From Sphingomonas sp. DG1-23 (GTDB taxonomy: Bacteria > Pseudomonadota > Alphaproteobacteria > Sphingomonadales > Sphingomonadaceae), in the NCBI RefSeq assembly GCF_030730875.1, contig NZ_JAVAMA010000013.1, positions 124,001 to 188,000 of the forward strand: a stretch of DNA of 64,000 bases. The letters run 5' to 3'. The notes under the pieces were generated by a model. That model ran no database searches and was not told the origin of the DNA. It saw only the letters and a list, made by a program, of their open reading frames with translations. How positions within the stretch are numbered: position 1 is the first letter of the stretch; the number at the start of each line of letters is the position of its first letter. This document shows positions 1 to 64,000 of this stretch, piece after piece. The translations under genes and the position numbers were made by a program.

Positions 1-157
1 CATGACGCGGGTGGCGTTGCTCGCCGAGAAATCCGACCATCATCCCGAATGGTCCAATGTCTGGAACCGGGTCGACATATTGCTCACCACGCACGATGCC
101 GGTGGGCTGTCGCAACGCGACATTGCGATGGCGCACGCGATCGACGGATTGCTCTAG
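1..157 (+). CDS. Pterin-4a-carbinolamine dehydratase, C-terminal part (truncated by window edge)
   Basis: The open frame enters from the left edge (codons in phase from base 2) and stops with TAG at 155-157, so only about the last 51 residues are visible and the true start lies outside. The visible part contains [14 protein letters not shown] followed by [13 protein letters not shown], the conserved C-terminal half of 4a-hydroxytetrahydrobiopterin dehydratase (PCD/PhhB/DCoH). This enzyme dehydrates the carbinolamine formed by aromatic amino acid hydroxylases so that the pterin cofactor can be recycled in the cytoplasm. The stop shares the palindrome CTAG with the stop of the convergent SDR gene. 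Family assignment is firm; whether a phenylalanine hydroxylase gene lies upstream cannot be seen. Confidence 0.88.
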
Positions 158-945
158 GCGATCGCGCCGCGCCGCATCTGCTTGCGCAGCGCGCCCGGCA
201 TCCAGCGCGCCGCAAAGGCGAGGCGGCGCGCGGTCTTGCCGATCAGGATATGGACCTTGTCGCGCTGGATGCCGTTCCAGATCTCCTCGGCCGCCTGATC
301 GACCGGCGTGAATTCGAGGCCCGCGGCGCGCACCGAATCGCGTGCGGTGCGATTGGTGCCCGAGACGTTCGAGTCGAGCAGAGGCGTGTCGATGAAGCTC
401 GGCATCACCACGCGGACCTTGATCCCCTCGGCGGCCCATTCGGCGTCGAGCGCTTCGGACAGTCCGCGCACCCCGAACTTGACCGCGGCATAGAGCGCCA
501 GCCCGCTCGACCCATAGATCGCCGCGGCGGAGGCGGTGTTGACCAGGGTCGCGCCCGGCGTCGCCTTGAGCAGGGGATATGCCGCGCGGGCGCCGTTGAT
601 GACGCCGACCAGATTGATCCCGACGATGCGGTCGATCTCGTCGTCGGTCGCGCCGGCGAGCTGTCCGCCCACGGCGATGCCGGCATTGTTGAACAGCACG
701 TCGAGCCGTCCGCCGCTCGCCGCGGCGAAAGCGGCGAGGGCATCGCGCCACTGGTCGCGATCGCGGACATCCATGACATGAATGGTCGCCATGCCGGCGG
801 GGAGCATCGCCTGCGTCGCCGCGAGCCCGGCGGCGTTGACGTCGGCGAGCCCGACCCGCCAGCCGCGTGCGGCGAACAGCTTCGCGACCGCCTGGCCGAT
901 GCCCGACGCGCCGCCGGTGATGAATATCGCTTTCTCGCCTGCCAT
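154..945 (-). CDS. SDR family NAD(P)-dependent oxidoreductase
   Basis: A 263-residue classical short-chain dehydrogenase/reductase. The Rossmann nucleotide motif TGGASGIG is at residues 10-17, NNAG at 86-89, the active-site Ser near 139, and the YAAVK catalytic Tyr/Lys at 152 and 156. The aspartate in LADVN (about residue 35) at the end of beta-2 suggests NAD rather than NADP preference, which is inference. The length is normal for the family and no membrane segment is seen. The substrate cannot be told from sequence. It is convergent with the pterin dehydratase and divergent from the osmoprotectant transporter, with only about 50 bases between the two starts, so the promoters must be back to back. 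Confidence 0.9.
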
Positions 946-997
946 TCCGCCCCCCTGTTTTTGACCTTTTGCGCTTCATCCCGCACAAAAGCCGGCG

Positions 998-1765
998 ATG
1001 CCAGAGCAAAGCCGCAGCGTTACCTACAAAAATGTCAGTAATGTCTATGCGGGCGGCGTGACGGCGGTGGACCATGTGTCGCTCGAGATTGCCGGCGGCA
1101 GCTTCGTCGCCTTGGTCGGCGCCTCGGGATCGGGCAAATCGACCCTGCTCAAGATGGTCAACCGGCTGATCGAGCCGAGCGCGGGCGAAGTGCTGATCGG
1201 CGGCGAACCGGTACACGCCGAAGCGCCGCATCTGCTGCGCCGGCGGATCGGCTATGTGTTCCAGAATATCGGGCTGTTCCCGCATATGACCGTCGGCGAG
1301 AATGTCGCGATCGGGCTGCGGCTCGCCGGGGAACGCGATAGCGCCGCGCGCGTCGCCGAATTGCTCGATCTCGTCGAACTCCCCGCCGAACTCGCGCGGC
1401 GCCTGCCCGATGCGCTGTCAGGCGGCCAGCGCCAGCGCGTCGGCGTGGCGCGTGCGCTTGCCTGTCGGCCCCGGCTGTTGCTGATGGACGAACCGTTCGG
1501 CGCGCTCGACCCGGTGACCCGCGACGGACTCGGCAAGGCGATCCGCGCGCTGCACGACAGAATGGCACTCACCACCATCCTCGTCACCCACGACATGGCC
1601 GAGGCGCTGCTCCTCGCCGATCGTGTGCTGGTGATGGAAGCCGGGCGGATCGTCGCCGACGGCAGCCCGCGCGCGTTGCTGTCGGGAAAGGCCGGGACCG
1701 CGGCCGAAGCGCTGATCGGAGTGCCGCGCGAACAGGCGCGGCGGCTGGCGGAGCTGGAGAAGTGA
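998..1765 (+). CDS. Osmoprotectant (glycine betaine/choline-type) ABC transporter ATP-binding protein
   Basis: A 255-residue ABC ATPase. Walker A GASGSGKST is near residues 41-49, the Q-loop lies in YVFQNIGLFPHMT, the signature LSGGQRQRV is followed by Walker B LLLMDEPFGALD, and the switch histidine is in LVTHDMAEA. The style matches the ProV/OpuCA/YehX subfamily but it lacks the C-terminal CBS domains of full-length OpuCA. The next gene encodes a permease fused to a glycine-betaine-type binding domain, which makes compatible-solute import the best reading. The start at 998 is the first ATG of the conserved frame; no strong ribosome binding site is visible. The two transporter genes are separated by a repeat of about 140 bases. 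Confidence 0.9.
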   Translation: MPEQSRSVTYKNVSNVYAGGVTAVDHVSLEIAGGSFVALVGASGSGKSTLLKMVNRLIEPSAGEVLIGGEPVHAEAPHLLRRRIGYVFQNIGLFPHMTVGENVAIGLRLAGERDSAARVAELLDLVELPAELARRLPDALSGGQRQRVGVARALACRPRLLLMDEPFGALDPVTRDGLGKAIRALHDRMALTTILVTHDMAEALLLADRVLVMEAGRIVADGSPRALLSGKAGTAAEALIGVPREQARRLAELEK

Positions 1766-1778
1766 GGGGGACAATCCA

Positions 1779-1919
1779 GTTCCTCCCCGAGCTTGTCTCG
1801 GGGAGGGGGACTGCCGCGCAGCGGTGGTGGAGGGGCGCCGTCGAAGACGGCGGCTACGCCGCCGCCCCTCCACCAGCCTGCGGCTGGTCCCCCTCCCCCA
1901 GCGAGCTGGGGGAGGAATT
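1779..1919. repeat. Long palindromic repeat, family B copy 1, supplying the downstream RBS
   Basis: An imperfect inverted repeat of about 140 bases between the ATPase and permease genes. The outer part is CCTCCCCGAG...CTCGGGGAGG on the left and CCTCCCCCAG...CTGGGGGAGG on the right; the middle carries GGTGGAGGGGC and its complement GCCCCTCCACC around a GC-rich hairpin. The last bases, GGGGGAGGAATT, directly precede a GTG codon and act as Shine-Dalgarno for the permease. A second copy with the same architecture lies inside imuB at 44027-44163. Confidence 0.8.
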
Positions 1920-3443
1920 GTGAGCGCCGCCTTCTCCCGGGTGCCCGAATTGCTCGCCGAGCATCTGCTGCTGGCGCTCTCGGCGCTGCTGCTCGGGCTG
2001 GTGGTGAGCCTGCCGCTGGCGGTGCTGTCGTCGCGTAACAAGACCGTCGGCCGCATCGCGCTCGGCTTTGCCGGCCTCGTCCAGACCATTCCGAGCCTCG
2101 CCTTGCTCGCGCTCTTCTATCCGATCCTGCTGTGGCTCTCGGCGCTGGTCGGCGGCGGCATTCCGGCGCTCGGCTTCCTGCCGTCGCTGCTCGCGCTGTC
2201 GCTCTACGCCCTGCTGCCGATCCTCAGAAACGCCGTGACGGGCCTCGCCAATCTGGATCCCGCGGTGATCGAGGCCGCCGACGGCATGGGAATGACGCGC
2301 AATCAAAGATTGCGGCTGGTCGAGGCACCTTTGGTCGCGCCGGTGCTGATGGCGGGGATCCGCACCGCCGCGGTCTGGACGATCGGCGCGGCGACCTTGT
2401 CGACCACGGTGGGCCAGCCGAGCCTCGGCGACCTGATCTTCGCCGGGCTGCAGACGCAGAACTGGGCGCTGGTGCTCGCCGGCTGCGCCGCCGCTGCGGG
2501 GCTGGCGCTCGGAGTCGATGCGCTGCTCGGGCTGGCCGAGTTCGGCATCGCGCGACGGCGGCGTGGGCTGGTCTGGGGCAGCCTCGCCGCGTTGCTGACG
2601 ATCGCGGTGGTCGCACTGGCGCCGGCATGGCCGGCGGCGCGGGGCATTGTGACGATCGGCGCCAAGGGTTTCTCCGAGCAATATATCCTCGCCCGGCTGA
2701 TCGGGCATCGGCTCGAGGCGGCAGGCTATGAGGTGCGCTACCGTGAAGGGCTCGGTTCGGCAGTCGCGTTCGGCGCGCTCGCGGCGGGGGATGTCGACGT
2801 CTATGTCGATTATTCGGGGACGATCTGGACCAACCAGATGCAGCGCAGCGACGTTCCGCCGCGCGCGGCGATCGTCGCCGGCGTCGCCCAATGGGCCAAG
2901 GCGACGCACGGCGTGACGCTGCTCGGGTCGCTGGGGTTCGAGAACGCCTATGCCTTTGCGATGCGCGGCGAAGACGCGAAGCGGCGGGGCATCGCCAGTC
3001 TGAGCGACCTCGCGCGCCAGGCGGGCGAACTCGACTTCGCCACCGATGTCGAGTTCCTCGAACGCCCCGAATGGGCGGCGGTGCGCCGTGCCTATGGCCT
3101 GCGCTTCAAATCGGCGCACCCCTATCAGCCGACCTTCATGTACCGCGCCCTCGCCAGCGGAGAGGCCGATGTGATTCCCGCATTCTCGTCCGACGGGCGG
3201 ATTGCGGCCGATCGGCTCGCCATCCTGCAAGACCCCGAGGGGGCGATCCCCGGCTATGACGCGGTACTGCTGCTCGCCCCGCGGCGTGCGGAGGACAGCC
3301 GGTTTCAGGCGGCGTTGCGCCCGCTGATCGGCGCGATTCGAGTGGAGAAGATGCGCGAGGCGAACTATCTGGTCGACCGCGATATGGACAAGCAAAGCCC
3401 CGATCAGGCAGCCCGGTGGCTCGCAGATGGACTCGGGCGCTGA
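1920..3443 (+). CDS. Osmoprotectant ABC transporter permease fused to substrate-binding protein
   Basis: About 507 residues from the GTG at 1920, which is preceded at good spacing by GGGGGAGG. The open frame continues upstream to 1824, but that part is translated repeat DNA. The N-terminal half (to about residue 215) is a hydrophobic binding-protein-dependent permease domain with several membrane helices and the coupling-loop style EAADGMGMTRNQRLR. The C-terminal part begins after a further membrane segment near IVTIGAKGFSEQYILAR and is an OpuAC/QAT-type substrate-binding domain, with DVYVDYSGTIW typical of quaternary-amine binders. This OpuC-like permease/binding fusion tethers the receptor to the membrane. 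Substrate (betaine, choline or similar) is inferred from the family. Confidence 0.88.
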   Translation: MSAAFSRVPELLAEHLLLALSALLLGLVVSLPLAVLSSRNKTVGRIALGFAGLVQTIPSLALLALFYPILLWLSALVGGGIPALGFLPSLLALSLYALLPILRNAVTGLANLDPAVIEAADGMGMTRNQRLRLVEAPLVAPVLMAGIRTAAVWTIGAATLSTTVGQPSLGDLIFAGLQTQNWALVLAGCAAAAGLALGVDALLGLAEFGIARRRRGLVWGSLAALLTIAVVALAPAWPAARGIVTIGAKGFSEQYILARLIGHRLEAAGYEVRYREGLGSAVAFGALAAGDVDVYVDYSGTIWTNQMQRSDVPPRAAIVAGVAQWAKATHGVTLLGSLGFENAYAFAMRGEDAKRRGIASLSDLARQAGELDFATDVEFLERPEWAAVRRAYGLRFKSAHPYQPTFMYRALASGEADVIPAFSSDGRIAADRLAILQDPEGAIPGYDAVLLLAPRRAEDSRFQAALRPLIGAIRVEKMREANYLVDRDMDKQSPDQAARWLADGLGR

Positions 3444-3486
3444 ATTCGCGTTATCGCTAACACAAAGAACAGAGGGAGGAGCTGAG

Positions 3487-5958
3487 ATGCGGTCTGGAAC
3501 CAAGCTGTTGCTTGCGAGCACGATTCTATGGGCCGCGCCGGCTTTGGCGCAGCAGGCGCCGACAGCGCTGTCGGGCGGGCCGACCGTCGCCGATCCCGCC
3601 AAATGGCCGAGGACCGCAAGCGAAGGACTGGTCGATCCCGAGACCGAGAAATTCGTCTCCGGCTTGCTGGCGAAGATGACGCTGGAGCAGAAGGTCGGGC
3701 AGATGATCCAGGGCGATATCGCCAGCATCAAGCCCGAGGAATTGCGCCGATATCCGCTCGGCTCGATCCTCGCCGGGGGCAATTCGCCGCCGCTTTCGGG
3801 CAATGACCGCTCGGGCCAGGCCGATTGGGTCGCCACCGCACGCGCCTTCCGCGCGGTCGCGATGGAGCCGCATCCCGGCGGCGTCACCATCCCGCTGATC
3901 TTCGGCGTGGACGCGGTCCACGGCAACAACAATGTCGTCGGCGCGGTGATCTTCCCGCACAATATCGGGCTCGGCGCCGCCAACGACCCTTCGCTGATTC
4001 GCCGCATCGGCGAGGCCACCGCCGCCGAGACCGCCGCCGCCGGCCCCGATTGGGCGTTCGGCCCGACGCTCGCGGTGCCGCAGGACGATCGCTGGGGCCG
4101 CAGCTATGAAGGCTATTCGGAGGATCCGGCGATCGTCCGCGCCTTTGCCGGCGAGATGGTCCGCGGGCTGCAGGGCGAACCCGGCACCACCGGCCGGATC
4201 CAGAAGGGCAAGGTCGCCGCATCGGCCAAGCATTTCCTCGGCGACGGCGGCACCTTCAACGGCGTGGACCAGGGCGATACGCGGGTCAGCGAGGACGAGC
4301 TGATCGCGATCCACGGTGCCGGCTATCCCAAGGCGATCGAGGCCGGCGCTTTGACCGTGATGGCATCGTACAACAGCTGGAACGGCGCCAAGATGCACGG
4401 CAACAAGTCTCTGCTCACCGACGTGCTCAAGGGCCGGATGGGGTTCGATGGCTTCGTCGTCGGCGACTGGAACGGCCATGGCCAGATCCCCGGCTGCACG
4501 CCCACCGATTGCGCCGCGACCTTCAACGCCGGGCTCGACATGGCGATGGCGCCCGACAGCTGGAAAGGGCTGTTCGAATCGACCGTGCGGCACGTCAAGG
4601 ACGGCACGATCCCGATGGCACGGGTCGACGATGCGGTACGCCGCATCCTGCGCGTCAAGGCCAGGCTGGGCCTGTTCGAGCCGGCGCGGCCGATCGAGGG
4701 CAAGACCGATGTGCTGGGCAGCCCCGAGCACCGCGCCATTGCGCGCGAGGCCGCCGCCAAATCGCTCGTCCTGCTCAAGAACAATGGCGTGCTGCCGGTG
4801 AGGGCCGGCGCCAGGGTGCTGGTCGCGGGGCCGGGCGCGGACTCGATGGGAATGCAGACCGGCGGCTGGACGTTGAGCTGGCAGGGCGACGGCAACGGCA
4901 ACGAGCTGTTCCCCAATGGCGAGACGATCTTCGCAGGGGTGAAAAAGGCCGTCGAGACTGCCGGCGGCACCGCGACGCTCTCGCCCGACGGCACCTTCAC
5001 GTCGCAGCCCGACGTCGCGATCGTGGTGTTCGGCGAGCAGCCTTATGCCGAGATGCGCGGCGACGTGCGCACGCTCGAATTCCAGCCCGGCGACAAGCAG
5101 GCGCTGGGGCTGCTCAAGCGGCTCAAGAATGCCGGCGTGCCGGTGGTTTCGGTGTTCCTCTCGGGGCGCCCGCTCTGGACCAATCCCGAGATCAACGCAT
5201 CGGATGCCTTCGTCGCGGCATGGCTGCCGGGCAGCGAGGGCGGCGCGGTCGCCGATGTCCTGGTCGGCGACGCCCAGGGCAAGCCGCGCAGCGACTTCAA
5301 GGGCCGGCTGTCGTTCAGCTGGCCCAAGACCGCGGGCCAGTTCGCGCTCAACAAGGGCAAGCCGGGCTACGATCCGCTGTTCGCGCTCGGCTATGGCCTG
5401 AGCTATGCCAAGGGTGCCGACGTCGCGGCGCTGAGCGAGGAAGCGGGGATCGACCCGTCGCTCGGCAACACCAGCACCTATTTCGCCAAGGGCGTGACTC
5501 CGGCTCCCTTCTCCTTCGCGACCGACAGCCGGATCACGCGGAAGACCGTCGACGGTCCGCAGACGCAGGAAGGCGCGCAGCAGCTCGTCTGGCCCGCTGG
5601 CCCGGCGACCTTGCGGATCGGCGGCGGCGACCTCGATCTCAGCCGCGAGGCCAATGGCGATCTGTCGCTGCAGATCAGCTACCGGGTCGATCGCGCGCCC
5701 GCGGGCAAGGTGCGGCTGTCGATGGAAGGCGGCGCCAACAAGGGCGCGATCGACGCGACCAGCCTGTTCACCGGCCAGACGGGCACATGGCGCACCGCCA
5801 AGATCTTCCTCAAATGCTATCAGCAGAACGGCGTGGACCTGACCAGGGTCAGCGCGCCCCTGGTGCTGCAGGCATCGGGACCGTTCGGGCTCAGCATCGC
5901 CGATGTGCGGATCGTCTCCGACCCGAACGCGTCGATCTGCCCCGGAGCGAAGCCTTGA
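3487..5958 (+). CDS. Glycoside hydrolase family 3 beta-glucosidase, exported
   Basis: About 823 residues starting at the ATG at 3487, just after AGGGAGGAG. An in-frame extension to 3427 is possible but would bury the signal peptide. Residues 1-22 form a signal peptide ending in APALAQQ. The GH3 N-terminal barrel follows, with KHFLGDGGT and the nucleophile Asp in GFVVGDWNGHG, then the GH3 C-terminal domain (AAAKSLVLLKNNGVLP) and an extra C-terminal beta domain. The overall shape matches periplasmic 1,4-beta-D-glucan glucohydrolases that trim cello-oligosaccharides or other beta-glucosides. It is coupled to the next gene, an aldose 1-epimerase, which would interconvert the released sugar anomers. 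Confidence 0.92.
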   Translation: MRSGTKLLLASTILWAAPALAQQAPTALSGGPTVADPAKWPRTASEGLVDPETEKFVSGLLAKMTLEQKVGQMIQGDIASIKPEELRRYPLGSILAGGNSPPLSGNDRSGQADWVATARAFRAVAMEPHPGGVTIPLIFGVDAVHGNNNVVGAVIFPHNIGLGAANDPSLIRRIGEATAAETAAAGPDWAFGPTLAVPQDDRWGRSYEGYSEDPAIVRAFAGEMVRGLQGEPGTTGRIQKGKVAASAKHFLGDGGTFNGVDQGDTRVSEDELIAIHGAGYPKAIEAGALTVMASYNSWNGAKMHGNKSLLTDVLKGRMGFDGFVVGDWNGHGQIPGCTPTDCAATFNAGLDMAMAPDSWKGLFESTVRHVKDGTIPMARVDDAVRRILRVKARLGLFEPARPIEGKTDVLGSPEHRAIAREAAAKSLVLLKNNGVLPVRAGARVLVAGPGADSMGMQTGGWTLSWQGDGNGNELFPNGETIFAGVKKAVETAGGTATLSPDGTFTSQPDVAIVVFGEQPYAEMRGDVRTLEFQPGDKQALGLLKRLKNAGVPVVSVFLSGRPLWTNPEINASDAFVAAWLPGSEGGAVADVLVGDAQGKPRSDFKGRLSFSWPKTAGQFALNKGKPGYDPLFALGYGLSYAKGADVAALSEEAGIDPSLGNTSTYFAKGVTPAPFSFATDSRITRKTVDGPQTQEGAQQLVWPAGPATLRIGGGDLDLSREANGDLSLQISYRVDRAPAGKVRLSMEGGANKGAIDATSLFTGQTGTWRTAKIFLKCYQQNGVDLTRVSAPLVLQASGPFGLSIADVRIVSDPNASICPGAKP

Positions 5959-6995
5959 GCGGAGCCGCGGCGATCGGGACGATCGAGATTGCCCGCGGCG
6001 GCTATCGCGCCGAGCTGCTCACGCTCGGCGCGGCGCTGCGCAAGCTGGAAGTGCCGGGGCGCGACGGCAAAAGCGCCAATGTCGTGCTCGGCTATCGCGA
6101 GCTCGACGAATATCGCGCGCATCCGCGCTTCTACGGAGTGATCGCCGGCCGCTATGCCAATCGCATCGGCGGCGCGCGGTTCAGCCTCGACGGCATGGAA
6201 TATCGGCTGCCGGCCAACAACGGCGCCAACAGCCTGCATTCGGGACCCGGCGGCTTCGACGTGCAGAACTGGACGGTCGCGGCGCGCGATGCGCATTCGG
6301 TGACCTTCGCGCTGATGAGCCCGGATGGTGACAATGGCTTTCCCGGCAATCTTCACGTGCGGGCGCGCTATGCGATCGAGGCCGACGGCCTGTCGATCAG
6401 CCTGCGGGCGACGACCGACCGCGCGACGGTCGTCAACCTGACCAACCACGCATATTTCAACCTTGCGGGCGAAAGCAGCGGCGCGACGGTGCTCGACCAT
6501 GTGCTGCAGATTCCGGCGAGCCAGATCACGCCGGTCGATGCGGCGCTGATCCCGACCGGCGAGCTCAGATCGGTCGACGGCACGCCGTTCGATTTCCGCA
6601 CGCCCAAGACGATCGGCCGTGACATGGATGCGGCCGATCCCCAGCTCGGGCTCGGCCATGGCTATGACCATAATTTCGTATTGGTCGGCGCCGCGGGGAC
6701 GATCCGGCGGATCGCGACTCTGTTCGATCCGGGATCGGGCCGGGTGATGGAGGTGCATTCGACCGAGCCGGGAGTGCAGCTCTACACCGGCAACCACCTC
6801 GCAGGCGGCGCGCCCGGGACCGGCGGCGGGAGCTATCCGGCGCGTGGCGGGCTTTGCCTCGAGCCGCAGAAATTCCCCGACAGCCCCAACAAGCCGAACT
6901 TTCCGACGGCGCGGCTCGATCCGGGGCAGGAATATCGCCACGACATGGCGTTCCGGTTTCGGATTGCGAGCGATGCGGCCGGAGCGATGGGCTAG
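5955..6995 (+). CDS. galM: Aldose 1-epimerase (mutarotase)
   Basis: About 346 residues from a TTG at 5955 that overlaps the TGA of the GH3 gene (TTGA), with GGAGCGA just upstream. This suggests translational coupling. Conserved galactose mutarotase motifs are visible: GRYANRIGGARF, NGANSLHSG (substrate-binding His), LTNHAYFNLAG (catalytic His region), HGYDHNFVL and the C-terminal GLCLEPQKFPDSPN with the catalytic Glu. No signal peptide is evident at the chosen start, so the enzyme is probably cytoplasmic while its partner hydrolase is exported. The stop shares CTAG with the convergent DUF445 gene. Confidence 0.9.
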   Translation: MSGAAAIGTIEIARGGYRAELLTLGAALRKLEVPGRDGKSANVVLGYRELDEYRAHPRFYGVIAGRYANRIGGARFSLDGMEYRLPANNGANSLHSGPGGFDVQNWTVAARDAHSVTFALMSPDGDNGFPGNLHVRARYAIEADGLSISLRATTDRATVVNLTNHAYFNLAGESSGATVLDHVLQIPASQITPVDAALIPTGELRSVDGTPFDFRTPKTIGRDMDAADPQLGLGHGYDHNFVLVGAAGTIRRIATLFDPGSGRVMEVHSTEPGVQLYTGNHLAGGAPGTGGGSYPARGGLCLEPQKFPDSPNKPNFPTARLDPGQEYRHDMAFRFRIASDAAGAMG

Positions 6996-8254
6996 AGCGC
7001 TGCGTCCGCGGCGTGGATCGCCACGCCGACCAATCCGCCGACCAGGGTCCCGTTGATGCGGATATATTGCAGGTCGCGTCCCACGGCATTTTCCAGCCGC
7101 CCGGTGATCGTCTGCGCGTCCCAGCCGCGGATCGTGTCCGAGACCAATCGGACGATCCCGTCGCCATAATCCGATGCGGCGCCCACCGCGGCGCGGCGGA
7201 CGAAGCGGTTGATCGTGTCGGCCAGCCGGGCGTCGCCCTGCAGCGTCTCGCCGAGCTGGCGAAGCGCGCCGCCGAGATCGCCGGCCAGCACGCGATCGGG
7301 ATTGCGCGCGAGCCGCAGCAGCGCCGCGCGGCCCGATTCCCATACGCCCATCCACCAATCGCCGAGCGCGGGATTGTCGAGCAATTCGTTCTTGAACGCC
7401 TCGACCTGCGCGCGCCGGTCGGCATCGTGCTCGAGATCGTGGGCGAGCTTGGCCAAGCCCTCTTCGGCCTTGGCGCGCAGCGGATGGCCGGGATCCTCGG
7501 CCATGTCGCCGATCAGCCTAGCGAGCCCGGCGATGATCTTGTTGGCGAGCGTCTCGTCGAGCCCGGTCCAGCGCATCACCGAACCCGAACGCTCGTGGAC
7601 CATCTGGCGGATCATATGCTCGTTCGCGTCGAGCACCTTGGCCGCCCAATGGACGATGCCGTCGAGCAAGGGCCGGTGCCGGTCCTCCTGCATCGCGGTG
7701 GCGAGCGCCCGTCCCAGCAAGGGCGCGATCTCGAGACCGCGCAGTCGCTCGGCCAGCGCGCGCCGCGCCATCCCGCCGAGCCGCTCCTGGTCGAGCGCTT
7801 CGAGTATGTCGGCCGCCAGCCGGCCAATGCCCGCGCGCAGCCGCCCGCGGCCCGCGCCCGGATCGGCTAGCCAGCGGCCGGCGGCGCGCGCGACGTCGAC
7901 TCGCTGCATCCGCCGCGCGACGACGCGGGGGATCAGGAAATTGTCGCGCAGAAAGGCTGCCAGCGTGCCGGCGATCCGGTCCTTGTTGCGCGGAATGATC
8001 GCGGTGTGCGGGATCGGCAGATGAAGCGGGTGGCGGAACAAAGCCGTCACTGCGAACCAGTCGGCCAGCCCGCCGACCATCGCCGCCTCCGAAAAGGCGC
8101 GGATATAGCCGATCGCGGGATGGACGGAGTCGAAGTGACGCGCCGCGAGGAAGATCGCGGCCATCAGCACGAGCAGCCCGGTCGCGACCAGCCGCATGCG
8201 CCGGAGGCCCGCGGGGACGGCCTCAACCGAAAGGGGAGCGCGCGACCTCGTCAC
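6992..8254 (-). CDS. DUF445 domain-containing membrane protein
   Basis: A 420-residue protein of the YjiN/DUF445 family. An N-terminal membrane helix (LVATGLLVLMAAIFLAARHF) is followed by the family motif around AMVGGLADWFAVTALFRHPL and IPHTAIIPRNKDRIAGTL. A long helical, charged central region follows, and a short C-terminal hydrophobic helix contains LVGGLVGVAIHA. These proteins are inner-membrane proteins of unknown function. The stop overlaps the galM stop through CTAG. It lies just downstream of, and on the same strand as, the RND pump genes, with 31 bases between, so it may be co-transcribed. Confidence 0.88.
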   Translation of the reverse strand: MTRSRAPLSVEAVPAGLRRMRLVATGLLVLMAAIFLAARHFDSVHPAIGYIRAFSEAAMVGGLADWFAVTALFRHPLHLPIPHTAIIPRNKDRIAGTLAAFLRDNFLIPRVVARRMQRVDVARAAGRWLADPGAGRGRLRAGIGRLAADILEALDQERLGGMARRALAERLRGLEIAPLLGRALATAMQEDRHRPLLDGIVHWAAKVLDANEHMIRQMVHERSGSVMRWTGLDETLANKIIAGLARLIGDMAEDPGHPLRAKAEEGLAKLAHDLEHDADRRAQVEAFKNELLDNPALGDWWMGVWESGRAALLRLARNPDRVLAGDLGGALRQLGETLQGDARLADTINRFVRRAAVGAASDYGDGIVRLVSDTIRGWDAQTITGRLENAVGRDLQYIRINGTLVGGLVGVAIHAADAAL

Positions 8255-8285
8255 ACGCTCCCCAATACTCGAACCGCGCGGAAGT

Positions 8286-11200
8286 TCACTCGGCGGGTTG
8301 CGGCCCGTCGTCGGGCTTGTGGTCGATCATCCCGCCGCCATCGGCCTTGCCCAGCACGCGGCTGCCGTCGTCGCCGGGCTTGAAGGTGAGCAGGCGCCGC
8401 GACAGCCGCGGCCCGAGCCAGGTTTCGAGGCCGACCGCGAGGCTGAACAATGCCGGCACGATCACCAGGGTGAGGATGGTCGAGAGGATCAGGCCGCCGA
8501 TGACGACCACGCCCATCGGCGCGCGCCACGACGAGTCGCCCTGCAACGACAAGGCGGTCGGTATCATGCCCGCGACCATCGCAATGGTGGTCATGACGAT
8601 CGGCTGGGCGCGCTTGTGCCCGGCGTCGACGATCGCCGTGAACTTGTCGACCCCTTTCGCCATTTCCTCGAGCGCGAAATCGACCAGCAGGATCGAGTTC
8701 TTCGCGACGATGCCGAACAGCATCAGGATGCCGATGAACACCGGCAGCGACAGCGGCATGCCGAACAGCATCAGCGCGATCAGCCCGCCCAGCGGCGCGT
8801 TGAGCAGCGATCCCATGTTCACCAACGGCGACATGAAGCGGCGATAGAGCAGCACCAGCACCGCGAAGACGAGGAAGACGCCCGATGCCAGCGCGACGAA
8901 GAAGTTGCTGAGCATCTCGGCCTGCCACTTGGCCTGGCCGACGGTCATCTGGCCCACGCCCTGCGGGAGGTTCTTCATGATCGGAAGCGCATTGATCTTC
9001 TTCATCACTTCGTTGTTGACGAAGGGCTTGCCCGTGGCCGGATCCATTGCGAGGTCGGCACCGACGACGAGGCGGCGCTGCAGATTGAGCCGCTGGATGC
9101 GGGTCGGGCCGGCGCCGAAGCCGATATCGGCGACCACCGACAGCGGCACCGATCCGCCATTCTGGGTCTGCACCGGCATGTTCTGGATCGTCGACAGCTT
9201 GGCGCGGGCATCCTCGTCGAGCGCCACCCGGATCGGGATCTGACGGTCGGAGAGCGAGAATTTCGCACTGTTCTGATCGATGTCGCCAAGCGTCGCGATG
9301 CGGATCGCGCTGGACAGCGCGGCGGTGGTCACCCCCAGATTGGCGGCGAGATCGAGCCGCGGCTTGATTACGATCTCCGGACGGTTGAGGTCGCCGGCGA
9401 CGCGCGGCGCGACGACTTCCTTCATCCCCTCCATCTGCTTGACCAGCGTGTTGGCGGTCTGGTTGAGCAGCGCCGGATCCTCGCCGCCGAGCGTGATCGT
9501 CAGGTCGCGCCCGCTCGAGCCCCAGCCGAATTGCGAGCGGAAATTGACCCGCGCATCGGCGATCGCGAGCAATTTCGGCGCGACGCGCTTCTCGAACGCC
9601 GTGCTCGGCTCTTCATGGTCTTCGCGCAACTGGGCAGTCACCCGGCCGTTGCCGACGAAGCTGCGGCTGTAGATGTCGGTGACCAAAGGCTCCTGGCGAA
9701 GGATCTCGGCGACATGGGCGACGACGCGTTCGGTATCCGCGAGCGGCGTGCCGGGGACCATCTCGATCGTCGCGGTGACGCTGTCCTGGTCCTGCGCGGG
9801 CTGGAAGGTCGACGGCATCGTCGCGAACATGACCAGCGTCGCCGCCAGCGAGAGCACATAGCCGGCCACTGCCGACCAGCGATGCCGCAGCGTCCAGCGC
9901 AGCATGCCGGTATAGGCGTCCATGATCCGGCCCTCGCCGTGATTGGCATGGCCCTTGGCCTTGAGGAAATAGGCCGCGATCATCGGAGTCAGCATTCGCG
10001 CGACCGCCAGCGACATCAGCACGGAGGCGACCACGGTCATTCCGAAATTCTTGAAATATTCGCCCGAGATGCCCGGCATCAGGCTGACCGGGAGGAAAAC
10101 CGCGACGATCGACATGGTGGTGGCGAGCACCGCGACGCCGATCTCGTCGGCAGCGTCGATCGATGCCTGATAGGCCGATTTGCCCATCCGCATGTGCCGC
10201 ACGATATTCTCGATCTCGACGATCGCGTCGTCGACCAGCACGCCCGCCACGAGGCTCAGCCCGAGCAGGGTCATCTGGTTGAGCGTGAAGCCCAGCATGT
10301 CCATGAACCAGAAGCTGGGAATCGCCGAGAGCGGGATGGCCAGCGCCGAGATCGCGGTGGCGCGCCAGTCGCGCAGGAAGATGAACACGACGATGACGGC
10401 GAGCACCGCGCCCTCGATCATCGCCTCCATCGCAGTGTGATATTGCTGCTCGGCATATTTCGAATTGTTGTTGAGCAGCTCGAACTTGACCTTGGGGTTG
10501 CGTTCCTCGAGCTTCTTCAGCGCCTTTTCGGCGTCATGGAACACCATCACGTCCGAAGCGCCCTTGGCGCGCTTGATGTCGAACGAGATTACCTGATGGC
10601 CGTTATACTTGGCCATGCTGCGCTGTTCGGCATAGGCGTCCTTGACGTTGGCGATGTCGGCGAGCCGCACCGTCCGTCCGCTGCCGGTGGAGATCTGGGT
10701 CTGGCCGAGACGATAGGCGCTGTCGGCATTGCCGATCACGCGCACCGACTGCTCGAAGCCTGAAATCTCGGCACGGCCGCCCGCGGCGTTCAGATTGACC
10801 TGGCGGAGCTGCTGGTTGACCTGGCTCGCGGTGAGCCCGACCGACTGGAGCCGCGCGGGATCGAGGATCACGCGGATCTCGCGATCGACGCCGCCGTTGC
10901 GCTCGACCGCGGACATGCCCGAAATCGCCAGCAATTCCTTGGCGACGCTGTTGTCGATGTACCAGCTCAGGTCCGACACGGTCATGTCGGTGGCGACTGC
11001 GGTGAAGCTGGCGATCTCGTTGTCGCTCGACGTGTCGACCCGGCCGATCTGCGGCTCGAGGATGCCGTCGGGCAGGTCGCCGCGAATCTGCTGGATCGCG
11101 CTGCGCACGTCCTCGACCGCGCGATCGATCGGCATGCCGAGCGTGAGCTGGACGACGGTCTGGCTGCTGCCTTCGGAAACGGTCGAGGTGATCTCGTCGA

Positions 11201-11438
11201 TGCCCTGGAGGCTGCGGACCGCCGATTCGACCTTCTGGGTGATCTGGTTCTCGAGCTCGCTCGGCGCGGCGCCGGGCTGGCTGATCGCGATCCACACGAT
11301 CGGGAAGTCGATGTCCGGATCGTTGTTGACGTCCATCCTGCCGAAGCTGACGAACCCGGCGATCGTCAGGAACAGGAAGAGGACGATCGGCGGAACCGGA
11401 TTGCGGATCGCCCAGGCCGAGATGTTCCGGAAGCCCAT
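8286..11438 (-). CDS. RND efflux transporter permease (HAE-1/AcrB-like)
   Basis: A 1050-residue inner-membrane pump subunit. The family start is seen in SAWAIRNPVPPIVLFLFLTIAGF, the large periplasmic porter loops in two halves, and the proton-relay aspartate pair in GVLVDDAIVEIENIVRHM. A second-half membrane bundle contains GIVAKNSILLVDFA. Length and two-fold repeat architecture are typical. It would form a tripartite pump with the adaptor encoded just upstream (12 bases apart) and an outer-membrane factor that is not encoded in this window. Substrates are probably hydrophobic or amphipathic compounds; specificity cannot be read here. Confidence 0.93.
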   Translation of the reverse strand: MGFRNISAWAIRNPVPPIVLFLFLTIAGFVSFGRMDVNNDPDIDFPIVWIAISQPGAAPSELENQITQKVESAVRSLQGIDEITSTVSEGSSQTVVQLTLGMPIDRAVEDVRSAIQQIRGDLPDGILEPQIGRVDTSSDNEIASFTAVATDMTVSDLSWYIDNSVAKELLAISGMSAVERNGGVDREIRVILDPARLQSVGLTASQVNQQLRQVNLNAAGGRAEISGFEQSVRVIGNADSAYRLGQTQISTGSGRTVRLADIANVKDAYAEQRSMAKYNGHQVISFDIKRAKGASDVMVFHDAEKALKKLEERNPKVKFELLNNNSKYAEQQYHTAMEAMIEGAVLAVIVVFIFLRDWRATAISALAIPLSAIPSFWFMDMLGFTLNQMTLLGLSLVAGVLVDDAIVEIENIVRHMRMGKSAYQASIDAADEIGVAVLATTMSIVAVFLPVSLMPGISGEYFKNFGMTVVASVLMSLAVARMLTPMIAAYFLKAKGHANHGEGRIMDAYTGMLRWTLRHRWSAVAGYVLSLAATLVMFATMPSTFQPAQDQDSVTATIEMVPGTPLADTERVVAHVAEILRQEPLVTDIYSRSFVGNGRVTAQLREDHEEPSTAFEKRVAPKLLAIADARVNFRSQFGWGSSGRDLTITLGGEDPALLNQTANTLVKQMEGMKEVVAPRVAGDLNRPEIVIKPRLDLAANLGVTTAALSSAIRIATLGDIDQNSAKFSLSDRQIPIRVALDEDARAKLSTIQNMPVQTQNGGSVPLSVVADIGFGAGPTRIQRLNLQRRLVVGADLAMDPATGKPFVNNEVMKKINALPIMKNLPQGVGQMTVGQAKWQAEMLSNFFVALASGVFLVFAVLVLLYRRFMSPLVNMGSLLNAPLGGLIALMLFGMPLSLPVFIGILMLFGIVAKNSILLVDFALEEMAKGVDKFTAIVDAGHKRAQPIVMTTIAMVAGMIPTALSLQGDSSWRAPMGVVVIGGLILSTILTLVIVPALFSLAVGLETWLGPRLSRRLLTFKPGDDGSRVLGKADGGGMIDHKPDDGPQPAE

Positions 11439-11450
11439 CTTTGTTCGCCT

Positions 11451-12656
11451 TTACTTCGACTTTTGAAGGTTCGGGATGACCTTCTGACCGGGGTTGAGGA
11501 AGGCACCCGCGGTGAGCACGACGCGCTCGCTGCCGCTGAGCCCGCTGGTGATCGCCACGCCCGCCTCGGTGACGTCGCCGGTGGTCACGCCGCGGCGCGC
11601 CGCCTGGTTCTTGTCGTCGAGGATATAGACGAAATTGCCGTCATTGTCGCTCTGCACCGCGGACTGGGGCAGCATCACCGCGGTCACCCCGCCGGCGACG
11701 ACGCGCGCGCTGGCGAAGCCGCCCGGACGCAGCGCCGGATCGTAGGCGAGCGCGACGCGGGCGATGCCCTGGCGCGTCTGCGGATCGATCACCGGCGAGA
11801 CCTGCCACACCTCGCCGGTGAAGACGCGGGTGGTGCCCGTGGGGATCACTTCGGCGCGCGCGCCGGGCCGCAGCTTCTGGAGATCGGCCTCGGCGAGCTG
11901 CGCGCGGAGCTCCATCTGGCCCCCCATCGCCATGCGGAACAGCACGCCCGAACCTGCGCTGACGATCTGGCCCGGCTCGACCTGGCGCGTCAGCACCAGC
12001 CCGGCCTCGGGTGCGCGGATGTCGAGCCGGCGGTTGCGCGCCTGGGTCTCGGAAAGTTGCGCCTGCGCGACGCGGACGCGGGCCTGCGCCTGATCGCGCG
12101 TCGCGGTCCTGCGGTCGATATCGGCCTTGGAGATGAAGCCATTGGCGACGAGCTTGTGGGCACGATCGAGCTCGGCCTGGGCGAGGCGCGCCTCGGCCTG
12201 CGCGACGCGGACCGATGCGGCGAGCGATTCGGCGGTCTGCGCCTGCACGCTGCGATCGACGACCGCGAGCACCTGGCCCTTGCCCACCCAGCTGCCTGGC
12301 TCGACGAGCACGCGGGTGACCACGCCGCCTTCGCCTGCCACGCCGACCGGCATCTCGCGGCGTGCCGCGAGGGTGCCGGTGCCGCTGATGATCGTCTGCA
12401 CGGTCTGGCGTCCGGGAACGGCGACGGTGACCGTCGGCATCTGCGTCTGGCCCGCGCCGCCCGGCGCAGCCTTGCCCGCCGCGGCGCCCTTGGGCTCCGC
12501 GGGCTTCGAGCCGCTCATCATGAAGAAGGCGAGCGCGCCTACCACGAGGATCGCTACGGCGGAAATCCACAGCCAGCGACGGCTCTTGCGCGTCGTTTCC
12601 TCGCCGGTGAACTCCAGCCGCTCCTGCCGTCCGAACATCCCTGCCTCATAGTTCAT
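11451..12656 (-). CDS. RND efflux periplasmic adaptor subunit (membrane fusion protein)
   Basis: 401 residues. An N-terminal membrane anchor is near residues 28-47 (WLWISAVAILVVGALAFFMM). A lipoyl/biotinyl-like half motif follows around GVVTRVLVEPGSWVGKGQVLAVVD, then an alpha-helical hairpin rich in Ala/Gln (residues about 135-205), the second lipoyl half and beta-barrel, and a membrane-proximal domain. This is the standard HlyD/AcrA layout. It is the first gene of the pump operon. The start may be either Met1 or Met7 (MFGRQ). About 230 bases separate it from the divergent YeaQ-like gene, so regulation probably acts there. No regulator gene is adjacent. Confidence 0.92.
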   Translation of the reverse strand: MNYEAGMFGRQERLEFTGEETTRKSRRWLWISAVAILVVGALAFFMMSGSKPAEPKGAAAGKAAPGGAGQTQMPTVTVAVPGRQTVQTIISGTGTLAARREMPVGVAGEGGVVTRVLVEPGSWVGKGQVLAVVDRSVQAQTAESLAASVRVAQAEARLAQAELDRAHKLVANGFISKADIDRRTATRDQAQARVRVAQAQLSETQARNRRLDIRAPEAGLVLTRQVEPGQIVSAGSGVLFRMAMGGQMELRAQLAEADLQKLRPGARAEVIPTGTTRVFTGEVWQVSPVIDPQTRQGIARVALAYDPALRPGGFASARVVAGGVTAVMLPQSAVQSDNDGNFVYILDDKNQAARRGVTTGDVTEAGVAITSGLSGSERVVLTAGAFLNPGQKVIPNLQKSK

Positions 12657-12886
12657 GTGCGAGCTTTCGAATTCGGCCGACGCGGCCGATGCCCCCTTGA
12701 TCGCACTGTATTAGATGAATAAAGCACCGACCACAAGAGCCGTTTCGCTTTGTGCGGCGCGCAATGCCCGTTCTGGACCTTTTTCGCAAGATCGGCATCG
12801 TTGCCGGCAAGAAACGGTTGCAATGGCACAGCCATGGCGCGACGTTCATTTTCGGCCCGAGGGCCGGCCGCAACGGGAGGGATCGC

Positions 12887-13147
12887 ATGCCCAACGGTAT
12901 CCTTGGATGGCTTTTGATCGGTCTTGTCGCCGGTGCGCTCGGCAAGTTGATCATGCCCGGGCGCGACCCTGGAGGGATCATCGTCACGATCCTGTTCGGG
13001 ATCGTCGGCGCGCTGCTGGCATTTTATTTGACCCCGCTGCTCGGACTCGAGGTCCATGACAGCACGTGGCAGGCCTATGCCGCGGCGACGGCAGGCGCAG
13101 TGGTGCTGTTGCTATTCTATCGCATGGTCATGGTCCGCCGAATCTGA
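12887..13147 (+). CDS. Small GlsB/YeaQ/YmgE-type stress-associated membrane protein
   Basis: 86 residues from the ATG at 12887, preceded by GGGAGGG. The frame is open further upstream but that part is not conserved in style. Three hydrophobic segments are seen: GILGWLLIGLVAGALGKLIM, IIVTILFGIVGALLAFYL and a last helix ending FYRMVMVRRI. The glycine-rich first helix, followed by a PGRDPGG turn, is the hallmark of the transglycosylase-associated/YeaQ family, which are small inner-membrane proteins induced by stress in other bacteria. A second member of the family occurs at 14014-14268 on the other strand. Confidence 0.85.
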   Translation: MPNGILGWLLIGLVAGALGKLIMPGRDPGGIIVTILFGIVGALLAFYLTPLLGLEVHDSTWQAYAAATAGAVVLLLFYRMVMVRRI

Positions 13148-13230
13148 ACGAGAGCCTTCGGCGTCGTTCAGCTTCGATGCGGGCTGCGTGCAGCAAGGCA
13201 GCGCCACAACCTTGTTTCGGGAGAGTATCG

Positions 13231-13956
13231 ATGATTCGCCTGCTATTGTCCGCCACTGCTGCGGGATTGACGCTCGCCACCCTGTCGGCTTCCGCGCAGG
13301 AGGTCCGGCCGATGCTGCTGCCGGCGGACGGCACGCTGCTCGAAGTGTCGGCCGACGGCGTCAGCGCGCGGACCCCCGATCTCGCCGTCATTCAGGCCGG
13401 CGTGGTCACCCAGCATGCCACCGCCGGCGAGGCGATGCGGCAGAACGGCACGCGGATGGCGGCGGTGCTCGCGGCGCTGCGCAAGGCAGGCGTGGCCGAA
13501 CGCGACGTGCAGACGTCGAACATCGCGCTCAGCCCGCAATATCGCTACGCGCAGAACGAGCCGCCGGTGATCACCGGCTATCAGGCGAGCAATCAGGTGA
13601 CGGTGCGCTTTCGCGACATTGCGAAAAGCGGCACGATCCTCGATGCGCTGGTGCGCGAGGGCGCCAACAATATTTCGGGGCCCAACCTGACGATCGACAA
13701 GCCCGAGGGGGCGCTCGACGAAGCGCGCGCGGCGGCGGTGGCGGCCGCCCGGGCGCGGGCGGATCTCTATGCCAAGGCCGCGGGACTGCGCGTCGATCGC
13801 ATCCTGTCGATCTCCGAAGGCGGGGCGATGCCGCCGCCGATGCCGATGATGGCGGCACGCGCCGAACGCTTCAGCGCCGATGCGGCCGCCACTCCGGTGG
13901 TCGCGGGCGAGCAGGAATTGCGGGTTTCGCTCTCGGTGCGCTTCCTGCTCAAGTGA
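13231..13956 (+). CDS. SIMPL domain-containing (DUF541) exported protein
   Basis: About 241 residues from the ATG at 13231 (GGGAGAGTATCG upstream). The N-terminus is a signal peptide ending in LSASAQ. The body has the SIMPL/DUF541 pattern: VSARTPDLAVIQAGVVTQ, then ERDVQTSNIALSPQYRY, ITGYQASNQVTVRFRDI and a helical AARARADLYAKAAGL segment before the C-terminal strands. These periplasmic or outer-membrane-associated proteins have no settled biochemical role; one member was linked to interleukin-1 receptor signalling and others to oxidative stress. A strong hairpin at 13965-13998 ends the gene. Confidence 0.88.
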   Translation: MIRLLLSATAAGLTLATLSASAQEVRPMLLPADGTLLEVSADGVSARTPDLAVIQAGVVTQHATAGEAMRQNGTRMAAVLAALRKAGVAERDVQTSNIALSPQYRYAQNEPPVITGYQASNQVTVRFRDIAKSGTILDALVREGANNISGPNLTIDKPEGALDEARAAAVAAARARADLYAKAAGLRVDRILSISEGGAMPPPMPMMAARAERFSADAAATPVVAGEQELRVSLSVRFLLK

Positions 13957-13964
13957 CGCGCATG

Positions 13965-13998
13965 AAAAAGGGGCCGCCCTTTCGGGCAGCCCCTTTTT
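13965..13998. terminator. Bidirectional intrinsic terminator
   Basis: The hairpin AAAAAGGGGCCGCCC / TTTC loop / GGGCAGCCCCTTTTT has one mismatch, with an A-tract on the left and a T-tract on the right. It can therefore end transcription from both convergent genes (SIMPL and the YeaQ-like protein). Confidence 0.9.
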
Positions 13999-14013
13999 GT
14001 CGATGCCTGGTGT

Positions 14014-14268
14014 TTAGCGGACTGCGCCGCGACGCACCAGATTGACGATCGCCAGCAGGATGATCGCACCCAGCAGCGAGACCATGAAGGTCATCGGGGT
14101 GATCGCGCCGTTGTTGATCGAGCCGCCGAAGAGCAGGCCGCCGATGAACGCGCCGACAATGCCGACCACGACGTTCAGGAAGATGCCCTGCTGGGCATCG
14201 GTACGCATGACAATGCTCGCCAGCCAGCCGACGACGCCGCCAATGACGAGCCAAACAATAAGACCCAT
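14014..14268 (-). CDS. GlsB/YeaQ/YmgE family stress response membrane protein
   Basis: 84 residues from the ATG at 14268, preceded by GGAGGGAC at normal spacing; the longer open frame to 14325 is less likely. The sequence MGLIVWLVIGGVVGWLASIV, then a short hydrophilic turn (MRTDAQQG), then VVVGIVGAFIGGLLFG and a third hydrophobic segment MVSLLGAIILLAIVNLV fits the YeaQ/YmgE (transglycosylase-associated) family very well. It is a small three-helix inner-membrane protein, usually stress or RpoS regulated in enterics. It is transcribed towards the terminator shared with the SIMPL gene. Confidence 0.9.
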   Translation of the reverse strand: MGLIVWLVIGGVVGWLASIVMRTDAQQGIFLNVVVGIVGAFIGGLLFGGSINNGAITPMTFMVSLLGAIILLAIVNLVRRGAVR

Positions 14269-14459
14269 GACAAGTCCCTCCGTTGCTAGCCCGGCGAGCC
14301 GGGCGACGTAGGGAAAAATCCGCAAACACTTATGTTGGTTCCGTATCGATTTTTCGATGCGCTCGTGGAACTTTCCAGCTCTTCGGCCGTGGCCGAGACG
14401 AAAACGGCGCGCCTCCGGTTACGGAAGCGCGCCGCTCTGGCCCGATGGGAGGGGCTGGC

Positions 14460-14759
14460 TCAGTATTTCTGCTGGCGCTCGTAGAGCGAGCGATAATGCT
14501 GGATGCGGGTCACCCGCAGCCCGGGCATGCCCGAGCGGTCGATCGCGCGCTGCCAGCCGGCGAATTCCTCGACGGTGAGGCCATAGCGTTCGCAGACCTC
14601 GTCCACGCTCAGCAGCCCGCCATTCACCGCGGCGACCACTTCGGCCTTGCGGCGCACGACCCAGCGGGTCGTGCTCGGCGGCGGCAGCGTGTCGAGCGTC
14701 AGCGGCTCGCCGAGCGGCCCGATCACTTTCGCAGGACGGATCTTCTGGTTTTCAATCAT
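14460..14759 (-). CDS. sciP: DUF1153 / SciP-like inhibitor of CtrA-dependent transcription
   Basis: 99 residues containing KVIGPLGEPLTLDTLPPP, RWVVRRKAEVVAAVNGGL, a helix-turn-helix in LSVDEVCERYGLTVEEFAGW and a closing QRAIDRSGMPGLRVTR. This is the complete DUF1153 signature. In Caulobacter the homologue SciP is a small protein that binds CtrA and represses CtrA-activated promoters in G1 cells. Conservation of the helix-turn-helix and the PGLRVTR tail argues for the same role here, but CtrA itself is not in the window. The start ATG at 14759 has GAGG at a spacing of 7. Confidence 0.9.
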   Translation of the reverse strand: MIENQKIRPAKVIGPLGEPLTLDTLPPPSTTRWVVRRKAEVVAAVNGGLLSVDEVCERYGLTVEEFAGWQRAIDRSGMPGLRVTRIQHYRSLYERQQKY

Positions 14760-14858
14760 CTACATGCCTCATCGGGGCGGGGGCCCCCGTTACTCAACAC
14801 AACCACCTTTATTCCCGGCGCTTGAACAACGGCTAAAACGCCACGGTAAACGCCGGCT

Positions 14859-15086
14859 TCATTCCTCTTTCCATCGCCTTAGCTTCGCCGCCGCGGCGCG
14901 GTGGAACGCGCCGTGAGCGGGTGCGAGCAGCGCGTCGACCGGCGCCGTCATCGCGAGCCTGGTCTGGGCGCACGCCGTGGGGCTCGCCGCCTGCCGCGCG
15001 GCGATGCCGACGAGCAGAACCGCCAGCTCGGTCGGCATGGCGGTGACCGCCACGTCGCGATCCAGTCTGGCAAAGCTCAAATCCAC
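14859..15086 (-). CDS. Possible small Ala-rich protein of unknown function
   Basis: An open frame of 75 residues with a GTG start and high third-position GC, compatible with coding in this genome. The protein is Ala-rich, with a moderately hydrophobic stretch LAVLLVGIAAR and no recognisable motif. No convincing ribosome binding site precedes the GTG. It lies in the 470-base interval between sciP and mnmA (14760-15232), in which I otherwise see only a single CtrA-like half site TTAACC at 15173-15178. It may be spurious; I list it because the spacing and codon use allow a gene. Confidence 0.3.
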   Translation of the reverse strand: MDLSFARLDRDVAVTAMPTELAVLLVGIAARQAASPTACAQTRLAMTAPVDALLAPAHGAFHRAAAAKLRRWKEE

Positions 15087-15232
15087 GGATACGAATCCAG
15101 TCTCGACTCTCTTGGTCGGCCAGCTTTAGCCAATCAGGATGAAGGGGCCGTAAAGCCGATGGGAACGCTCGCTTAACCTGCGTTTCCGAGAGGTTTCCGG
15201 CGCCGGGCTGGATCGGACGACGACAAGCGCTT

Positions 15233-16354
15233 ATGTGCGCGCTCGTGAATTCTGCAGATTTTCAACTGGCTGCGCCGCCCGGCATGCGGCGGATCGTCGT
15301 CGCGATGTCGGGCGGGGTCGATTCCTCGGTCGTGGCGGCGCTCGCGGCGCAAAGCGGTGCCGAGACGATCGGCGTCACGCTCCAGCTCTATGATCATGGC
15401 GAAGCGGTGGGACGTGCGGGCAGCTGCTGCGCCGGCCGCGACATCCGCGACGCCCGCGCCGTCTGCGACAAGCTCGGCATCGCGCATTATGTCTTCGATC
15501 ATGCCTCGAGCTTCCGCGAGACGGTGATCGACGATTTTGCCGACGAATATCTCGCCGGCCGCACCCCGATCCCGTGCGTGAAGTGCAATATGGGGCCCAA
15601 GTTCACCGATCTGTTCGCGCTCGCGCGCGATCTCGGCGCCGATTGCCTCGCCACCGGCCATTATGTCCGCCGCGTCGAAGGCGCCGGCGGCGCCGAGCTC
15701 CACCGCGCCATGGATCCGGCGCGCGACCAGAGCTATTTCCTGTTCGCGACGACGCAGGCCCAGCTCGATTTCCTGCGCTTCCCGCTGGGCGGGCTGCCCA
15801 AGCCGCGGGTGCGCGAACTCGCGGCTGAACTGGGCCTCGGCGTCGCCGGCAAGCCCGACAGCCAGGATATCTGCTTCGTCCCCGACGGCGACTATGCCAG
15901 CCTCGTCAAGAAGCTGCGCCCCCATGCCGAGACGCATGGCGCCATCGTCGACGAGGCCGGCCGCAAGCTCGGCGAGCACAAGGGGCTGATCCATTTCACC
16001 GTCGGCCAGCGCCGCGGGCTCGAGATCGGCGGCGCGCCCGAACCTTATTATGTGCTGCGGCTCGATGCGGCGACGCGCGAGGTGGTGGTCGGCCCCAAAC
16101 GCGCGCTCGCGGTTCGCACTGCGCGGATCGAGAATGTGAACTGGCTCGGCGGCGACCATGAAGGGCCGATGATGGTCAAGGTCCGCTCGATGGCCAGGCC
16201 GGTACCGGCGCGCTTCGACGGCGCGCGCCTGGTGTTCGAGACGCCCGAATACGGCGTCGCGCCGGGGCAGGCTGCAGTGCTCTACGCCGGTGATCGGGTG
16301 CTGGGCGGCGGCTGGATCAAGGAAACCGAGCGGGCCGAACTGGCGATTGCCTGA
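15233..16354 (+). CDS. mnmA: tRNA 2-thiouridine(34) synthase MnmA
   Basis: 373 residues. The PP-loop ATP-binding motif SGGVDSS is at about residues 26-32. The first active-site Cys lies in PCVKCN (about 115-120), and the second in [22 protein letters not shown] and the C-terminal beta-barrel ([14 protein letters not shown]) complete the family. The enzyme uses ATP and a sulfur relay to thiolate U34 of the Lys, Glu and Gln tRNAs in the cytoplasm. The insert [15 protein letters not shown] carries an extra Cys pair seen in many alphaproteobacterial MnmA proteins. The ATG at 15233 has only a weak RBS, so a start at 15284 ([11 protein letters not shown]) cannot be ruled out. Confidence 0.94.
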
Positions 16355-16360
16355 GGACTT

Positions 16361-16379
16361 CCTCTCCCGTCGGGAGAGG
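16361..16379. repeat. Short palindromic unit, family D (likely also terminator)
   Basis: A perfect 9-bp stem, CCTCTCCCG / T / CGGGAGAGG, sits between the convergent mnmA and phzF-like genes. The same 19-base unit opens the larger repeat at 37831. It probably also terminates transcription, though it has no T-tract. Confidence 0.7.
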
Positions 16380-16381
16380 GA

Positions 16382-17170
16382 TTAGAGCGCGAAGCTCCCC
16401 TCCACCACCGTCGCGCATTTGCCGCTCAATATCACGCGTTCCCCCGCCAGCTCGCAGCCGACATGCCCGCCGCGCCGGCTCGCCTGAAACGCAGTGAAGC
16501 GATCCCGCCCGAGCCTTTTCGCCCAATAGGGCGCGAGCACCGAATGCGCCGATCCGGTCACCGGGTCCTCGTCGATGCCGGCCGCCGGCGCGAACACCCG
16601 GCTGATCACGTCGGTGTCGCGTCCGGGCGCCGTCACGATGTTGAGCGTGTCGCCGATCGCCGCCAGCGCGCGGAAGTCGGGAGCGACAGCCAGCACCGCT
16701 TCGGCGCTGTCGAGCACGGTCAGGTCGTAGCCGCGCGGGTGGCGCAGCGTCTCGCCTTGTACGCCGAGCGCTTCCAGCAGCCGCGGTACGGCGGCCGGCG
16801 CCGGCGCATAAGCGGGGAGCGCCATCAGATAGCCGTCGCCGTGCCGCGCCACTTCGAGCACGCCTGACCGGCGGGTCCGGAAGCGGACCAGATCACGGTC
16901 CTGCTCGGCGGTCAGCACGCGATGCCCGCTCGCCAGCGTCGCATGTCCGCACAATGCGACTTCGACCGCGGGCGTGAACCAGCGCAACTCGTAATCCGCC
17001 GCGCCGCTCGCATCGGGGACGATGAATGCGGTTTCGGACAGGTTATTCTCTTCGGCGATCGCCTGCAGCACCGCATCGTCGAGCCACGCATCGAGCGGGA
17101 TCACTGCCGCCGGATTGCCGGTGAACGGCCGGTCGGCGAACGCATCGATCTGGGCGAAGGGCAGTTTCAT
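16382..17170 (-). CDS. PhzF family isomerase/epimerase
   Basis: About 262 residues from the ATG at 17170. The frame continues upstream but overlaps the transporter gene. Family features include MKLPFAQIDAFADRPFTGNPAAV at the start, NNLSETAF with the catalytic Glu, LRWFTPAVEVALCGHATLA, and a second-half GIDEDPVTGSAHSVLAPYW. PhzF-fold enzymes are diaminopimelate-epimerase-like homodimers. The bacterial members outside phenazine clusters mostly have unknown substrates, and no phenazine genes are near. It is the last gene of an overlapping operon: its ATG overlaps the stop of the CDF transporter (ATGA at 17167-17170). Confidence 0.9.
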   Translation of the reverse strand: MKLPFAQIDAFADRPFTGNPAAVIPLDAWLDDAVLQAIAEENNLSETAFIVPDASGAADYELRWFTPAVEVALCGHATLASGHRVLTAEQDRDLVRFRTRRSGVLEVARHGDGYLMALPAYAPAPAAVPRLLEALGVQGETLRHPRGYDLTVLDSAEAVLAVAPDFRALAAIGDTLNIVTAPGRDTDVISRVFAPAAGIDEDPVTGSAHSVLAPYWAKRLGRDRFTAFQASRRGGHVGCELAGERVILSGKCATVVEGSFAL

Positions 17171-18081
17171 CTCGTGTCCTTGAGCAAATCGGTCTCGGCG
17201 AGCGGATTGCCCGGCTCGTCTACCTGACCCTCGGGATCGACATGGATCAGCACTTCGGTGCCGGGAAATTCCTGCGCCAGCTCGATCTCGAGCCGCTCGA
17301 CCACGTCGTGCGATTCGAGGATGGTCATGTGCGGGTCCATCCAGATGTGGAACTGGACGAAGTCCTTTGCGCCGCTGGTCCGGGTGCGCAGATCGTGGAG
17401 CCCGATCAATTCGGGATGCCGCGCCGCCACTTCGACGAAGCGCTGGCGCTTCGCTTCGGGCCATTCCTTGTCCATCAGCTGGTCGATCGCGTCGACCGAG
17501 GCGCGCCACGCGCCGAACAGCAGCCACAGCCCGATCGCGATGCCGAACACTGCATCGGCGCCGGCGAGGCCGGCATAGCTTTCCAGCGCCAGCGCGGCGA
17601 TCACCGCGGCGTTGAGGAACAGGTCCGACTGATAATGAATCCGGTCGGTGCCGATCGCGATCGATGCGGTCCGGCGAACCACCGATTGCTGATACCGGGT
17701 CAGCGCGAGCGTCACGACGATCGCGACCAGCGACACGCCGATGCCGTATTCCGCGTCGGTGCTCGGCTGCTGCGCCATCAGCCGCTCGCCGGCGCGCAGC
17801 AGGATCGCGAAAGCCGAGAAGGCGATCACCGCGACCTGGAACAATGCCGCCAACGCCTCGGCCTTGCCATGCCCGAAGCGGTGATCATCGTCGGCGGGTT
17901 GCGCCGCCCAATGGACTCCGCCCAAGGTCACCAGCGATGCGACCAGATCGAGCAGGCTGTCGGCGAGGCTCGCCAGCACCGCGACCGATCCGGTCCGCCA
18001 CGCTGCCCACGCCTTGAGACCGCCGAGCAACAAGGCGCAGGCGACGCTCGCCAGCGCTGCCCGTCGCGCGAGATTGCTCAC
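17167..18081 (-). CDS. Cation diffusion facilitator (CDF) family transporter
   Basis: 304 residues. N-terminal membrane helices carry SLADSLLDLVASLVTL (metal-site aspartates in helix II) and DDDHRFGHGKAEALAALFQ (between helices II and III). A further membrane section has FLNAAVIAALALE and DAVFGIAIGLWLLFGAW. The C-terminal cytoplasmic metallochaperone-like domain contains VQFHIWMDPHMTILESHDVVERLE. This is the FieF-like branch exporting Zn, Fe or Mn by proton antiport; the metal is not certain. It overlaps the flanking genes by 4 bases on each side, indicating a tightly coupled pdxH-CDF-phzF operon. Confidence 0.92.
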   Translation of the reverse strand: MSNLARRAALASVACALLLGGLKAWAAWRTGSVAVLASLADSLLDLVASLVTLGGVHWAAQPADDDHRFGHGKAEALAALFQVAVIAFSAFAILLRAGERLMAQQPSTDAEYGIGVSLVAIVVTLALTRYQQSVVRRTASIAIGTDRIHYQSDLFLNAAVIAALALESYAGLAGADAVFGIAIGLWLLFGAWRASVDAIDQLMDKEWPEAKRQRFVEVAARHPELIGLHDLRTRTSGAKDFVQFHIWMDPHMTILESHDVVERLEIELAQEFPGTEVLIHVDPEGQVDEPGNPLAETDLLKDTR

Positions 18082-18656
18082 GGGTAGAGCAGGCCTTCGG
18101 CCCAGCCTTTGCCCGCGCGCACGAAGCGCCGGCGCTCGTGGAGCCGATGTTCGCGGTCCTGCCAGAATTCTATTCGCTCAGGCGTCACCCGATACCCGCC
18201 CCAATGCGGCGGCCGCGGCACGTCGCCCCCCTCGAAGCGCGCGCGCACTTCCTCGTAGCGCGTCTCGAAGGTCGCGCGCACATCGAGCGGCCGTGATTGC
18301 TCGGACGCCCAGGCGCCGAGCTGCGAATCGCGGCTGCGGCTGGCGAAATAGGCATCGCTCTCGGCGTCGGTGACATGGCTGACCGAGCCTTCGATCCGGA
18401 TCTGCCGGCGCAGCGATTTCCAGTGAAACAGCAATGCCGCTTTCGGGACCGCCGCCAGCTCGCCCGCCTTGCGGCTCTCGCGATTGGTGTAGAACACGAA
18501 GCCGTCGCGGCCATGCCCCTTGAGCAGCACCATCCGCACCGAAGGCTGTCCGTCCTCATCCACCGTCGCCAGCGCCATTGCGTTGGAGTCGTTGGGCTCG
18601 TGCGCCCGCGCTTCGGCGAACCAGGTGTCGAACAGGGCGAAGGGGTCGGCGGTCAT
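18078..18656 (-). CDS. pdxH: Pyridoxamine 5'-phosphate oxidase
   Basis: 192 residues. FMN and PLP-site motifs are visible: NAMALATVDEDGQPSVRMVLLKG, GFVFYTNRESRKAGEL, AALLFHWKSLRRQIRIEGSV, SRDSQLGAWASEQS, PPHWGGYRVTPERIEFWQ and a C-terminal RLHERRRFVR...W segment. The enzyme oxidises pyridoxamine or pyridoxine phosphate to pyridoxal phosphate with FMN, in the last step of PLP supply. It is the first gene of the three-gene operon and diverges from ku, with about 90 bases between the starts. Confidence 0.95.
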   Translation of the reverse strand: MTADPFALFDTWFAEARAHEPNDSNAMALATVDEDGQPSVRMVLLKGHGRDGFVFYTNRESRKAGELAAVPKAALLFHWKSLRRQIRIEGSVSHVTDAESDAYFASRSRDSQLGAWASEQSRPLDVRATFETRYEEVRARFEGGDVPRPPHWGGYRVTPERIEFWQDREHRLHERRRFVRAGKGWAEGLLYP

Positions 18657-18749
18657 GATGTCCCGCCTCCTACGCCGGTGTCAAAATCATGTCGAGGAAC
18701 GGACTCCCGTCTGGCGAATTGAATCGGCCTCGCAACGAGGAGCAAGACG

Positions 18750-19631
18750 ATGGCCGCGCGCGCCTATTGGCAGGGACAGATCCGGCTGGCGCTGGTTTCG
18801 ATTCCCGTCGAGATCTATTCCGCGACCAAATCGGGTGCGCAGATCAGCTTCCATCAGATCCACGAGCCCAGCGGCAAACGGATCAAATATGAAAAGGTCG
18901 CCCCCGGCGTCGGTCCGGTCGACGTCGACGAGATCGTCAAGGGCTTCGAATATGAGAAGGGCTCGTACGTCCTGCTCGAACAGGACGAGATCGATGCGGT
19001 CAAGCTCGAGTCCAAGAAGACGCTCGAGCTCACCCAGTTCGTCGATGCCGACGAGATCGACGTGCTCTATTACGAGAAGCCCTATTTCGTCGTTCCCGCC
19101 GACGATCTCGCCGAAGAGGCGTTCATCGTGCTGCGCGAGGCGCTCCGCCGCTCCCGGAAAGTCGGGCTCGGCCAGCTCGCGATGCGCGGCCGCGAATATG
19201 TCGTCAGCCTCAAGCCCTGCGGCCGCGGCATGGTGCTCGAGACTTTGCGTTACGCCGACGAGGTCAACAAGGCGCAGGGCTATTTCCGCGACATCCCCGA
19301 CAGCGAGCCCGATCCCGAACTGCTCGGCCTCGCCGAAACGCTGATCGACAAGAAGGTCGCGAAGTTCGATCCCAAGGAATTCCACGACCGCTATGTCGAC
19401 GCGCTCAAGGAGCTGATCGAGCGCAAGAAGAAGGCCAAGGGCAAGAAAATCCTCGAGGAGAAGGACGACGGTGCTCCCAGCCGCGGCTCGAACGTCGTCG
19501 ATCTGATGGCGGCGCTCAAGAAATCGCTGGAGAAGCCCGAGGCCAAATCGAGCGCGGCGGTGAAGACCAGGCCCGCCAAGGCTCCGGCAAAGGCACCGGC
19601 GAAGAAGGCCCCTGCGAGGAAGCGTGCATGA
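18750..19631 (+). CDS. ku: Ku DNA end-binding protein (NHEJ)
   Basis: 293 residues. It starts MAARAYWQGQIRLALVSIPVEIYSA, contains the Ku core with YYEKPYFVVP and GREYVVSLKPCGRGMVLETLRY, and ends in a Lys/Ala/Pro-rich tail (KAPAKAPAKKAPARKR). Bacterial Ku homodimers ring broken DNA ends and recruit LigD; the basic tail is commonly involved in DNA binding. The gene is followed directly, with overlap, by ligD, so a complete two-component end-joining system is encoded here. AGGAGCAAGACG upstream gives a good ribosome binding site for the ATG at 18750. Confidence 0.95.
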   Translation: MAARAYWQGQIRLALVSIPVEIYSATKSGAQISFHQIHEPSGKRIKYEKVAPGVGPVDVDEIVKGFEYEKGSYVLLEQDEIDAVKLESKKTLELTQFVDADEIDVLYYEKPYFVVPADDLAEEAFIVLREALRRSRKVGLGQLAMRGREYVVSLKPCGRGMVLETLRYADEVNKAQGYFRDIPDSEPDPELLGLAETLIDKKVAKFDPKEFHDRYVDALKELIERKKKAKGKKILEEKDDGAPSRGSNVVDLMAALKKSLEKPEAKSSAAVKTRPAKAPAKAPAKKAPARKRA

Positions 19632-19647
19632 TTTCGCGGAGAAGATG

Positions 19648-22149
19648 ATGGCCAAATCCGATCCCCTCGCCAGATACAATGCCAAGCGCGATTTCACCCA
19701 GACCGCCGAGCCCTCGGGCAAGATCGCGCGTACCGGCGGCAATCGCTTCATGGTCCAGAAGCACGACGCGACCCGGCTTCACTGGGATTTCCGCATCGAG
19801 GTCGATGGCGTGCTCAAGAGCTGGGCGGTCACCCGCGGACCGAGCCTCGACCCCGACGCCAAGCGCCTCGCCGTCCGCACCGAGGATCATCCGCTTTCCT
19901 ATGCCGATTTCGAAGGCACGATTCCCAAGGGCCAATATGGCGGCGGCACGGTGATGCTGTGGGACGACGGCGTCTGGGAACCGGTCGAAGGCAAGAGCGC
20001 CAAGGATCTCGAGAAAGGCCATCTCCATTTCCGTCTCGAAGGCGAGCGGATGAAGGGCGAATGGCTGCTGATCCGATTGAAGCCGCGCGGCAAGGAGAAG
20101 AACGAGAACTGGCTGCTCCGCAAGATCGACGACGCATATGCCGGCGCCACCGATTTCCTCGTCGAGACCGGCCTCACCAGCATCAAGACCGGCCGCACCA
20201 TGCTGGAGATCGCCGAAGGGAAAGCCGCGTCATCCCGGCGGAAGCCGGGACCTCAGGCAGCAAGCCGCTCGCCCGTGGCCCGAGATCCCGGCGTTCGCCG
20301 GAATGACGGAAAGAGGGCGGACGGGAAGCTCCCCGACTTCCAGCAACCCCAGCTCGCCACGCTCGTCGACAGCGTTCCCGCCGGCAATCAATGGCTCCAC
20401 GAAGTCAAATATGACGGCTATCGCGCGCTGATCGCCACCGGCGCCAAGGGTCCCAAGATCTATACCCGTTCGGGGCTCGACTGGACCGACAAATTCCCCG
20501 GCATCGCCGAAGCCGCGAAGACGCTCCCCGCCCCCGCGCTGCTCGACGGCGAGATCATCGCCTACAAGAACGGCAAGCCCGATTTCTCGACATTGCAGGA
20601 AGCGATCTCGGCCGGCGGCGAGGGGCTGATTTTTTTCGCGTTCGACCTGCTCTCCGATCGCGGCGAGGACATCACGAAGCTCCCCCAGCTCGCACGGAAG
20701 GAGCGGCTGCGCGCGCTGCTCGGGGGCGCCGCCGCCAAGATGGATGAGCGCATCCTGTTCTCCGAGCATATCGTCGGCGCCGGCGAGAAACTGTTCGAGA
20801 CGATGTGCCGCGAGGGCTTTGAAGGGATTATCTCCAAGCGCGCCGACGCGCCCTATCGCGGCGCGCGCACCAAATCCTGGCTCAAGGTCAAATGCATCCG
20901 GCGGCAGGAGTTCGTGATCGTCGGCTGGACGCCGAGCGCGGCCAAGGGCCGCGGCTTCCGTTCGCTGCTGCTCGCGGTCAACGGCCCCGACGGGCTGGTT
21001 TATGCCGGAAAGGTGGGGACGGGGTTCAACCAGGCGACACTGCTGGATCTGCGCGAGCGGTTCGACAAGATCGCAGTCGACAAGGCGCCGGTGAAGGTCC
21101 CGCGCCCCGAGGCCCGCGGCGCCCGCTGGATCAAGCCGAAGCTCGTCGCCGAGATCGCCTTCAGCGAATTCACCGCCGAGAATGTCGTGCGCCATGGCAG
21201 CTTCATCGCGTTGCGCGAGGACAAGAAGCCCGGCGAAATCGTCGCCGAGAAGCCCGCGCCGCTTCCCGAGACCCCCGCGGCCACGCAGTCGAGCATCAAG
21301 ATCAGCAGCCGGGATCGGGTGATCTATCCCGAATCCGGGCTCACCAAGGGCGAGCTTGCCGATTATTACGCCGCAGTCGCGCCGATCGCTTTGCGCTGGC
21401 TCGCCGATCGCCCGATCAGCCTCGTCCGCTGTCCGCAGGGGCGCGCCAAGCATTGCTTCTTCCAGAAGCACGACGCCGGCAGCTTCGGCGACAATGTCCA
21501 TCACGTCGACGTCCGCGAGAAGGACGGCAGCGTGCAGCCCTATCTCTATGTGGGCGACCTCGACGGGATCATGGCCTGCGTCCAGATGGGCACGATCGAA
21601 TTTCACGGCTGGGGCAGCCTCGTCGCCGATATCGAGAAACCCGATCGGATGGTGTTCGATCTCGATCCCGACGAAGGGCTCGATTTCGGCGAGGTCAAGA
21701 AGGCGGCCGAGGATCTCAAGGGCCATCTCGCCGATATCGGCCTCACCAGCTGGCCCTTGCTGTCGGGCGGCAAGGGGGTCCATGTCGTCGTGCCGCTGAT
21801 CCCGCAGGTCGATTGGCCGGCGGTCCGCTCCTTCGCCGAACGCTTCGCGCGCGCGCTGGCGCAGGCAGAACCCGACCGGTTCACCGCGAACCTCAAAAAG
21901 GTGACGCGCAAGGGCAAGATCTTCATCGATTATCTGCGCAACCAGCGCGGCGCGACCGCGGTGCTCCCTTATGTGGCGCGTGCCCGTGAGAATGCGCCGG
22001 TCGCCGCGCCGATCACCTGGACCGAGCTGCGCGATCTCGATTCCGCCAAGCGGTACACCATCCGCGACGCCGCGACCTTGCTCGACCGTGCCACCAGCCG
22101 CGCGCTGCAGGGCTGGGGCGAGGCCGGTCAGACGCTGCCGGATCTGTAA
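19648..22149 (+). CDS. ligD: Multifunctional NHEJ DNA ligase LigD, with in-frame repeat insertion
   Basis: About 833 residues from the ATG at 19648 (GCGGAGAAG upstream; a GTG at 19624 overlapping ku is an alternative). Domain order is phosphoesterase (residues about 10-180, HDATRLHWDFRIE), then ATP-dependent ligase (catalytic Lys in EVKYDGYRALI; later WLKVKCIRRQEFVIVGWT and the OB-fold), then primase/polymerase (about 550-833, with DLDPDEGLDFGEV and GGKGVHVVVPL). This PE-LIG-POL order occurs in other proteobacterial LigD proteins. Between PE and LIG, residues about 194-221 are translated palindromic repeat. It joins double-strand breaks with Ku. Confidence 0.93.
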   Translation: MAKSDPLARYNAKRDFTQTAEPSGKIARTGGNRFMVQKHDATRLHWDFRIEVDGVLKSWAVTRGPSLDPDAKRLAVRTEDHPLSYADFEGTIPKGQYGGGTVMLWDDGVWEPVEGKSAKDLEKGHLHFRLEGERMKGEWLLIRLKPRGKEKNENWLLRKIDDAYAGATDFLVETGLTSIKTGRTMLEIAEGKAASSRRKPGPQAASRSPVARDPGVRRNDGKRADGKLPDFQQPQLATLVDSVPAGNQWLHEVKYDGYRALIATGAKGPKIYTRSGLDWTDKFPGIAEAAKTLPAPALLDGEIIAYKNGKPDFSTLQEAISAGGEGLIFFAFDLLSDRGEDITKLPQLARKERLRALLGGAAAKMDERILFSEHIVGAGEKLFETMCREGFEGIISKRADAPYRGARTKSWLKVKCIRRQEFVIVGWTPSAAKGRGFRSLLLAVNGPDGLVYAGKVGTGFNQATLLDLRERFDKIAVDKAPVKVPRPEARGARWIKPKLVAEIAFSEFTAENVVRHGSFIALREDKKPGEIVAEKPAPLPETPAATQSSIKISSRDRVIYPESGLTKGELADYYAAVAPIALRWLADRPISLVRCPQGRAKHCFFQKHDAGSFGDNVHHVDVREKDGSVQPYLYVGDLDGIMACVQMGTIEFHGWGSLVADIEKPDRMVFDLDPDEGLDFGEVKKAAEDLKGHLADIGLTSWPLLSGGKGVHVVVPLIPQVDWPAVRSFAERFARALAQAEPDRFTANLKKVTRKGKIFIDYLRNQRGATAVLPYVARARENAPVAAPITWTELRDLDSAKRYTIRDAATLLDRATSRALQGWGEAGQTLPDL
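20229..20309. repeat. Palindromic repeat, family A copy 1, inside ligD
   Basis: GTCATCCCGGCGGAAGCCGG on the left and its diverged complement CCGGCGTTCGCCGGAATGAC on the right, about 81 bases, read in frame through ligD at the PE/ligase domain junction. It gives the Ser/Arg/Pro-rich linker SSRRKPGPQ...RRNDGK. Same family as the copies at 22175, 22598, 43549 and 54756. Confidence 0.85.
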
Positions 22150-22174
22150 GCCCCGGGCATCTCGCACCTCCACT

Positions 22175-22252
22175 GTCATCCCCGCGAAGGCGGGGATCCA
22201 GAGCTGCGGGCCGTCCCTCTTCACTCTGGATCCCCGCCTTCGCGGGGATGAC
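22175..22252. repeat. Palindromic repeat, family A copy 2, perfect 29-bp inverted arms
   Basis: The arms at 22175-22203 and 22224-22252 are exact reverse complements over 29 bases, each containing its own small hairpin (CCCCGC/GCGGGG), around a 20-base spacer. It lies between the ligD stop and the GIY-YIG start; the right arm ends 13 bases before that ATG. Confidence 0.93.
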
Positions 22253-22265
22253 GGGTTGCGTTACG

Positions 22266-22583
22266 ATGAAGACAATGGAACGCATTCCGGTCGTTTACAT
22301 CATGGGCAGCGGCCGCAATGGCACGCTCTACACCGGCGTCACCTCGGACCTTCCGAAGCGCATTTACGAACATCGGGCCAAGGCCGTCCCCGGCTTTACC
22401 GCAGACTATGGATGCAATCGCCTCGTCTGGTTCGAGGTTCACGCCGAGATGGAACCCGCCATCCTCCGCGAGAAGCGAATCAAGAAATGGAATCGTAGCT
22501 GGAAACTTCGCCTGATCGAGGAGGCTAATCCCACATGGCGTGACCTTGCGGAGGATTTCGGTTTTGATCCGCTGGAGGAATAA
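22266..22583 (+). CDS. GIY-YIG nuclease domain protein flanked by repeats
   Basis: About 105 residues from the ATG at 22266 (22275 is also possible; the frame is open back into the repeat). Stand-alone GIY-YIG domain of the UPF0213/COG2827 type: VVYIMGSGRNGTLYTGVTSDL carries the two half motifs, the catalytic Arg is in LPKRIYEHR, and the metal-ligand Glu lies in MEPAILREKRIKKWNRSWK. No DNA-binding domain is fused. Physiological roles of this group are largely unknown. Copies of the family A palindromic repeat lie on both sides (22175-22252 and 22598-22673), which raises the possibility that the nuclease and repeat travel or work together (inference). Confidence 0.9.
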   Translation: MKTMERIPVVYIMGSGRNGTLYTGVTSDLPKRIYEHRAKAVPGFTADYGCNRLVWFEVHAEMEPAILREKRIKKWNRSWKLRLIEEANPTWRDLAEDFGFDPLEE

Positions 22584-22597
22584 AGCCGCTCCACTTT

Positions 22598-22673
22598 GTC
22601 GTCCCTCGAAGGCGGAGAATCCAGAACTGCACTTTTCTGTTCATTGCCACTCTGGGTCCCACTTTGCCCGGAT
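22598..22673. repeat. Degenerate palindromic repeat, family A copy 3
   Basis: GTCGTCCCTCGAAGGCGG...ATCCAGAACTG on the left and CACTCTGGGTCCCACTTTGCCCGGAT on the right align with the arms of the perfect copy at 22175 but with several substitutions, so it is an older or decayed copy. It sits between the GIY-YIG stop and the ATP-grasp gene. Confidence 0.7.
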
Positions 22674-22764
22674 ACCGCGTGTTGGCGGACCATTCCGCAC
22701 ATCTCCCTTGTTGCCACGCAACATGCTTTCCCCCATCACGGCCCGCGATCGGAGGAAGCCCATT

Positions 22765-25245
22765 TTGGCCAGCCGCGCCGCGACATCGTTGTTCGACGCC
22801 GCCACCATCGCCGACCGGTGGATCGCCGACTATTGCGGGCATGTTCCGGAGAGCGACGTCCTTTGCGCGCGCGGACGCGATCCGGCGTGGACGGCCTTGT
22901 TCGAGGAACTCGCCGCGCTTTCCGGCGATGGCCTCGCGATCGCCCGTGAACGCGCGCAGCGCCACGCCGAGGATATCGGCACCGGCTTCCGCATCGTCGA
23001 CGAAGGCGAGGAGCGTCCCTGGCCGCTCTCGCCCGTCCCGCTGCTGATCGAGAAGGGCGAATGGGACCATATAGCCGCCGGGATCGTCCAGCGCGCCGGG
23101 CTCCTCGAAGCCGTGCTCGACGATCTCTATGGCGAAGCGCGGCTCGTCGCCGACGGCCATGTCCCTGCCGCGCTCATCACCGGCAGCCCCTTCTTCCTCC
23201 GCCCGCTCGCGCGCCTCGCGCCGCCCGGCGGGCATCATCTCCAGTTCGTCGCGGCCGATCTGTGCCGCGGACCCTCCGGCGAATGGCGGGTGCTCGCCGA
23301 TCATCTGCGCGCGCCGGCCGGTGCCGGCTATGCGCTCGAAAACCGGCTGGCGATGGCGCGGACGCTCGGCGAGCTTCCGGCGCGGCTCAACATCGAACGC
23401 CACGCGCCCTTCTTCGCCGCGTTTCGCGAAGGCCTTGCCGCGGCCTGTCGGCGTGCCGAGCCGCGCATCGCCTTGCTCACCCCGGGGCGGCTCAATCCGA
23501 GCTATGCCGAGCAGGCGCATCTCGCGCGCTATCTTGGCTTCCTGCTCGTCGAGGGCGCCGATCTCGCGGCGCTCGACGACAAGCTCTATGTCCGCACCAT
23601 CGCCGGGCTAAAGCGCATCGATGCGTTGTGGCACCGGCTCGATCCGCGGCTGCTCGATCCGCTCGCGCTCGATTCGCATTCTACCATCGGCGTGGCCGGG
23701 GTCGTCGATGCGATGGCCGCGGGCAATGTCGTCATTGCCAATGCGCCGGGTGCGGGGTTGCTCGAATCGCCGGCCTTTGCGGCCTTCCTGCCGCGGCTCT
23801 CCGAAGTGCTGACCGGGGCGCCGCTCGCGCTTCCCAACATCGCCAGCTGGTGGTGCGGGCAGGATGCCGAGCGCGACCACGTCATCGCCAATATGGATTC
23901 GCTGTTGATCACGCCGGCCTTCGGCGCCGCCCCGCTCGGGCTCCCCCGGGGCAAGGCCACCATCGGCGCGGCGCTGGATCCCGACGCACGTGCGGCGTTG
24001 CGCGACGACATGGCGCGCCGGCCGCAGGATTATGTCGGGCAGGAAGTGGTCCGCCTGTCGACCATGCCCGCCGTCGCCGACGATGCGCTCGCCGCGCGTC
24101 CCTTCACGCTGCGTGTCTTCGCGGCGCGCGGCGCCGACGGGGGCTGGACCGTGCTCCCCGGCGGCTTTGCGCGGATCGGCGAGCATCCCGATCCGCGCGC
24201 CGCGGTGATGGGCGAGGGGATATGGTCCGCCGATGTCTGCATCCACGGCGCCGATCCGGTCGCGCCGGTCTCGTTATTGCCTTCGGACGACACCACCCAG
24301 CTCCGCCGCAATCCGGGCACCTTGCCCAGCCGCGTCGCCGACAATCTGTTCTGGCTGGGTCGCTATCTCGAGCGTGGCGAGGCGTTGCTCGGGCTGCTCC
24401 GCGTGCTGCTCGGCCATTCGATCAGCGCCGACACCGGCGCGGCGCTTGCCGCCGATACCGTCGCGCGGCTGATTCGGCTGGTGGTCGCCGCGGGGGCTGC
24501 GCCCGAGCCGCGCGGCCTCAAGCGCGCCGACCTGACCCAGCTCACCCGCACCGCGCTCGAAGACGAAGGGTGGAACAGCGTCCTCGCCATCAACCGCCAG
24601 GCCCGGCGGATCGGCGGCGTATCCCGCGAACGGCTCTCCGCCGACATGATCCGCCTGCTCGACGCGCCTTTCCCGCAGCGCGGCGGGCTGCTCGATCGCG
24701 CCGGCTCGCTCCAGCGCCGCTATTCGGCGCTCAACGGGCTGGCGAGCGAGCATATGACCCGCACCGACGCGTGGCGTTTCCACGATATCGGACGCCGGAT
24801 CGAGCGCGCATTGGGCGCGATCCGTTTCATCCGGTGCTTTTGCGGGCCCGAGGCGACCAGCGACGATCTGTCGACCCTGCTCGATCTGATGGACAGCCAG
24901 ATCAGCTATCGCCAGCGCTATCTGACCGGAATGGCGCGGATTCCGGTCCTCGACCTCGTCACGCTCGATGCCAACAACCCCCGCGCGCTGGCCTTCCAGG
25001 TCGCGGCGATCTCGGCGCACCTCAACAAATTGCCGGTGCTTTCCGACGACGGCCTCGCCGAGCCGCAACAGGAACAGGCGCGTGGAATCGCCGCGCTGCT
25101 GGTCACCACCAATGCGACGCGCGTCGATGACGCATTGCTCGCCGATCTGGAGGCCCGGCTGACGCGGCTTTCGCAGGCGATCGCGCGGCGGTATTTCCTC
25201 CAGGGTGCCGAGCCGCTGCGCGCCGCCGGACTGGTGCTGGCCTGA
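22765..25245 (+). CDS. Circularly permuted type 2 ATP-grasp protein fused to alpha-E domain
   Basis: About 826 residues from a TTG at 22765, chosen because GGAGGA precedes it by 8 bases; an ATG at 22723 has no RBS. The first part (to about residue 475) is a CP_ATPgrasp_2 domain: RAGLLEAVLDDLYGE, SGEWRVLADHLRAPAG, LLTPGRLNPSYAEQAHLARYLGF, LYVRTIAGLKRIDALWHRLD. After TLPSRVADNLFWLGRYLERGE comes an all-helical alpha-E domain. In many genomes these are two neighbouring genes (COG2308, COG2307); here they are one polypeptide. The family was predicted by Iyer and co-workers to form peptide-like amide bonds with the adjacent transglutaminase; the substrate is unknown. Confidence 0.88.
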   Translation: MASRAATSLFDAATIADRWIADYCGHVPESDVLCARGRDPAWTALFEELAALSGDGLAIARERAQRHAEDIGTGFRIVDEGEERPWPLSPVPLLIEKGEWDHIAAGIVQRAGLLEAVLDDLYGEARLVADGHVPAALITGSPFFLRPLARLAPPGGHHLQFVAADLCRGPSGEWRVLADHLRAPAGAGYALENRLAMARTLGELPARLNIERHAPFFAAFREGLAAACRRAEPRIALLTPGRLNPSYAEQAHLARYLGFLLVEGADLAALDDKLYVRTIAGLKRIDALWHRLDPRLLDPLALDSHSTIGVAGVVDAMAAGNVVIANAPGAGLLESPAFAAFLPRLSEVLTGAPLALPNIASWWCGQDAERDHVIANMDSLLITPAFGAAPLGLPRGKATIGAALDPDARAALRDDMARRPQDYVGQEVVRLSTMPAVADDALAARPFTLRVFAARGADGGWTVLPGGFARIGEHPDPRAAVMGEGIWSADVCIHGADPVAPVSLLPSDDTTQLRRNPGTLPSRVADNLFWLGRYLERGEALLGLLRVLLGHSISADTGAALAADTVARLIRLVVAAGAAPEPRGLKRADLTQLTRTALEDEGWNSVLAINRQARRIGGVSRERLSADMIRLLDAPFPQRGGLLDRAGSLQRRYSALNGLASEHMTRTDAWRFHDIGRRIERALGAIRFIRCFCGPEATSDDLSTLLDLMDSQISYRQRYLTGMARIPVLDLVTLDANNPRALAFQVAAISAHLNKLPVLSDDGLAEPQQEQARGIAALLVTTNATRVDDALLADLEARLTRLSQAIARRYFLQGAEPLRAAGLVLA

Positions 25246-25250
25246 ACCGG

Positions 25251-26141
25251 ATGCTCTACCAGATCCGTCACGTCACCCGCTTCGCTTATGCCGAGCCGGT
25301 CGCCTTCGCGCGCAACAATCTCCGTCTCAAGCCGATCCATTGGTCGGGCCAGCAGCTCGAGGATCATGCTCTGGTGATCGAGCCGCAAGGCCGCGTCTTC
25401 CCGACGCGCGCCGAAGCAGGGCTCGCCAATGTCGTTCGCCTCGTGGTCGAGCAACCGGCCCGCAACCTGACCATCGAGAGTCGCGCCCGCGTCCGCGTCG
25501 ATCGCCCGATCCCGGTCCCCGCCGCCACTGACCCGAACCTCGCCGAGATCGCCTCATGGGCGCGCGCCAGCCGCGATGCCTCGCCCGCCGGCCCTGCCGC
25601 CTATCTCTTTCCGTCGCCGCGAATCCCGCTCGACCGTGCGATTGCCGAATGGTGCGCCGCCGCTCTCGATCCGCGCCGCGGCGTGCTCGACGCCGCGCTC
25701 GCGCTGGCGCTACGCATCCAGCGCGAATTCGCCTTCGATCCCACCGCCACCCTCGTCGATACCGCGCCCGGCGAGGCCTTTCGCAAGCGTGGCGGGGTCT
25801 GCCAGGATTTCGCGCAGATCATGATCTCGGGGCTGCGCGCCGCCGGACTGCCGGCGGCCTATGTATCGGGCTATATCCGCACCTTGCCGCCGCCTGGAAA
25901 GCCGCGGCTGGTCGGGGCCGATGCGACGCATGCCTGGGTCCTGGTCTGGGCGGGGCCGGCGCTCGGCTGGGTCGGCGTCGATCCGACCAACGGCATCTGG
26001 ATGGCGGGCGATCACATCGTCGTCGCGATCGGCCGCGACTATGCCGATGTCGCGCCGATCGACGGCATCGTGCTCGGCTGGGGGGCGCAGGAGATGCACG
26101 TTTCGGTCGATGTCGAACCGCTGGAACATGCCCCCGCCTGA
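25251..26141 (+). CDS. Transglutaminase-like protease/peptide ligase family protein
   Basis: 296 residues. The N-terminal bacterial transglutaminase-like beta domain begins MLYQIRHVTRFAYAEPVAFARNNLRL. The papain-fold core follows, with the catalytic Cys in RGGVCQDFAQIMISGLR, His in DATHAWVLVW and Asp in GWVGVDPTNG, so the triad is complete. It starts 5 bases after the ATP-grasp/alpha-E gene and is surely co-transcribed. The combination is a widespread conserved module; function (peptide tag addition or removal) is predicted only. No signal peptide is evident. Confidence 0.9.
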   Translation: MLYQIRHVTRFAYAEPVAFARNNLRLKPIHWSGQQLEDHALVIEPQGRVFPTRAEAGLANVVRLVVEQPARNLTIESRARVRVDRPIPVPAATDPNLAEIASWARASRDASPAGPAAYLFPSPRIPLDRAIAEWCAAALDPRRGVLDAALALALRIQREFAFDPTATLVDTAPGEAFRKRGGVCQDFAQIMISGLRAAGLPAAYVSGYIRTLPPPGKPRLVGADATHAWVLVWAGPALGWVGVDPTNGIWMAGDHIVVAIGRDYADVAPIDGIVLGWGAQEMHVSVDVEPLEHAPA

Positions 26142-26237
26142 GCCGGGCTTGCGAAAAGCGCATGTCGCGCCGATGTTCGCGGGCGAAAAGCTCCTGTAAG
26201 GGGCGCTCGACATTGGTGATTTCGAACGGGGAATTTA

Positions 26238-27173
26238 GTGGCCGATCCGTATGCAACTCTGGGCGTGGCGCGGGGCGCGAGCGAGGCCGATATCAAAAAG
26301 GCCTATCGCAAGCTCGCCAAGGAGCTGCACCCCGACCGCAACAAGGACAATCCCAAAGCGTCCGAGAAGTTCAGCCAGGTGACTTCGGCCTATGACCTGC
26401 TGAGCGACAAGGACAAGCGCGCGCGTTTCGATCGCGGCGAGATCGACGGCGACGGCAATCCGACCGCGCCGTTCGGGTTCGGCGGCGGCGGGCAGCAAGC
26501 CGGCTTTCGCCCCGGCGGCAGCGGCGGCTTCGATTTCGGCGGCGAATCCAGCGATATCGGCGATATCTTCGAAGGGCTGTTCGGCGGCGGCGCCAAGCGC
26601 GGCGGCGGCGGGTTCAGCGGCGGCTTCGGCGGGTTCGGCCGCAAATCCGCGGCGAAGGGCGCCAATGTCGCCTATCGGCTCGCAGTGGCGTTCGAGGACG
26701 CGGCGAGGCTGGCGCCGCAGCGGATCATCTTGCGCGACGGCAAGTCGATCGACCTCAAGCTCCCCGCCGGCGTCGAGACCGGCACCCAGATGCGGCTCGC
26801 CGGCAAGGGCGAGGAAGGCCCGGGCGGCTTCGGCGACGCGATCGTGACGATCGACGTCCAGCCGCACCGTTTCTACGAACGCGTCGGCGACGATATCCGG
26901 CTCGATTTGCCGGTGAGCCTTTCGGAAGCGGTGCTCGGTGCCGAAGTCCGCGTGCCGACTCCCGACGGTGCGGTGATGCTCAAGGTTCCCAAGGGCTCGA
27001 CCTCGGGCAAGGTCCTGCGGCTGAAGGGTCGGGGCTTCCACAAGAAGTCCGGGGGGCGGGGCGATCTGCTCGTCACCTTGATGGTCGATCTGCCGGTCGA
27101 CGACGACGCGCTCGTCGAGTTCGTACAGGGCTGGCAGAACAAGGGGAACCCGCGTGGCCGCATGGGCGTCTGA
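26238..27173 (+). CDS. DnaJ/CbpA-like co-chaperone (J domain plus C-terminal domains, no zinc finger)
   Basis: 311 residues from a GTG at 26238. The J domain at residues 1-65 has the HPD tripeptide in [12 protein letters not shown] long Gly/Phe-rich linker follows (about 80-140), then two DnaJ C-terminal beta domains ([51 protein letters not shown]). The Cys-rich zinc finger of true DnaJ is absent, so this is a class B, CbpA-type protein that would stimulate DnaK and bind clients. The gene is followed after 6 bases by the BrkB-family gene. Confidence 0.93.
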
Positions 27174-27179
27174 GCCCTT

Positions 27180-28130
27180 GTGAAAAAAGGGGAAAGTTCA
27201 GACGCCGACGAGGCGGCACCCGGGCTCGGCGTCCGCATCCGCGCCGCGATGGGCAAAATCGGTGCCGGCCCCCGCTTCTTCTATGTCGTCAAACGCGTCG
27301 CGGTGGACACCTTCAACGAAGGGTTCACCTATGCCGGCAACCTTGCCTATCTGTCGCTGGTCACGCTCTTTCCGTTCGTGATCGTCGCCGCGGCGATCGC
27401 GCAATTGGTCGGGCGGAGCAGCGAAGGCATCCGCACGCTCGAGGCCTTCCTCCAGACGGTGCCGCCCGACGTCGCCGAAGTCCTGCGCAAGCCGGCGTCC
27501 GACGTGCTTCAGGCACGCACCGGCAATCTGCTCTGGTTCGGCGCGATCGTCGGGCTGTGGACCACTGCCGGCTTCATCGAGACGCTGCGCGGCATCCTGC
27601 GCCAGGCCTATGGCGTCCAGTCGAGCACGCCGTTCTGGCGCTATCGCCTCGGCGCGATCGGGATGATCGTCGCCTCGGTGATCCTCGCGATGGCGGCATT
27701 CAGCTTCCAGGTGATCCTCACCGGAATCGAGCAGTTCCTCTATAAATTGCTTCCCTGGGCTTCGAACGCCCAGACGATCGTGTCCTTCACCAAATTCGCG
27801 CCGGCACTGGCGCTGTTCGGGGCGCTCTACATCCTGTTCTATTCGCTGACGCCGAGCCGCTTCCGCCACTCGAAATGCCCGAAATGGCCCGGCGCCGCCT
27901 TCACCACCTTGTGGTGGCTGTTCGTCACTGCGATGCTGCCGAAGATGCTGAGCACGCTGGGCAGCTACGACCTCACTTATGGCAGTCTTGCCGGCGTGAT
28001 GATCGCGCTTATCTTCTTCTACCTGATCGGGCTCGGCATGGTTGCGGGCGCCGAGCTCAACGCCGCGCTAGCCGAAACGCCTCCGAACGGAGTAGAGGGG
28101 GCGCCGCAAAGGGAGGAAAGTGCGTCGTGA
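27180..28130 (+). CDS. YihY/BrkB family inner-membrane protein
   Basis: 316 residues from a GTG at 27180. Membrane-spanning pattern and family motifs: FNEGFTYAGNLAYLSLVTLFPFVIVAAAIA, then LWFGAIVGLWTTAGFIETLRGILRQAYG, and near the end a conserved YDLTYGSLAGVMIALIFFYLIGLGMVAGAELNA. Family members were once called ribonuclease BN in error; they are multi-pass membrane proteins of unclear function. The stop TGA overlaps the GTG start of fabI. AGGGAGGAAAG just before the stop provides the fabI ribosome binding site. Confidence 0.9.
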   Translation: MKKGESSDADEAAPGLGVRIRAAMGKIGAGPRFFYVVKRVAVDTFNEGFTYAGNLAYLSLVTLFPFVIVAAAIAQLVGRSSEGIRTLEAFLQTVPPDVAEVLRKPASDVLQARTGNLLWFGAIVGLWTTAGFIETLRGILRQAYGVQSSTPFWRYRLGAIGMIVASVILAMAAFSFQVILTGIEQFLYKLLPWASNAQTIVSFTKFAPALALFGALYILFYSLTPSRFRHSKCPKWPGAAFTTLWWLFVTAMLPKMLSTLGSYDLTYGSLAGVMIALIFFYLIGLGMVAGAELNAALAETPPNGVEGAPQREESAS

Positions 28131-28930
28131 CGGGATTGATGCAGGGCAAGCGCGGGCTGATCATGGGCCTGGCGAACGATCGTTCGCTGGCATGGGGGAT
28201 CGCCCAGAAATTGCGCGAGCAGGGCGCCGAACTGGCGTTCAGCTATCAGGGCGATGCGCTCGAAAAGCGAGTGCGCCCGCTCGCCGAGCAGCTCGGCAGC
28301 GACTTCCTGATCGATTGCGACGTCTCGGACATGGCCGATCTCGACAAGACCTTCGCGACCTTGGCCGAGCGCTGGCCGACGATCGACTTCGTCGTCCATG
28401 CGATCGGCTTTTCCGACAAGAACGAACTGCGCGGCGGCTATGTCGATACCAGCCTCGATAATTTCCTGATGACGATGAACATCAGCGTCTATTCGTTCGT
28501 CGCAGTGTGCAAGCGCGCCGCGGCGATGATGCCGAACGGCGGCTCGCTGCTCACGCTCAGCTATTATGGCGCCGAGAAGGTGATCCCGCATTACAATGTG
28601 ATGGGCGTCGCCAAGGCCGCGCTCGAGACCAGCGTTCAGTATCTCGCGGTCGATCTCGGCCGCGACAATATCCGGGTCAATGCGATCTCGGCCGGCCCGA
28701 TCAAGACGCTCGCCGCTTCGGGGATCGGCGACTTCCGCCTGATCCTCAAATGGAACGAGCTCAATTCGCCGCTCAAGCGCAACGTCACGATCGAGGATGT
28801 CGGCGGCGCCGGGCTGTACCTGCTCAGCGATCTCGCGAGCGGCGTCACCGGCGAGACCCATCATGTCGACGCCGGCTACAACGTCATCGGCATGAAGGCC
28901 GAGGACGCCCCCGACATCGCGTTGGTGTGA
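28127..28930 (+). CDS. fabI: Enoyl-[acyl-carrier-protein] reductase (NADH) FabI
   Basis: About 267 residues from a GTG at 28127 (GGAGGAAA 8 bases upstream); ATG 28139 is a shorter option. FabI features: GKRGLIMGLANDRSLAWGIA nucleotide site, FVVHAIGFSDKNELRGGY, LTLSYYGAEKVIPHYNVMGVAKAALE with the catalytic Tyr and the Lys of the Y-x6-K arrangement, and the substrate-loop region SAGPIKTLAASGIGDF. It catalyses the last reduction in each round of fatty acid elongation and is the usual triclosan target. GTG/TGA overlap with the upstream gene suggests coupling. Twin hairpins follow the stop. Confidence 0.95.
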   Translation: MTGLMQGKRGLIMGLANDRSLAWGIAQKLREQGAELAFSYQGDALEKRVRPLAEQLGSDFLIDCDVSDMADLDKTFATLAERWPTIDFVVHAIGFSDKNELRGGYVDTSLDNFLMTMNISVYSFVAVCKRAAAMMPNGGSLLTLSYYGAEKVIPHYNVMGVAKAALETSVQYLAVDLGRDNIRVNAISAGPIKTLAASGIGDFRLILKWNELNSPLKRNVTIEDVGGAGLYLLSDLASGVTGETHHVDAGYNVIGMKAEDAPDIALV

Positions 28931-28937
28931 CGGAACG

Positions 28938-28977
28938 CAGAGAGGAAATCTCTCTGTGGTAGAGAGAGTTTCTCTCT
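28938..28977. terminator. Tandem twin hairpins downstream of fabI
   Basis: Hairpin one is CAGAGAG/GAAAT/CTCTCTG (28938-28956) and hairpin two is AGAGAGA/GTT/TCTCTCT (28961-28977). The two halves share AGAGAG and TCTCTCT, so alternative pairings between them are possible. Neither has a clear T-tract. They probably form a terminator, but a switch-like role for the following cassette cannot be excluded. Confidence 0.5.
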
Positions 28978-28986
28978 GATAGGGTG

Positions 28987-29010
28987 TCGCCTCTAATCTA
29001 ATGGAGGCGA
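28987..29010 (+). promoter_or_regulatory. Inverted repeat covering the RBS of the antitoxin-like gene
   Basis: TCGCCTC and GAGGCGA form a 7-bp inverted repeat with a 10-base spacer. The right arm includes the Shine-Dalgarno GGAGG (29003-29007) of the ATG at 29014. As DNA it could be the operator of the encoded ribbon-helix-helix protein; as RNA it would hide the RBS. Confidence 0.45.
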
Positions 29011-29013
29011 TTT

Positions 29014-29400
29014 ATGCCTATGATCGAAGTGGACTTCGAAACGTTCAAGGAGATTACGCGTCGGCGACCCAGCGAGAAAGTCTCTGAGGGGGATGTCGTA
29101 AAGGAAGCTCTCGGGCTAATCGGAGGGGCGACGACCGTCGGTCGCGACGAGACCAGATACTGGGAAAGCGAAGGCGTCAAATTCCCTGTGGGTACCCGTC
29201 TCGAACATCGTTTCCGAGACGGCCGCGTCGTCGAGGCTCTCATCACTGAGCGCGGTGTGGAGGCCAACGGTGCCGTATACTCCGGTCTGTCGCCGGCGGG
29301 GGCCGCCATTACCAAGCATCAGATAAATGGCTGGCTATTCTGGTTCCTGCGGGATTCAGAAGGCCGATTGGTAGCCGCCGACGCGCTGAGGAAAGCGTGA
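29014..29400 (+). CDS. RHH-like N-terminus plus RAMA-like domain protein, antitoxin-like
   Basis: 128 residues. The first about 35 (IEVDFETFKEITRRR, then EGDVVKEALGL) resemble a MetJ/Arc/SeqA-type ribbon-helix-helix DNA-binding segment. The rest (FPVGTRLEHRFRDGRVVEA, then GAVYSGLSPAGAAIT and NGWLFWFLRD) has the pattern of RAMA/DUF4357-type domains found next to restriction and nucleic-acid enzymes. Base and codon use is visibly less GC-rich than the neighbours, suggesting transfer. It overlaps the next gene by one base (GTGATG junction). I read it as the DNA-binding, probably autoregulating member of a three-gene cassette; the biochemical role is unknown. Confidence 0.65.
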   Translation: MPMIEVDFETFKEITRRRPSEKVSEGDVVKEALGLIGGATTVGRDETRYWESEGVKFPVGTRLEHRFRDGRVVEALITERGVEANGAVYSGLSPAGAAITKHQINGWLFWFLRDSEGRLVAADALRKA

Positions 29401-29642
29401 TGCCGGTCGTATTTCGCGAAGCAGGGTACCGCTTTCACTTCTTTTCGAATGAAGGCGATCCGCGTGAGCCGGCGCACGTGCACGTGACCAAGGATGGCGC
29501 CGACGCGAAGGTCTGGCTTTATCCGTTGATCGAGTTCGCCTACAATCGCGGCTTCGATGCGCGGACGCAGCGGTGGATCTTGTCCGTCGTTGAAGCCCGG
29601 CGGGATGAGATCGAGGAAGTTTGGAATGACCACTTCGCCTAG
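29400..29642 (+). CDS. DUF4160 domain-containing small protein
   Basis: 80 residues. MPVVFREAGYRFHFFSNEGDP, the characteristic EPAHVHVTKDGADAKVW and a helical end with RWILSVVEARRDEIEEVWNDHF match DUF4160. The HVHV motif is the family hallmark. Genes of this family very often precede a DUF2442 gene, as here, and the pair has been treated as a putative toxin-antitoxin-type module; activity is unproven. It overlaps both neighbours: one base with the gene before and 17 bases with the DUF2442 gene. Confidence 0.82.
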   Translation: MPVVFREAGYRFHFFSNEGDPREPAHVHVTKDGADAKVWLYPLIEFAYNRGFDARTQRWILSVVEARRDEIEEVWNDHFA

Positions 29643-29880
29643 GCCCATCGGCGTCGATTTCGATGACGACCAGATGTGGGTGCGGCTGGAGGACGGTCGC
29701 ACGCTCGGGGTGCCGCTCGCATGGTTCCCCCGGCTGCTGCATGGTTCGCCCGACGATCGTCGCGCCGTGGAGCTTAGTCCGAGCGGTCTGCATTGGGATG
29801 CGCTCGACGAAGATATTTCCATCGAAGGCCTGATCGCCGGACGGGGTGATATGACTCGGGCGCGGCCCCGCGCCGCGTGA
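29626..29880 (+). CDS. DUF2442 domain-containing small protein
   Basis: 84 residues from the ATG at 29626, inside the end of the DUF4160 gene. GVDFDDDQMWVRLEDGRTLGVPLAWFPRL, then GLHWDALDEDISIEGLI, is the complete DUF2442 pattern (a small beta/alpha fold). It is the usual partner of DUF4160. Overlap with the genes on both sides (the GNAT start GTG at 29877 overlaps its TGA) implies co-translation of the cassette and possibly read-on into the acetyltransferase. Confidence 0.85.
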   Translation: MTTSPRPIGVDFDDDQMWVRLEDGRTLGVPLAWFPRLLHGSPDDRRAVELSPSGLHWDALDEDISIEGLIAGRGDMTRARPRAA

Positions 29881-30404
29881 CCATCGCGATCCGCCCCGCG
29901 ACCGGCGGGGACGTGGCCGCGATCGATGCCTTGCTTCGCAGGGCCTTCCCCAATGCGGGGGAGGCGATGCTGGTCCCGCGGTTGTGCGTCGACGGCGACA
30001 TGGTGCTGACCCTGCTCGCCGACGACGCGGAGACCGGCAGCCTCGCCGGGGTGATCGTCTATAGCCGGATGGCCGTGGAGATCGCAGGAAAGCCGATCGC
30101 GGCGGTGGCGCTCGCCCCGCTCGCGGTCGACGCCGGGCAGCGCGGACAGGGCGTCGCCGAGGCTTTGGTCCGCGCCGGCCTCGCGCAACTGACCGATGCC
30201 GGGGCGATGCTGGTCTTCGTGCTCGGCGACCCCGCTTATTATGCGCGCTTCGGCTTTTCGGCCGATTGGGCGCGCGGATTTGCCTCGCCTTATGCGGGTG
30301 ACTATCTGATGGCGCTGCCGCTTCAGGGCGGTGCCATGCCGTGCGGCGAGCGCGGCGCGGCGACGCACGCAAAGGCGTTCGCACAATTGGGCGGGGACAT
30401 TTGA
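29877..30404 (+). CDS. GNAT family N-acetyltransferase
   Basis: 175 residues from a GTG overlapping the previous stop (GTGA). GNAT fold: [22 protein letters not shown], beta-4 [27 protein letters not shown] with the acetyl-CoA pyrophosphate loop (Q-R-G-Q-G-V-A), and [15 protein letters not shown]. The style is that of the YhbS-like predicted acetyltransferases, which often act on small molecules or proteins of unknown identity. It overlaps the TTG start of aroC, so it is coupled to the shikimate gene. Confidence 0.88.
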
Positions 30405-31468
30405 GCTTCAACACCTTCGGACGCGTGTTCCGCTTCACCACCTGGGGCGAGAGCCATGGGCCCGCGCTCGGCGCGGTGGTCGACGGCTGTCCGCCGGGGC
30501 TCGAACTGTCCGAGGCCGATCTCCAGCCGTTCCTCGACAAGCGCCGCCCGGGCCAGTCGCGCTTCACCACCCAGCGCCAGGAACCCGATCAGGTCCGCAT
30601 TCTCTCGGGCGTGTTCGAAGGCCGCACCACCGGCACGCCGATCAGCCTGATGATCGAGAATGTCGACCAGCGCTCGAAGGATTATTCCGAAGTCGCGGTC
30701 GCCTATCGTCCCGGCCATGCCGATTACGCCTACGACCAGAAATACGGCTTTCGCGACTATCGCGGCGGCGGACGCTCCTCGGCGCGCGAGACCGCCGCGC
30801 GGGTCGCGGCCGGCGCGGTGGCGCGGCTGGCCATCCCCGAGGTGAAGATTCGCGCCTGGGTCGAGGCGATCGGCGGCGACGCGATCGATCCGGCCAATTT
30901 CGACGCTGCCGAGATCGACAACAATCCGTTCTTCTGTCCCGACGCCGCCGCGGCGGTGCGCTGGGAGAAATTGGTCGATGACGCGCGCAAGGCGGGTTCG
31001 TCGCTCGGCGCGGTGATCGCCTGCGAGGCGACCGGGGTTCCGCCGGGCTGGGGCGCGCCGCTCTATGCCAAGCTCGACAGCGAGCTCGCCGCCGCCTGCA
31101 TGTCGATCAATGCGGTCAAGGGCGTCGAGATCGGCGACGGTTTCGCCGCGGCGACGCTCACCGGCGAGCAGAATGCCGACGCGATGCGCCCGGGCAGCGA
31201 CGGCGTCCACTTCCTCGCCAACCATGCCGGCGGGATCGCCGGGGGAATCTCGACCGGTCAGCCGGTGCTGGTCCGCGTCGCGTTCAAGCCGACCAGCTCG
31301 ATCCTCACCCCGGTCGAGACGATCACCCGCGACGGCGAAGCCACCGATATCCGCACCAAAGGCCGCCACGATCCGTGCGTCGGCATTCGCGGCGCACCGG
31401 TGGTCGAGGCGATGATGGCGCTGGTGCTCGCCGATCAGAAATTATTGCATCGGGCGCAGTGCGGCTGA
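30401..31468 (+). CDS. aroC: Chorismate synthase
   Basis: About 355 residues from a TTG at 30401 whose last bases overlap the GNAT stop (TTGA), with GGCGGGG weakly complementary upstream. It opens [23 protein letters not shown] and contains [63 protein letters not shown] and the C-terminal [18 protein letters not shown]. This is the full signature set. The FMN-dependent enzyme converts EPSP to chorismate, the branch point for aromatic compounds. Confidence 0.95.
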
Positions 31469-31598
31469 TCCCGCGATAGCGTCGGCTCGCGGTCGATCGG
31501 TTTCGTTGCAGCGGCGAAGCGACCCCGCCGCACGCAACTATGCACGCGGTGAGGCCGTTCGTTTCCTGCCATTTCGGTCAAATGCAGGAGTATTAAAC

Positions 31599-31892
31599 AT
31601 GCGTAAGCTCACCTTGTTCCTTGCCGGTGCCATGCTGATTCCGACCGTCGCGATCGCGCAGTCGACGCCGCAGTCGAGCGACAGCACCAGCCAGGAGCAT
31701 CAGAAGCACAAGAAGGACAAGAAGGACGATGCGAGCGCGGACACGACCGCGCCGACGCCCGACAGCGGCACCACCGGCAGCGGCACGACCGCGCCGGCGC
31801 CCGACGCCTCGGCTCCGACGACCGATCCGAGCGCCGACACCACGGCCCCGACCACGCCGCCGGAAGCCCCTGCTCCGACGCCGCAGCGCTAA
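31599..31892 (+). CDS. Small exported Thr/Pro/Asp-rich low-complexity protein
   Basis: 97 residues from the ATG at 31599, with GCAGGAGTATTAAAC upstream. Residues 1-21 are a signal peptide (LTLFLAGAMLIPTVAIAQ). A Ser/Gln region and a Lys/His-rich patch (HQKHKKDKKDD) follow, then a disordered Thr/Pro/Ala/Asp-rich tail with repeats of the type TTAPTPD, ending APTPQR. No domain is recognised. Such proteins may be envelope spacers or secreted acidic peptides; I assign no function. Confidence 0.65.
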   Translation: MRKLTLFLAGAMLIPTVAIAQSTPQSSDSTSQEHQKHKKDKKDDASADTTAPTPDSGTTGSGTTAPAPDASAPTTDPSADTTAPTTPPEAPAPTPQR

Positions 31893-31903
31893 ACGACAGT
31901 GAC

Positions 31904-31928
31904 GCCCCGGCGGCAGCGCCGCCGGGGC
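31904..31928. terminator. Hairpin between convergent genes
   Basis: GCCCCGGCGGC / AGC / GCCGCCGGGGC, an 11-bp perfect GC stem between the low-complexity protein gene and purA. It has no T-tract but sits just after one stop and 7 bases before the other. Confidence 0.65.
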
Positions 31929-31934
31929 TCGACC

Positions 31935-33224
31935 TTAATCCGCGAACGGATCGCGGACGAGAATGGTGTCCTCGCGCTCGGGGCTGGTCGACACCAACGC
32001 CACCGGGCACTGGATCAATTCCTCGATCCGGCGGATATATTTGATCGCCGCGGCGGGCAGCTCTGCCCAGCTGCGCGCGCCTGCGGTCGATTCGGACCAG
32101 CCGGGCATCGTCTCGTAGACCGGCTCGATCGCCGCCTGATCCTGCGCATTCGCCGGATAGTAATCCAGCGTCTCGCCGCGCAAGGTGTAGCCGGTGCAGA
32201 TCGAGACCTCGTCGAAGCCGTCGAGCACGTCGATCTTGGTCAGCGCGATGCCGGTGATCCCCGATACTGCCGCGGACTGGCGGAGCAGCACCGCGTCGAG
32301 CCAGCCGCAGCGGCGCTTGCGCCCGGTCACGGTGCCGAACTCGTGGCCGCGGGTGCCGAGCCGCTCGCCCACGTCATTGTCCTGCTCGCTCGGGAACGGC
32401 CCCGAGCCGACGCGCGTGGTATAGGCCTTGGCGATCCCCAGCACGAACCCGACTGCGCCCGGCCCGAGCCCCGAACCGGCCGCCGCGGTTCCGGCGACGG
32501 TATTCGACGACGTGACGAACGGATAGGTGCCGTGATCGATGTCGAGCAGCACGCCCTGCGCGCCTTCGAACAGGATGCGGCGACCGCGCCCACGCGCCTC
32601 GTTGAGCATCCGCCACACCGGCTGGGCGAAGGGGAGCACGAAGCCGGCGATGTCGCGCAGCTCGGCGATCAGCGCATCGCGATCGATCGCGGGCTCGCTG
32701 AAGCCGGCGCGCAGCGCGTCGTGATGCGCAAGCAGGCGGTCGAGCTGCGGGCCGAGCTCGTCGAGATGGGCGAGGTCGCACACCCGGATCGCGCGGCGGC
32801 CGACCTTGTCCTCATAAGCCGGGCCGATGCCGCGGCGGGTGGTGCCGATCTTGCCGGCGCCGCTGGCATCCTCGCGCAGCGCGTCGAGATCGCGGTGGAA
32901 GGGCAGGATCAGAGGGCAGGTGTCGGCGATCTTGAGCGTGTCGGGGGTGATCTCGATTCCCTGCTCGCGGAGCTTCTCGACTTCGGCCTTGAGGTGCCAC
33001 GGATCGAGCACCACGCCGTTGCCGATCACGCTCGGCGTGCCGCGAACGATTCCCGAGGGGAGCAGCGAGAGCTTGTAGACCTTGTCGCCGACGACGAGGG
33101 TGTGTCCGGCATTGTGCCCGCCCTGGAAGCGCACGACGACATCGGCGCGCTCGGCGAGCCAGTCGACGATCTTTCCCTTGCCTTCGTCGCCCCATTGGGC
33201 GCCGATCACTGCAACATTTGCCAT
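31935..33224 (-). CDS. purA: Adenylosuccinate synthase
   Basis: 429 residues. The N-terminal [19 protein letters not shown] contains the GTP P-loop and catalytic Asp/His set, followed by [58 protein letters not shown] and [11 protein letters not shown]-like residues ([12 protein letters not shown]). The length is typical. The enzyme uses GTP to join IMP with aspartate in AMP synthesis. It is preceded on its strand by the large histidine kinase gene, about 140 bases away. Confidence 0.96.
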
Positions 33225-33364
33225 GAATACACGTCTCCGCCTGCCGGGCGGACCCTGGCCACCCTTCGACAGGACTCGGCGGCCGGGCGGTGCGGGGGCA
33301 GGGCAGCGCCCGAAGCCGCGGGGCCAATGGCGCCCGGGGCGGGCCGCGTCAAGTGCCTATGGGT

Positions 33365-36300
33365 TCAATCGTCGAGCGCCGCGCGCACCCGCCGCGCCAG
33401 CCGGTCGATGTCGAAGGGCTTGGTCAGGATCGAATCGCCGAGCCCGGCAATGTCGGGAGTATAGCCGCTGGTCAGCAGCACCTTGAGTTCGGGCAACGCG
33501 CTGCGCGCGCGACGGGCGAGGTCGCGGCCGCTCATCTCGGGCATCACCACGTCGGTGAACAGCAAGGAGACGCGCTGGCCGCGCGCGATCATCCGCAGCG
33601 CCTCGGCGCCGTCGGCCGCGGACACCACGACATAGCCGAGTTCGCGCAGCGCCTCGACCGAATAGCTGCGCACGCGCTCCTCATCCTCGACGACCATCAC
33701 CACTTCGCCCGGCCGCGCGCGCCCTGCCTCGTCGATCTCGGCCGCCTGCGCCGCGGTGTCGATCTCGCCGTCATAGACCGGGAGATACAGGCTGACGCGC
33801 GTGCCGTGGCCCTGCTCGGTATGGATTCGCACGGTCCCGCCCGATTGCCGGGCGAAGCCGAACACCTGGCTGAGGCCGAGCCCGGTGCCCTTGCCGACGC
33901 CCTTGGTGGTGAAGAACGGATCGAAGGCGCGCGCGGCGACTTCAGGGGGCATGCCCGCGCCGGTGTCGTCGACGGTGATCGCGACATAATTGCCGGGCTC
34001 GACGCCGAGCGCCTGCGCCTCGCTCGCCCCGGCTGCGACATTGTCGGTCTCGATCGTCAGCCTGCCGCCGCCCGGCATCGCGTCGCGCCCGTTGACGCAC
34101 AAATTGAGGATCGCATTTTCGAGCTGGTTCGGATCCGCCAGCGCCGGCCGCAACCCGTCCGCCAGCCGCGTCTCGACCATCACTGCCTCGCCCAGCGTGC
34201 GCGCGAGCAATTCGATCATCCCCTCGATCATCGCGTTGGCGTCGACCGGGGTCGGGGCGAGCGGCTGCTGGCGCGAGAAAGCGAGCAGCCGCTGGGTGAG
34301 CGCCGCGGCGCGGGTGGCGCCGTCGCGCGCGGCGACGAGATAGCGGTCGACATCGGTGCGTCCCTGCGCGATCCGCCGCTCGAGCAAGTCGAGCGCGCCG
34401 ATCACCACCGCGAGCATATTGTTGAAATCGTGCGCGATGCCGCCGGTGAGCTGGCCCACCGCCTCCATCTTCTGGGCCTGGCGCAATTGCTGCTCGGCCT
34501 GCATCAATTGCTCGGTGCGTTCGAGCACTGCCGCCTCGAGTTCCTCGCGCGAGCGCGCCAGCACTTCGCGGGCGTCGACGATCTCCTGAATGTCGGTGCA
34601 GGTGCCGAACCAGCGGATTATGCTCCCGAGATCGTCGCGCACCGGCTGGGCGCGGCCGAGCACCCAGCGATACCGGCCCGAATGATGCCGCAGCCGATAT
34701 TCGATGTGATAGGGCTCGCCGGTGGCGAGGCAGTGTCGCCACAGCGCCCAGGTCCGGTCCTGATCCTCGGGGTGGAAGACATTCGCCCAGCCCTCGCCGT
34801 CGGTCGAGCCGTGGGGCACACCGGTGAATTCGTACCAGCGATCATTGTAATAATCGTGATAGCCGTCGGGCAGCGTCGACCACACCATCGGATCGATCGA
34901 ATTGGCGATCGCCCGGAACTTCTCCTCGCTCGTGCGCAGCGCCACCAGCGCGCCGGCGCGCTCGACTGCGTCCCACGACATCTCGGCGATCGCCTCGATG
35001 AACGCGACTTCGTCGGGCATCCATCGGCGGGGCTCGGCCTGATTGACGAACATCGTCGCGACCCAGTCGCCGCCGCGCAGCAGCGGCACGCCGATCGCCG
35101 CCGCGGCGCGCTGCGAAATGTCGCTGTCGACCGGGAGCTCGCGGATCGCGTCGTGCAGCACCAATGTCCGCCCCGCACGATAGCTCTCGATCGCGGCCGC
35201 GCCGATGCCGTGGAGCGGGATGACGCCACCATCGAGCAGCGGCAATCGTCCGCGCGTGGCCGAGGCGCCGAAGGCGATCGTCTCGTCGGTCACCCGATAG
35301 AAGCCGACGCGGCTCGCGGCGAGCTGGTCGACCAGGGCCTCCGAAGTGGCAGCCATGATCGCGTCGGGCGTGTCGAGCATCCGTTGGGTCTCGGCCAGCG
35401 CATAGACGAAGGATTGCGCGGCGTTCGCCTCGCGCAATTCCTCGGCGGCGGCGCGCGCGGCCTCTTCGGCCTCCCGGCGCACGGTGATGTCGAAGCTGAC
35501 GCCGGGGAAGCGGAGCGGCTTGCCTTCGGAATCGAGGAACGGCTTGCCCTGCGCCGCGACCCAGCGGATCGCGCCGTCGGGCTGGACCAGGCGATATTCC
35601 TGCGAGAAAGGCGCGCCGGTGGCGAGCGAGGTCGCAATCGCTTCCTCGAGCGCCGGACGATCGTCGGGATGCACGTTGACGAAGAAGGCCGCGAGCGGCG
35701 CGCCGACGCCTTCGAGCGCCTCCTCGACTCCGTAGAGCCGCAGGAAGCGCAGATCCGCGGTCACGCGGCCGCTGGGAATGTCCCAGAACCAGGTGCCGAC
35801 GCCTACCGACGAATCGAGCGCGAGCTGCAGCCTTTCCTCGCTGGCGCGCAGCGCCGCCTCGGCAGTCGCGCGTTCGGTGACGTCGTTGGCCAGCACGAAG
35901 ATGTCCGTGGTCTCGCCGTTCGCGTCCTTGATCGGCTGGTAGACGAAGTCGAGCATGCGCTCCTCGGCATCCTCGCCTGGAGTGCGCTGCAGACGCACCG
36001 GAACTGCGTCGGCGCGATAGGTGACGCCGCTGCGAAACACCTGATCGAGCAGCCCGACAAAGCCTTGCTCGACGACTTCCGGAAGCGCTTCGGCAACGGG
36101 CATGCCGAGCACGTCGCGCCCGCCGATCAGGTTGCGATAGGCGGGATTGGCGAGCTCGAAGACATGGCCGGGTCCATGCAGCAGGGCGACCGCGCCGGGG
36201 GCTTGGGCGAACAGATCGCGCAGCCGCTCGACCTCGGCGAGGCGGGCGCGCTCGGCGAGTACGGTGCGGGTGGTCTCGCTGCCCTGATTGAGGATGCCGA

Positions 36301-36730
36301 CCACTGCGTTGTGCTCGTCGCGGATCGGAGTGAAGCTATAGTTCCACCACGTTTCCTGGCGCGCGCCGTTCCGCTCCATCGGCAGCATCTGGTCATAGGT
36401 CGAGAAGCCCTCGCCGGTAGCGAGCACCCGCTCCATCTCGGGCCCCACCAGATGCCAGATATCGGCCCAGACCTCGGCACCCGGCCTTCCCAGCGCCCAA
36501 GGGTGGCGATCGGCGGGGATCGGCGCCCATGCGTCGTTGTAGAGCAGGCGAAGCTCGCGGCCCCAATAGATCGCAGTGGGGAAGCTCGATCCGAGCGCGA
36601 TGTTGATCGCGAAGCGCAGTGCCTGCGGCCAGCTTGCGATTTCGCCGAGTGGCGTGGCAGCCCAGGGATGCGCGCGAATCCGGTCAGCCATCTCGCCGCC
36701 GTGATCCAGAAATCGAAGCGACGAGGACAT
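33365..36730 (-). CDS. Large hybrid sensor histidine kinase (multiple PAS, GAF, HisKA, HATPase, REC)
   Basis: 1121 residues with no obvious membrane helix, so probably a cytoplasmic sensor. Order: PAS-like segments at about 20-150, 170-285 and 295-415, a GAF domain at about 430-590 ([16 protein letters not shown]), another PAS at about 595-715, HisKA with [14 protein letters not shown] (phospho-His), HATPase with [16 protein letters not shown] and GKGTGLGLS, and a C-terminal receiver (phospho-Asp in [13 protein letters not shown], Lys in LTKPFD). A start at 36691 (MADRIR) is also possible. The receiver suggests phosphorelay to an unlinked partner. PAS/GAF content suits a light, redox or ligand signal, not identifiable here. 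Confidence 0.9.
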
Positions 36731-36821
36731 CGGGGAAAGCGATGAAGATACAGGTGCTTGGTGTCAACCGCTCGACTTGGGCGCGCGCGGCCCTATGCTG
36801 AACGAAACAGGAGAGAATTGC

Positions 36822-37826
36822 ATGAAACTCGCCAGCCTGAAGCAGGGTCGTGACGGCAAGCTCGTCGTGGTGTCGAACGATCTGGCATGGTGCGCCGATG
36901 CCAGTGCGATCGCACCCACCTTGCAGGCGGCGCTCGACAATTGGGAACAGGTCGAAACCGACCTGCGCAATCTCGCGACCGACCTCGAGCACGAGACGAT
37001 TCCGATGCTGCGCTTCCACGAGCGGCAGGCGGCATCGCCGCTGCCGCGCGCCTATCAATGGGCCGACGGCTCGGCCTATGTGAACCATGTCGCCCTGGTC
37101 CGCCAGGCGCGTGGCGCCGAGATGCCCGAGAGCTTCTGGCAGGATCCGTTGATGTATCAGGGCGGCTCGGACGCCTTTCTCGGCCCGCGCGATCCGATCC
37201 CGCTCGCCGACGAGGCGTGGGGCTGCGATCTCGAGGCCGAAGTGGTGGTGGTCACCGGCGACGTGCCGCTCGGCGCCTCGCGTGAGGACGCGCTGGCGGC
37301 GGTCCGGCTGGTCGGGCTCACCAACGACGTGAGCTTGCGCAATCTCATTCCGGGCGAGCTCGCCAAGGGCTTCGGCTTCTTCCAGTCCAAGCCGGCCAGC
37401 GCCTTCTCGCCGGTGTTCGTCACCCCCGAGGCGCTCGGCGACTGGTGGAAGGACGGCAAGCTGCATCGCAGGCTGATGGTCGACCTCAACGGCAAGCCGT
37501 TCGGCCGCGCCGAAGCGGGCGAGGACATGACCTTCGATTTCGGCACGTTGATCGCGCATGCCGCGAAGACCCGCGCGCTCGGCGCCGGCACGATCATCGG
37601 CTCGGGCACCGTCTCGAACCGCGACAGCGATGGCGGCCCGGGCAAGCCGATCGGCGAAGGCGGCGTCGGCTATTCGTGCCTCGCCGAACTCCGCACGATC
37701 GAGACGATCAAAAGCGGCAAGCCCGAGACGCCGTTCCTCAAGGCCGGCGACACCGTCCGGATCTGGGCCGAGGACGACCGGCACCACCCGATCTTCGGGG
37801 TGATCGAGCAGGTCGTCGGGGGCTGA
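36822..37826 (+). CDS. Fumarylacetoacetate hydrolase (FAH) family protein
   Basis: About 334 residues from the ATG at 36822 (CAGGAGAGAATTG upstream). It begins MKLASLKQGRDGKLVVVSNDL. FAH-fold motifs are LGPRDPIPLADEAWGCDLEAEVVVVTG (metal-ligand acidic residues), VRLVGLTNDVSLRNLIPGEL, and GAGTIIGSGTVSNRDSDGGPGKPIGEGGVGYSCLAE. The family covers fumarylacetoacetase, acylpyruvate hydrolases and sugar-acid dehydratases. The length and GSGTVSNRD pattern suggest a fumarylacetoacetase-like hydrolase, but the substrate is open. No tyrosine or homogentisate pathway genes are adjacent. Confidence 0.9.
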   Translation: MKLASLKQGRDGKLVVVSNDLAWCADASAIAPTLQAALDNWEQVETDLRNLATDLEHETIPMLRFHERQAASPLPRAYQWADGSAYVNHVALVRQARGAEMPESFWQDPLMYQGGSDAFLGPRDPIPLADEAWGCDLEAEVVVVTGDVPLGASREDALAAVRLVGLTNDVSLRNLIPGELAKGFGFFQSKPASAFSPVFVTPEALGDWWKDGKLHRRLMVDLNGKPFGRAEAGEDMTFDFGTLIAHAAKTRALGAGTIIGSGTVSNRDSDGGPGKPIGEGGVGYSCLAELRTIETIKSGKPETPFLKAGDTVRIWAEDDRHHPIFGVIEQVVGG

Positions 37827-37830
37827 TCTC

Positions 37831-37992
37831 CCTCTCCCGTCGGGAGAGGGTTGCGCAGACTTGGTCCCGCTTCTTCAGCGGGGCCTAGTCGGAGCTGGGT
37901 GAGGGGATCGCCCTGTCGATAGCAGGACACCCTCACCTAGCTACGCTAGGCAGCAAGCTGCCAAGCTTCGCTACCTCTCCCACAGGGAGAGG
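37831..37992. repeat. Palindromic repeat, family D copy 1
   Basis: It opens with CCTCTCCCGTCGGGAGAGG (also at 16361) and closes with CCTCTCCCACAGGGAGAGG. Between them are GCTGGGTGAGGGG and its complement-like CCCTCACCTAGCTACG and several small palindromes (CAGCAAGCTGCCAAGCTTCG). About 160 bases between convergent genes. No gene is seen in this stretch. Confidence 0.75.
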
Positions 37993-38004
37993 AGCAGGAG
38001 TCCC

Positions 38005-38472
38005 CTAAAGCTTGCCCGCGTCGTTGACTTCGATCCAATAGCCGTCGGGGTCCTGGAGGAAGATCTGGCGAATGCCGTCGGTGCGCATGTTCTGGATCGC
38101 GCCGGGCTTGCCGGCGACGTCGCTCCAGCCTTGGCCACGGGCCTTGAGCTTGGCGAGGATCGGATCGAGGCTGGCCACGCCGATCGCCATGTGCACGCGC
38201 CGCGGTTGCTCGACCGGCGCGGTGCGGCCGGGCTGGATGTGCAACTCGATCCCATTGGCAAAGCGCATCCAGCGCGGCCCGCCCGCCGGGAAAGGCGCGG
38301 GGATCTCGCCGAGGCCGAACATCTCGCGATAGAAGTCGATGCTCTTCTGCTGGTCGACGACCCAGATCGCGACATGGTCGAGCCGGGCGACCGGCGCGGG
38401 CTTGTCCTGTGCGAGCGCCGGTGTGGCGAGCGGGAAAAGCAGGGCAGCGTACAGTGAAGTGCGCAGAAGCAT
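38005..38472 (-). CDS. Exported VOC (glyoxalase-fold) family protein
   Basis: 155 residues from the ATG at 38472, with GGAAGAGG as RBS; a longer frame to 38538 is unlikely. A signal peptide (LLRTSLYAALLFPLATPALAQ) is followed by a single VOC beta-alpha-beta-beta-beta pair: ARLDHVAIWVVDQQKSIDFYREMFGLGE, IELHIQPG, RRVHMAIGVASLDPILAKLKA and IFLQDPDGYWIEVND. Metal-ligand positions (His near the first strand, Glu near the end) are present. Periplasmic location is unusual for this fold. Enzyme activity is not predictable. Confidence 0.87.
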   Translation of the reverse strand: MLLRTSLYAALLFPLATPALAQDKPAPVARLDHVAIWVVDQQKSIDFYREMFGLGEIPAPFPAGGPRWMRFANGIELHIQPGRTAPVEQPRRVHMAIGVASLDPILAKLKARGQGWSDVAGKPGAIQNMRTDGIRQIFLQDPDGYWIEVNDAGKL

Positions 38473-38537
38473 TCGAATCCTCTTCCTTTTTGCCGAGCCT
38501 AGCATCCCTGCGCGCCGGTGGAAGTGCGACCTTGGCA

Positions 38538-39098
38538 CTAGAACGGAAGCAATCCCTGGCGCGCTTCGAGCGTCCAGCTGTCGAGCAGCTCATGACCCTT
38601 GCCGTGGACGCTCTTGACCAACAGGAGCTGCCGGACATGCCAGCGTATCGGCGACACTTCGATGTTGCGTTGCTGCCATTCCTCGTAAGTCAGCGATACG
38701 TGGGGATCGAAAGCATGGTCCGGGCGGTCGATTTCGAACGCGTCGAGCCGGGCGACGAGCGCGCGCTGGAAATCGCGTAGCGCCCGCATTCGGCTGCCGA
38801 CCAGCGCATTGCCGCTGATCCGATTGAGACTCACCTCGAAAGGTTCGGCTTGCAGCGATGCCGCGGCCCGGCGAATCCGTTCGAGGTTTTCCGGCGAGAG
38901 CAGCCGGATGTCGCCGAACGGGACGAGCGTGAAGTGGAAGCGCTCCAAGGCATATTTGCGCGCCAGTTCATATTGGCGCCGCAGACCGTCCATCGCCGCG
39001 GCGGCGTCCGGATCGGGCTTGATCATCAGATAGAGCATCTGGTCGTCGCGGCGCAGCTGCCGGCCGGACACGTTTTCCCCGGTGGTCGGAAACATCAT
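38538..39098 (-). CDS. 2'-5' RNA ligase / phosphodiesterase-like (LigT family) protein
   Basis: About 186 residues from the ATG at 39098, which lies 6 bases after AGGAGA; an in-frame ATG at 39104 would be too close to that RBS. The two HXTX-type motifs of the 2H phosphoesterase superfamily are HFTL (in ALERFHFTLVPFGD) and HVSL (in HAFDPHVSLTYEEW), about 100 residues apart, so the active site is intact. It is the fourth gene of the imuA-imuB-dnaE2 operon, starting 11 bases after the dnaE2 stop. This implies SOS co-expression. Substrate could be a 2',3'-cyclic phosphate or 2'-5' linkage; a role in DNA damage tolerance is inference. Confidence 0.86.
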   Translation of the reverse strand: MMFPTTGENVSGRQLRRDDQMLYLMIKPDPDAAAAMDGLRRQYELARKYALERFHFTLVPFGDIRLLSPENLERIRRAAASLQAEPFEVSLNRISGNALVGSRMRALRDFQRALVARLDAFEIDRPDHAFDPHVSLTYEEWQQRNIEVSPIRWHVRQLLLVKSVHGKGHELLDSWTLEARQGLLPF

Positions 39099-39109
39099 CG
39101 TCATTCTCC

Positions 39110-42450
<3,341 letters not shown>

Positions 42451-42454
<4 letters not shown>

Positions 42455-44490
42455 CCGAACACCCCGTGCAGGTACCAGCTGAGATCCCCGGTCGCCGGGC
42501 GCTCGCCATCGCCCTTGCGGAACAGCCAATAGCGCCGCCCGGCATCGTCCTCGACGCGGAAATAGTCGCGGATGTGATGCATCTCCGCGGCGCGCTTCCA
42601 CCATTCGCCATGCACGCGCTCGGGTCCGTCGGCGCGCACCACGCGATGCGATTGCCCACGCCAGGTGAAGCGGCGCGGGGCATGATCGGGCAGTTCGGCG
42701 ACGACATGGTCGAGCCGTTCGGGCCGGCGCAGCAGCCGCGCCGGCTTGGGCCATTCGGGATGCCAGGGATGGAGCGCGGGATTGCGGTCGAGCTGGCCGA
42801 CAGCGTCGATCTTGCCGCGCATGCCGGCGCGTTCGGGCGGATCGAGCACCGCCATGCTCGCCACCGATCGTTCGGGCACGTCGCTCTCTACCGGGCGATT
42901 GCGCCACATCGCACCCAAGCCGATCCGCGTGGCCAGCGTGTCGACCAGAGTCGCGAGATCGGGTGCCGCTTCTTCGTCGAGCCGTTCGGCGAAAGGCTCG
43001 GGCCCCAGCGGCATCGCGCGGCGGACGTGCAACGTCAGCGCGTCCACGCCGTAGCCCGGCTCGATCTGCTCGATGCGGCGGGCGAGCAGGCGCAGCAGAT
43101 GCGCGCCGTCGCGGCTGGGGCGGGCAAGGCCGATGCGGATGCGCTGCGGCACGCCGTCGACCCGGTCGGCGACCAATTCGATCCGGCTCGCGCCCAGCCC
43201 TTTTTCTGCCAGCGCGGCGGTGAGGCGCGGGACGAGCGTTCCCAGCCAATGCGCAATCGCCTCGGCAGTGGCGATCGGCTCGGCGAAGCGCTGGACGATC
43301 GCGATCGGCTCGGGCGGCGTCACCGGATGCAGCGGCTCGGGCAGCCGGCCCAATGCCTGTTCGAGCCGGGTGGCGATCGCCGCGCCGAACCGCCGGACCA
43401 GGGGCGCGCGCGGCATCGCGGCGAGCTGCGCGATCCGCCTGACGCCGAACCGGTGGAGCAATTCCACCGCGGCGGCATCGATGCGCAGCGCCTCGATCGG
43501 CAGGGGGGCGACGGCTTCGGCTTGCCGGCCCTTGCGACAAAGCAAGCCGTCATCCCCGCGCAGGCGGGGATCCAGAGCCCCGAGCGATGCCCTTTCCGAC
43601 TCTGGATTCCCGCCTGAGCGGGAATGACGAGGGGGCGGATAATGCGCCAATGCCCAGGCCGCGCCCGGCGTGTCGGCGATCGCGATCCGCGCGGAATAGC
43701 CCAGCCGGGCCAGCATCCGCCGCAGCCGCATCGCCATCGCCGCTTCGCCGCCGTGCAGATGCGCGACCCCGGTCAAATCGAGGAACAGGGTATCCTCGCC
43801 GTGGATCGCCACCGTCGGAGTCCAGCGCCGCGCCAGCGCGATCGCGAGGCCGGCGAGATGCGCGCGGTCGCCTTCGGGATCGGCCGGCCGGATATCGAGC
43901 CCGGCGATCTGCGCGCGGGCCTGGGCGAGCGCCATGCCGGGCGCCAGCCCCAGCGCGCGCGCGGCAGGGCAGGCGGCGGCGATCTCGACGCGGTTGCCGT
44001 TGCGGATGCTGGTGACGAGGGGCTCCAATTCCTCCCCGGAACGGGGAGGGGGACCGCCGAAGGCGGTGGAGGGGCGCGGCGGTTTACCGCCGCGTGCCGC
44101 GGCGGCCCCTCCACCATCGCTGCGCGATGGTCCCCCTCCCCGAGACAAGCTCGGGGAGGAATTAGCCCCTTCATCCGGCGGCATCGCGCGGAACGGGTTC
44201 ATCGCGGCTTCGTCGCGTCGCCCCACCTCGTGCCTCGCCGGCTGCCGCGTCACCGGCGGCAGCGCGACCTTGCCGAGCTGGTCCTCGCGCGCCCAGCGCG
44301 CGCCCGGCCGCCAGCCGCCGCCACGCGGCACCGAACAGGCATGCTCCTGCTCCCGGGCGGCAGCCGCGCGCAACGGATCGAGCGAGGCCGGTTCTGGCGC
44401 GCGCGGCTCAGGCGGCGCGGCGCGCCGCTCCGCCTGCCACAGCCTTTCGATCGGCCACATTGGCAGGAAGAGCGCAGCGACCCGTTGCAT
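42451..44490 (-). CDS. imuB: ImuB, Y-family polymerase-like mutasome protein, with two repeat insertions
   Basis: 679 residues, longer than the roughly 500 usual for ImuB. It starts MQRVAALFLPMWPIERLW, the ImuB N-terminus. The UmuC-like palm follows (AAARALGLAPGMALAQARA-type segment; FLDLTGVAHLHGGEAAMAMRL), then LPIEALRIDAAAVELLHRFGVRRIAQLAAMPR and the little-finger region. The polymerase acidic residues are not evident, as expected for ImuB, which acts as a clamp-binding hub for DnaE2. Residues about 110-155 are translated family B repeat and 288-314 family A repeat, both in frame and in positions where relatives have short loops. Residues 20-109 are also low-complexity. Confidence 0.9.
43549..43628. 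repeat. Palindromic repeat, family A copy 4, inside imuB
   Basis: The arms at 43549-43577 (GTCATCCCCGCGCAGGCGGG, then GATCCAGAG) and 43600-43628 (CTCTGGATTCCCGCC, then TGAGCGGGAATGAC) are near-perfect 29-base inverted repeats, 80 bases overall. They are translated within imuB as RHSRSGGNPESE...DPRLRGDDG. Confidence 0.9.
44027..44163. repeat. Palindromic repeat, family B copy 2, inside imuB
   Basis: AATTCCTCCCCGGAACGGGG at one end and CCCCGAGACAAGCTCGGGGAGGAATT at the other, with GGTGGAGGGGC and GCCCCTCCACC inside. It has the same architecture as the copy at 1779-1919, about 137 bases, and is translated in frame as a Gly/Pro/Ser/Arg-rich stretch of ImuB. Confidence 0.88.
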
Positions 44491-45154
44491 CGCATGCCTC
44501 CACTTGCATTTCGAAAGAGTCGCCGCCCTTCTGGCGCACCAGCGCCAGTTGCCAGCGCGCGCGCCCCACGCCTTCCACCGGCAGCGGCGTCGACGGCGCG
44601 CAGCCGACTCGCCAGCGCGTCACCGCCGCCGAAGGCGCAGCCAGCGGATCGCTGCCCTCGCGCGCATGCCGGCGCATCAGCAAAGCGATCGTGCGTCCGC
44701 CCTCGGCGGCGAGCTGGAGCCGGCGGCTCGCGGTCATGTCGGCACGCTTCACTTCGCCGATCACCGCACCCAGGCCGCGATGCCGCAGCCCTTCCTCCAT
44801 CACCGCGAGCAATTCCTGATCGTCGCGCGCTTCGGCATAGATCAGCCGCTTATGGTCGAGCCCCACCTGGGCGAGCCCCGGCGCGAACAGGTCGCGCCGC
44901 CGCACCACCCACAATATCGGGCCCCAGGCGCGCGCGGCGATCCCGGCGAGGAACAGAGTCGCGGCGCAATCCTCGGCCATGTCGCCCGAAGCGGCGGCCA
45001 CTTCGTGCAGCGCGTCGAGCCGGAGGCCATTGTCGGCAAGCCGCGAGTCGAGCGCTGCGATCCCGAACGGCAGCGCCGGCCGGCGACGGAAATCCTTGGT
45101 TTCCATCGCGCGCAATTGCGCGCGAAGCTGGTCAAGAACGGCAGGATCGGCCAT
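44408..45154 (-). CDS. imuA: ImuA, RecA-like SOS mutagenesis protein
   Basis: About 248 residues from the ATG at 45154 (MADPAVLDQLRAQLRAME); an ATG at 45175 is closer to the SOS box. RecA/SulA-like body: LPFGIAALDSRLADNGLRLDALHEVA, GPILWVVRRRDLFAPGLAQVGLD, GLGAVIGEVKRADMTASRRLQLAAE and IALLMRRHA. ImuA joins ImuB and DnaE2 in the alphaproteobacterial mutasome. It is the first gene of the operon and lies under a LexA box. Its end overlaps the imuB start by about 83 bases, which is more than the usual few bases. Confidence 0.92.
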   Translation of the reverse strand: MADPAVLDQLRAQLRAMETKDFRRRPALPFGIAALDSRLADNGLRLDALHEVAAASGDMAEDCAATLFLAGIAARAWGPILWVVRRRDLFAPGLAQVGLDHKRLIYAEARDDQELLAVMEEGLRHRGLGAVIGEVKRADMTASRRLQLAAEGGRTIALLMRRHAREGSDPLAAPSAAVTRWRVGCAPSTPLPVEGVGRARWQLALVRQKGGDSFEMQVEACDATGRCALPANVADRKAVAGGAARRAA

Positions 45155-45192
45155 AAGGCGGCAGCGGACACTCACGACTCGGGAACGAGAAT

Positions 45193-45207
45193 GTTCCTAT
45201 TCTGTTC
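45193..45207 (-). promoter_or_regulatory. LexA binding site (SOS box) for the imuA operon
   Basis: GTTC-CTATTCT-GTTC is an exact match to the alphaproteobacterial SOS box GTTC-N7-GTTC. It sits 18 to 39 bases upstream of the candidate imuA starts, where it would cover the promoter. The divergent peptidase gene begins about 100 bases on the other side. Confidence 0.88.
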
Positions 45208-45307
45208 CGCGGAGCCCGTGAGTCAATCCTTTGTTTGTCCGGCGCTTGCGTTACGCCGCGCCTCGCCCCAGTGTCCTGTCATTCCAGAGCACTCGGGAAC
45301 CCGCTTC

Positions 45308-47470
45308 ATGACCCATTCGCTTCGGCTCGCGTTGATCGCGTCCACTGCGCTCATCGCCGCCACGCCTGCCTTCGGATCCTTCATGTCCCAGACCCAGACC
45401 CAGACATCGCCTGCCCCTGCCACCACGCCCGATCCCACGCCTTTGCTCGCCAAATGGCCCGGGCCGCACGAAGGGGTGCCGCAGTGGGACAAGGTGGTGC
45501 CGGCGATGTTCCCGCCTGCGTTCGAACGCGCGATGGCCAATGCGCGCGCGGACATGGCCAGGATCCGCGACAATCCCGCCGCGCCGACTTTCCAGAACAC
45601 GATCGAGGCCAGCGAGCGCTCGGGCGAGGAGCTGGGCCGGCTGTTCGCCGTCTGGGGCGTCTATCAGAGCAACCTCGCCACTCCCGAGGTGCAGGCGATC
45701 GCGAAGGAATGGAGCCCGAAGCTCTCGGCCTTCTTCACCGAGATGAACCTCGATCCCAAGATGTTCGCGCGGGTCAAGGCGGTCTACGAGCATCGCGCGC
45801 ATGCCGGGCTCAACGCCCAGCAGACGCGGCTGCTCGAGCGTTCCTATCGCGACTACGTGACTTCGGGGGCCTTGCTCGACGAAGCCGGCAAGGCCGAGGT
45901 CAAAAGGATCAACCAGGCGCTCGCCACCGCTTATACCGAGTTCAGCCGCAAGGTGCTCGCCGACGAGGAAACCGCGATCCTGCTCGACAAGGAGATCGAT
46001 CTCGCCGGGCTTGCCGACAGCTTCAAGGCGAGCCTTGCCGAAGAAGCAAAGGCACGCGGCGCGGCCGGCAAATGGGCGATCAAGAACACCCGCTCGTCGG
46101 TCCAGCCCTTCCTGACCTATTCGACCGACCGGGCCTTGCGCGAAAAGGTCTACAAGGCGTTCGTCGACCGCGGCGACAATGGAGACGCCAACGACACCAA
46201 CGCGACGATCGCCGAGATCCTCAAGTTGCGGCAGGAACGCGCCAGGCTGCTCGGCTTTAAGAACCACGCCTGGTATCGGATGGACGACACCATGGCCGAG
46301 ACGCCCGAAAATGCGACGAAGCTGATGATGGCGGTGTGGCCGGCGGCGCGGGCACGGGTGCGCGAGGAAGTCGCCGACATGCAGGCGCTCGCCGATAAAG
46401 AAGGCGCGAAGATCGTGATCGCGCCGTGGGATTATCGCTTCTACGCCGAGAAGGTCCGCAAGGCGAAGTACGATCTCGACGAGAATGAAGTGAAGCCGTA
46501 CCTCCAGCTCGACCAGATGGTGCAGGCCGCCTTTTATGCCGCGGGGCGGCTCTACGATCTCGACTTCAAGGAAAATACCGGGAGCATTCCGGTCTTCCAT
46601 CCCGACGTGCGCACCTTCCGCGTGACCAATCGCACCAGCGGTGCGGAAGTCGGCATTTTCTATCTCGATAATTTCGCGCGCGCCGGAAAGCGTTCGGGCG
46701 CGTGGGCGACCAGCTATCGCGGCCGTTCGGGCCTGCGCGGATCGAAGATCGTGCTCGCCTCGAACAACAATAATTTCACCAAGGGCGCGGCGGGCGCGCC
46801 GACCCTGATCAGCGTCGACGACGCGACGACCTTGTTCCACGAATTCGGCCATGCGCTGCACAGCCTGCTCGGCAATGTCTATTATCCCGGGCTCGGGGGC
46901 ACGCCGCGCGACTTCGTCGAATATCCCAGCCAGGTGAACGAGAATTGGCTGCTGACGCCCGACGTGCTCAATCGCTACGCCAAACATTATCAGACCGGCG
47001 CGACGATCCCCGCCGAGCTGGTCGCGAAGATCGAGAAGGCGCAGACCTTCAACCAGGGCTTCAGCACGGTCGAATATCTGTCGTCGGCGATCGTCGACAT
47101 GAAGTTGCACGACCGCGAGACGCCGGTGACCGATCCGGACGCGTTCGAGCGCGAGACCCTGGCCGCATTGGACATGCCGAAGGAGATGGCGATGCGGCAC
47201 CGGCTGCCGCAGTTCAATCACCTGTTCTCGAGCGACGCCTATTCGGCGGGCTATTATTCGTATCTCTGGTCGGAGACGATGGACGCCGACACCTGGGCGG
47301 CGTTCGAGGAGACCGGCAATGTCTGGGACAAGGCGACCGCCGACAGGTTCCGGACGATCCTGCTGATGACCGGCAACGAGACCGACCGCAAGGCGGCCTA
47401 CAAGGCGTTCCGCGGCCGCGATCCCGACGTGAAGGCCTTGTTCAGGCGCCGCGGGTTTCCGGTGGAGTAA
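45308..47470 (+). CDS. M3 family zinc metallopeptidase (dipeptidyl carboxypeptidase/oligopeptidase A-like), exported
   Basis: About 720 residues from the ATG at 45308. A signal peptide is followed by a Gln/Thr-rich linker (SQTQTQTSPAPATTP). The body is the helical M3 fold: FQNTIEASERSGEEL, LLERSYRDYVTSGA, SGAEVGIFYLDNFARAGKRSGAW and the zinc-binding HEFGH in TTLFHEFGHALHSLLG, with the third ligand Glu in the downstream FVEYPSQVNENW region. C-terminal YSYLWSETMDADTWAAFEE is typical of Dcp/PrlC proteins. It would cut short peptides in the periplasm. An upstream in-frame extension is antisense to imuA and was rejected. Confidence 0.94.
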   Translation: MTHSLRLALIASTALIAATPAFGSFMSQTQTQTSPAPATTPDPTPLLAKWPGPHEGVPQWDKVVPAMFPPAFERAMANARADMARIRDNPAAPTFQNTIEASERSGEELGRLFAVWGVYQSNLATPEVQAIAKEWSPKLSAFFTEMNLDPKMFARVKAVYEHRAHAGLNAQQTRLLERSYRDYVTSGALLDEAGKAEVKRINQALATAYTEFSRKVLADEETAILLDKEIDLAGLADSFKASLAEEAKARGAAGKWAIKNTRSSVQPFLTYSTDRALREKVYKAFVDRGDNGDANDTNATIAEILKLRQERARLLGFKNHAWYRMDDTMAETPENATKLMMAVWPAARARVREEVADMQALADKEGAKIVIAPWDYRFYAEKVRKAKYDLDENEVKPYLQLDQMVQAAFYAAGRLYDLDFKENTGSIPVFHPDVRTFRVTNRTSGAEVGIFYLDNFARAGKRSGAWATSYRGRSGLRGSKIVLASNNNNFTKGAAGAPTLISVDDATTLFHEFGHALHSLLGNVYYPGLGGTPRDFVEYPSQVNENWLLTPDVLNRYAKHYQTGATIPAELVAKIEKAQTFNQGFSTVEYLSSAIVDMKLHDRETPVTDPDAFERETLAALDMPKEMAMRHRLPQFNHLFSSDAYSAGYYSYLWSETMDADTWAAFEETGNVWDKATADRFRTILLMTGNETDRKAAYKAFRGRDPDVKALFRRRGFPVE

Positions 47471-47505
47471 TCCGTTTGGCGGGCGGGACTATGCGCCCCG
47501 CTCGC

Positions 47506-47614
47506 CGTCACCCCGGACTTGTTCCGGGGTCCACCGTGCCGCGCAAGGCAGGGCTGGAGGCTCCCGCGTCTCATCAAGCCGCTAAGTGGACCCCGGAACA
47601 AGTCCGGGGTGACG
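47506..47614. repeat. Palindromic repeat, family E, perfect 29-bp inverted arms
   Basis: The arms at 47506-47534 and 47586-47614 are exact reverse complements over 29 bases (each with the internal palindrome ACCCCGGACTTGTTCCGGGGT or its partner), with a 51-base spacer. It lies between the convergent peptidase and flippase genes and probably also acts as a bidirectional terminator. Confidence 0.92.
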
Positions 47615-47624
47615 CGTGGTAAGG

Positions 47625-49139
47625 CTAAAGCCTCTCCTCCGCCGGCAGCCCCGCTTCCTCCTTGGGCAGCTTGCGGAACAGCGAACGATCCTCGGGCCCG
47701 AACCCGAACTTGATCATCACGAACAGGAAAGTGACGAGGATCGCCGGCATGCCGATGCTGAGCTCGGCCCATTCGTAATGCCGGGGCAGCGAGGTGAAGG
47801 CCGAGCCGACCAGCGCCGCGGCGCCGATCGCGACGAAGAAGCTCGGCCGGATGCTGACCACCGGTGCGCCGAGCATGCGCCGCAGCATGATCGCCTTGGC
47901 CGCCGAACCGATGGTCAGCGACACGGCGAGCGCCGCCGCCGGCCCGGCCGCCTGCACCGGCTCGGACCAGCCCTGCGCCCGCGCGACGAACACGAAGGCG
48001 AAGCTCAGGGCGATCTGGAGCAGCAGCACCGCGAGCGAGATCATCAAATTGCGGTGGCGCGCGATATAGATCAGCCCGGTCTCGCACACCGCCCCGGTCG
48101 AGGCGAGCACCTCGGCGACGAGCAGGATGCACATCGCGCCGGCGCCGACGACGAATTCGGGGCCGATCAGCCCCATCACCCCCTCGGCCGGGATGCCGAA
48201 CACGACGAGGCAGGCGGCCTGCGCGCTGACGATCCAGAAGCCGACCTGGCGGACCTGCTTCGCGACCGAGACGCGGTCGTTCTCGGCGAGGCTGTTGGTG
48301 ACGACGGGGGCGAGGATCGGATCGAAGCTCGATTTCAGCCGCTGCGGGATCGAGGCGACCTGCTGCGCCATGTAATAGATTCCGACCACCGCCGGGCTGA
48401 ACAGCAAAGCGAGGATGAAGCGATCGACGTTGCGGGTCCCCCATTCGAGCGCGTCGGCGCCGGCCAGCGGCGCGTTGCGCCGGGCGAGCGCGAGGATGTC
48501 GGTCAGCCGCGGATGCCAGCCGCGCGGCATGCCGTATTCGCGGACGAACGGCACCACGGAAGCGGCGAGCGCGGCGAGCATCGACAACACATAGGCATAC
48601 ATCAGCCCGTCGCGCGACGAGACATAGGAGAAGATCCACGCCGCAATGCTGATCGTCCATGGCTCGACGATCGCGCGCGCGGTCACCGAGGCACGGATAT
48701 TGTGGCGATAGGCGAGCGCGGCGAGCGTGACGTCGGACACCGCCACGGCGAACACGACCAGCGGCAGCAGCCGCTCGAGCCCCATTACCGCGCTGTTCGG
48801 ATACATGACCTGCGGAAAGGCGATGAGCACCGCGCTGGCGATCGCCGAAGCGCCGCACGCGACCAGCACCCCGTCCCATACGACATGCGCATGCGGCCGC
48901 TCGGTGGATGCCAGTGCCTGCGCCAGCCCGCGCTTGAGCCCGAGCGTGGCGAGCAATGCCGCGACCTCGATCACCAGCACCGCGATCGCATAGCGCCCGA
49001 CGATGTCGGGGCCATAAGCGCGGCCGGCGATGAACAGGAAAGGCAGCCGCGCGGCGAGGCGGAGGAGGAAGCCGAGAATATTGGTCCGCCCGCCCTTGGC
49101 GAGAGCGTTGATGTCGTCGGTGGAGGCGGCTTCAGCCAT
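47625..49139 (-). CDS. Polysaccharide flippase/exporter-like (Wzx/MATE-type) membrane protein
   Basis: About 504 residues from the ATG at 49139. Up to fourteen hydrophobic segments, beginning GRTNILGFLLRLAARLPFLFIAGRAYGPDIVGRYAIAVLVIE, and a central RLKSSFDPILAPVVTNSLAEND, resemble the oligosaccharide-flippase/MurJ-MATE superfamily. Such proteins move lipid-linked sugars across the inner membrane. No glycosyltransferase genes are adjacent, so the substrate is unknown. A stretch of family F repeats separates it from polA. Confidence 0.85.
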   Translation of the reverse strand: MAEAASTDDINALAKGGRTNILGFLLRLAARLPFLFIAGRAYGPDIVGRYAIAVLVIEVAALLATLGLKRGLAQALASTERPHAHVVWDGVLVACGASAIASAVLIAFPQVMYPNSAVMGLERLLPLVVFAVAVSDVTLAALAYRHNIRASVTARAIVEPWTISIAAWIFSYVSSRDGLMYAYVLSMLAALAASVVPFVREYGMPRGWHPRLTDILALARRNAPLAGADALEWGTRNVDRFILALLFSPAVVGIYYMAQQVASIPQRLKSSFDPILAPVVTNSLAENDRVSVAKQVRQVGFWIVSAQAACLVVFGIPAEGVMGLIGPEFVVGAGAMCILLVAEVLASTGAVCETGLIYIARHRNLMISLAVLLLQIALSFAFVFVARAQGWSEPVQAAGPAAALAVSLTIGSAAKAIMLRRMLGAPVVSIRPSFFVAIGAAALVGSAFTSLPRHYEWAELSIGMPAILVTFLFVMIKFGFGPEDRSLFRKLPKEEAGLPAEERL

Positions 49140-49142
49140 TCC

Positions 49143-49268
49143 GCTCGCCCTGACCTTGTCGAAAGGCGCGGGCCAACCAATCCGTGCGTGCTGAGCTTGT
49201 CGAAGCACGGCCATCCGCAAATGCGCCGCCTTTGGCAAGGCGCCCTTCGACAAGCTCAGGGCGAACGA
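49143..49268. repeat. Three palindromic units, family F (GAGCTTGTCGAAG type)
   Basis: Units at 49142-49170 (CGCTCGCCCTGACCTTGTCG), 49183-49210 (GTGCTGAGCTTGTCGAAGCAC) and, inverted, 49240-49268 (CCCTTCGACAAGCTCAGGGC), all sharing the core TTGTCGAA. They fill the spacer between the polA stop and the flippase start, so they sit in the region that must carry the flippase promoter or leader. Confidence 0.85.
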
Positions 49269-49277
49269 GATGCGGGG

Positions 49278-52034
49278 TCAATGCGCCGCGCCCCAGCTCG
49301 GGCCCACCCCGATCTCGACGCCCAGCGGCACGGTCAGCTTGATCGCCGGCTCGGCCGCGGTCGCCATCACCCGTTCGATCACCGGCTTCGCCTTCTCCAC
49401 ATCGCCTTCGGGCAGCTCGAACACCAGTTCGTCATGGACCTGCATCAGCATGCGCACGTTCGGCAGCCCTGCCTCGCGCAAGGCCGGGCCCATCCGCGCC
49501 ATGGCGCGCTTGATGATGTCGGCGCTGGTGCCCTGGATCGGCGCGTTGATCGCCGCGCGCTCGCTGCCGGCGCGTTCGTTGGGATTGGACGCCTTGAGCC
49601 GCGGGAAATGCGTCTTCCGGCCGAACAAGGTGGTGGTGTAGCCGCGCGCCTTGGCCTCGTTGAGCGTGTCGGCGATGTAGCGGTTGATCCCCGGGAAGCG
49701 CTCGAAATAGCGGCTGATCATCGCCTGCGCCTCGTCGGGCGTGACGTCGAGCCGGCCGGCCAGCCCCCAGCGCGAGATGCCGTAGAGGATCGCGAAGTTG
49801 ATCGTCTTCGCCCGCCCGCGGGTGTCGCGATTGACTTCGCCGAACAGCTCCATCGCGGTCATGTTGTGGATGTCGTCATTATTCTCGAACGCGGCGCGCA
49901 GCGCCGGCACGTCGGCGATGTGCGCGGCGAGGCGCAATTCGATCTGCGAATAGTCGGCGGCGAGGATCACGTTGCCCGGTTCGGCGACGAATGCGTCCCG
50001 GATTTGTCTGCCCACTTCGGTGCGGATCGGGATGTTCTGGAGATTGGGGTCGGTCGAGGAAAGCCGCCCGGTCTGCGCGCCGGTGAGGCTGTAGCTGGTA
50101 TGGACGCGCCCGGTCTCGGGGTTGATCTGCGCCTGCAGCGCATCGGTATAGGTCGATTTGAGCTTGGACAGCTGGCGCCAGTCGAGCACCTTGACCACCA
50201 TCTCGCGCCCCGGCGAATCCTTGTCCGCGGCGATCCGCTCGAGCTCGTTGACGTCGGTCGAATAGACGCCCGATTTGCCCTTGCGCCCGCCCTTGATCCC
50301 CATCTTGTCGAACAGCACGTCGCCCAATTGCTTGGGGCTGCCGATGGTGAAGGGGAAGCCGGCGATCGCATGGATCTCGGTCTCCAGCGCGGTGATCTGC
50401 TTCGAGAAATCCTCGGACAGCCGCGACAGCACTCCGGCATCGACCTTGACGCCCGCACGCTCCATCCCCGCGATCACCGAAACCAGCGGCCGGTCGACCA
50501 TCTCGTAGACGCCGGTCACGCTTTCATAGGCCAGCCGCGGCTTGAACCGTCGCCACAGCCGCAGCGTGACGTCGGCATCCTCGGCGGCGTAGCGCGTCGC
50601 CGCGCGCAGATCGACTTCGTGGAAGCCGAGCTGCTTCTTGCCGGTGCCGACCACGTCCTTGAACGCGATGCAGCTGTGCGACAGGTGAGTCGCGGCGAGC
50701 TCGTCCATGCCGTGCCCGTGCAGCCCCGCATCGAGATCGAAGCTCATCACGATCGTGTCGTCGTACGGCGCCACCGCGATCCCGCGCCGCGCGAACACGA
50801 TCATGTCGTACTTCAGATTGTGCCCGATCTTGAGCACCGCCGGGTCCTCGAGCAGCGGCTTCAATTTCGCGAGCACCAGTTCCGCGTCGAGCTGGACCGG
50901 CTTCTCGGCGAACATGTCGCTGCCGCCATGCGCGATCGGAATATAGCACGCCTTGTTCGGCGCGAGCGCGAGGCTGATCCCGCAGATGCCCGCCCGCGTC
51001 GCGTCGAGCTCGGTGGTCTCGGTGTCGACCGCGATCCAGCCCTGATGCGTGGCCTCGGCGATCCAGCGGTCGAGATCGGCCTCGCTGACCACGGTCTCGT
51101 AGCCGTCGTGGTTGCACGGCGGATCTTCCTCGAGCCCCGGCACCTCGTGCGTCTCGACCGGCGCATCGGCCACCGCCGACAGCCGGTTGAGCAAGGTGCG
51201 GAAGCCGTGATGCTCGAGGAACGCGCGCAGCGGCGCGTCGGGAATGCCCTTCAGCTCCAGCTCGTCGAGCGGATCGGGAAGCGGCACGTCGCAGCTCAGT
51301 TCGACCAGTTTGCGCGATAGCCGCGCCATCTCGGCATGCTCGATCAGATTGTCGCGCATCTTGCTCGGCTTCATGTCCGGCGCGGCGGCCAGCACGCCCT
51401 CGACGGTGCCGAATTCGAGGATCAATTTGGCCGCGGTCTTGGGGCCGATCCCCTTGACGCCGGGCACATTGTCGACGCTGTCGCCCATCAAAGCGAGCAC
51501 TTCGCCGAGCTTCTCCGGTCCGACGCCGAACTTCTCCTCGGTGTCCTTCGGCCCCAGCCGGCGATTGTTCATCGTATCGAGCATGTCGACCGACGGATCG
51601 GTCATCAGCTGCATCAGATCCTTGTCCGAGCTGACGATGGTGACCGACCAGCCCTGCGCCAGCGCCGCCTTGGTATAGCTCGCGATCAGATCGTCGGCTT
51701 CCCAGCCCGCTTCCTCGATGCACGGCAGCGAGAAAGCGCGGGTGGCATCGCGGATCATCGGGAATTGGGGAACCAGATCCTCGGGCGCGGGCGGGCGATG
51801 CGCCTTGTACTGGTCGTACATCTCGTTGCGGAAGGTGTGCTCGCTCTTGTCGAGGATCACCGCCATATGGGTCGGGCCGTCGGCCTTGTTCAGCTCGTCG
51901 ACGAGCTTCCACAGCATCGTCGTATAGCCATAGACCGCGCCGACCGGCTCGCCATGTTTGTTGGTGAGCGGCGGCAGCCGGTGATAGGCGCGGAAGATAT
52001 AGCCGGAGCCGTCGACGAGATAGAGATGAGGCAT
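49278..52034 (-). CDS. polA: DNA polymerase I
   Basis: 918 residues from the ATG at 52034 (MPHLYLVDGSGYIFRAYHRLPP). The N-terminal 5'-3' exonuclease has DKDLMQLM and GVKGIGPKTAAKLI. The 3'-5' exonuclease domain retains acidic ligands (WIAVDTETTELDAT; LKIGHNLKYDM), suggesting proofreading. The polymerase has motif A DYSQIELRLAAH, the motif B region RAKTINFAILYGIS and motif C MQVHDELVFELP. All three activities thus appear intact. It processes Okazaki fragments and fills repair gaps. Its frame is open upstream through a family C repeat, which I did not include. Confidence 0.96.
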   Translation of the reverse strand: MPHLYLVDGSGYIFRAYHRLPPLTNKHGEPVGAVYGYTTMLWKLVDELNKADGPTHMAVILDKSEHTFRNEMYDQYKAHRPPAPEDLVPQFPMIRDATRAFSLPCIEEAGWEADDLIASYTKAALAQGWSVTIVSSDKDLMQLMTDPSVDMLDTMNNRRLGPKDTEEKFGVGPEKLGEVLALMGDSVDNVPGVKGIGPKTAAKLILEFGTVEGVLAAAPDMKPSKMRDNLIEHAEMARLSRKLVELSCDVPLPDPLDELELKGIPDAPLRAFLEHHGFRTLLNRLSAVADAPVETHEVPGLEEDPPCNHDGYETVVSEADLDRWIAEATHQGWIAVDTETTELDATRAGICGISLALAPNKACYIPIAHGGSDMFAEKPVQLDAELVLAKLKPLLEDPAVLKIGHNLKYDMIVFARRGIAVAPYDDTIVMSFDLDAGLHGHGMDELAATHLSHSCIAFKDVVGTGKKQLGFHEVDLRAATRYAAEDADVTLRLWRRFKPRLAYESVTGVYEMVDRPLVSVIAGMERAGVKVDAGVLSRLSEDFSKQITALETEIHAIAGFPFTIGSPKQLGDVLFDKMGIKGGRKGKSGVYSTDVNELERIAADKDSPGREMVVKVLDWRQLSKLKSTYTDALQAQINPETGRVHTSYSLTGAQTGRLSSTDPNLQNIPIRTEVGRQIRDAFVAEPGNVILAADYSQIELRLAAHIADVPALRAAFENNDDIHNMTAMELFGEVNRDTRGRAKTINFAILYGISRWGLAGRLDVTPDEAQAMISRYFERFPGINRYIADTLNEAKARGYTTTLFGRKTHFPRLKASNPNERAGSERAAINAPIQGTSADIIKRAMARMGPALREAGLPNVRMLMQVHDELVFELPEGDVEKAKPVIERVMATAAEPAIKLTVPLGVEIGVGPSWGAAH

Positions 52035-52134
52035 CGGTGCGGGGATAGCCGAGCCGCGGGGCGGGGCAAAGCCTTGGCTGTATCGCCCGTCGAATTCCCG
52101 GCGCTGCAAGCGAGGAGCGCATCGACAGGAGAAG

Positions 52135-52253
52135 TCCTCCCCCGCCAGGGGGAGGTGGCATGCGCAGCATGACGGAGGGGGAGGAATCACTGAATGCAGT
52201 GGCTCCTCCCCCTCCGTCGCCTGCGGCGACACCTCCCCCTTTGCGGGGGAGGA
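52135..52253. repeat. Palindromic repeat, family C copy 1
   Basis: CCTCCCCCGCCAGGGGGAGGTGGC...GACGGAGGGGGAGGA on the left and CTCCTCCCCCTCCGTCGC...ACACCTCCCCCTTTGCGGGGGAGG on the right. About 120 bases in the spacer upstream of polA. It resembles family B in its GGGGGAGG ends but differs in the middle. Confidence 0.82.
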
Positions 52254-52292
52254 TAATTGCCGCATCTATTCGCGGGTCGGTCCAGCCTCGCC

Positions 52293-52982
52293 TCAGGCGG
52301 CGTCGTGGAAGATGATCCCCAGCGTATGCCGCCGCCCGATATGCACCGCGCTCACCCCGTGACGCATCGTCACCCGATAATCGCCCTTGCTGCCGCGCAC
52401 CGGCCGCTGGTTGACGGCGAAGACCACGGCATCGCCTTGCCCGAGCGGCACCACCGCGGCGCGCGACTGCATTCGCGGGCGCTGTTCGGTCAGCACGAAT
52501 TCGCCGCCGGCAAAGTCGCGCGCCGGTTCGGACAGCAGAACTGCCGCCTGCAGCGGGAAGACATGGTCGCCATACAGGTCCTGATGGAGGCAGTTATAAT
52601 CGCCCGGCCCGTAGCGGAGCAGCAAAGGCGTCGGGCGGGTCTGCCCCGCGGCATGGCATTCGGCGCGCCATTCGGCATGCGTCGCAGGGAAGCGCCGCGC
52701 GAGTCCCATCCGCGCATGCCAGCGATTGGCGATCCCGGCGAGCGGCGGATAGAGCCGGGTGCGCAGATCCTGCACCGGGTCGGGCAGTGGATAGGCGAAA
52801 TAGCGATATTCGCCGCGCCCGAAGCCATGCCGCGCCATGATCACATGGCTGCGGAAATGCCCGGGTTCGTCGTAGAGTGCGGCGAGATGCAGGCAGGCGT
52901 CTGCGTCGAGCAGGTTGGGCAACACGGCCCAGCCATTGGCGTCGAGCGCCTCGGCGGCGGCGGTCCAGTCGATGGTTGTCAT
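52293..52982 (-). CDS. 2OG-Fe(II) oxygenase
   Basis: 229 residues. The double-stranded beta-helix iron site is visible as HQD in YNCLHQDLYGDHVFPLQ, the distal His in MRHGVSAVH, and the 2-oxoglutarate-binding Arg in GRRHTLGIIFHDA. The N-terminal part (EALDANGWAVLPNLLDADACLHLAAL) is typical of prolyl-4-hydroxylase-like oxygenases, and FAGGEFVLTEQRPRMQSR is a common core motif. Substrate could be a protein, nucleic acid base or small molecule. It lies between two copies of the family C repeat. Confidence 0.9.
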   Translation of the reverse strand: MTTIDWTAAAEALDANGWAVLPNLLDADACLHLAALYDEPGHFRSHVIMARHGFGRGEYRYFAYPLPDPVQDLRTRLYPPLAGIANRWHARMGLARRFPATHAEWRAECHAAGQTRPTPLLLRYGPGDYNCLHQDLYGDHVFPLQAAVLLSEPARDFAGGEFVLTEQRPRMQSRAAVVPLGQGDAVVFAVNQRPVRGSKGDYRVTMRHGVSAVHIGRRHTLGIIFHDAA

Positions 52983-53055
52983 GACGGGCGTCTAGCCGCG
53001 GGCCGCGCGCCACACGCCCCGCTGCTTGCGCTCGAATTCCCGCTCGCTGCGCTAA

Positions 53056-53187
53056 ATCCTCCCTCGCGAAGCGGGGGACGGGGGACCACGAAGTGGTGGA
53101 GGGGGCCAGGCCGCAAGCAATTGATTTGGGGAGAAGCCCCCTCCGTCATGCTGCGCATGCCACCTCCCCCGCTTTGCGAGGGAGGAA
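53056..53187. repeat. Palindromic repeat, family C copy 2
   Basis: ATCCTCCCTCGCGAAGCGGG...GTGGTGGAGGGGGCC on the left and GCCCCCTCCGTCATGCTGCG...CCCGCTTTGCGAGGGAGGA on the right, about 130 bases. The left half looks like family B and the right half like family C, so it may be a recombinant or composite copy. Confidence 0.8.
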
Positions 53188-53212
53188 TGGATCGGCCTTC
53201 AGGCGATGCCGC

Positions 53213-54394
53213 TCAGCGCGAAGGGCGACCGCCGGCCATGAACGAAGAAGGCTGGTGATGCGCGACGATCGCGCTCGCCACCGCCTGCATCAGCAGCTGG
53301 CGCTCGCGGATCGGGCGCGACGTGTCGCCGATCATCACCGCGACGGCATAGGAACGCCCATCGGGTGCGGTCAGGATGCCGACATCGTTGAAGCCCGCGG
53401 TGCGGCCGCCGAGATCCTGTCCCGTCCCCGTTTTGTGACCATAGAGCCAGCCGGAAGGAACCGCGCCGCGCACCCGGGCCTTGCCGGTCTTGGCGCCGCC
53501 CATCGTCGCGAGCAGCCAGTCGGTCGAGCCGGCCGAGAGCAATTCGCCGCGATGCAGCCGGGCGAGCGCGTCGGCGATCGACGCCGCCGCCGCGCCGTCG
53601 GGCGGATCGTTGACATAGGCCTGAAAGGCCGCACGCCGCACTTCGGGCGAAAGCTTCGAACGCGCCACGGCAAAGGCGTTGCCCATGGAATATTGGGGCT
53701 TCCATTCGAGCCCCGCCGTGCCCGCCTGGAGCAGTTTCTCGCCCGGACCGAAGCGGATCGTGCCCAGCTGCTTGCGTGCGATGAAGTCGCGCACTGCCTG
53801 CGGGCCGCCGACGAGACGCAGCAACTTGTCGTTGCAGGTATTGTCGCTCATCTGCATCGCGCGGCGCATGATCTCGCCCACGGTGGAGGTATAGCCGGCA
53901 TCGCCCTTGACCAGATAGGCGACCGGCTGGTGGAACAAAGTGAAATCGGCGCGGGTGATGGTCAGCGGATCGTCGAGCCGAACGGTGCCGCGGTCGACTG
54001 CGTCGAGCACGGTCATCGCCACCCACAATTTGCTCACGCTCTGCTGCGGCAGCGGACGGCTGGCGGTGAGGTTGCTGGCGACCCAGCCATCGTCGATGCT
54101 GGTCACCGCGACCCCGACCAGCCCGTGGAAGTTGCGGGTGATATTGTCGATCGAGGTGACGAGGCCGAGCGGCGCCGGCGGTCGCGGCTTTGCCGGCGCG
54201 GCGACCGCGGCGGGGAAGGGCATCAGCACGCTGTAGCTGGGTGCCGGCAGATAGGCGGCGAGCTGGGTGTCCTCATGGACTGCGCAGCCGAGCAATATCG
54301 CGGGGCCGAGCCCTGCGAGGGTCAATGCCCGCTCCACTTTCGAGAAACTCTTAAATTTACTCACAAATGCAGCCCCTTGCGCCTCTTCCAACAT
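53213..54394 (-). CDS. Beta-lactamase-fold serine hydrolase (class A-like), lipoprotein-type signal
   Basis: About 393 residues from the ATG at 54394; a GTG at 54364 with AAGGGG eight bases upstream is an alternative. The N-terminal hydrophobic stretch ends in ILLGCAVHED, which fits a lipobox. The penicillin-binding fold has the catalytic Ser-x-x-Lys in PQQSVSKLW, the SDN loop in MQMSDNTCNDKLL and KTG in LYGHKTGTGQDLGG, so all three active-site elements are present. An omega-loop Glu for class A beta-lactamase activity is not obvious to me. It could be a beta-lactamase or a peptidoglycan DD-peptidase-like hydrolase. Confidence 0.87.
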   Translation of the reverse strand: MLEEAQGAAFVSKFKSFSKVERALTLAGLGPAILLGCAVHEDTQLAAYLPAPSYSVLMPFPAAVAAPAKPRPPAPLGLVTSIDNITRNFHGLVGVAVTSIDDGWVASNLTASRPLPQQSVSKLWVAMTVLDAVDRGTVRLDDPLTITRADFTLFHQPVAYLVKGDAGYTSTVGEIMRRAMQMSDNTCNDKLLRLVGGPQAVRDFIARKQLGTIRFGPGEKLLQAGTAGLEWKPQYSMGNAFAVARSKLSPEVRRAAFQAYVNDPPDGAAAASIADALARLHRGELLSAGSTDWLLATMGGAKTGKARVRGAVPSGWLYGHKTGTGQDLGGRTAGFNDVGILTAPDGRSYAVAVMIGDTSRPIRERQLLMQAVASAIVAHHQPSSFMAGGRPSR

Positions 54395-54562
54395 GCGGCG
54401 GTCGCGACTCGCATCAAAGCCCGACCGCATCTGGATGCGACGAATCCGGTAACGATAGCGACGAATGGTGAAAGGAGAGGAAACCTGCGCCGCCATTCGC
54501 TTCCAACGTGGGGGCTCGGCCAAGGTTTCGCGCTCCGGTCAAACCCTTAAGGCCGTCAATTC

Positions 54563-54588
54563 CCCCCTCCCTGCTTGCAGGGAGGGGG
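54563..54588. repeat. GC palindrome unit, family G
   Basis: An 11-bp perfect stem CCCCCTCCCTG / CTTG / CAGGGAGGGGG followed by GGGTGGGTGCGCGCG. Only one copy is seen in the window, but its form is that of the other dispersed palindromes. Confidence 0.6.
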
Positions 54589-54755
54589 TTGGGGTGGGTG
54601 CGCGCGTCTGCGCGCCTAAAAAGACTTTCGTACGGCTCGTCAAAACAGCCGCGGCGGCATCGAGCCTCGGCCGCGGCTAACCCACGAGGGGAAGCCGGCG
54701 AAAACGCCGCCAGACCCGCAATTTTCGCAACTTCGACTGCCCGGATCAGCCAACC

Positions 54756-54781
54756 GTCATCCCGGCTTTCGCCGGGATGAC
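54756..54781. repeat. Palindromic repeat, family A, single-arm copy
   Basis: GTCATCCCGGCTTTCGCCGG plus GATGAC, a 26-base self-complementary unit equal to one arm of the two-armed copies elsewhere. It lies just downstream of nadB. Confidence 0.85.
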
Positions 54782-54805
54782 GGAATGACCGATCGAGACC
54801 CCCGC

Positions 54806-56395
54806 CTAAGGCACGAGGATCGTATCCACCGCCACGTCGAGCGTCTCGGGGAAATCGATCGTGTAGTGCAGGCCGCGGCTCTCCTTGCGGTGGAGCGCCG
54901 AGCGGACGATCAGATCGGCGCTCTCGAGCAGGTTGCGCAATTCGATCAGATCGGCGGTGACGCGGAAATGGCCGTAATAGTCGTTCACTTCGCCGCGCAG
55001 CATCTGGATGCGGTGCTGGGCGCGTTCGAGCCGCTTGGTCGATCGGACGATGCCGACATAATTCCACATGAACCGGCGGATCTCGGTCCAATTCTGCTTG
55101 ATCACCACTTCCTCGTCCGAATCGGTGACCCGGCTCTCGTCCCATGGCCGGATCGGCGGGGGCGGGGCGAGGTCGCCCCAATGGGCGGCGATGTGACTGG
55201 CCACCGCCTCGCCGAACACGAAGCATTCGAGCAGCGAGTTCGAGGCGAGGCGATTGGCGCCGTGCAGCCCCGATTGGCTGACTTCGCCCGCGGCATAGAG
55301 GTTGGGGAGGTCGGTGCGCCCGTCGCGATCGACCACCACGCCGCCGCAGGTATAATGCTGCGCGGGCACCACCGGAATCGGCCCGGTGGTCATGTCGATG
55401 TCGAGATCGATCAGCCGGGCATAGATGGTCGGGAAGTGCTGCTTCACGAACGCCGCGCCCATATGGCTGATGTCGAGATGGACATAATCGAGCCCGAAGC
55501 GCTTGATCTCGGCATCGATCGCGCGGGCGACGATGTCGCGCGGCGCCAGTTCGAGCCTCTTGTCGTAATACGGCATGAAGCGCTTGCCGGTCTGCGGGTT
55601 GATCAATTGCCCGCCCTCGCCGCGCACCGCCTCGGTGATCAGGAAGTTCTTGACCTCGAGATTGTACAGGCAGGTCGGGTGGAACTGCATGAACTCCATG
55701 TTGGAGATCCGGCACCCCGCGCGCCACGCCATCGCGATGCCGTCTCCGGTCGCGCCCTTCGGCGCGGTCGAGAACAGATAGGTTCGCCCCGCGCCGCCGG
55801 TCGCCAGCACCGTCGCATTGGCGGTGAACAATTCGACGCGGTTGGTCGCGCGGTTGAAGGCATAGACGCCCCAGACATTGCCCGCGCCCGAATAGCGTTG
55901 CTCGTGGCGGCTGGTGGCGAGATCGATCACCACCATGTCGGGCACCAGCGTGATGTTGGGGTTTTCGCGCGCCGCCTTGAGCAGGGCCTCCTGCACCGCC
56001 CAGCCGGTGGCGTCGTCGACATGGACGATGCGGCGATGGCTGTGCCCGCCCTCGCGGGTGAGGTGCAGCGAACCCTTGTCGGTGTTGAACGGCACGCCGA
56101 GCCTGGCGAGCCGCTCGATCGCGGCGGGTGCGTTCTCGACCACCATCTCCACGGTGGCGCGGTCGTTGAGCCCCGCGCCGGCGACCATCGTGTCCTCGAC
56201 ATGGTTCTCGAACGTATCGCCGGGCTCGAGCACCGCCGCGATCCCGCCCTGCGCCCATGCGGTCGAGCCTTCGTTGAGCGCGCCCTTGGCGAGCACGGTG
56301 ACCTTGAATCGCGCCGCGAGATTGAGCGCCGCGGTCAGCCCCGCCGCGCCCGAGCCGATGACGAGGATGTCGCTGGTATGAGGATCGCCGGCCAT
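54806..56395 (-). CDS. nadB: L-aspartate oxidase
   Basis: 529 residues from the ATG at 56395. The N-terminal FAD motif is SDILVIGSGAAGLTAALNLA. NEGSTAWAQGGIAAVL, GVPFNTDKGSLHLTREGGHSHRRIVHVDDATG, GGAGRTYLFSTAPKGATGDG and PAQHYTCGGVVVDRDGRTDLPNLYAAGEVSQSGLHGANRLASNSLLE are all L-aspartate oxidase signatures, including the active-site His/Arg set. The enzyme oxidises aspartate to iminoaspartate for quinolinate and NAD synthesis. Its usual partners nadA and nadC are not adjacent. The gene diverges from the esterase, with about 80 bases between starts. Confidence 0.95.
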   Translation of the reverse strand: MAGDPHTSDILVIGSGAAGLTAALNLAARFKVTVLAKGALNEGSTAWAQGGIAAVLEPGDTFENHVEDTMVAGAGLNDRATVEMVVENAPAAIERLARLGVPFNTDKGSLHLTREGGHSHRRIVHVDDATGWAVQEALLKAARENPNITLVPDMVVIDLATSRHEQRYSGAGNVWGVYAFNRATNRVELFTANATVLATGGAGRTYLFSTAPKGATGDGIAMAWRAGCRISNMEFMQFHPTCLYNLEVKNFLITEAVRGEGGQLINPQTGKRFMPYYDKRLELAPRDIVARAIDAEIKRFGLDYVHLDISHMGAAFVKQHFPTIYARLIDLDIDMTTGPIPVVPAQHYTCGGVVVDRDGRTDLPNLYAAGEVSQSGLHGANRLASNSLLECFVFGEAVASHIAAHWGDLAPPPPIRPWDESRVTDSDEEVVIKQNWTEIRRFMWNYVGIVRSTKRLERAQHRIQMLRGEVNDYYGHFRVTADLIELRNLLESADLIVRSALHRKESRGLHYTIDFPETLDVAVDTILVP

Positions 56396-56474
56396 GATGT
56401 TCTGCAGGAGCCTCTTCCGCTGGTTCGGCCTCCGACTAGGCGCTAAGCGGCAGCGCTGGCAAATGGAGAGAGAT

Positions 56475-57368
56475 ATGCGCCGCCAAAGCCTGGGTTTCGC
56501 CGCACTCATGTTCGCAGCCGGCTGGGTGCCCGCCGCCGGGGCCTGCACGCCCGGCGCGCCGGGCGCCACCCGGCGTGTGACGATCGGCGACACCGGCCGT
56601 TCGATGCTGCTCCATGTGCCGGCGAAAGTGCGGGGCAGGGCACCTTTGGTCTTCGTGCTCCATGGCAGTACCGGCGACGGCGCGGGGATCCTCGCCCAGT
56701 CGGGGCTCGAAGCGACCAGCGACCGCCACGGCTTCGTCCTCGCCGCGCCCGATGCCGGCATTGCCGCGGACAAGGGCTATGTCTGGAACATCCCCGGTGT
56801 TCCCACCGTCACCGGCAAGGTGCCGGGGCCGGACGATGCCGACGACGTCGCATATCTCGGCAAAGCGATCGACTGGCTCGCGGCGCAGGGTTGCGTCGAT
56901 CGCCGCCGGGTCTATGCCACCGGCCTGTCGGGCGGCGGCCGGATGTCGTCGTGGCTGGGCTGCGTCGCCGCCGATCGCTTCGCCGCGATCGCCCCCGTGG
57001 TGGGGCTGCGCGCGGGCAATCCCTCGGCGGCCGACCCGCGCTTCCCCGATCCGGCGACCTGCACGCCGTCAAGGCCGATGCCGGTGATCGCCTTCGCCGG
57101 CGGCAAGGACCGGACCAATCCGATCGAAGGTGGCGGCGCCGGCTATTGGCAATATCCGATGCGCGCCGCCGAGGCGCGCTGGGCCGATCTCAACGCCTGT
57201 CGCCGCCCGCTTGCCGGGCGCGTGCTGGAAGGCGGGGTGATCGAGCGCGGCTATGCCGATTGCCGCTCCGGCGCCGGGATCGTCGCGCGCATCACTCCGG
57301 ACGCAGGGCACGTCTGGACCGCGGACAATGACGCGATGTGGCGCTTCTTCGCGCAGCATCGGCGCTGA
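56475..57368 (+). CDS. Exported PHB-depolymerase/feruloyl-esterase-like alpha/beta hydrolase
   Basis: About 297 residues from the ATG at 56475 (GGAGAG upstream; ATG 56463 is an alternative). A signal peptide ends at VPAAGA. The alpha/beta fold has LVFVLHGSTGDG (oxyanion region), the nucleophile elbow GLSGGG in VYATGLSGGGRMSSWLGC, the Asp region VIAFAGGKD and the His in DAGHVWTADND. This is the LpqC/PHB-depolymerase-type esterase family, which includes feruloyl and acetylxylan esterases. Several Cys (CTPGAP, CVDRRR, CVAADR, CTPSRP, CRRPL, CRSG) suggest disulfides after export. Confidence 0.9.
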   Translation: MRRQSLGFAALMFAAGWVPAAGACTPGAPGATRRVTIGDTGRSMLLHVPAKVRGRAPLVFVLHGSTGDGAGILAQSGLEATSDRHGFVLAAPDAGIAADKGYVWNIPGVPTVTGKVPGPDDADDVAYLGKAIDWLAAQGCVDRRRVYATGLSGGGRMSSWLGCVAADRFAAIAPVVGLRAGNPSAADPRFPDPATCTPSRPMPVIAFAGGKDRTNPIEGGGAGYWQYPMRAAEARWADLNACRRPLAGRVLEGGVIERGYADCRSGAGIVARITPDAGHVWTADNDAMWRFFAQHRR

Positions 57369-57399
57369 GGCCGGACTCCCCCGATCGAGGAGTCCGGCC
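57369..57399. terminator. Bidirectional hairpin terminator
   Basis: GGCCGGACTCC / CCCGATCGA / GGAGTCCGGCC, an 11-bp perfect stem between the convergent esterase and aldehyde dehydrogenase genes, followed by a short T run (ATTGTTT). Confidence 0.8.
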
Positions 57400-57413
57400 C
57401 GGCATTGTTTCAG

Positions 57414-58988
57414 TCAGAGCGTCGGCTTGCCGTCGACGCGGCGCGGTATGCCGGCCTCGCCGTCGCGCAGTTCGGCAGGGAGCAAAGCCGCGGGCAGGTC
57501 CTGATACGCGACCGGGCGCAGGAAGCGCTCGATCGCGAGGGTGCCCACCGAGGTGCTGCGCCCGTCCGAGGTCGACGGGAACGGCCCGCCATGGACCTGC
57601 GCGTCGGTCACTTCGACGCCGGTCGGCCAGCCATTGGCGAGGATGCGGCCCGCGAGCCGCTCGAGCACCGGCAGCAGCGCGCGCGCGGTATCGGTGTCCG
57701 ATTCCTCGAGGTGCAGCGTTGCGGTGAGCTGGCCCTCGAGCAAAGTGACGACCTGCTTGAGCTCGTCCATGTCGGCGCAGCGCACCAGCAGCGAGGCGGC
57801 GCCGAACACTTCCTCGGCATGGCTCGGATCGGCAAGGAAGTCGGCGCCGGTCATCGTGAAGAGCGCGCCACGGCCCGAGGTCGGGCCGGCCGGCTCCTGG
57901 CCCTCGGCGACCAGCTTGAGCGCGGGCGCCGAGGCCCAGCGGGCGACGCCGCTGGTATAGGCCTTGTGGATGCCCGGAGTCAGCATGACCTGCGACGGCG
58001 CGCCGCACATCGCCTCCGAAGCCGAGGTCAGGAAGCGGTCGAGGTCGGGGCCTTCGAGCGCGAGGACCAGGCCGGGATTGGTGCAGAACTGGCCCGCGCC
58101 CATCGTCAGCGACGCGACGAAGCCCTTGCCCAGAGCCTCGGCCCGTGCGGCGAGCGCGCCGGGGAGCAGGAAGACCGGGTTGATGCTGCTCATCTCGGCA
58201 TAGACCGGGATCGGCACCGGGCGGTTCTGGGCGAGCTTCATCAGCGCAGTGCCGCCGCCGCGCGAGCCGGTGAAGCCGACGGCCTTGATGCGGGGATCGG
58301 TGACGAGCGCCGAGCCGACCGAATTGCCCGCACCGTTGATCAGCGAGAACACGCCTTCGGGCATGCCGGTCTTGGCGGCAGCGCGGGTGATCGCGCCGGC
58401 GACGAGCTCGGAAGTGCCGGGATGCGCCGAATGGCCCTTGACGATCACGGGACAGCCGGCGGCGAGCGCCGCGGCGGTGTCGCCGCCGGCGACCGAGAAA
58501 GCGAGCGGGAAGTTGCTCGCGCCGAACACGGTGACGGGGCCGAGCGGGACCATGCGCAGCCGCAGGTCGGGCTTGGGGGCGGGGGCGCGATCCGGAATGG
58601 CATGGTCGATGCGCGCGCGGAGATAGTCGCCGAGCCGCAATTCCCTGGCGAACAGGCGGAGCTGGCCGGCGGTGCGGCCGCGCTCGCCGGTCAGCCGCGC
58701 CTGGGGCAGGCCGCTTTCCTGCATCGCGCGCTCGACCAGCTCGTCACCCAGCGCCTCGATCTCGTCGGCGATCGCCTCGAGGAATTTGGCGCGGTCCTCG
58801 CGGGGCAGATTGGCATAGACCGGAAAGGCGGCCTCGGCGGCGGCGGCGGCGGCTTCGACATCGTCGGTGGTGGCGACGCTGAAGCTCGGCTCGATCTCGG
58901 CACCGGTCGCCGCGGCGACTGCCTTGAAGCCCGGGCCGTCGCGCGCCACGCGCTTCGATGCGACAAACAATTCCCCGGTCAGCGCCAT
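57414..58988 (-). CDS. Aldehyde dehydrogenase, 2,5-dioxovalerate/ketoglutarate-semialdehyde type
   Basis: About 524 residues from the ATG at 58988 (CGGAGAG upstream). ALDH motifs are FGASNFPLAFSVAGGDTAAALAAGCPVIVKGHSAHPGTS, the NAD(P)-site GFTGSRGGGTALMK, a Glu in PVYAEMSSINPVFLLPGAL, and the catalytic Cys in GAGQFCTNPGLVLAL. The GHSAHPG and GQFCTNPG variants are typical of the NADP-dependent alpha-ketoglutaric semialdehyde dehydrogenases at the end of non-phosphorylating pentose and hexuronate pathways. The adjacent FCD-type GntR regulator supports a role in sugar-acid breakdown. Other pathway genes are not in the window. Confidence 0.9.
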   Translation of the reverse strand: MALTGELFVASKRVARDGPGFKAVAAATGAEIEPSFSVATTDDVEAAAAAAEAAFPVYANLPREDRAKFLEAIADEIEALGDELVERAMQESGLPQARLTGERGRTAGQLRLFARELRLGDYLRARIDHAIPDRAPAPKPDLRLRMVPLGPVTVFGASNFPLAFSVAGGDTAAALAAGCPVIVKGHSAHPGTSELVAGAITRAAAKTGMPEGVFSLINGAGNSVGSALVTDPRIKAVGFTGSRGGGTALMKLAQNRPVPIPVYAEMSSINPVFLLPGALAARAEALGKGFVASLTMGAGQFCTNPGLVLALEGPDLDRFLTSASEAMCGAPSQVMLTPGIHKAYTSGVARWASAPALKLVAEGQEPAGPTSGRGALFTMTGADFLADPSHAEEVFGAASLLVRCADMDELKQVVTLLEGQLTATLHLEESDTDTARALLPVLERLAGRILANGWPTGVEVTDAQVHGGPFPSTSDGRSTSVGTLAIERFLRPVAYQDLPAALLPAELRDGEAGIPRRVDGKPTL

Positions 58989-59021
58989 GCAAACTCTCCG
59001 ATGCGACAAAATGAAGTTAGC

Positions 59022-59037
59022 GGTAACAATGTATACC
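59022..59037. promoter_or_regulatory. Candidate operator between aldehyde dehydrogenase and its GntR regulator
   Basis: GGTAACAATGTATACC has outer arms GGTA and TACC in dyad symmetry, in an AT-rich spot about 35 bases upstream of the dehydrogenase start and downstream of the regulator gene on the same strand. FCD/FadR-type GntR proteins bind short dyads of this kind. The match is suggestive only. Confidence 0.35.
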
Positions 59038-59078
59038 GAAGGATTTAAGCATCGCGGCGCTCCGGTGCAACCCGCGCC

Positions 59079-59873
59079 TCAGCAGCAAATCGCGATCGGC
59101 GCATGCGCGGCGCCCGGATCGCGCGCCTCCATCGTGTCGGTGAGACCGCGCTGGACCAGCCGGGCCATCGCATCGTGCGCACCCTCGGCATCCTGCGCCT
59201 CGATCGCCTCGAACACGGCGAGGTGGACCGGAAGCGCATCGTGCGGCGCGGGCAGGCGGTGCTGCTTGAACGCGGTGGTGATCGCGATCGCCGCGGCGAC
59301 TCCGCTGGTCAGCGAGACGATGAAGTCGTTCGCCGAGGCTTCGAGCAGAGCCGAGTGGAATTCCTCGTCGCAGCGCCGGCCGATCTCGGTGGCGAAGCCG
59401 TGCTGCGCCACGCCGTCGAGCCCCGCCTTCATCCGGGCGAGTTGCTCGGGGGTGCGGCGGATCGCCGCGAGCCGGGCGGCATCGGGCTCGACGATCCGGC
59501 GCAGTTCGAACAGATTGGCGATCAGCCCTTCGTCGGGCTCGCCGACGAAGATCCAGCCGAGCACGTCGGGATCGAGCAGATGCCATTCCTTGCGGGGCGA
59601 AACCTGCGTGCCGATCTTGGGCCGCGAATTGACGAGGCCTTTGGCGGCGAGGATGCGGATCGCCTCGCGATAGGCCGTTCGCGAAACGTTGAACTGGCCG
59701 CTCGCGGCGATTTCGCCCTCGAGAATCTCGCCGGGTTTGAGCACGCCCGAGACGATGCGGATGCCCAGTTCGCGCGCCACCGTGCCGTGCAGCCGCAGCG
59801 AACGCGGCCGCGGCGGGCGACGTCGCACGCGCTTGGGCTTTTCCGGCTTCGGCTTGGGCTGGGGGCTGGCCAT
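59079..59873 (-). CDS. FadR/GntR family transcriptional regulator with FCD domain
   Basis: 264 residues. A basic, proline-rich N-terminal tail (KPKPEKPKRVRRRPPRPR) precedes the winged helix (ARELGIRIVSGVLKPGEILEGEIAASGQFNVSRTAYREAIRILAAKGLV), which ends in RPKIGTQVSPRKEWHLLDPDVLGW. The FCD ligand domain follows, with helices containing ELRRIVEPDAARLAA, DEEFHSALLEASAND and HLAVFEAIEAQDAEGA; the Asp/His metal-type ligands are conserved. Relatives respond to sugar acids or related carboxylates. It precedes the aldehyde dehydrogenase on the same strand, about 90 bases away, and likely controls it. Confidence 0.92.
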   Translation of the reverse strand: MASPQPKPKPEKPKRVRRRPPRPRSLRLHGTVARELGIRIVSGVLKPGEILEGEIAASGQFNVSRTAYREAIRILAAKGLVNSRPKIGTQVSPRKEWHLLDPDVLGWIFVGEPDEGLIANLFELRRIVEPDAARLAAIRRTPEQLARMKAGLDGVAQHGFATEIGRRCDEEFHSALLEASANDFIVSLTSGVAAAIAITTAFKQHRLPAPHDALPVHLAVFEAIEAQDAEGAHDAMARLVQRGLTDTMEARDPGAAHAPIAICC

Positions 59874-60231
59874 CGGCTCCTGGCTGACATGTGGCGGCCG
59901 GGATCAACCGGCGACCGGGTGCGCTCTCTAGCTTCATTTCCGCGTCACATAAAGACCATCGGCGAGACCGGGCGATGTGCCGGCACGCGCGGCAAGATGA
60001 AGCCGCCGTGGCGGAACAACACGAGCAGATTACTGCACGTATCTGCAGGATATCGGAATGAAACATCCGCAACGAACGAAAATTACAAAAGCGCTTTCAA
60101 GGTAAAATATCGCTGTTAACGTGTCGGTTGCGAGTCGCCGGGATTGTCGAATCCCGTTTGGGGTTCGTCGGTCCCGATTTGGGGGCGACGGTGGCTCGCG
60201 CCGAGGGCAGTCGCTCCCAACAGGGGAGTTA
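59874..60231. other. Divergent intergenic region, 358 bases
   Basis: No gene is seen. The middle (about 60040-60125) is notably AT-rich for this genome, with TTACAAAAGCGCTTTCAAGG and AAAATATCGCTGTTAAC, and probably holds the autotransporter promoter. The strong RBS AGGGGAG is at its right end. Confidence 0.6.
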
Positions 60232-63200
60232 ATGACTATGGCTTCGACACCGGCTCGCACGGCGCTTCGGCGCGTGCTCCACGGAACTGCCGCGCTCGGC
60301 GCGATTACATTGGCTGCGCAAGCATATGCGCAGGAACGGCCCAGCGGGGTCATAAACTCCCCCGACATCATCATCCGCAACGATCTCAATCCGAACACAC
60401 TGCCGCCGACCGGGGTCCTCGATCCGGTCGACATCACCGGCGTCGGGCAAGTGACGGTGGATCAGGGCGGCGGCTTTGTCGGCCTGTGCACCGGTACGCT
60501 GATCAACCCGCGGACCGTGATCTTCGCGGCGCACTGCGTCAACGACGCGGCGGCCGACAGCTATGGCAAGGCGACCGGCGGCACCGCGATCAGCGTCGGC
60601 TTCAAGATGAACAATTTGCCTGCGATCCAGCAATGGCTCGGCGCGGGCAATTACGCGACCAACACTGCCAATGCGCTCTACAATGTCGAGCAGGTCTGGT
60701 ACGACCAGCGCTCGCTGGCGCCGAGCGCCGACCAGTTCCTCGAAGGCGATATCGCACTGGCGACACTCGACGCGCCGGCCACCGGTATCCCGACCTGGAC
60801 GATGCTGTTCTCGCCGCTGACCGAAGAGACCCATGCGGTGATCACCGGCTATGGCAATCGCGGCACGAGTGCGACCGGTGAGGCCGGGATCGATTTCCGC
60901 CGCCGCGTCGCCGAGAACATGGTCTCGGTGCTCGGCTCGCTCGACGACCGCGACGACTGGCTGTTCGGCCCGGCGCCGGCAAGCAATCCGCAGAGCCTCT
61001 ACATGCTCGATTTCGACAGCCCGGCGGGACAGGCGGCATACAATCCTGCCGCCGGCAACTATGATTTCGATCTCTTCGATGGCGGCGCGCTGCCCCGCGA
61101 AGGCACCACGGGCGGCGGCGATTCGGGCGGACCGCTGATCGCCGATCAGGCCTTCAACAAGCCGGTGGTGATCGGAGTGCTTTCGGGCGGCTCGCGTTTC
61201 TTCGCCAACCAGAAATTCTCGACCTACGGCACCCATAGCTTCTATCAGCCGCTGTTCCTGTTCTGGGACGCGATCGTCGCCAACAACAGCTATGTCTATG
61301 CCAGCGCCAAAGCGGGCGTCGCCGATTGGGACGATGCCAGCCACTGGGTGCAGGACATGGATCCGAACTACGCGATCACGGTCAACGGCCAGCTGGTCAA
61401 CGGTCTGCCCGACACGCCGGCGCTCGGCGTGAGCGGCAGCACGGTCAAGTTCGGTTCGGTCTGCTTCCTCGACGATTGCACCGATCTTGCCGACGATCCC
61501 GAGGCGACGCCGTTCCCGACCGGCAACGGCACGCCGATCTACATCGTCGGCGGCCCGGGTTCGACCAACTTCGTTCCCAACAACGTCGTCGCCAACCCGA
61601 CTCTGGGCGTAAAGGCGCGCTATTACGACGTGACGCTGGCTTCCAACGGCATCACCAGCCTCGGCAGCAATCGTACGATCGACCGGCTGACGGTAAATGG
61701 CGCGCATCTGCTCGACGTGCGCGGCACCGGCCAGCTCAACGTGCTGACCGACTTCACCCAATGGTCGGGCTGGACCAATGTCGACGGCTTGCTGCGCTCG
61801 CGCGAGGCGCTGATCGCCACCGGCACGCTCAGCGGCAATGGGACGATCGACCCGACCTATCTGACCGTGGGCAACGCCACGGTGTCGCCCGGCGCGATGA
61901 TCGCGGGCGCGCTGACGGTGAAGGGCGATCTGGTCCTGTCCTCGGCGGCGACGCTGGCGATCGATCTCGGCCAGTCGCAATGGGACCAGCTCATCGTCCA
62001 GGGCGACACGCTCAACACCGGCATCGCCGCGCTCGGCGGCACCGTGGCGTTCACCCGCGGACTGATGTCGAGCGCGCCGCGCGACGGCCAGAGCTTCGTC
62101 TTCCTGACCGCGACCGGCGGGGTCAACGGCACCTTCGCCAATGTGACGGCGAGCAGCCTCGGCCTGCTCCAGCCGCAGCTGACCTATGCCGCCAATTCGG
62201 TGACGGTGAAGCTGCAGGCCGGCTCGATGGCCGCTTTCCTCGGCAAGAAAAGCGGCACCGCAGGCGTGTTCGCCAGCGCCCTCGATTCGCTCCGTGCCAA
62301 GAACTACACCAACCTCTACAACCTCTATGGTGCAGTCGATCTGATGGCGCCCGAGCAGATGGCATCGACGCTGCGCGGGCTCAATCCGGCGATCATGGGC
62401 GAGTCGCGCGCGCTCCAGCAACGTCAGTCGACGGTGATGCTCAATGCGGTGACCGATCGCCTGTCGATGCTCGGCACCGGACGGACGGCCGGTCAGCTGA
62501 GCATCGTCGGCACGCCCGACGCGCTGGGCGGGCTGACCAGCATGGATCGCGGCGAAACCGCGGCGCGGTCGAGCACGGTGCGCGCATTGCTGCCGAGCAC
62601 GACGAGCATCGGCAATCTGCCGGAGAAGGTCTCGGGGTTCATTTCGGGCGGCTTCGCCAATGGCGGCGCGGGCTATGGCGCGCGTGGCCAAATGAACGGC
62701 CAGCAGAGCTGGTATGTCGGCATGGGCCTCGAGATGGAAGTGGCGGACTATACCACGTTCGGCACTGCGGTGGGCTTCTCGGAGGGCAATAGCCGTCCGG
62801 GTGGTGGCGACGAGGCGGATACCCGCGTCTCGCAGATCACCGTCTACGGGTCGCATCGGCTCGGCGGCGGCGCCTATCTCGCCGGGCTCGGCATGGCCGA
62901 GCAGACCCGCACCGGGCTGCGTCGCGAGGCGAGCACGGGCGATCTGGCGTATCGGCTTGCCGGCAGCGCAAACATCAGCCGCTATGCCGCGCGCGCCGAA
63001 GCGGGTGTCAATCTGCCGGTCGCGCAGTCGCTCACCGTCACACCGCGCGTGTCGTTCGGCTATTCGTCCTTCGCCTATACGCCGTTCCGCGAAGGCGGCG
63101 GCGAGCTGGCGCTGCAGGTCGATCGGATGAGCGCTTCGACCTTCGACGGTCGGGCGGGCGTGCAGTTTGCCGGATCGGCGAAGATGGGCAGCTGGACCCT

Positions 63201-63456
63201 GGTTCCGCAAATGACCGCGGATTATGTCCAGACCTTGGCCGGCGATCGCGGATCGATGCTGGTGCGCTTCGCGGCGGCGCCCGATGCGGCGATGCTGCTC
63301 CCGCTGATGAACGGCGATGCCGGCTATGGCGAAGTCCGCGGCGGCTTCCGCCTCGTCAACGGTCCGGTCGAGTTCGGCGCCGGAGTCGAGCGCCGGATCG
63401 GCCGTGCGCTCTATCGCGACGATCGTGCGGTCGTCGACGCGCGGTTCCGCTTCTGA
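60232..63456 (+). CDS. Autotransporter with N-terminal trypsin-like (S1) serine protease domain
   Basis: About 1074 residues from the ATG at 60232 (AGGGGAG upstream; ATG 60238 also possible). A signal peptide ends at AAQAYAQ. The trypsin-fold domain at about 50-350 has His in VIFAAHCVND, Asp in LEGDIALATLDAP and Ser in TGGGDSGGPLIADQ, so the triad is complete. A beta-helix-type passenger follows (GNGTIDPTYLTVGNATVSPG, LTVKGDLVLSSAATLAIDLG), then an outer-membrane autotransporter barrel of about 270 residues ending in the aromatic terminus VDARFRF. It is secreted by the type V route. Whether the protease is released or stays at the surface is unknown. Confidence 0.92.
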   Translation: MTMASTPARTALRRVLHGTAALGAITLAAQAYAQERPSGVINSPDIIIRNDLNPNTLPPTGVLDPVDITGVGQVTVDQGGGFVGLCTGTLINPRTVIFAAHCVNDAAADSYGKATGGTAISVGFKMNNLPAIQQWLGAGNYATNTANALYNVEQVWYDQRSLAPSADQFLEGDIALATLDAPATGIPTWTMLFSPLTEETHAVITGYGNRGTSATGEAGIDFRRRVAENMVSVLGSLDDRDDWLFGPAPASNPQSLYMLDFDSPAGQAAYNPAAGNYDFDLFDGGALPREGTTGGGDSGGPLIADQAFNKPVVIGVLSGGSRFFANQKFSTYGTHSFYQPLFLFWDAIVANNSYVYASAKAGVADWDDASHWVQDMDPNYAITVNGQLVNGLPDTPALGVSGSTVKFGSVCFLDDCTDLADDPEATPFPTGNGTPIYIVGGPGSTNFVPNNVVANPTLGVKARYYDVTLASNGITSLGSNRTIDRLTVNGAHLLDVRGTGQLNVLTDFTQWSGWTNVDGLLRSREALIATGTLSGNGTIDPTYLTVGNATVSPGAMIAGALTVKGDLVLSSAATLAIDLGQSQWDQLIVQGDTLNTGIAALGGTVAFTRGLMSSAPRDGQSFVFLTATGGVNGTFANVTASSLGLLQPQLTYAANSVTVKLQAGSMAAFLGKKSGTAGVFASALDSLRAKNYTNLYNLYGAVDLMAPEQMASTLRGLNPAIMGESRALQQRQSTVMLNAVTDRLSMLGTGRTAGQLSIVGTPDALGGLTSMDRGETAARSSTVRALLPSTTSIGNLPEKVSGFISGGFANGGAGYGARGQMNGQQSWYVGMGLEMEVADYTTFGTAVGFSEGNSRPGGGDEADTRVSQITVYGSHRLGGGAYLAGLGMAEQTRTGLRREASTGDLAYRLAGSANISRYAARAEAGVNLPVAQSLTVTPRVSFGYSSFAYTPFREGGGELALQVDRMSASTFDGRAGVQFAGSAKMGSWTLVPQMTADYVQTLAGDRGSMLVRFAAAPDAAMLLPLMNGDAGYGEVRGGFRLVNGPVEFGAGVERRIGRALYRDDRAVVDARFRF

Positions 63457-63465
63457 GCCGCAAGG

Positions 63466-63493
63466 CACGGCGCCGGGTGATCCCGGCGCCGTG
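63466..63493. terminator. Hairpin between autotransporter and truncated haemoglobin genes
   Basis: CACGGCGCCGGG / TGAT / CCCGGCGCCGTG, a 12-bp perfect GC stem between convergent genes. It has only a short T-containing tail. Confidence 0.8.
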
Positions 63494-63498
63494 TCACT

Positions 63499-63891
63499 CT
63501 AGCCGCTGAGGCCCAGCGCGCGGTTTCGATAGAAATCCACGCCCAGCATCAGGCTTTCGGCGATCCTCGCGGCCTTTTCCTGCATCGCAGCGGCGGCATC
63601 GACGGGCAGGAGCGCGTCGGTCGTCTCGCGCCACAGCATCAGCCAGCGTTCGAACGCGGCGGGGGTCATGTCGGTCGCATGCCGCGCATGGGCCACCATC
63701 GGCTGCCCCTTGTACCTTCCGGTGGTGAGCATCACCGAAGACCAGAAGGCCCGCAGCGTCACGAGATGGCCGGGCCAGTCGTGGATCGCATTATTGAAGA
63801 TCGGCCCCAGCACATCGTCCATGCGGACGCGGGCGTAAAAGGCGTCTACCACCCGGTTGAGATCTTCTTCGGTGAGCGCGGGCGGAGTCAT
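63499..63891 (-). CDS. Group III truncated haemoglobin
   Basis: About 130 residues from the ATG at 63891. LTEEDLNRVVDAFYARVRMDDVLGPIFNNAI is the helix A-B-E start, HDWPGHLVTLRAFWSSVMLTTGRYKGQPM is typical of group III, and the proximal-His region AHARHATDMTPAAFERWLMLWRETT follows. Such globins bind oxygen or NO in the cytoplasm and have been linked to nitrosative stress or low-oxygen life; the biochemical role here is unknown. The frame is open upstream to 63987, but the ATG with GGGCGGA-type context fits the family length. No neighbouring gene remains in the window. Confidence 0.9.
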   Translation of the reverse strand: MTPPALTEEDLNRVVDAFYARVRMDDVLGPIFNNAIHDWPGHLVTLRAFWSSVMLTTGRYKGQPMVAHARHATDMTPAAFERWLMLWRETTDALLPVDAAAAMQEKAARIAESLMLGVDFYRNRALGLSG

Positions 63892-64000
63892 GGTGGGCGG
63901 TCTCGTGTCTTCGGGGCGCACCCCCTGCCGGCGCGCGCCCAAGATGGTCGCCGATAGCCGATCTTCAATCCCGCCGCGCCTGGACAAAATGTCTGGTGCG

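Follow-up and report, generated by a model that had tools for sequence, protein, structure and literature searches.

A stand-alone GIY-YIG nuclease gene of Sphingomonas sp. DG1-23 as a candidate partner of the CGTC-type REPs that flank it

Does a small nuclease gene that lies between two copies of a dispersed palindromic repeat act on that repeat, or is it only its neighbour? The question is raised by a locus in the window analysed here, a stretch of 64,000 nucleotides from Sphingomonas sp. DG1-23. CGTC-type REPs have a recognisable anatomy, with a head, an 8-bp stem, a loop of 4-5 nt, a CCA-like tail, an arrangement in head-to-head pairs and insertion into repair genes, and according to Di Nocera et al. 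2013 (PMC3733652) they are apparently without a dedicated transposase. The following features of the window are relevant:

20229 to 20307, unstranded: CGTC-type REP pair of a second subtype, related to the intact copy, inside the ligD frame (ORF 19624-22149)
22175 to 22252, unstranded: intact CGTC-type REP pair, two inverted REPs with 20 nt between the arms, TGTC/CGTC head, 8-bp stem, GAAG loop and CCAG tail
22275 to 22583, plus strand: stand-alone GIY-YIG endonuclease gene, 102 aa from the likely start (PF01541, E = 8e-15)
about 22597 to 22680, unstranded: decayed copy of the window REP pair, from alignment to the intact copy
43549 to 43628, unstranded: CGTC-type REP pair similar to the intact one, within the imuB-like frame 42451-44490 (minus strand, IMS family)
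47506 to 47614, unstranded: CGTC-type REP pair of the 5-nt-loop subtype (ACCCCGGACTTGTTCCGGGGT), with perfect 29-nt arms
54756 to 54778, unstranded: single CGTC-type palindrome directly beyond the end of the nadB-like ORF 54806-56773 (minus strand; domains fit nadB)

The block formed by the gene and its two repeats is intergenic, lying between ligD and an ATP-grasp gene according to domain assignments. A preliminary description of this DNA had given the upstream repeat perfect inverted arms, and the arms (22175-22203 and 22224-22252, 29 nt each) are indeed 100% complementary; as single-stranded DNA the unit has a predicted fold of -42.5 kcal/mol (z = -12 against shuffles). The degenerate copy that it placed at 22598-22673 is also real, with an alignment score of 24 to the intact copy that only 3 of 1979 random windows reach (mean 5.1, sd 2.5), and its predicted fold is poor (z = -0.4 against shuffles). 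Further family copies inside ligD, inside imuB and after nadB were found where it had seen them (20229-20307, 43549-43628 and 54756-54778). The stand-alone GIY-YIG gene, then given as 22266-22583, stands with a likelier start at 22275; in-frame ATGs at 22248 and 22266 would give longer forms, and by eye 22275 agrees with the start in a syntenic relative (L234). The name UPF0213-type fits the protein loosely, as the nearest solved structure is the UPF0213 protein PDB 1zg2 but with E = 0.0016, and no NCBIfam model is reported even at E <= 10. The only Pfam match is PF01541, so the HUH single-tyrosine transposase expected of a RAYT or REPtron is not what this gene encodes. PADLOC, consulted on a defence-system label, gave nothing significant.

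Across 179 fetched loci, corresponding to 168 distinct protein stretches, the columns Y17, G25, R38, H42, E75, K79 and N94 (111-aa numbering) are near-invariant. Comparison of the window copy with eight relatives gives dN/dS values of 0.09-0.17, which are rough since dS exceeds 1 throughout; a ninth comparison is saturated. Judged by sequence, the nuclease is under purifying selection and its catalytic residues are conserved.

The repeat itself has the CGTC/TGTC head, 8-9 bp stem, 4-5 nt loop, CCA tail and head-to-head pairing of a CGTC-type REP, and it is dispersed in many copies. A genome-wide pattern restricted to the common stem types has 128 matches in DG1-23 and 0 when reversed, and the REP core at up to 3 mismatches gives 63+53 against 7+6. 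The genome also holds four other relatives of the window nuclease group, all of them damaged by stops, frame or length and some only fragments, which indicates that nuclease copies decay; the other matches to the window nuclease have 43-58% identity. By eye, each related copy or fragment adjoins its own repeat variant, and for the variant beside the C10 copy, a genome-wide count allowing up to 2 mismatches gives 16 (control 0).

Two observations on repeats elsewhere may be added here. At 49183-49267 of the window lies an inverted pair of the CGTGCGTGCTGAGCTTGTCGAAG type, like the repeat class that accompanies a UPF0213-like gene discussed below. In another genome (G083), three similar elements of ~1.1 kb (L300, L301 and L302) have inverted CGTC REPs on either side, as though they had entered existing REP pairs, and each carries a transposase-like gene that is IS30-like by eye.

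Pairing of nuclease copies with their repeats

The preliminary description expected repeats of this family to be enriched beside such nuclease genes when compared with other ORFs, and this is what is found. Of 159 relatives found, the 80 best, and hence close ones, were examined. In 79 of 80 the distance from the matched stretch to a CGTC-type REP is at most 150 bp, and REPs lie on both sides in 62 of 80. For mechanically called control ORFs from the same loci, the numbers are 35/366 and 5/366. Two locus pairs have the same gene DNA, and dropping the duplicates leaves 77/78 and 60/78. The set includes MAGs labelled Elusimicrobia, Planctomycetota and Hydrogenedentota, several Gammaproteobacteria and one betaproteobacterial MAG; the single miss (L117) comes from a Caulobacteraceae MAG. 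Where both sides are occupied, the gene mostly sits within one head-to-head (inverted) REP pair (48/62), with 6 loci showing outward-facing repeats and 8 repeats of the same orientation, and the rest of the 80 are 17 one-sided loci and the one without a REP.

Loci from genomes of the same genus have a REP in 25/29 cases (three of the 29 duplicate a locus among the 80), and those from a sample of the phylum in 17/28, leaving 11/28 without one by the mechanical test; the control sets here are 6 and 5 ORFs only, 0 of them with a REP. When the 15 genus and phylum misses are read by eye, most have another palindromic repeat adjoining the gene, such as one with a TGTG head, or GTCATTGCGAGGAGCGAAGCGACGAAGCAATCC and related repeats on either side of the gene. 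UvrC genes served as a negative control, and a non-canonical hairpin was found near an end in 2/7, these being the only usable cases.

The pairing also holds from copy to copy. Repeats that merely collected around genes would be common to all copies in a genome, and this is mostly not so, which argues for specificity. The comparison covers 43 copies in 13 genomes, hand-picked from genomes with several listed matches; it overlaps the genus and phylum set in six of the 40 fetched loci and in the three that were added. Between the upstream and downstream flank of one copy the median repeat score is 29, whereas flanks of differing copies in one genome have a median of 10, equal to background (212 comparisons). 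The score of a copy's own flanks exceeds its best cross value in 34 of the 43, with 2 ties and 7 below. A repeat-flanked gene with differing variants for differing copies is the arrangement known from RAYTs and REPtrons. Likewise the repeat type, as read from the sequences, tracks the protein tree: the loop class requires 11 changes against at least 18 in 300 shuffles (139 rows), and the inner stem 18 against at least 31 (125 rows). This tree, for which 168 of 179 rows were kept after repeated and short rows were dropped, ignores species phylogeny, for which the within-genome flank comparison controls. Nuclease and REP are therefore very probably cognate. The earlier suggestion that the GIY-YIG protein is the partner of the palindrome thus has strong, if indirect, support from the enrichment, the copy-specific repeats and the agreement between repeat type and protein tree.

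The reading that we prefer, at a probability of roughly 0.7, is that the product of the gene is a GIY-YIG endonuclease specific for the repeat and that the surrounding CGTC-type REPs are its cognate sites. A repeat that becomes single-stranded, on the lagging strand or in recombination or transformation intermediates, would fold into a hairpin, and the nuclease would bind this hairpin together with the CGTC head and nick there, presumably with a preference for single strands. Repair or recombination at the nick may then place copies of the short REP pairs elsewhere in the genome. The gene itself would typically sit in the spacer of a REP pair and be inherited mostly in place, decaying or being lost while the repeats spread. 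To our knowledge, GIY-YIG enzymes have no strand-transfer chemistry, so copying of the repeat would need host repair, and we put forward this mobilisation step only tentatively.

Inheritance of the gene and competing explanations

How the gene is passed on can be judged from the sites it occupies. A match to the ATP-grasp gene was found in 146 genomes; the loci of the best 30 were fetched, and ligD precedes the ATP-grasp gene in 15/30. At this site the nuclease is present only in DG1-23 and in one other genome (G399), where it has full REP pairs on both sides; the block is absent in 13/15. Comparison by eye with three syntenic loci (L233, L235 and L236) showed no clean target-site duplication at the window. 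In 109 fetched loci of close relatives, ligD and the ATP-grasp gene have 0 matches, with positive controls that worked, and as far as the fetched flanks reach, these relatives lie at other sites. The tuf-rpsJ site has a GIY-YIG match only in DG1-23 and, in decayed form, at L155 (28 usable pairs from 30 loci), and the relatives at that site are too diverged for exact junctions. As a separate observation, one genome (G051, locus L233) has two short frames, by eye a toxin-antitoxin pair of the ParD/ParE type, in the position of the nuclease block between ligD and the ATP-grasp gene.

The paralogues compared within genomes are old. In 53 within-genome pairs from the 43 hand-picked loci and 13 genomes the identity has a median of 56% and a maximum of 86%, and for 39/43 copies a closer relative is found outside their own genome. 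Of ten close pairs chosen for high identity, nine join different genomes and one lies within G060; in every one the alignment runs on through both flanks, in L260/L291 around an extra repeat block. Old paralogues and close pairs that align through their flanks suggest that the gene is inherited mostly in place and that the repeats are the part that multiplies. Recent multiplication of the gene within genomes was seen in none of the copies compared, and in this respect a RAYT-REP pair is a closer match to the system than a transposon is. An insertion sequence would be expected to leave nearly identical copies of itself at several places in a genome, and none was seen in DG1-23 or among the copies compared in 13 other genomes. 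A conserved gene interrupted at a fixed site, as by a homing endonuclease, is not seen either, the block being intergenic and its close relatives elsewhere.

Of the competing explanations, the one that survives best is that the nuclease serves its host, with single-stranded DNA cut at the repeats to tune recombination or DNA uptake, the repeats kept as sites and their spread a side effect. We regard this as possible, though on balance improbable. It is the way in which Ssn in Neisseria is reportedly interpreted. A record labelled Neisseria gonorrhoeae, from a plasmid collection but of chromosome size, holds a protein 61% identical to the window protein over 90 aa, and its gene, presumably the published ssn, sits among 16 ATTCCC-N8-GGGAAT repeats within 3.27 kb, a string that we take to be the definition of dRS3 and thus a dRS3-like array. 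The purifying selection on the nuclease and the same flanks in nine close between-genome pairs also fit a host function. Frequent loss of the gene would be odd for such a function, however, and most of the syntenic sites examined have no GIY-YIG gene, broken copies occur, and all four other relatives in DG1-23 are damaged.

It is unlikely that the REPs are mobilised by a RAYT or another transposase encoded elsewhere and that the nuclease does no more than insert at them or recognise them. What speaks for this explanation is the tie between GTAG REPs and RAYTs (PMC3733652), and that some REP-rich genomes show no relative of the window nuclease. Against it, CGTC REPs are found with transposase genes in a few fortuitous associations only (Di Nocera et al. 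2013, PMC3733652).

Co-occurrence of REPs and gene bears on the endonuclease reading as well, and within the genus it supports that reading: the median REP count is 42 in 93 genomes with the gene and 8 in 8 genomes without it (p = 7e-4), and it correlates weakly with nuclease copy number (rho 0.31). In 299 genomes of the phylum, the table of at least 10 REPs by a gene match at E <= 1e-10 is 21/13/55/210, an odds ratio of 6.2. Of the 34 phylum genomes with at least 10 pattern-matched REPs, 13 thus have no relative at this threshold, and 10 of these 13 have no match at all to the nuclease query. Seven of the ten show a GIY-YIG match in a UvrC-sized frame only; another (G189) has one UvrC-sized GIY-YIG frame and one of 112 aa, G347 has two matches in long frames, and G317, also REP-rich, has no GIY-YIG match. 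The reverse occurs as well, as some genomes with the gene are nearly free of REPs by the pattern (G011 has 5 matches and 3 REPs). The preliminary description had named repeats equally abundant in genomes without the gene as an argument against the link; this applies in part, since some REP-rich genomes do lack the gene. A strict dependence of the REPs on the nuclease gene was rejected on these grounds. REPs can evidently persist, or be served, without it, and relic repeats or another enzyme could account for such genomes.

For the record, six genomes (G131, G136, G202, G152, G264 and G255) have 37-126 CGTC REPs and their sole GIY-YIG match in a UvrC-sized frame.

That the nuclease and both repeats form a small self-copying transposon, from which the REP pairs would derive as non-autonomous forms, is very unlikely. 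The position of the gene inside one inverted pair at 48/62 two-sided loci is what such an element would show, and so are the absence of the block from 13/15 loci where ligD precedes the ATP-grasp gene and the 109 close relatives found, as far as the fetched flanks show, at other sites. Against this, the 53 within-genome pairs include no recent duplicates, the top pair (86%) also has its flanks in common, and a target duplication was not identified by eye at the window. As the main account of the locus, the transposon was rejected because recent within-genome duplicates are missing among the 43 loci compared and close copies keep common flanks. The earlier idea of a small mobile unit, and of a block whose presence or absence could be followed in syntenic strains, has support from presence and absence at syntenic sites and from close relatives that lie elsewhere; against it, the paralogues compared are old, nine between-genome pairs keep the same flanks and no clean target duplication is seen. 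Finally, a coincidence in which repeats accumulate beside any gene that can be spared, for which the preference of REPs for intergenic space (PMC3733652) could be cited, can practically be dismissed given 35/366 control ORFs against 79/80 relatives, and is largely contradicted by copy-specific repeats inside one genome.

Other nuclease groups nested in repeats

The endonuclease reading gains a wider context from two other groups of small nucleases. DG1-23 has a second intact GIY-YIG gene (G000:C12:200817-201104, loci L205 and L312), UPF0213-like by eye, which lies between exact CGTTTCGAGCGAAGTCGAGAAACG palindromes, and elsewhere in the genome these palindromes form short inverted pairs. UPF0213-like relatives in the genus have a common flank repeat in 24/28 loci, compared with 0/252 control window pairs, and a CCGTTCG head in 27/28 compared with 43/252; 28 of 30 fetched genus loci were used, as two at contig ends were dropped, and the controls come from the same loci. 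The other group consists of DUF559 genes, whose fold is unrelated to GIY-YIG and which were first noticed at the tuf-rpsJ spacer (L165 and, by eye, L168). Their flanks share a repeat, mostly of the CCCTCTCCC...GGGAGAGGG kind, in 10/16 loci (L349-L364) against 1/176 controls with equal windows, the 16 having been hand-picked from 44 records; the repeats of L357 and L358 are very similar.

Window-type GIY-YIG, UPF0213-like GIY-YIG and DUF559 genes are thus each found nested in their own class of dispersed palindromes. It is conceivable, if still somewhat speculative, that the RAYT-REP pair exemplifies a broader arrangement, that of a small nuclease which spreads and persists together with its palindrome and, here, without an HUH transposase. 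If the nesting is true of UPF0213-like and DUF559 genes in general, candidate enzymes would become available for more bacterial repeat families that are as yet unexplained. If CGTC REPs have a dedicated nuclease, a test of their origin would need no more than one purified protein and one oligonucleotide. As one genome can hold several nuclease-repeat pairs with differing repeats, these could also be used as natural nickases that are specific for a sequence and possibly for single strands.

Comparison with known systems

A search of mostly open-access journal papers, judged by the titles and the beginnings of abstracts of the best-ranked entries, found no literature linking GIY-YIG or DUF559 nucleases to REPs; two of the papers, PMC7318869 and PMC10928387, mention several of the terms once. 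The CGTC-type REPs of PMC3733652 have the anatomy of the window repeat; a dedicated nuclease is proposed here, and the conclusion there is that a dedicated transposase is apparently lacking. The same paper places dRS3 of Neisseria within the CGTC-1 REPs and also treats CGTC-1 of S. wittichii (PMC3733652). With UPF0213 (PDB 1zg2), the window protein shares the GIY-YIG domain and a similar size at low similarity, and the UPF0213-like second gene of DG1-23 goes with a different repeat than the window type.

RAYT-REP pairs (REPtrons) and REPINs are alike in having an enzyme gene flanked by a paired palindrome and repeats dispersed as inverted pairs, and several enzyme copies with differing repeats (PMC3733652). 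The differences are that the window enzyme is a GIY-YIG protein and not an HUH tyrosine transposase, and that the head is CGTC and not GTAG. RAYT genes are mostly inherited in place, without recent amplification, and the genomes compared here likewise show no recent amplification of the nuclease gene.

The closest parallel is with Neisseria. A 2025 report in Nat Commun by Chenal and colleagues is said to describe Ssn as a family of site-specific, single-strand-specific nucleases with a meningococcal relative, and Ssn reportedly recognises a dispersed repeat called NTS. Given this report, it is doubtful that the window holds an undescribed system, as had been proposed, and we count the feature as a probable new member of the Ssn kind. 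Two traits reported for Ssn are both found: the window protein is a small, homologous, stand-alone GIY-YIG protein, and its gene lies amid a dispersed repeat. Unlike Ssn, the window system belongs to a sphingomonad, and it can come as several paralogues in a genome, tied to differing repeat variants.
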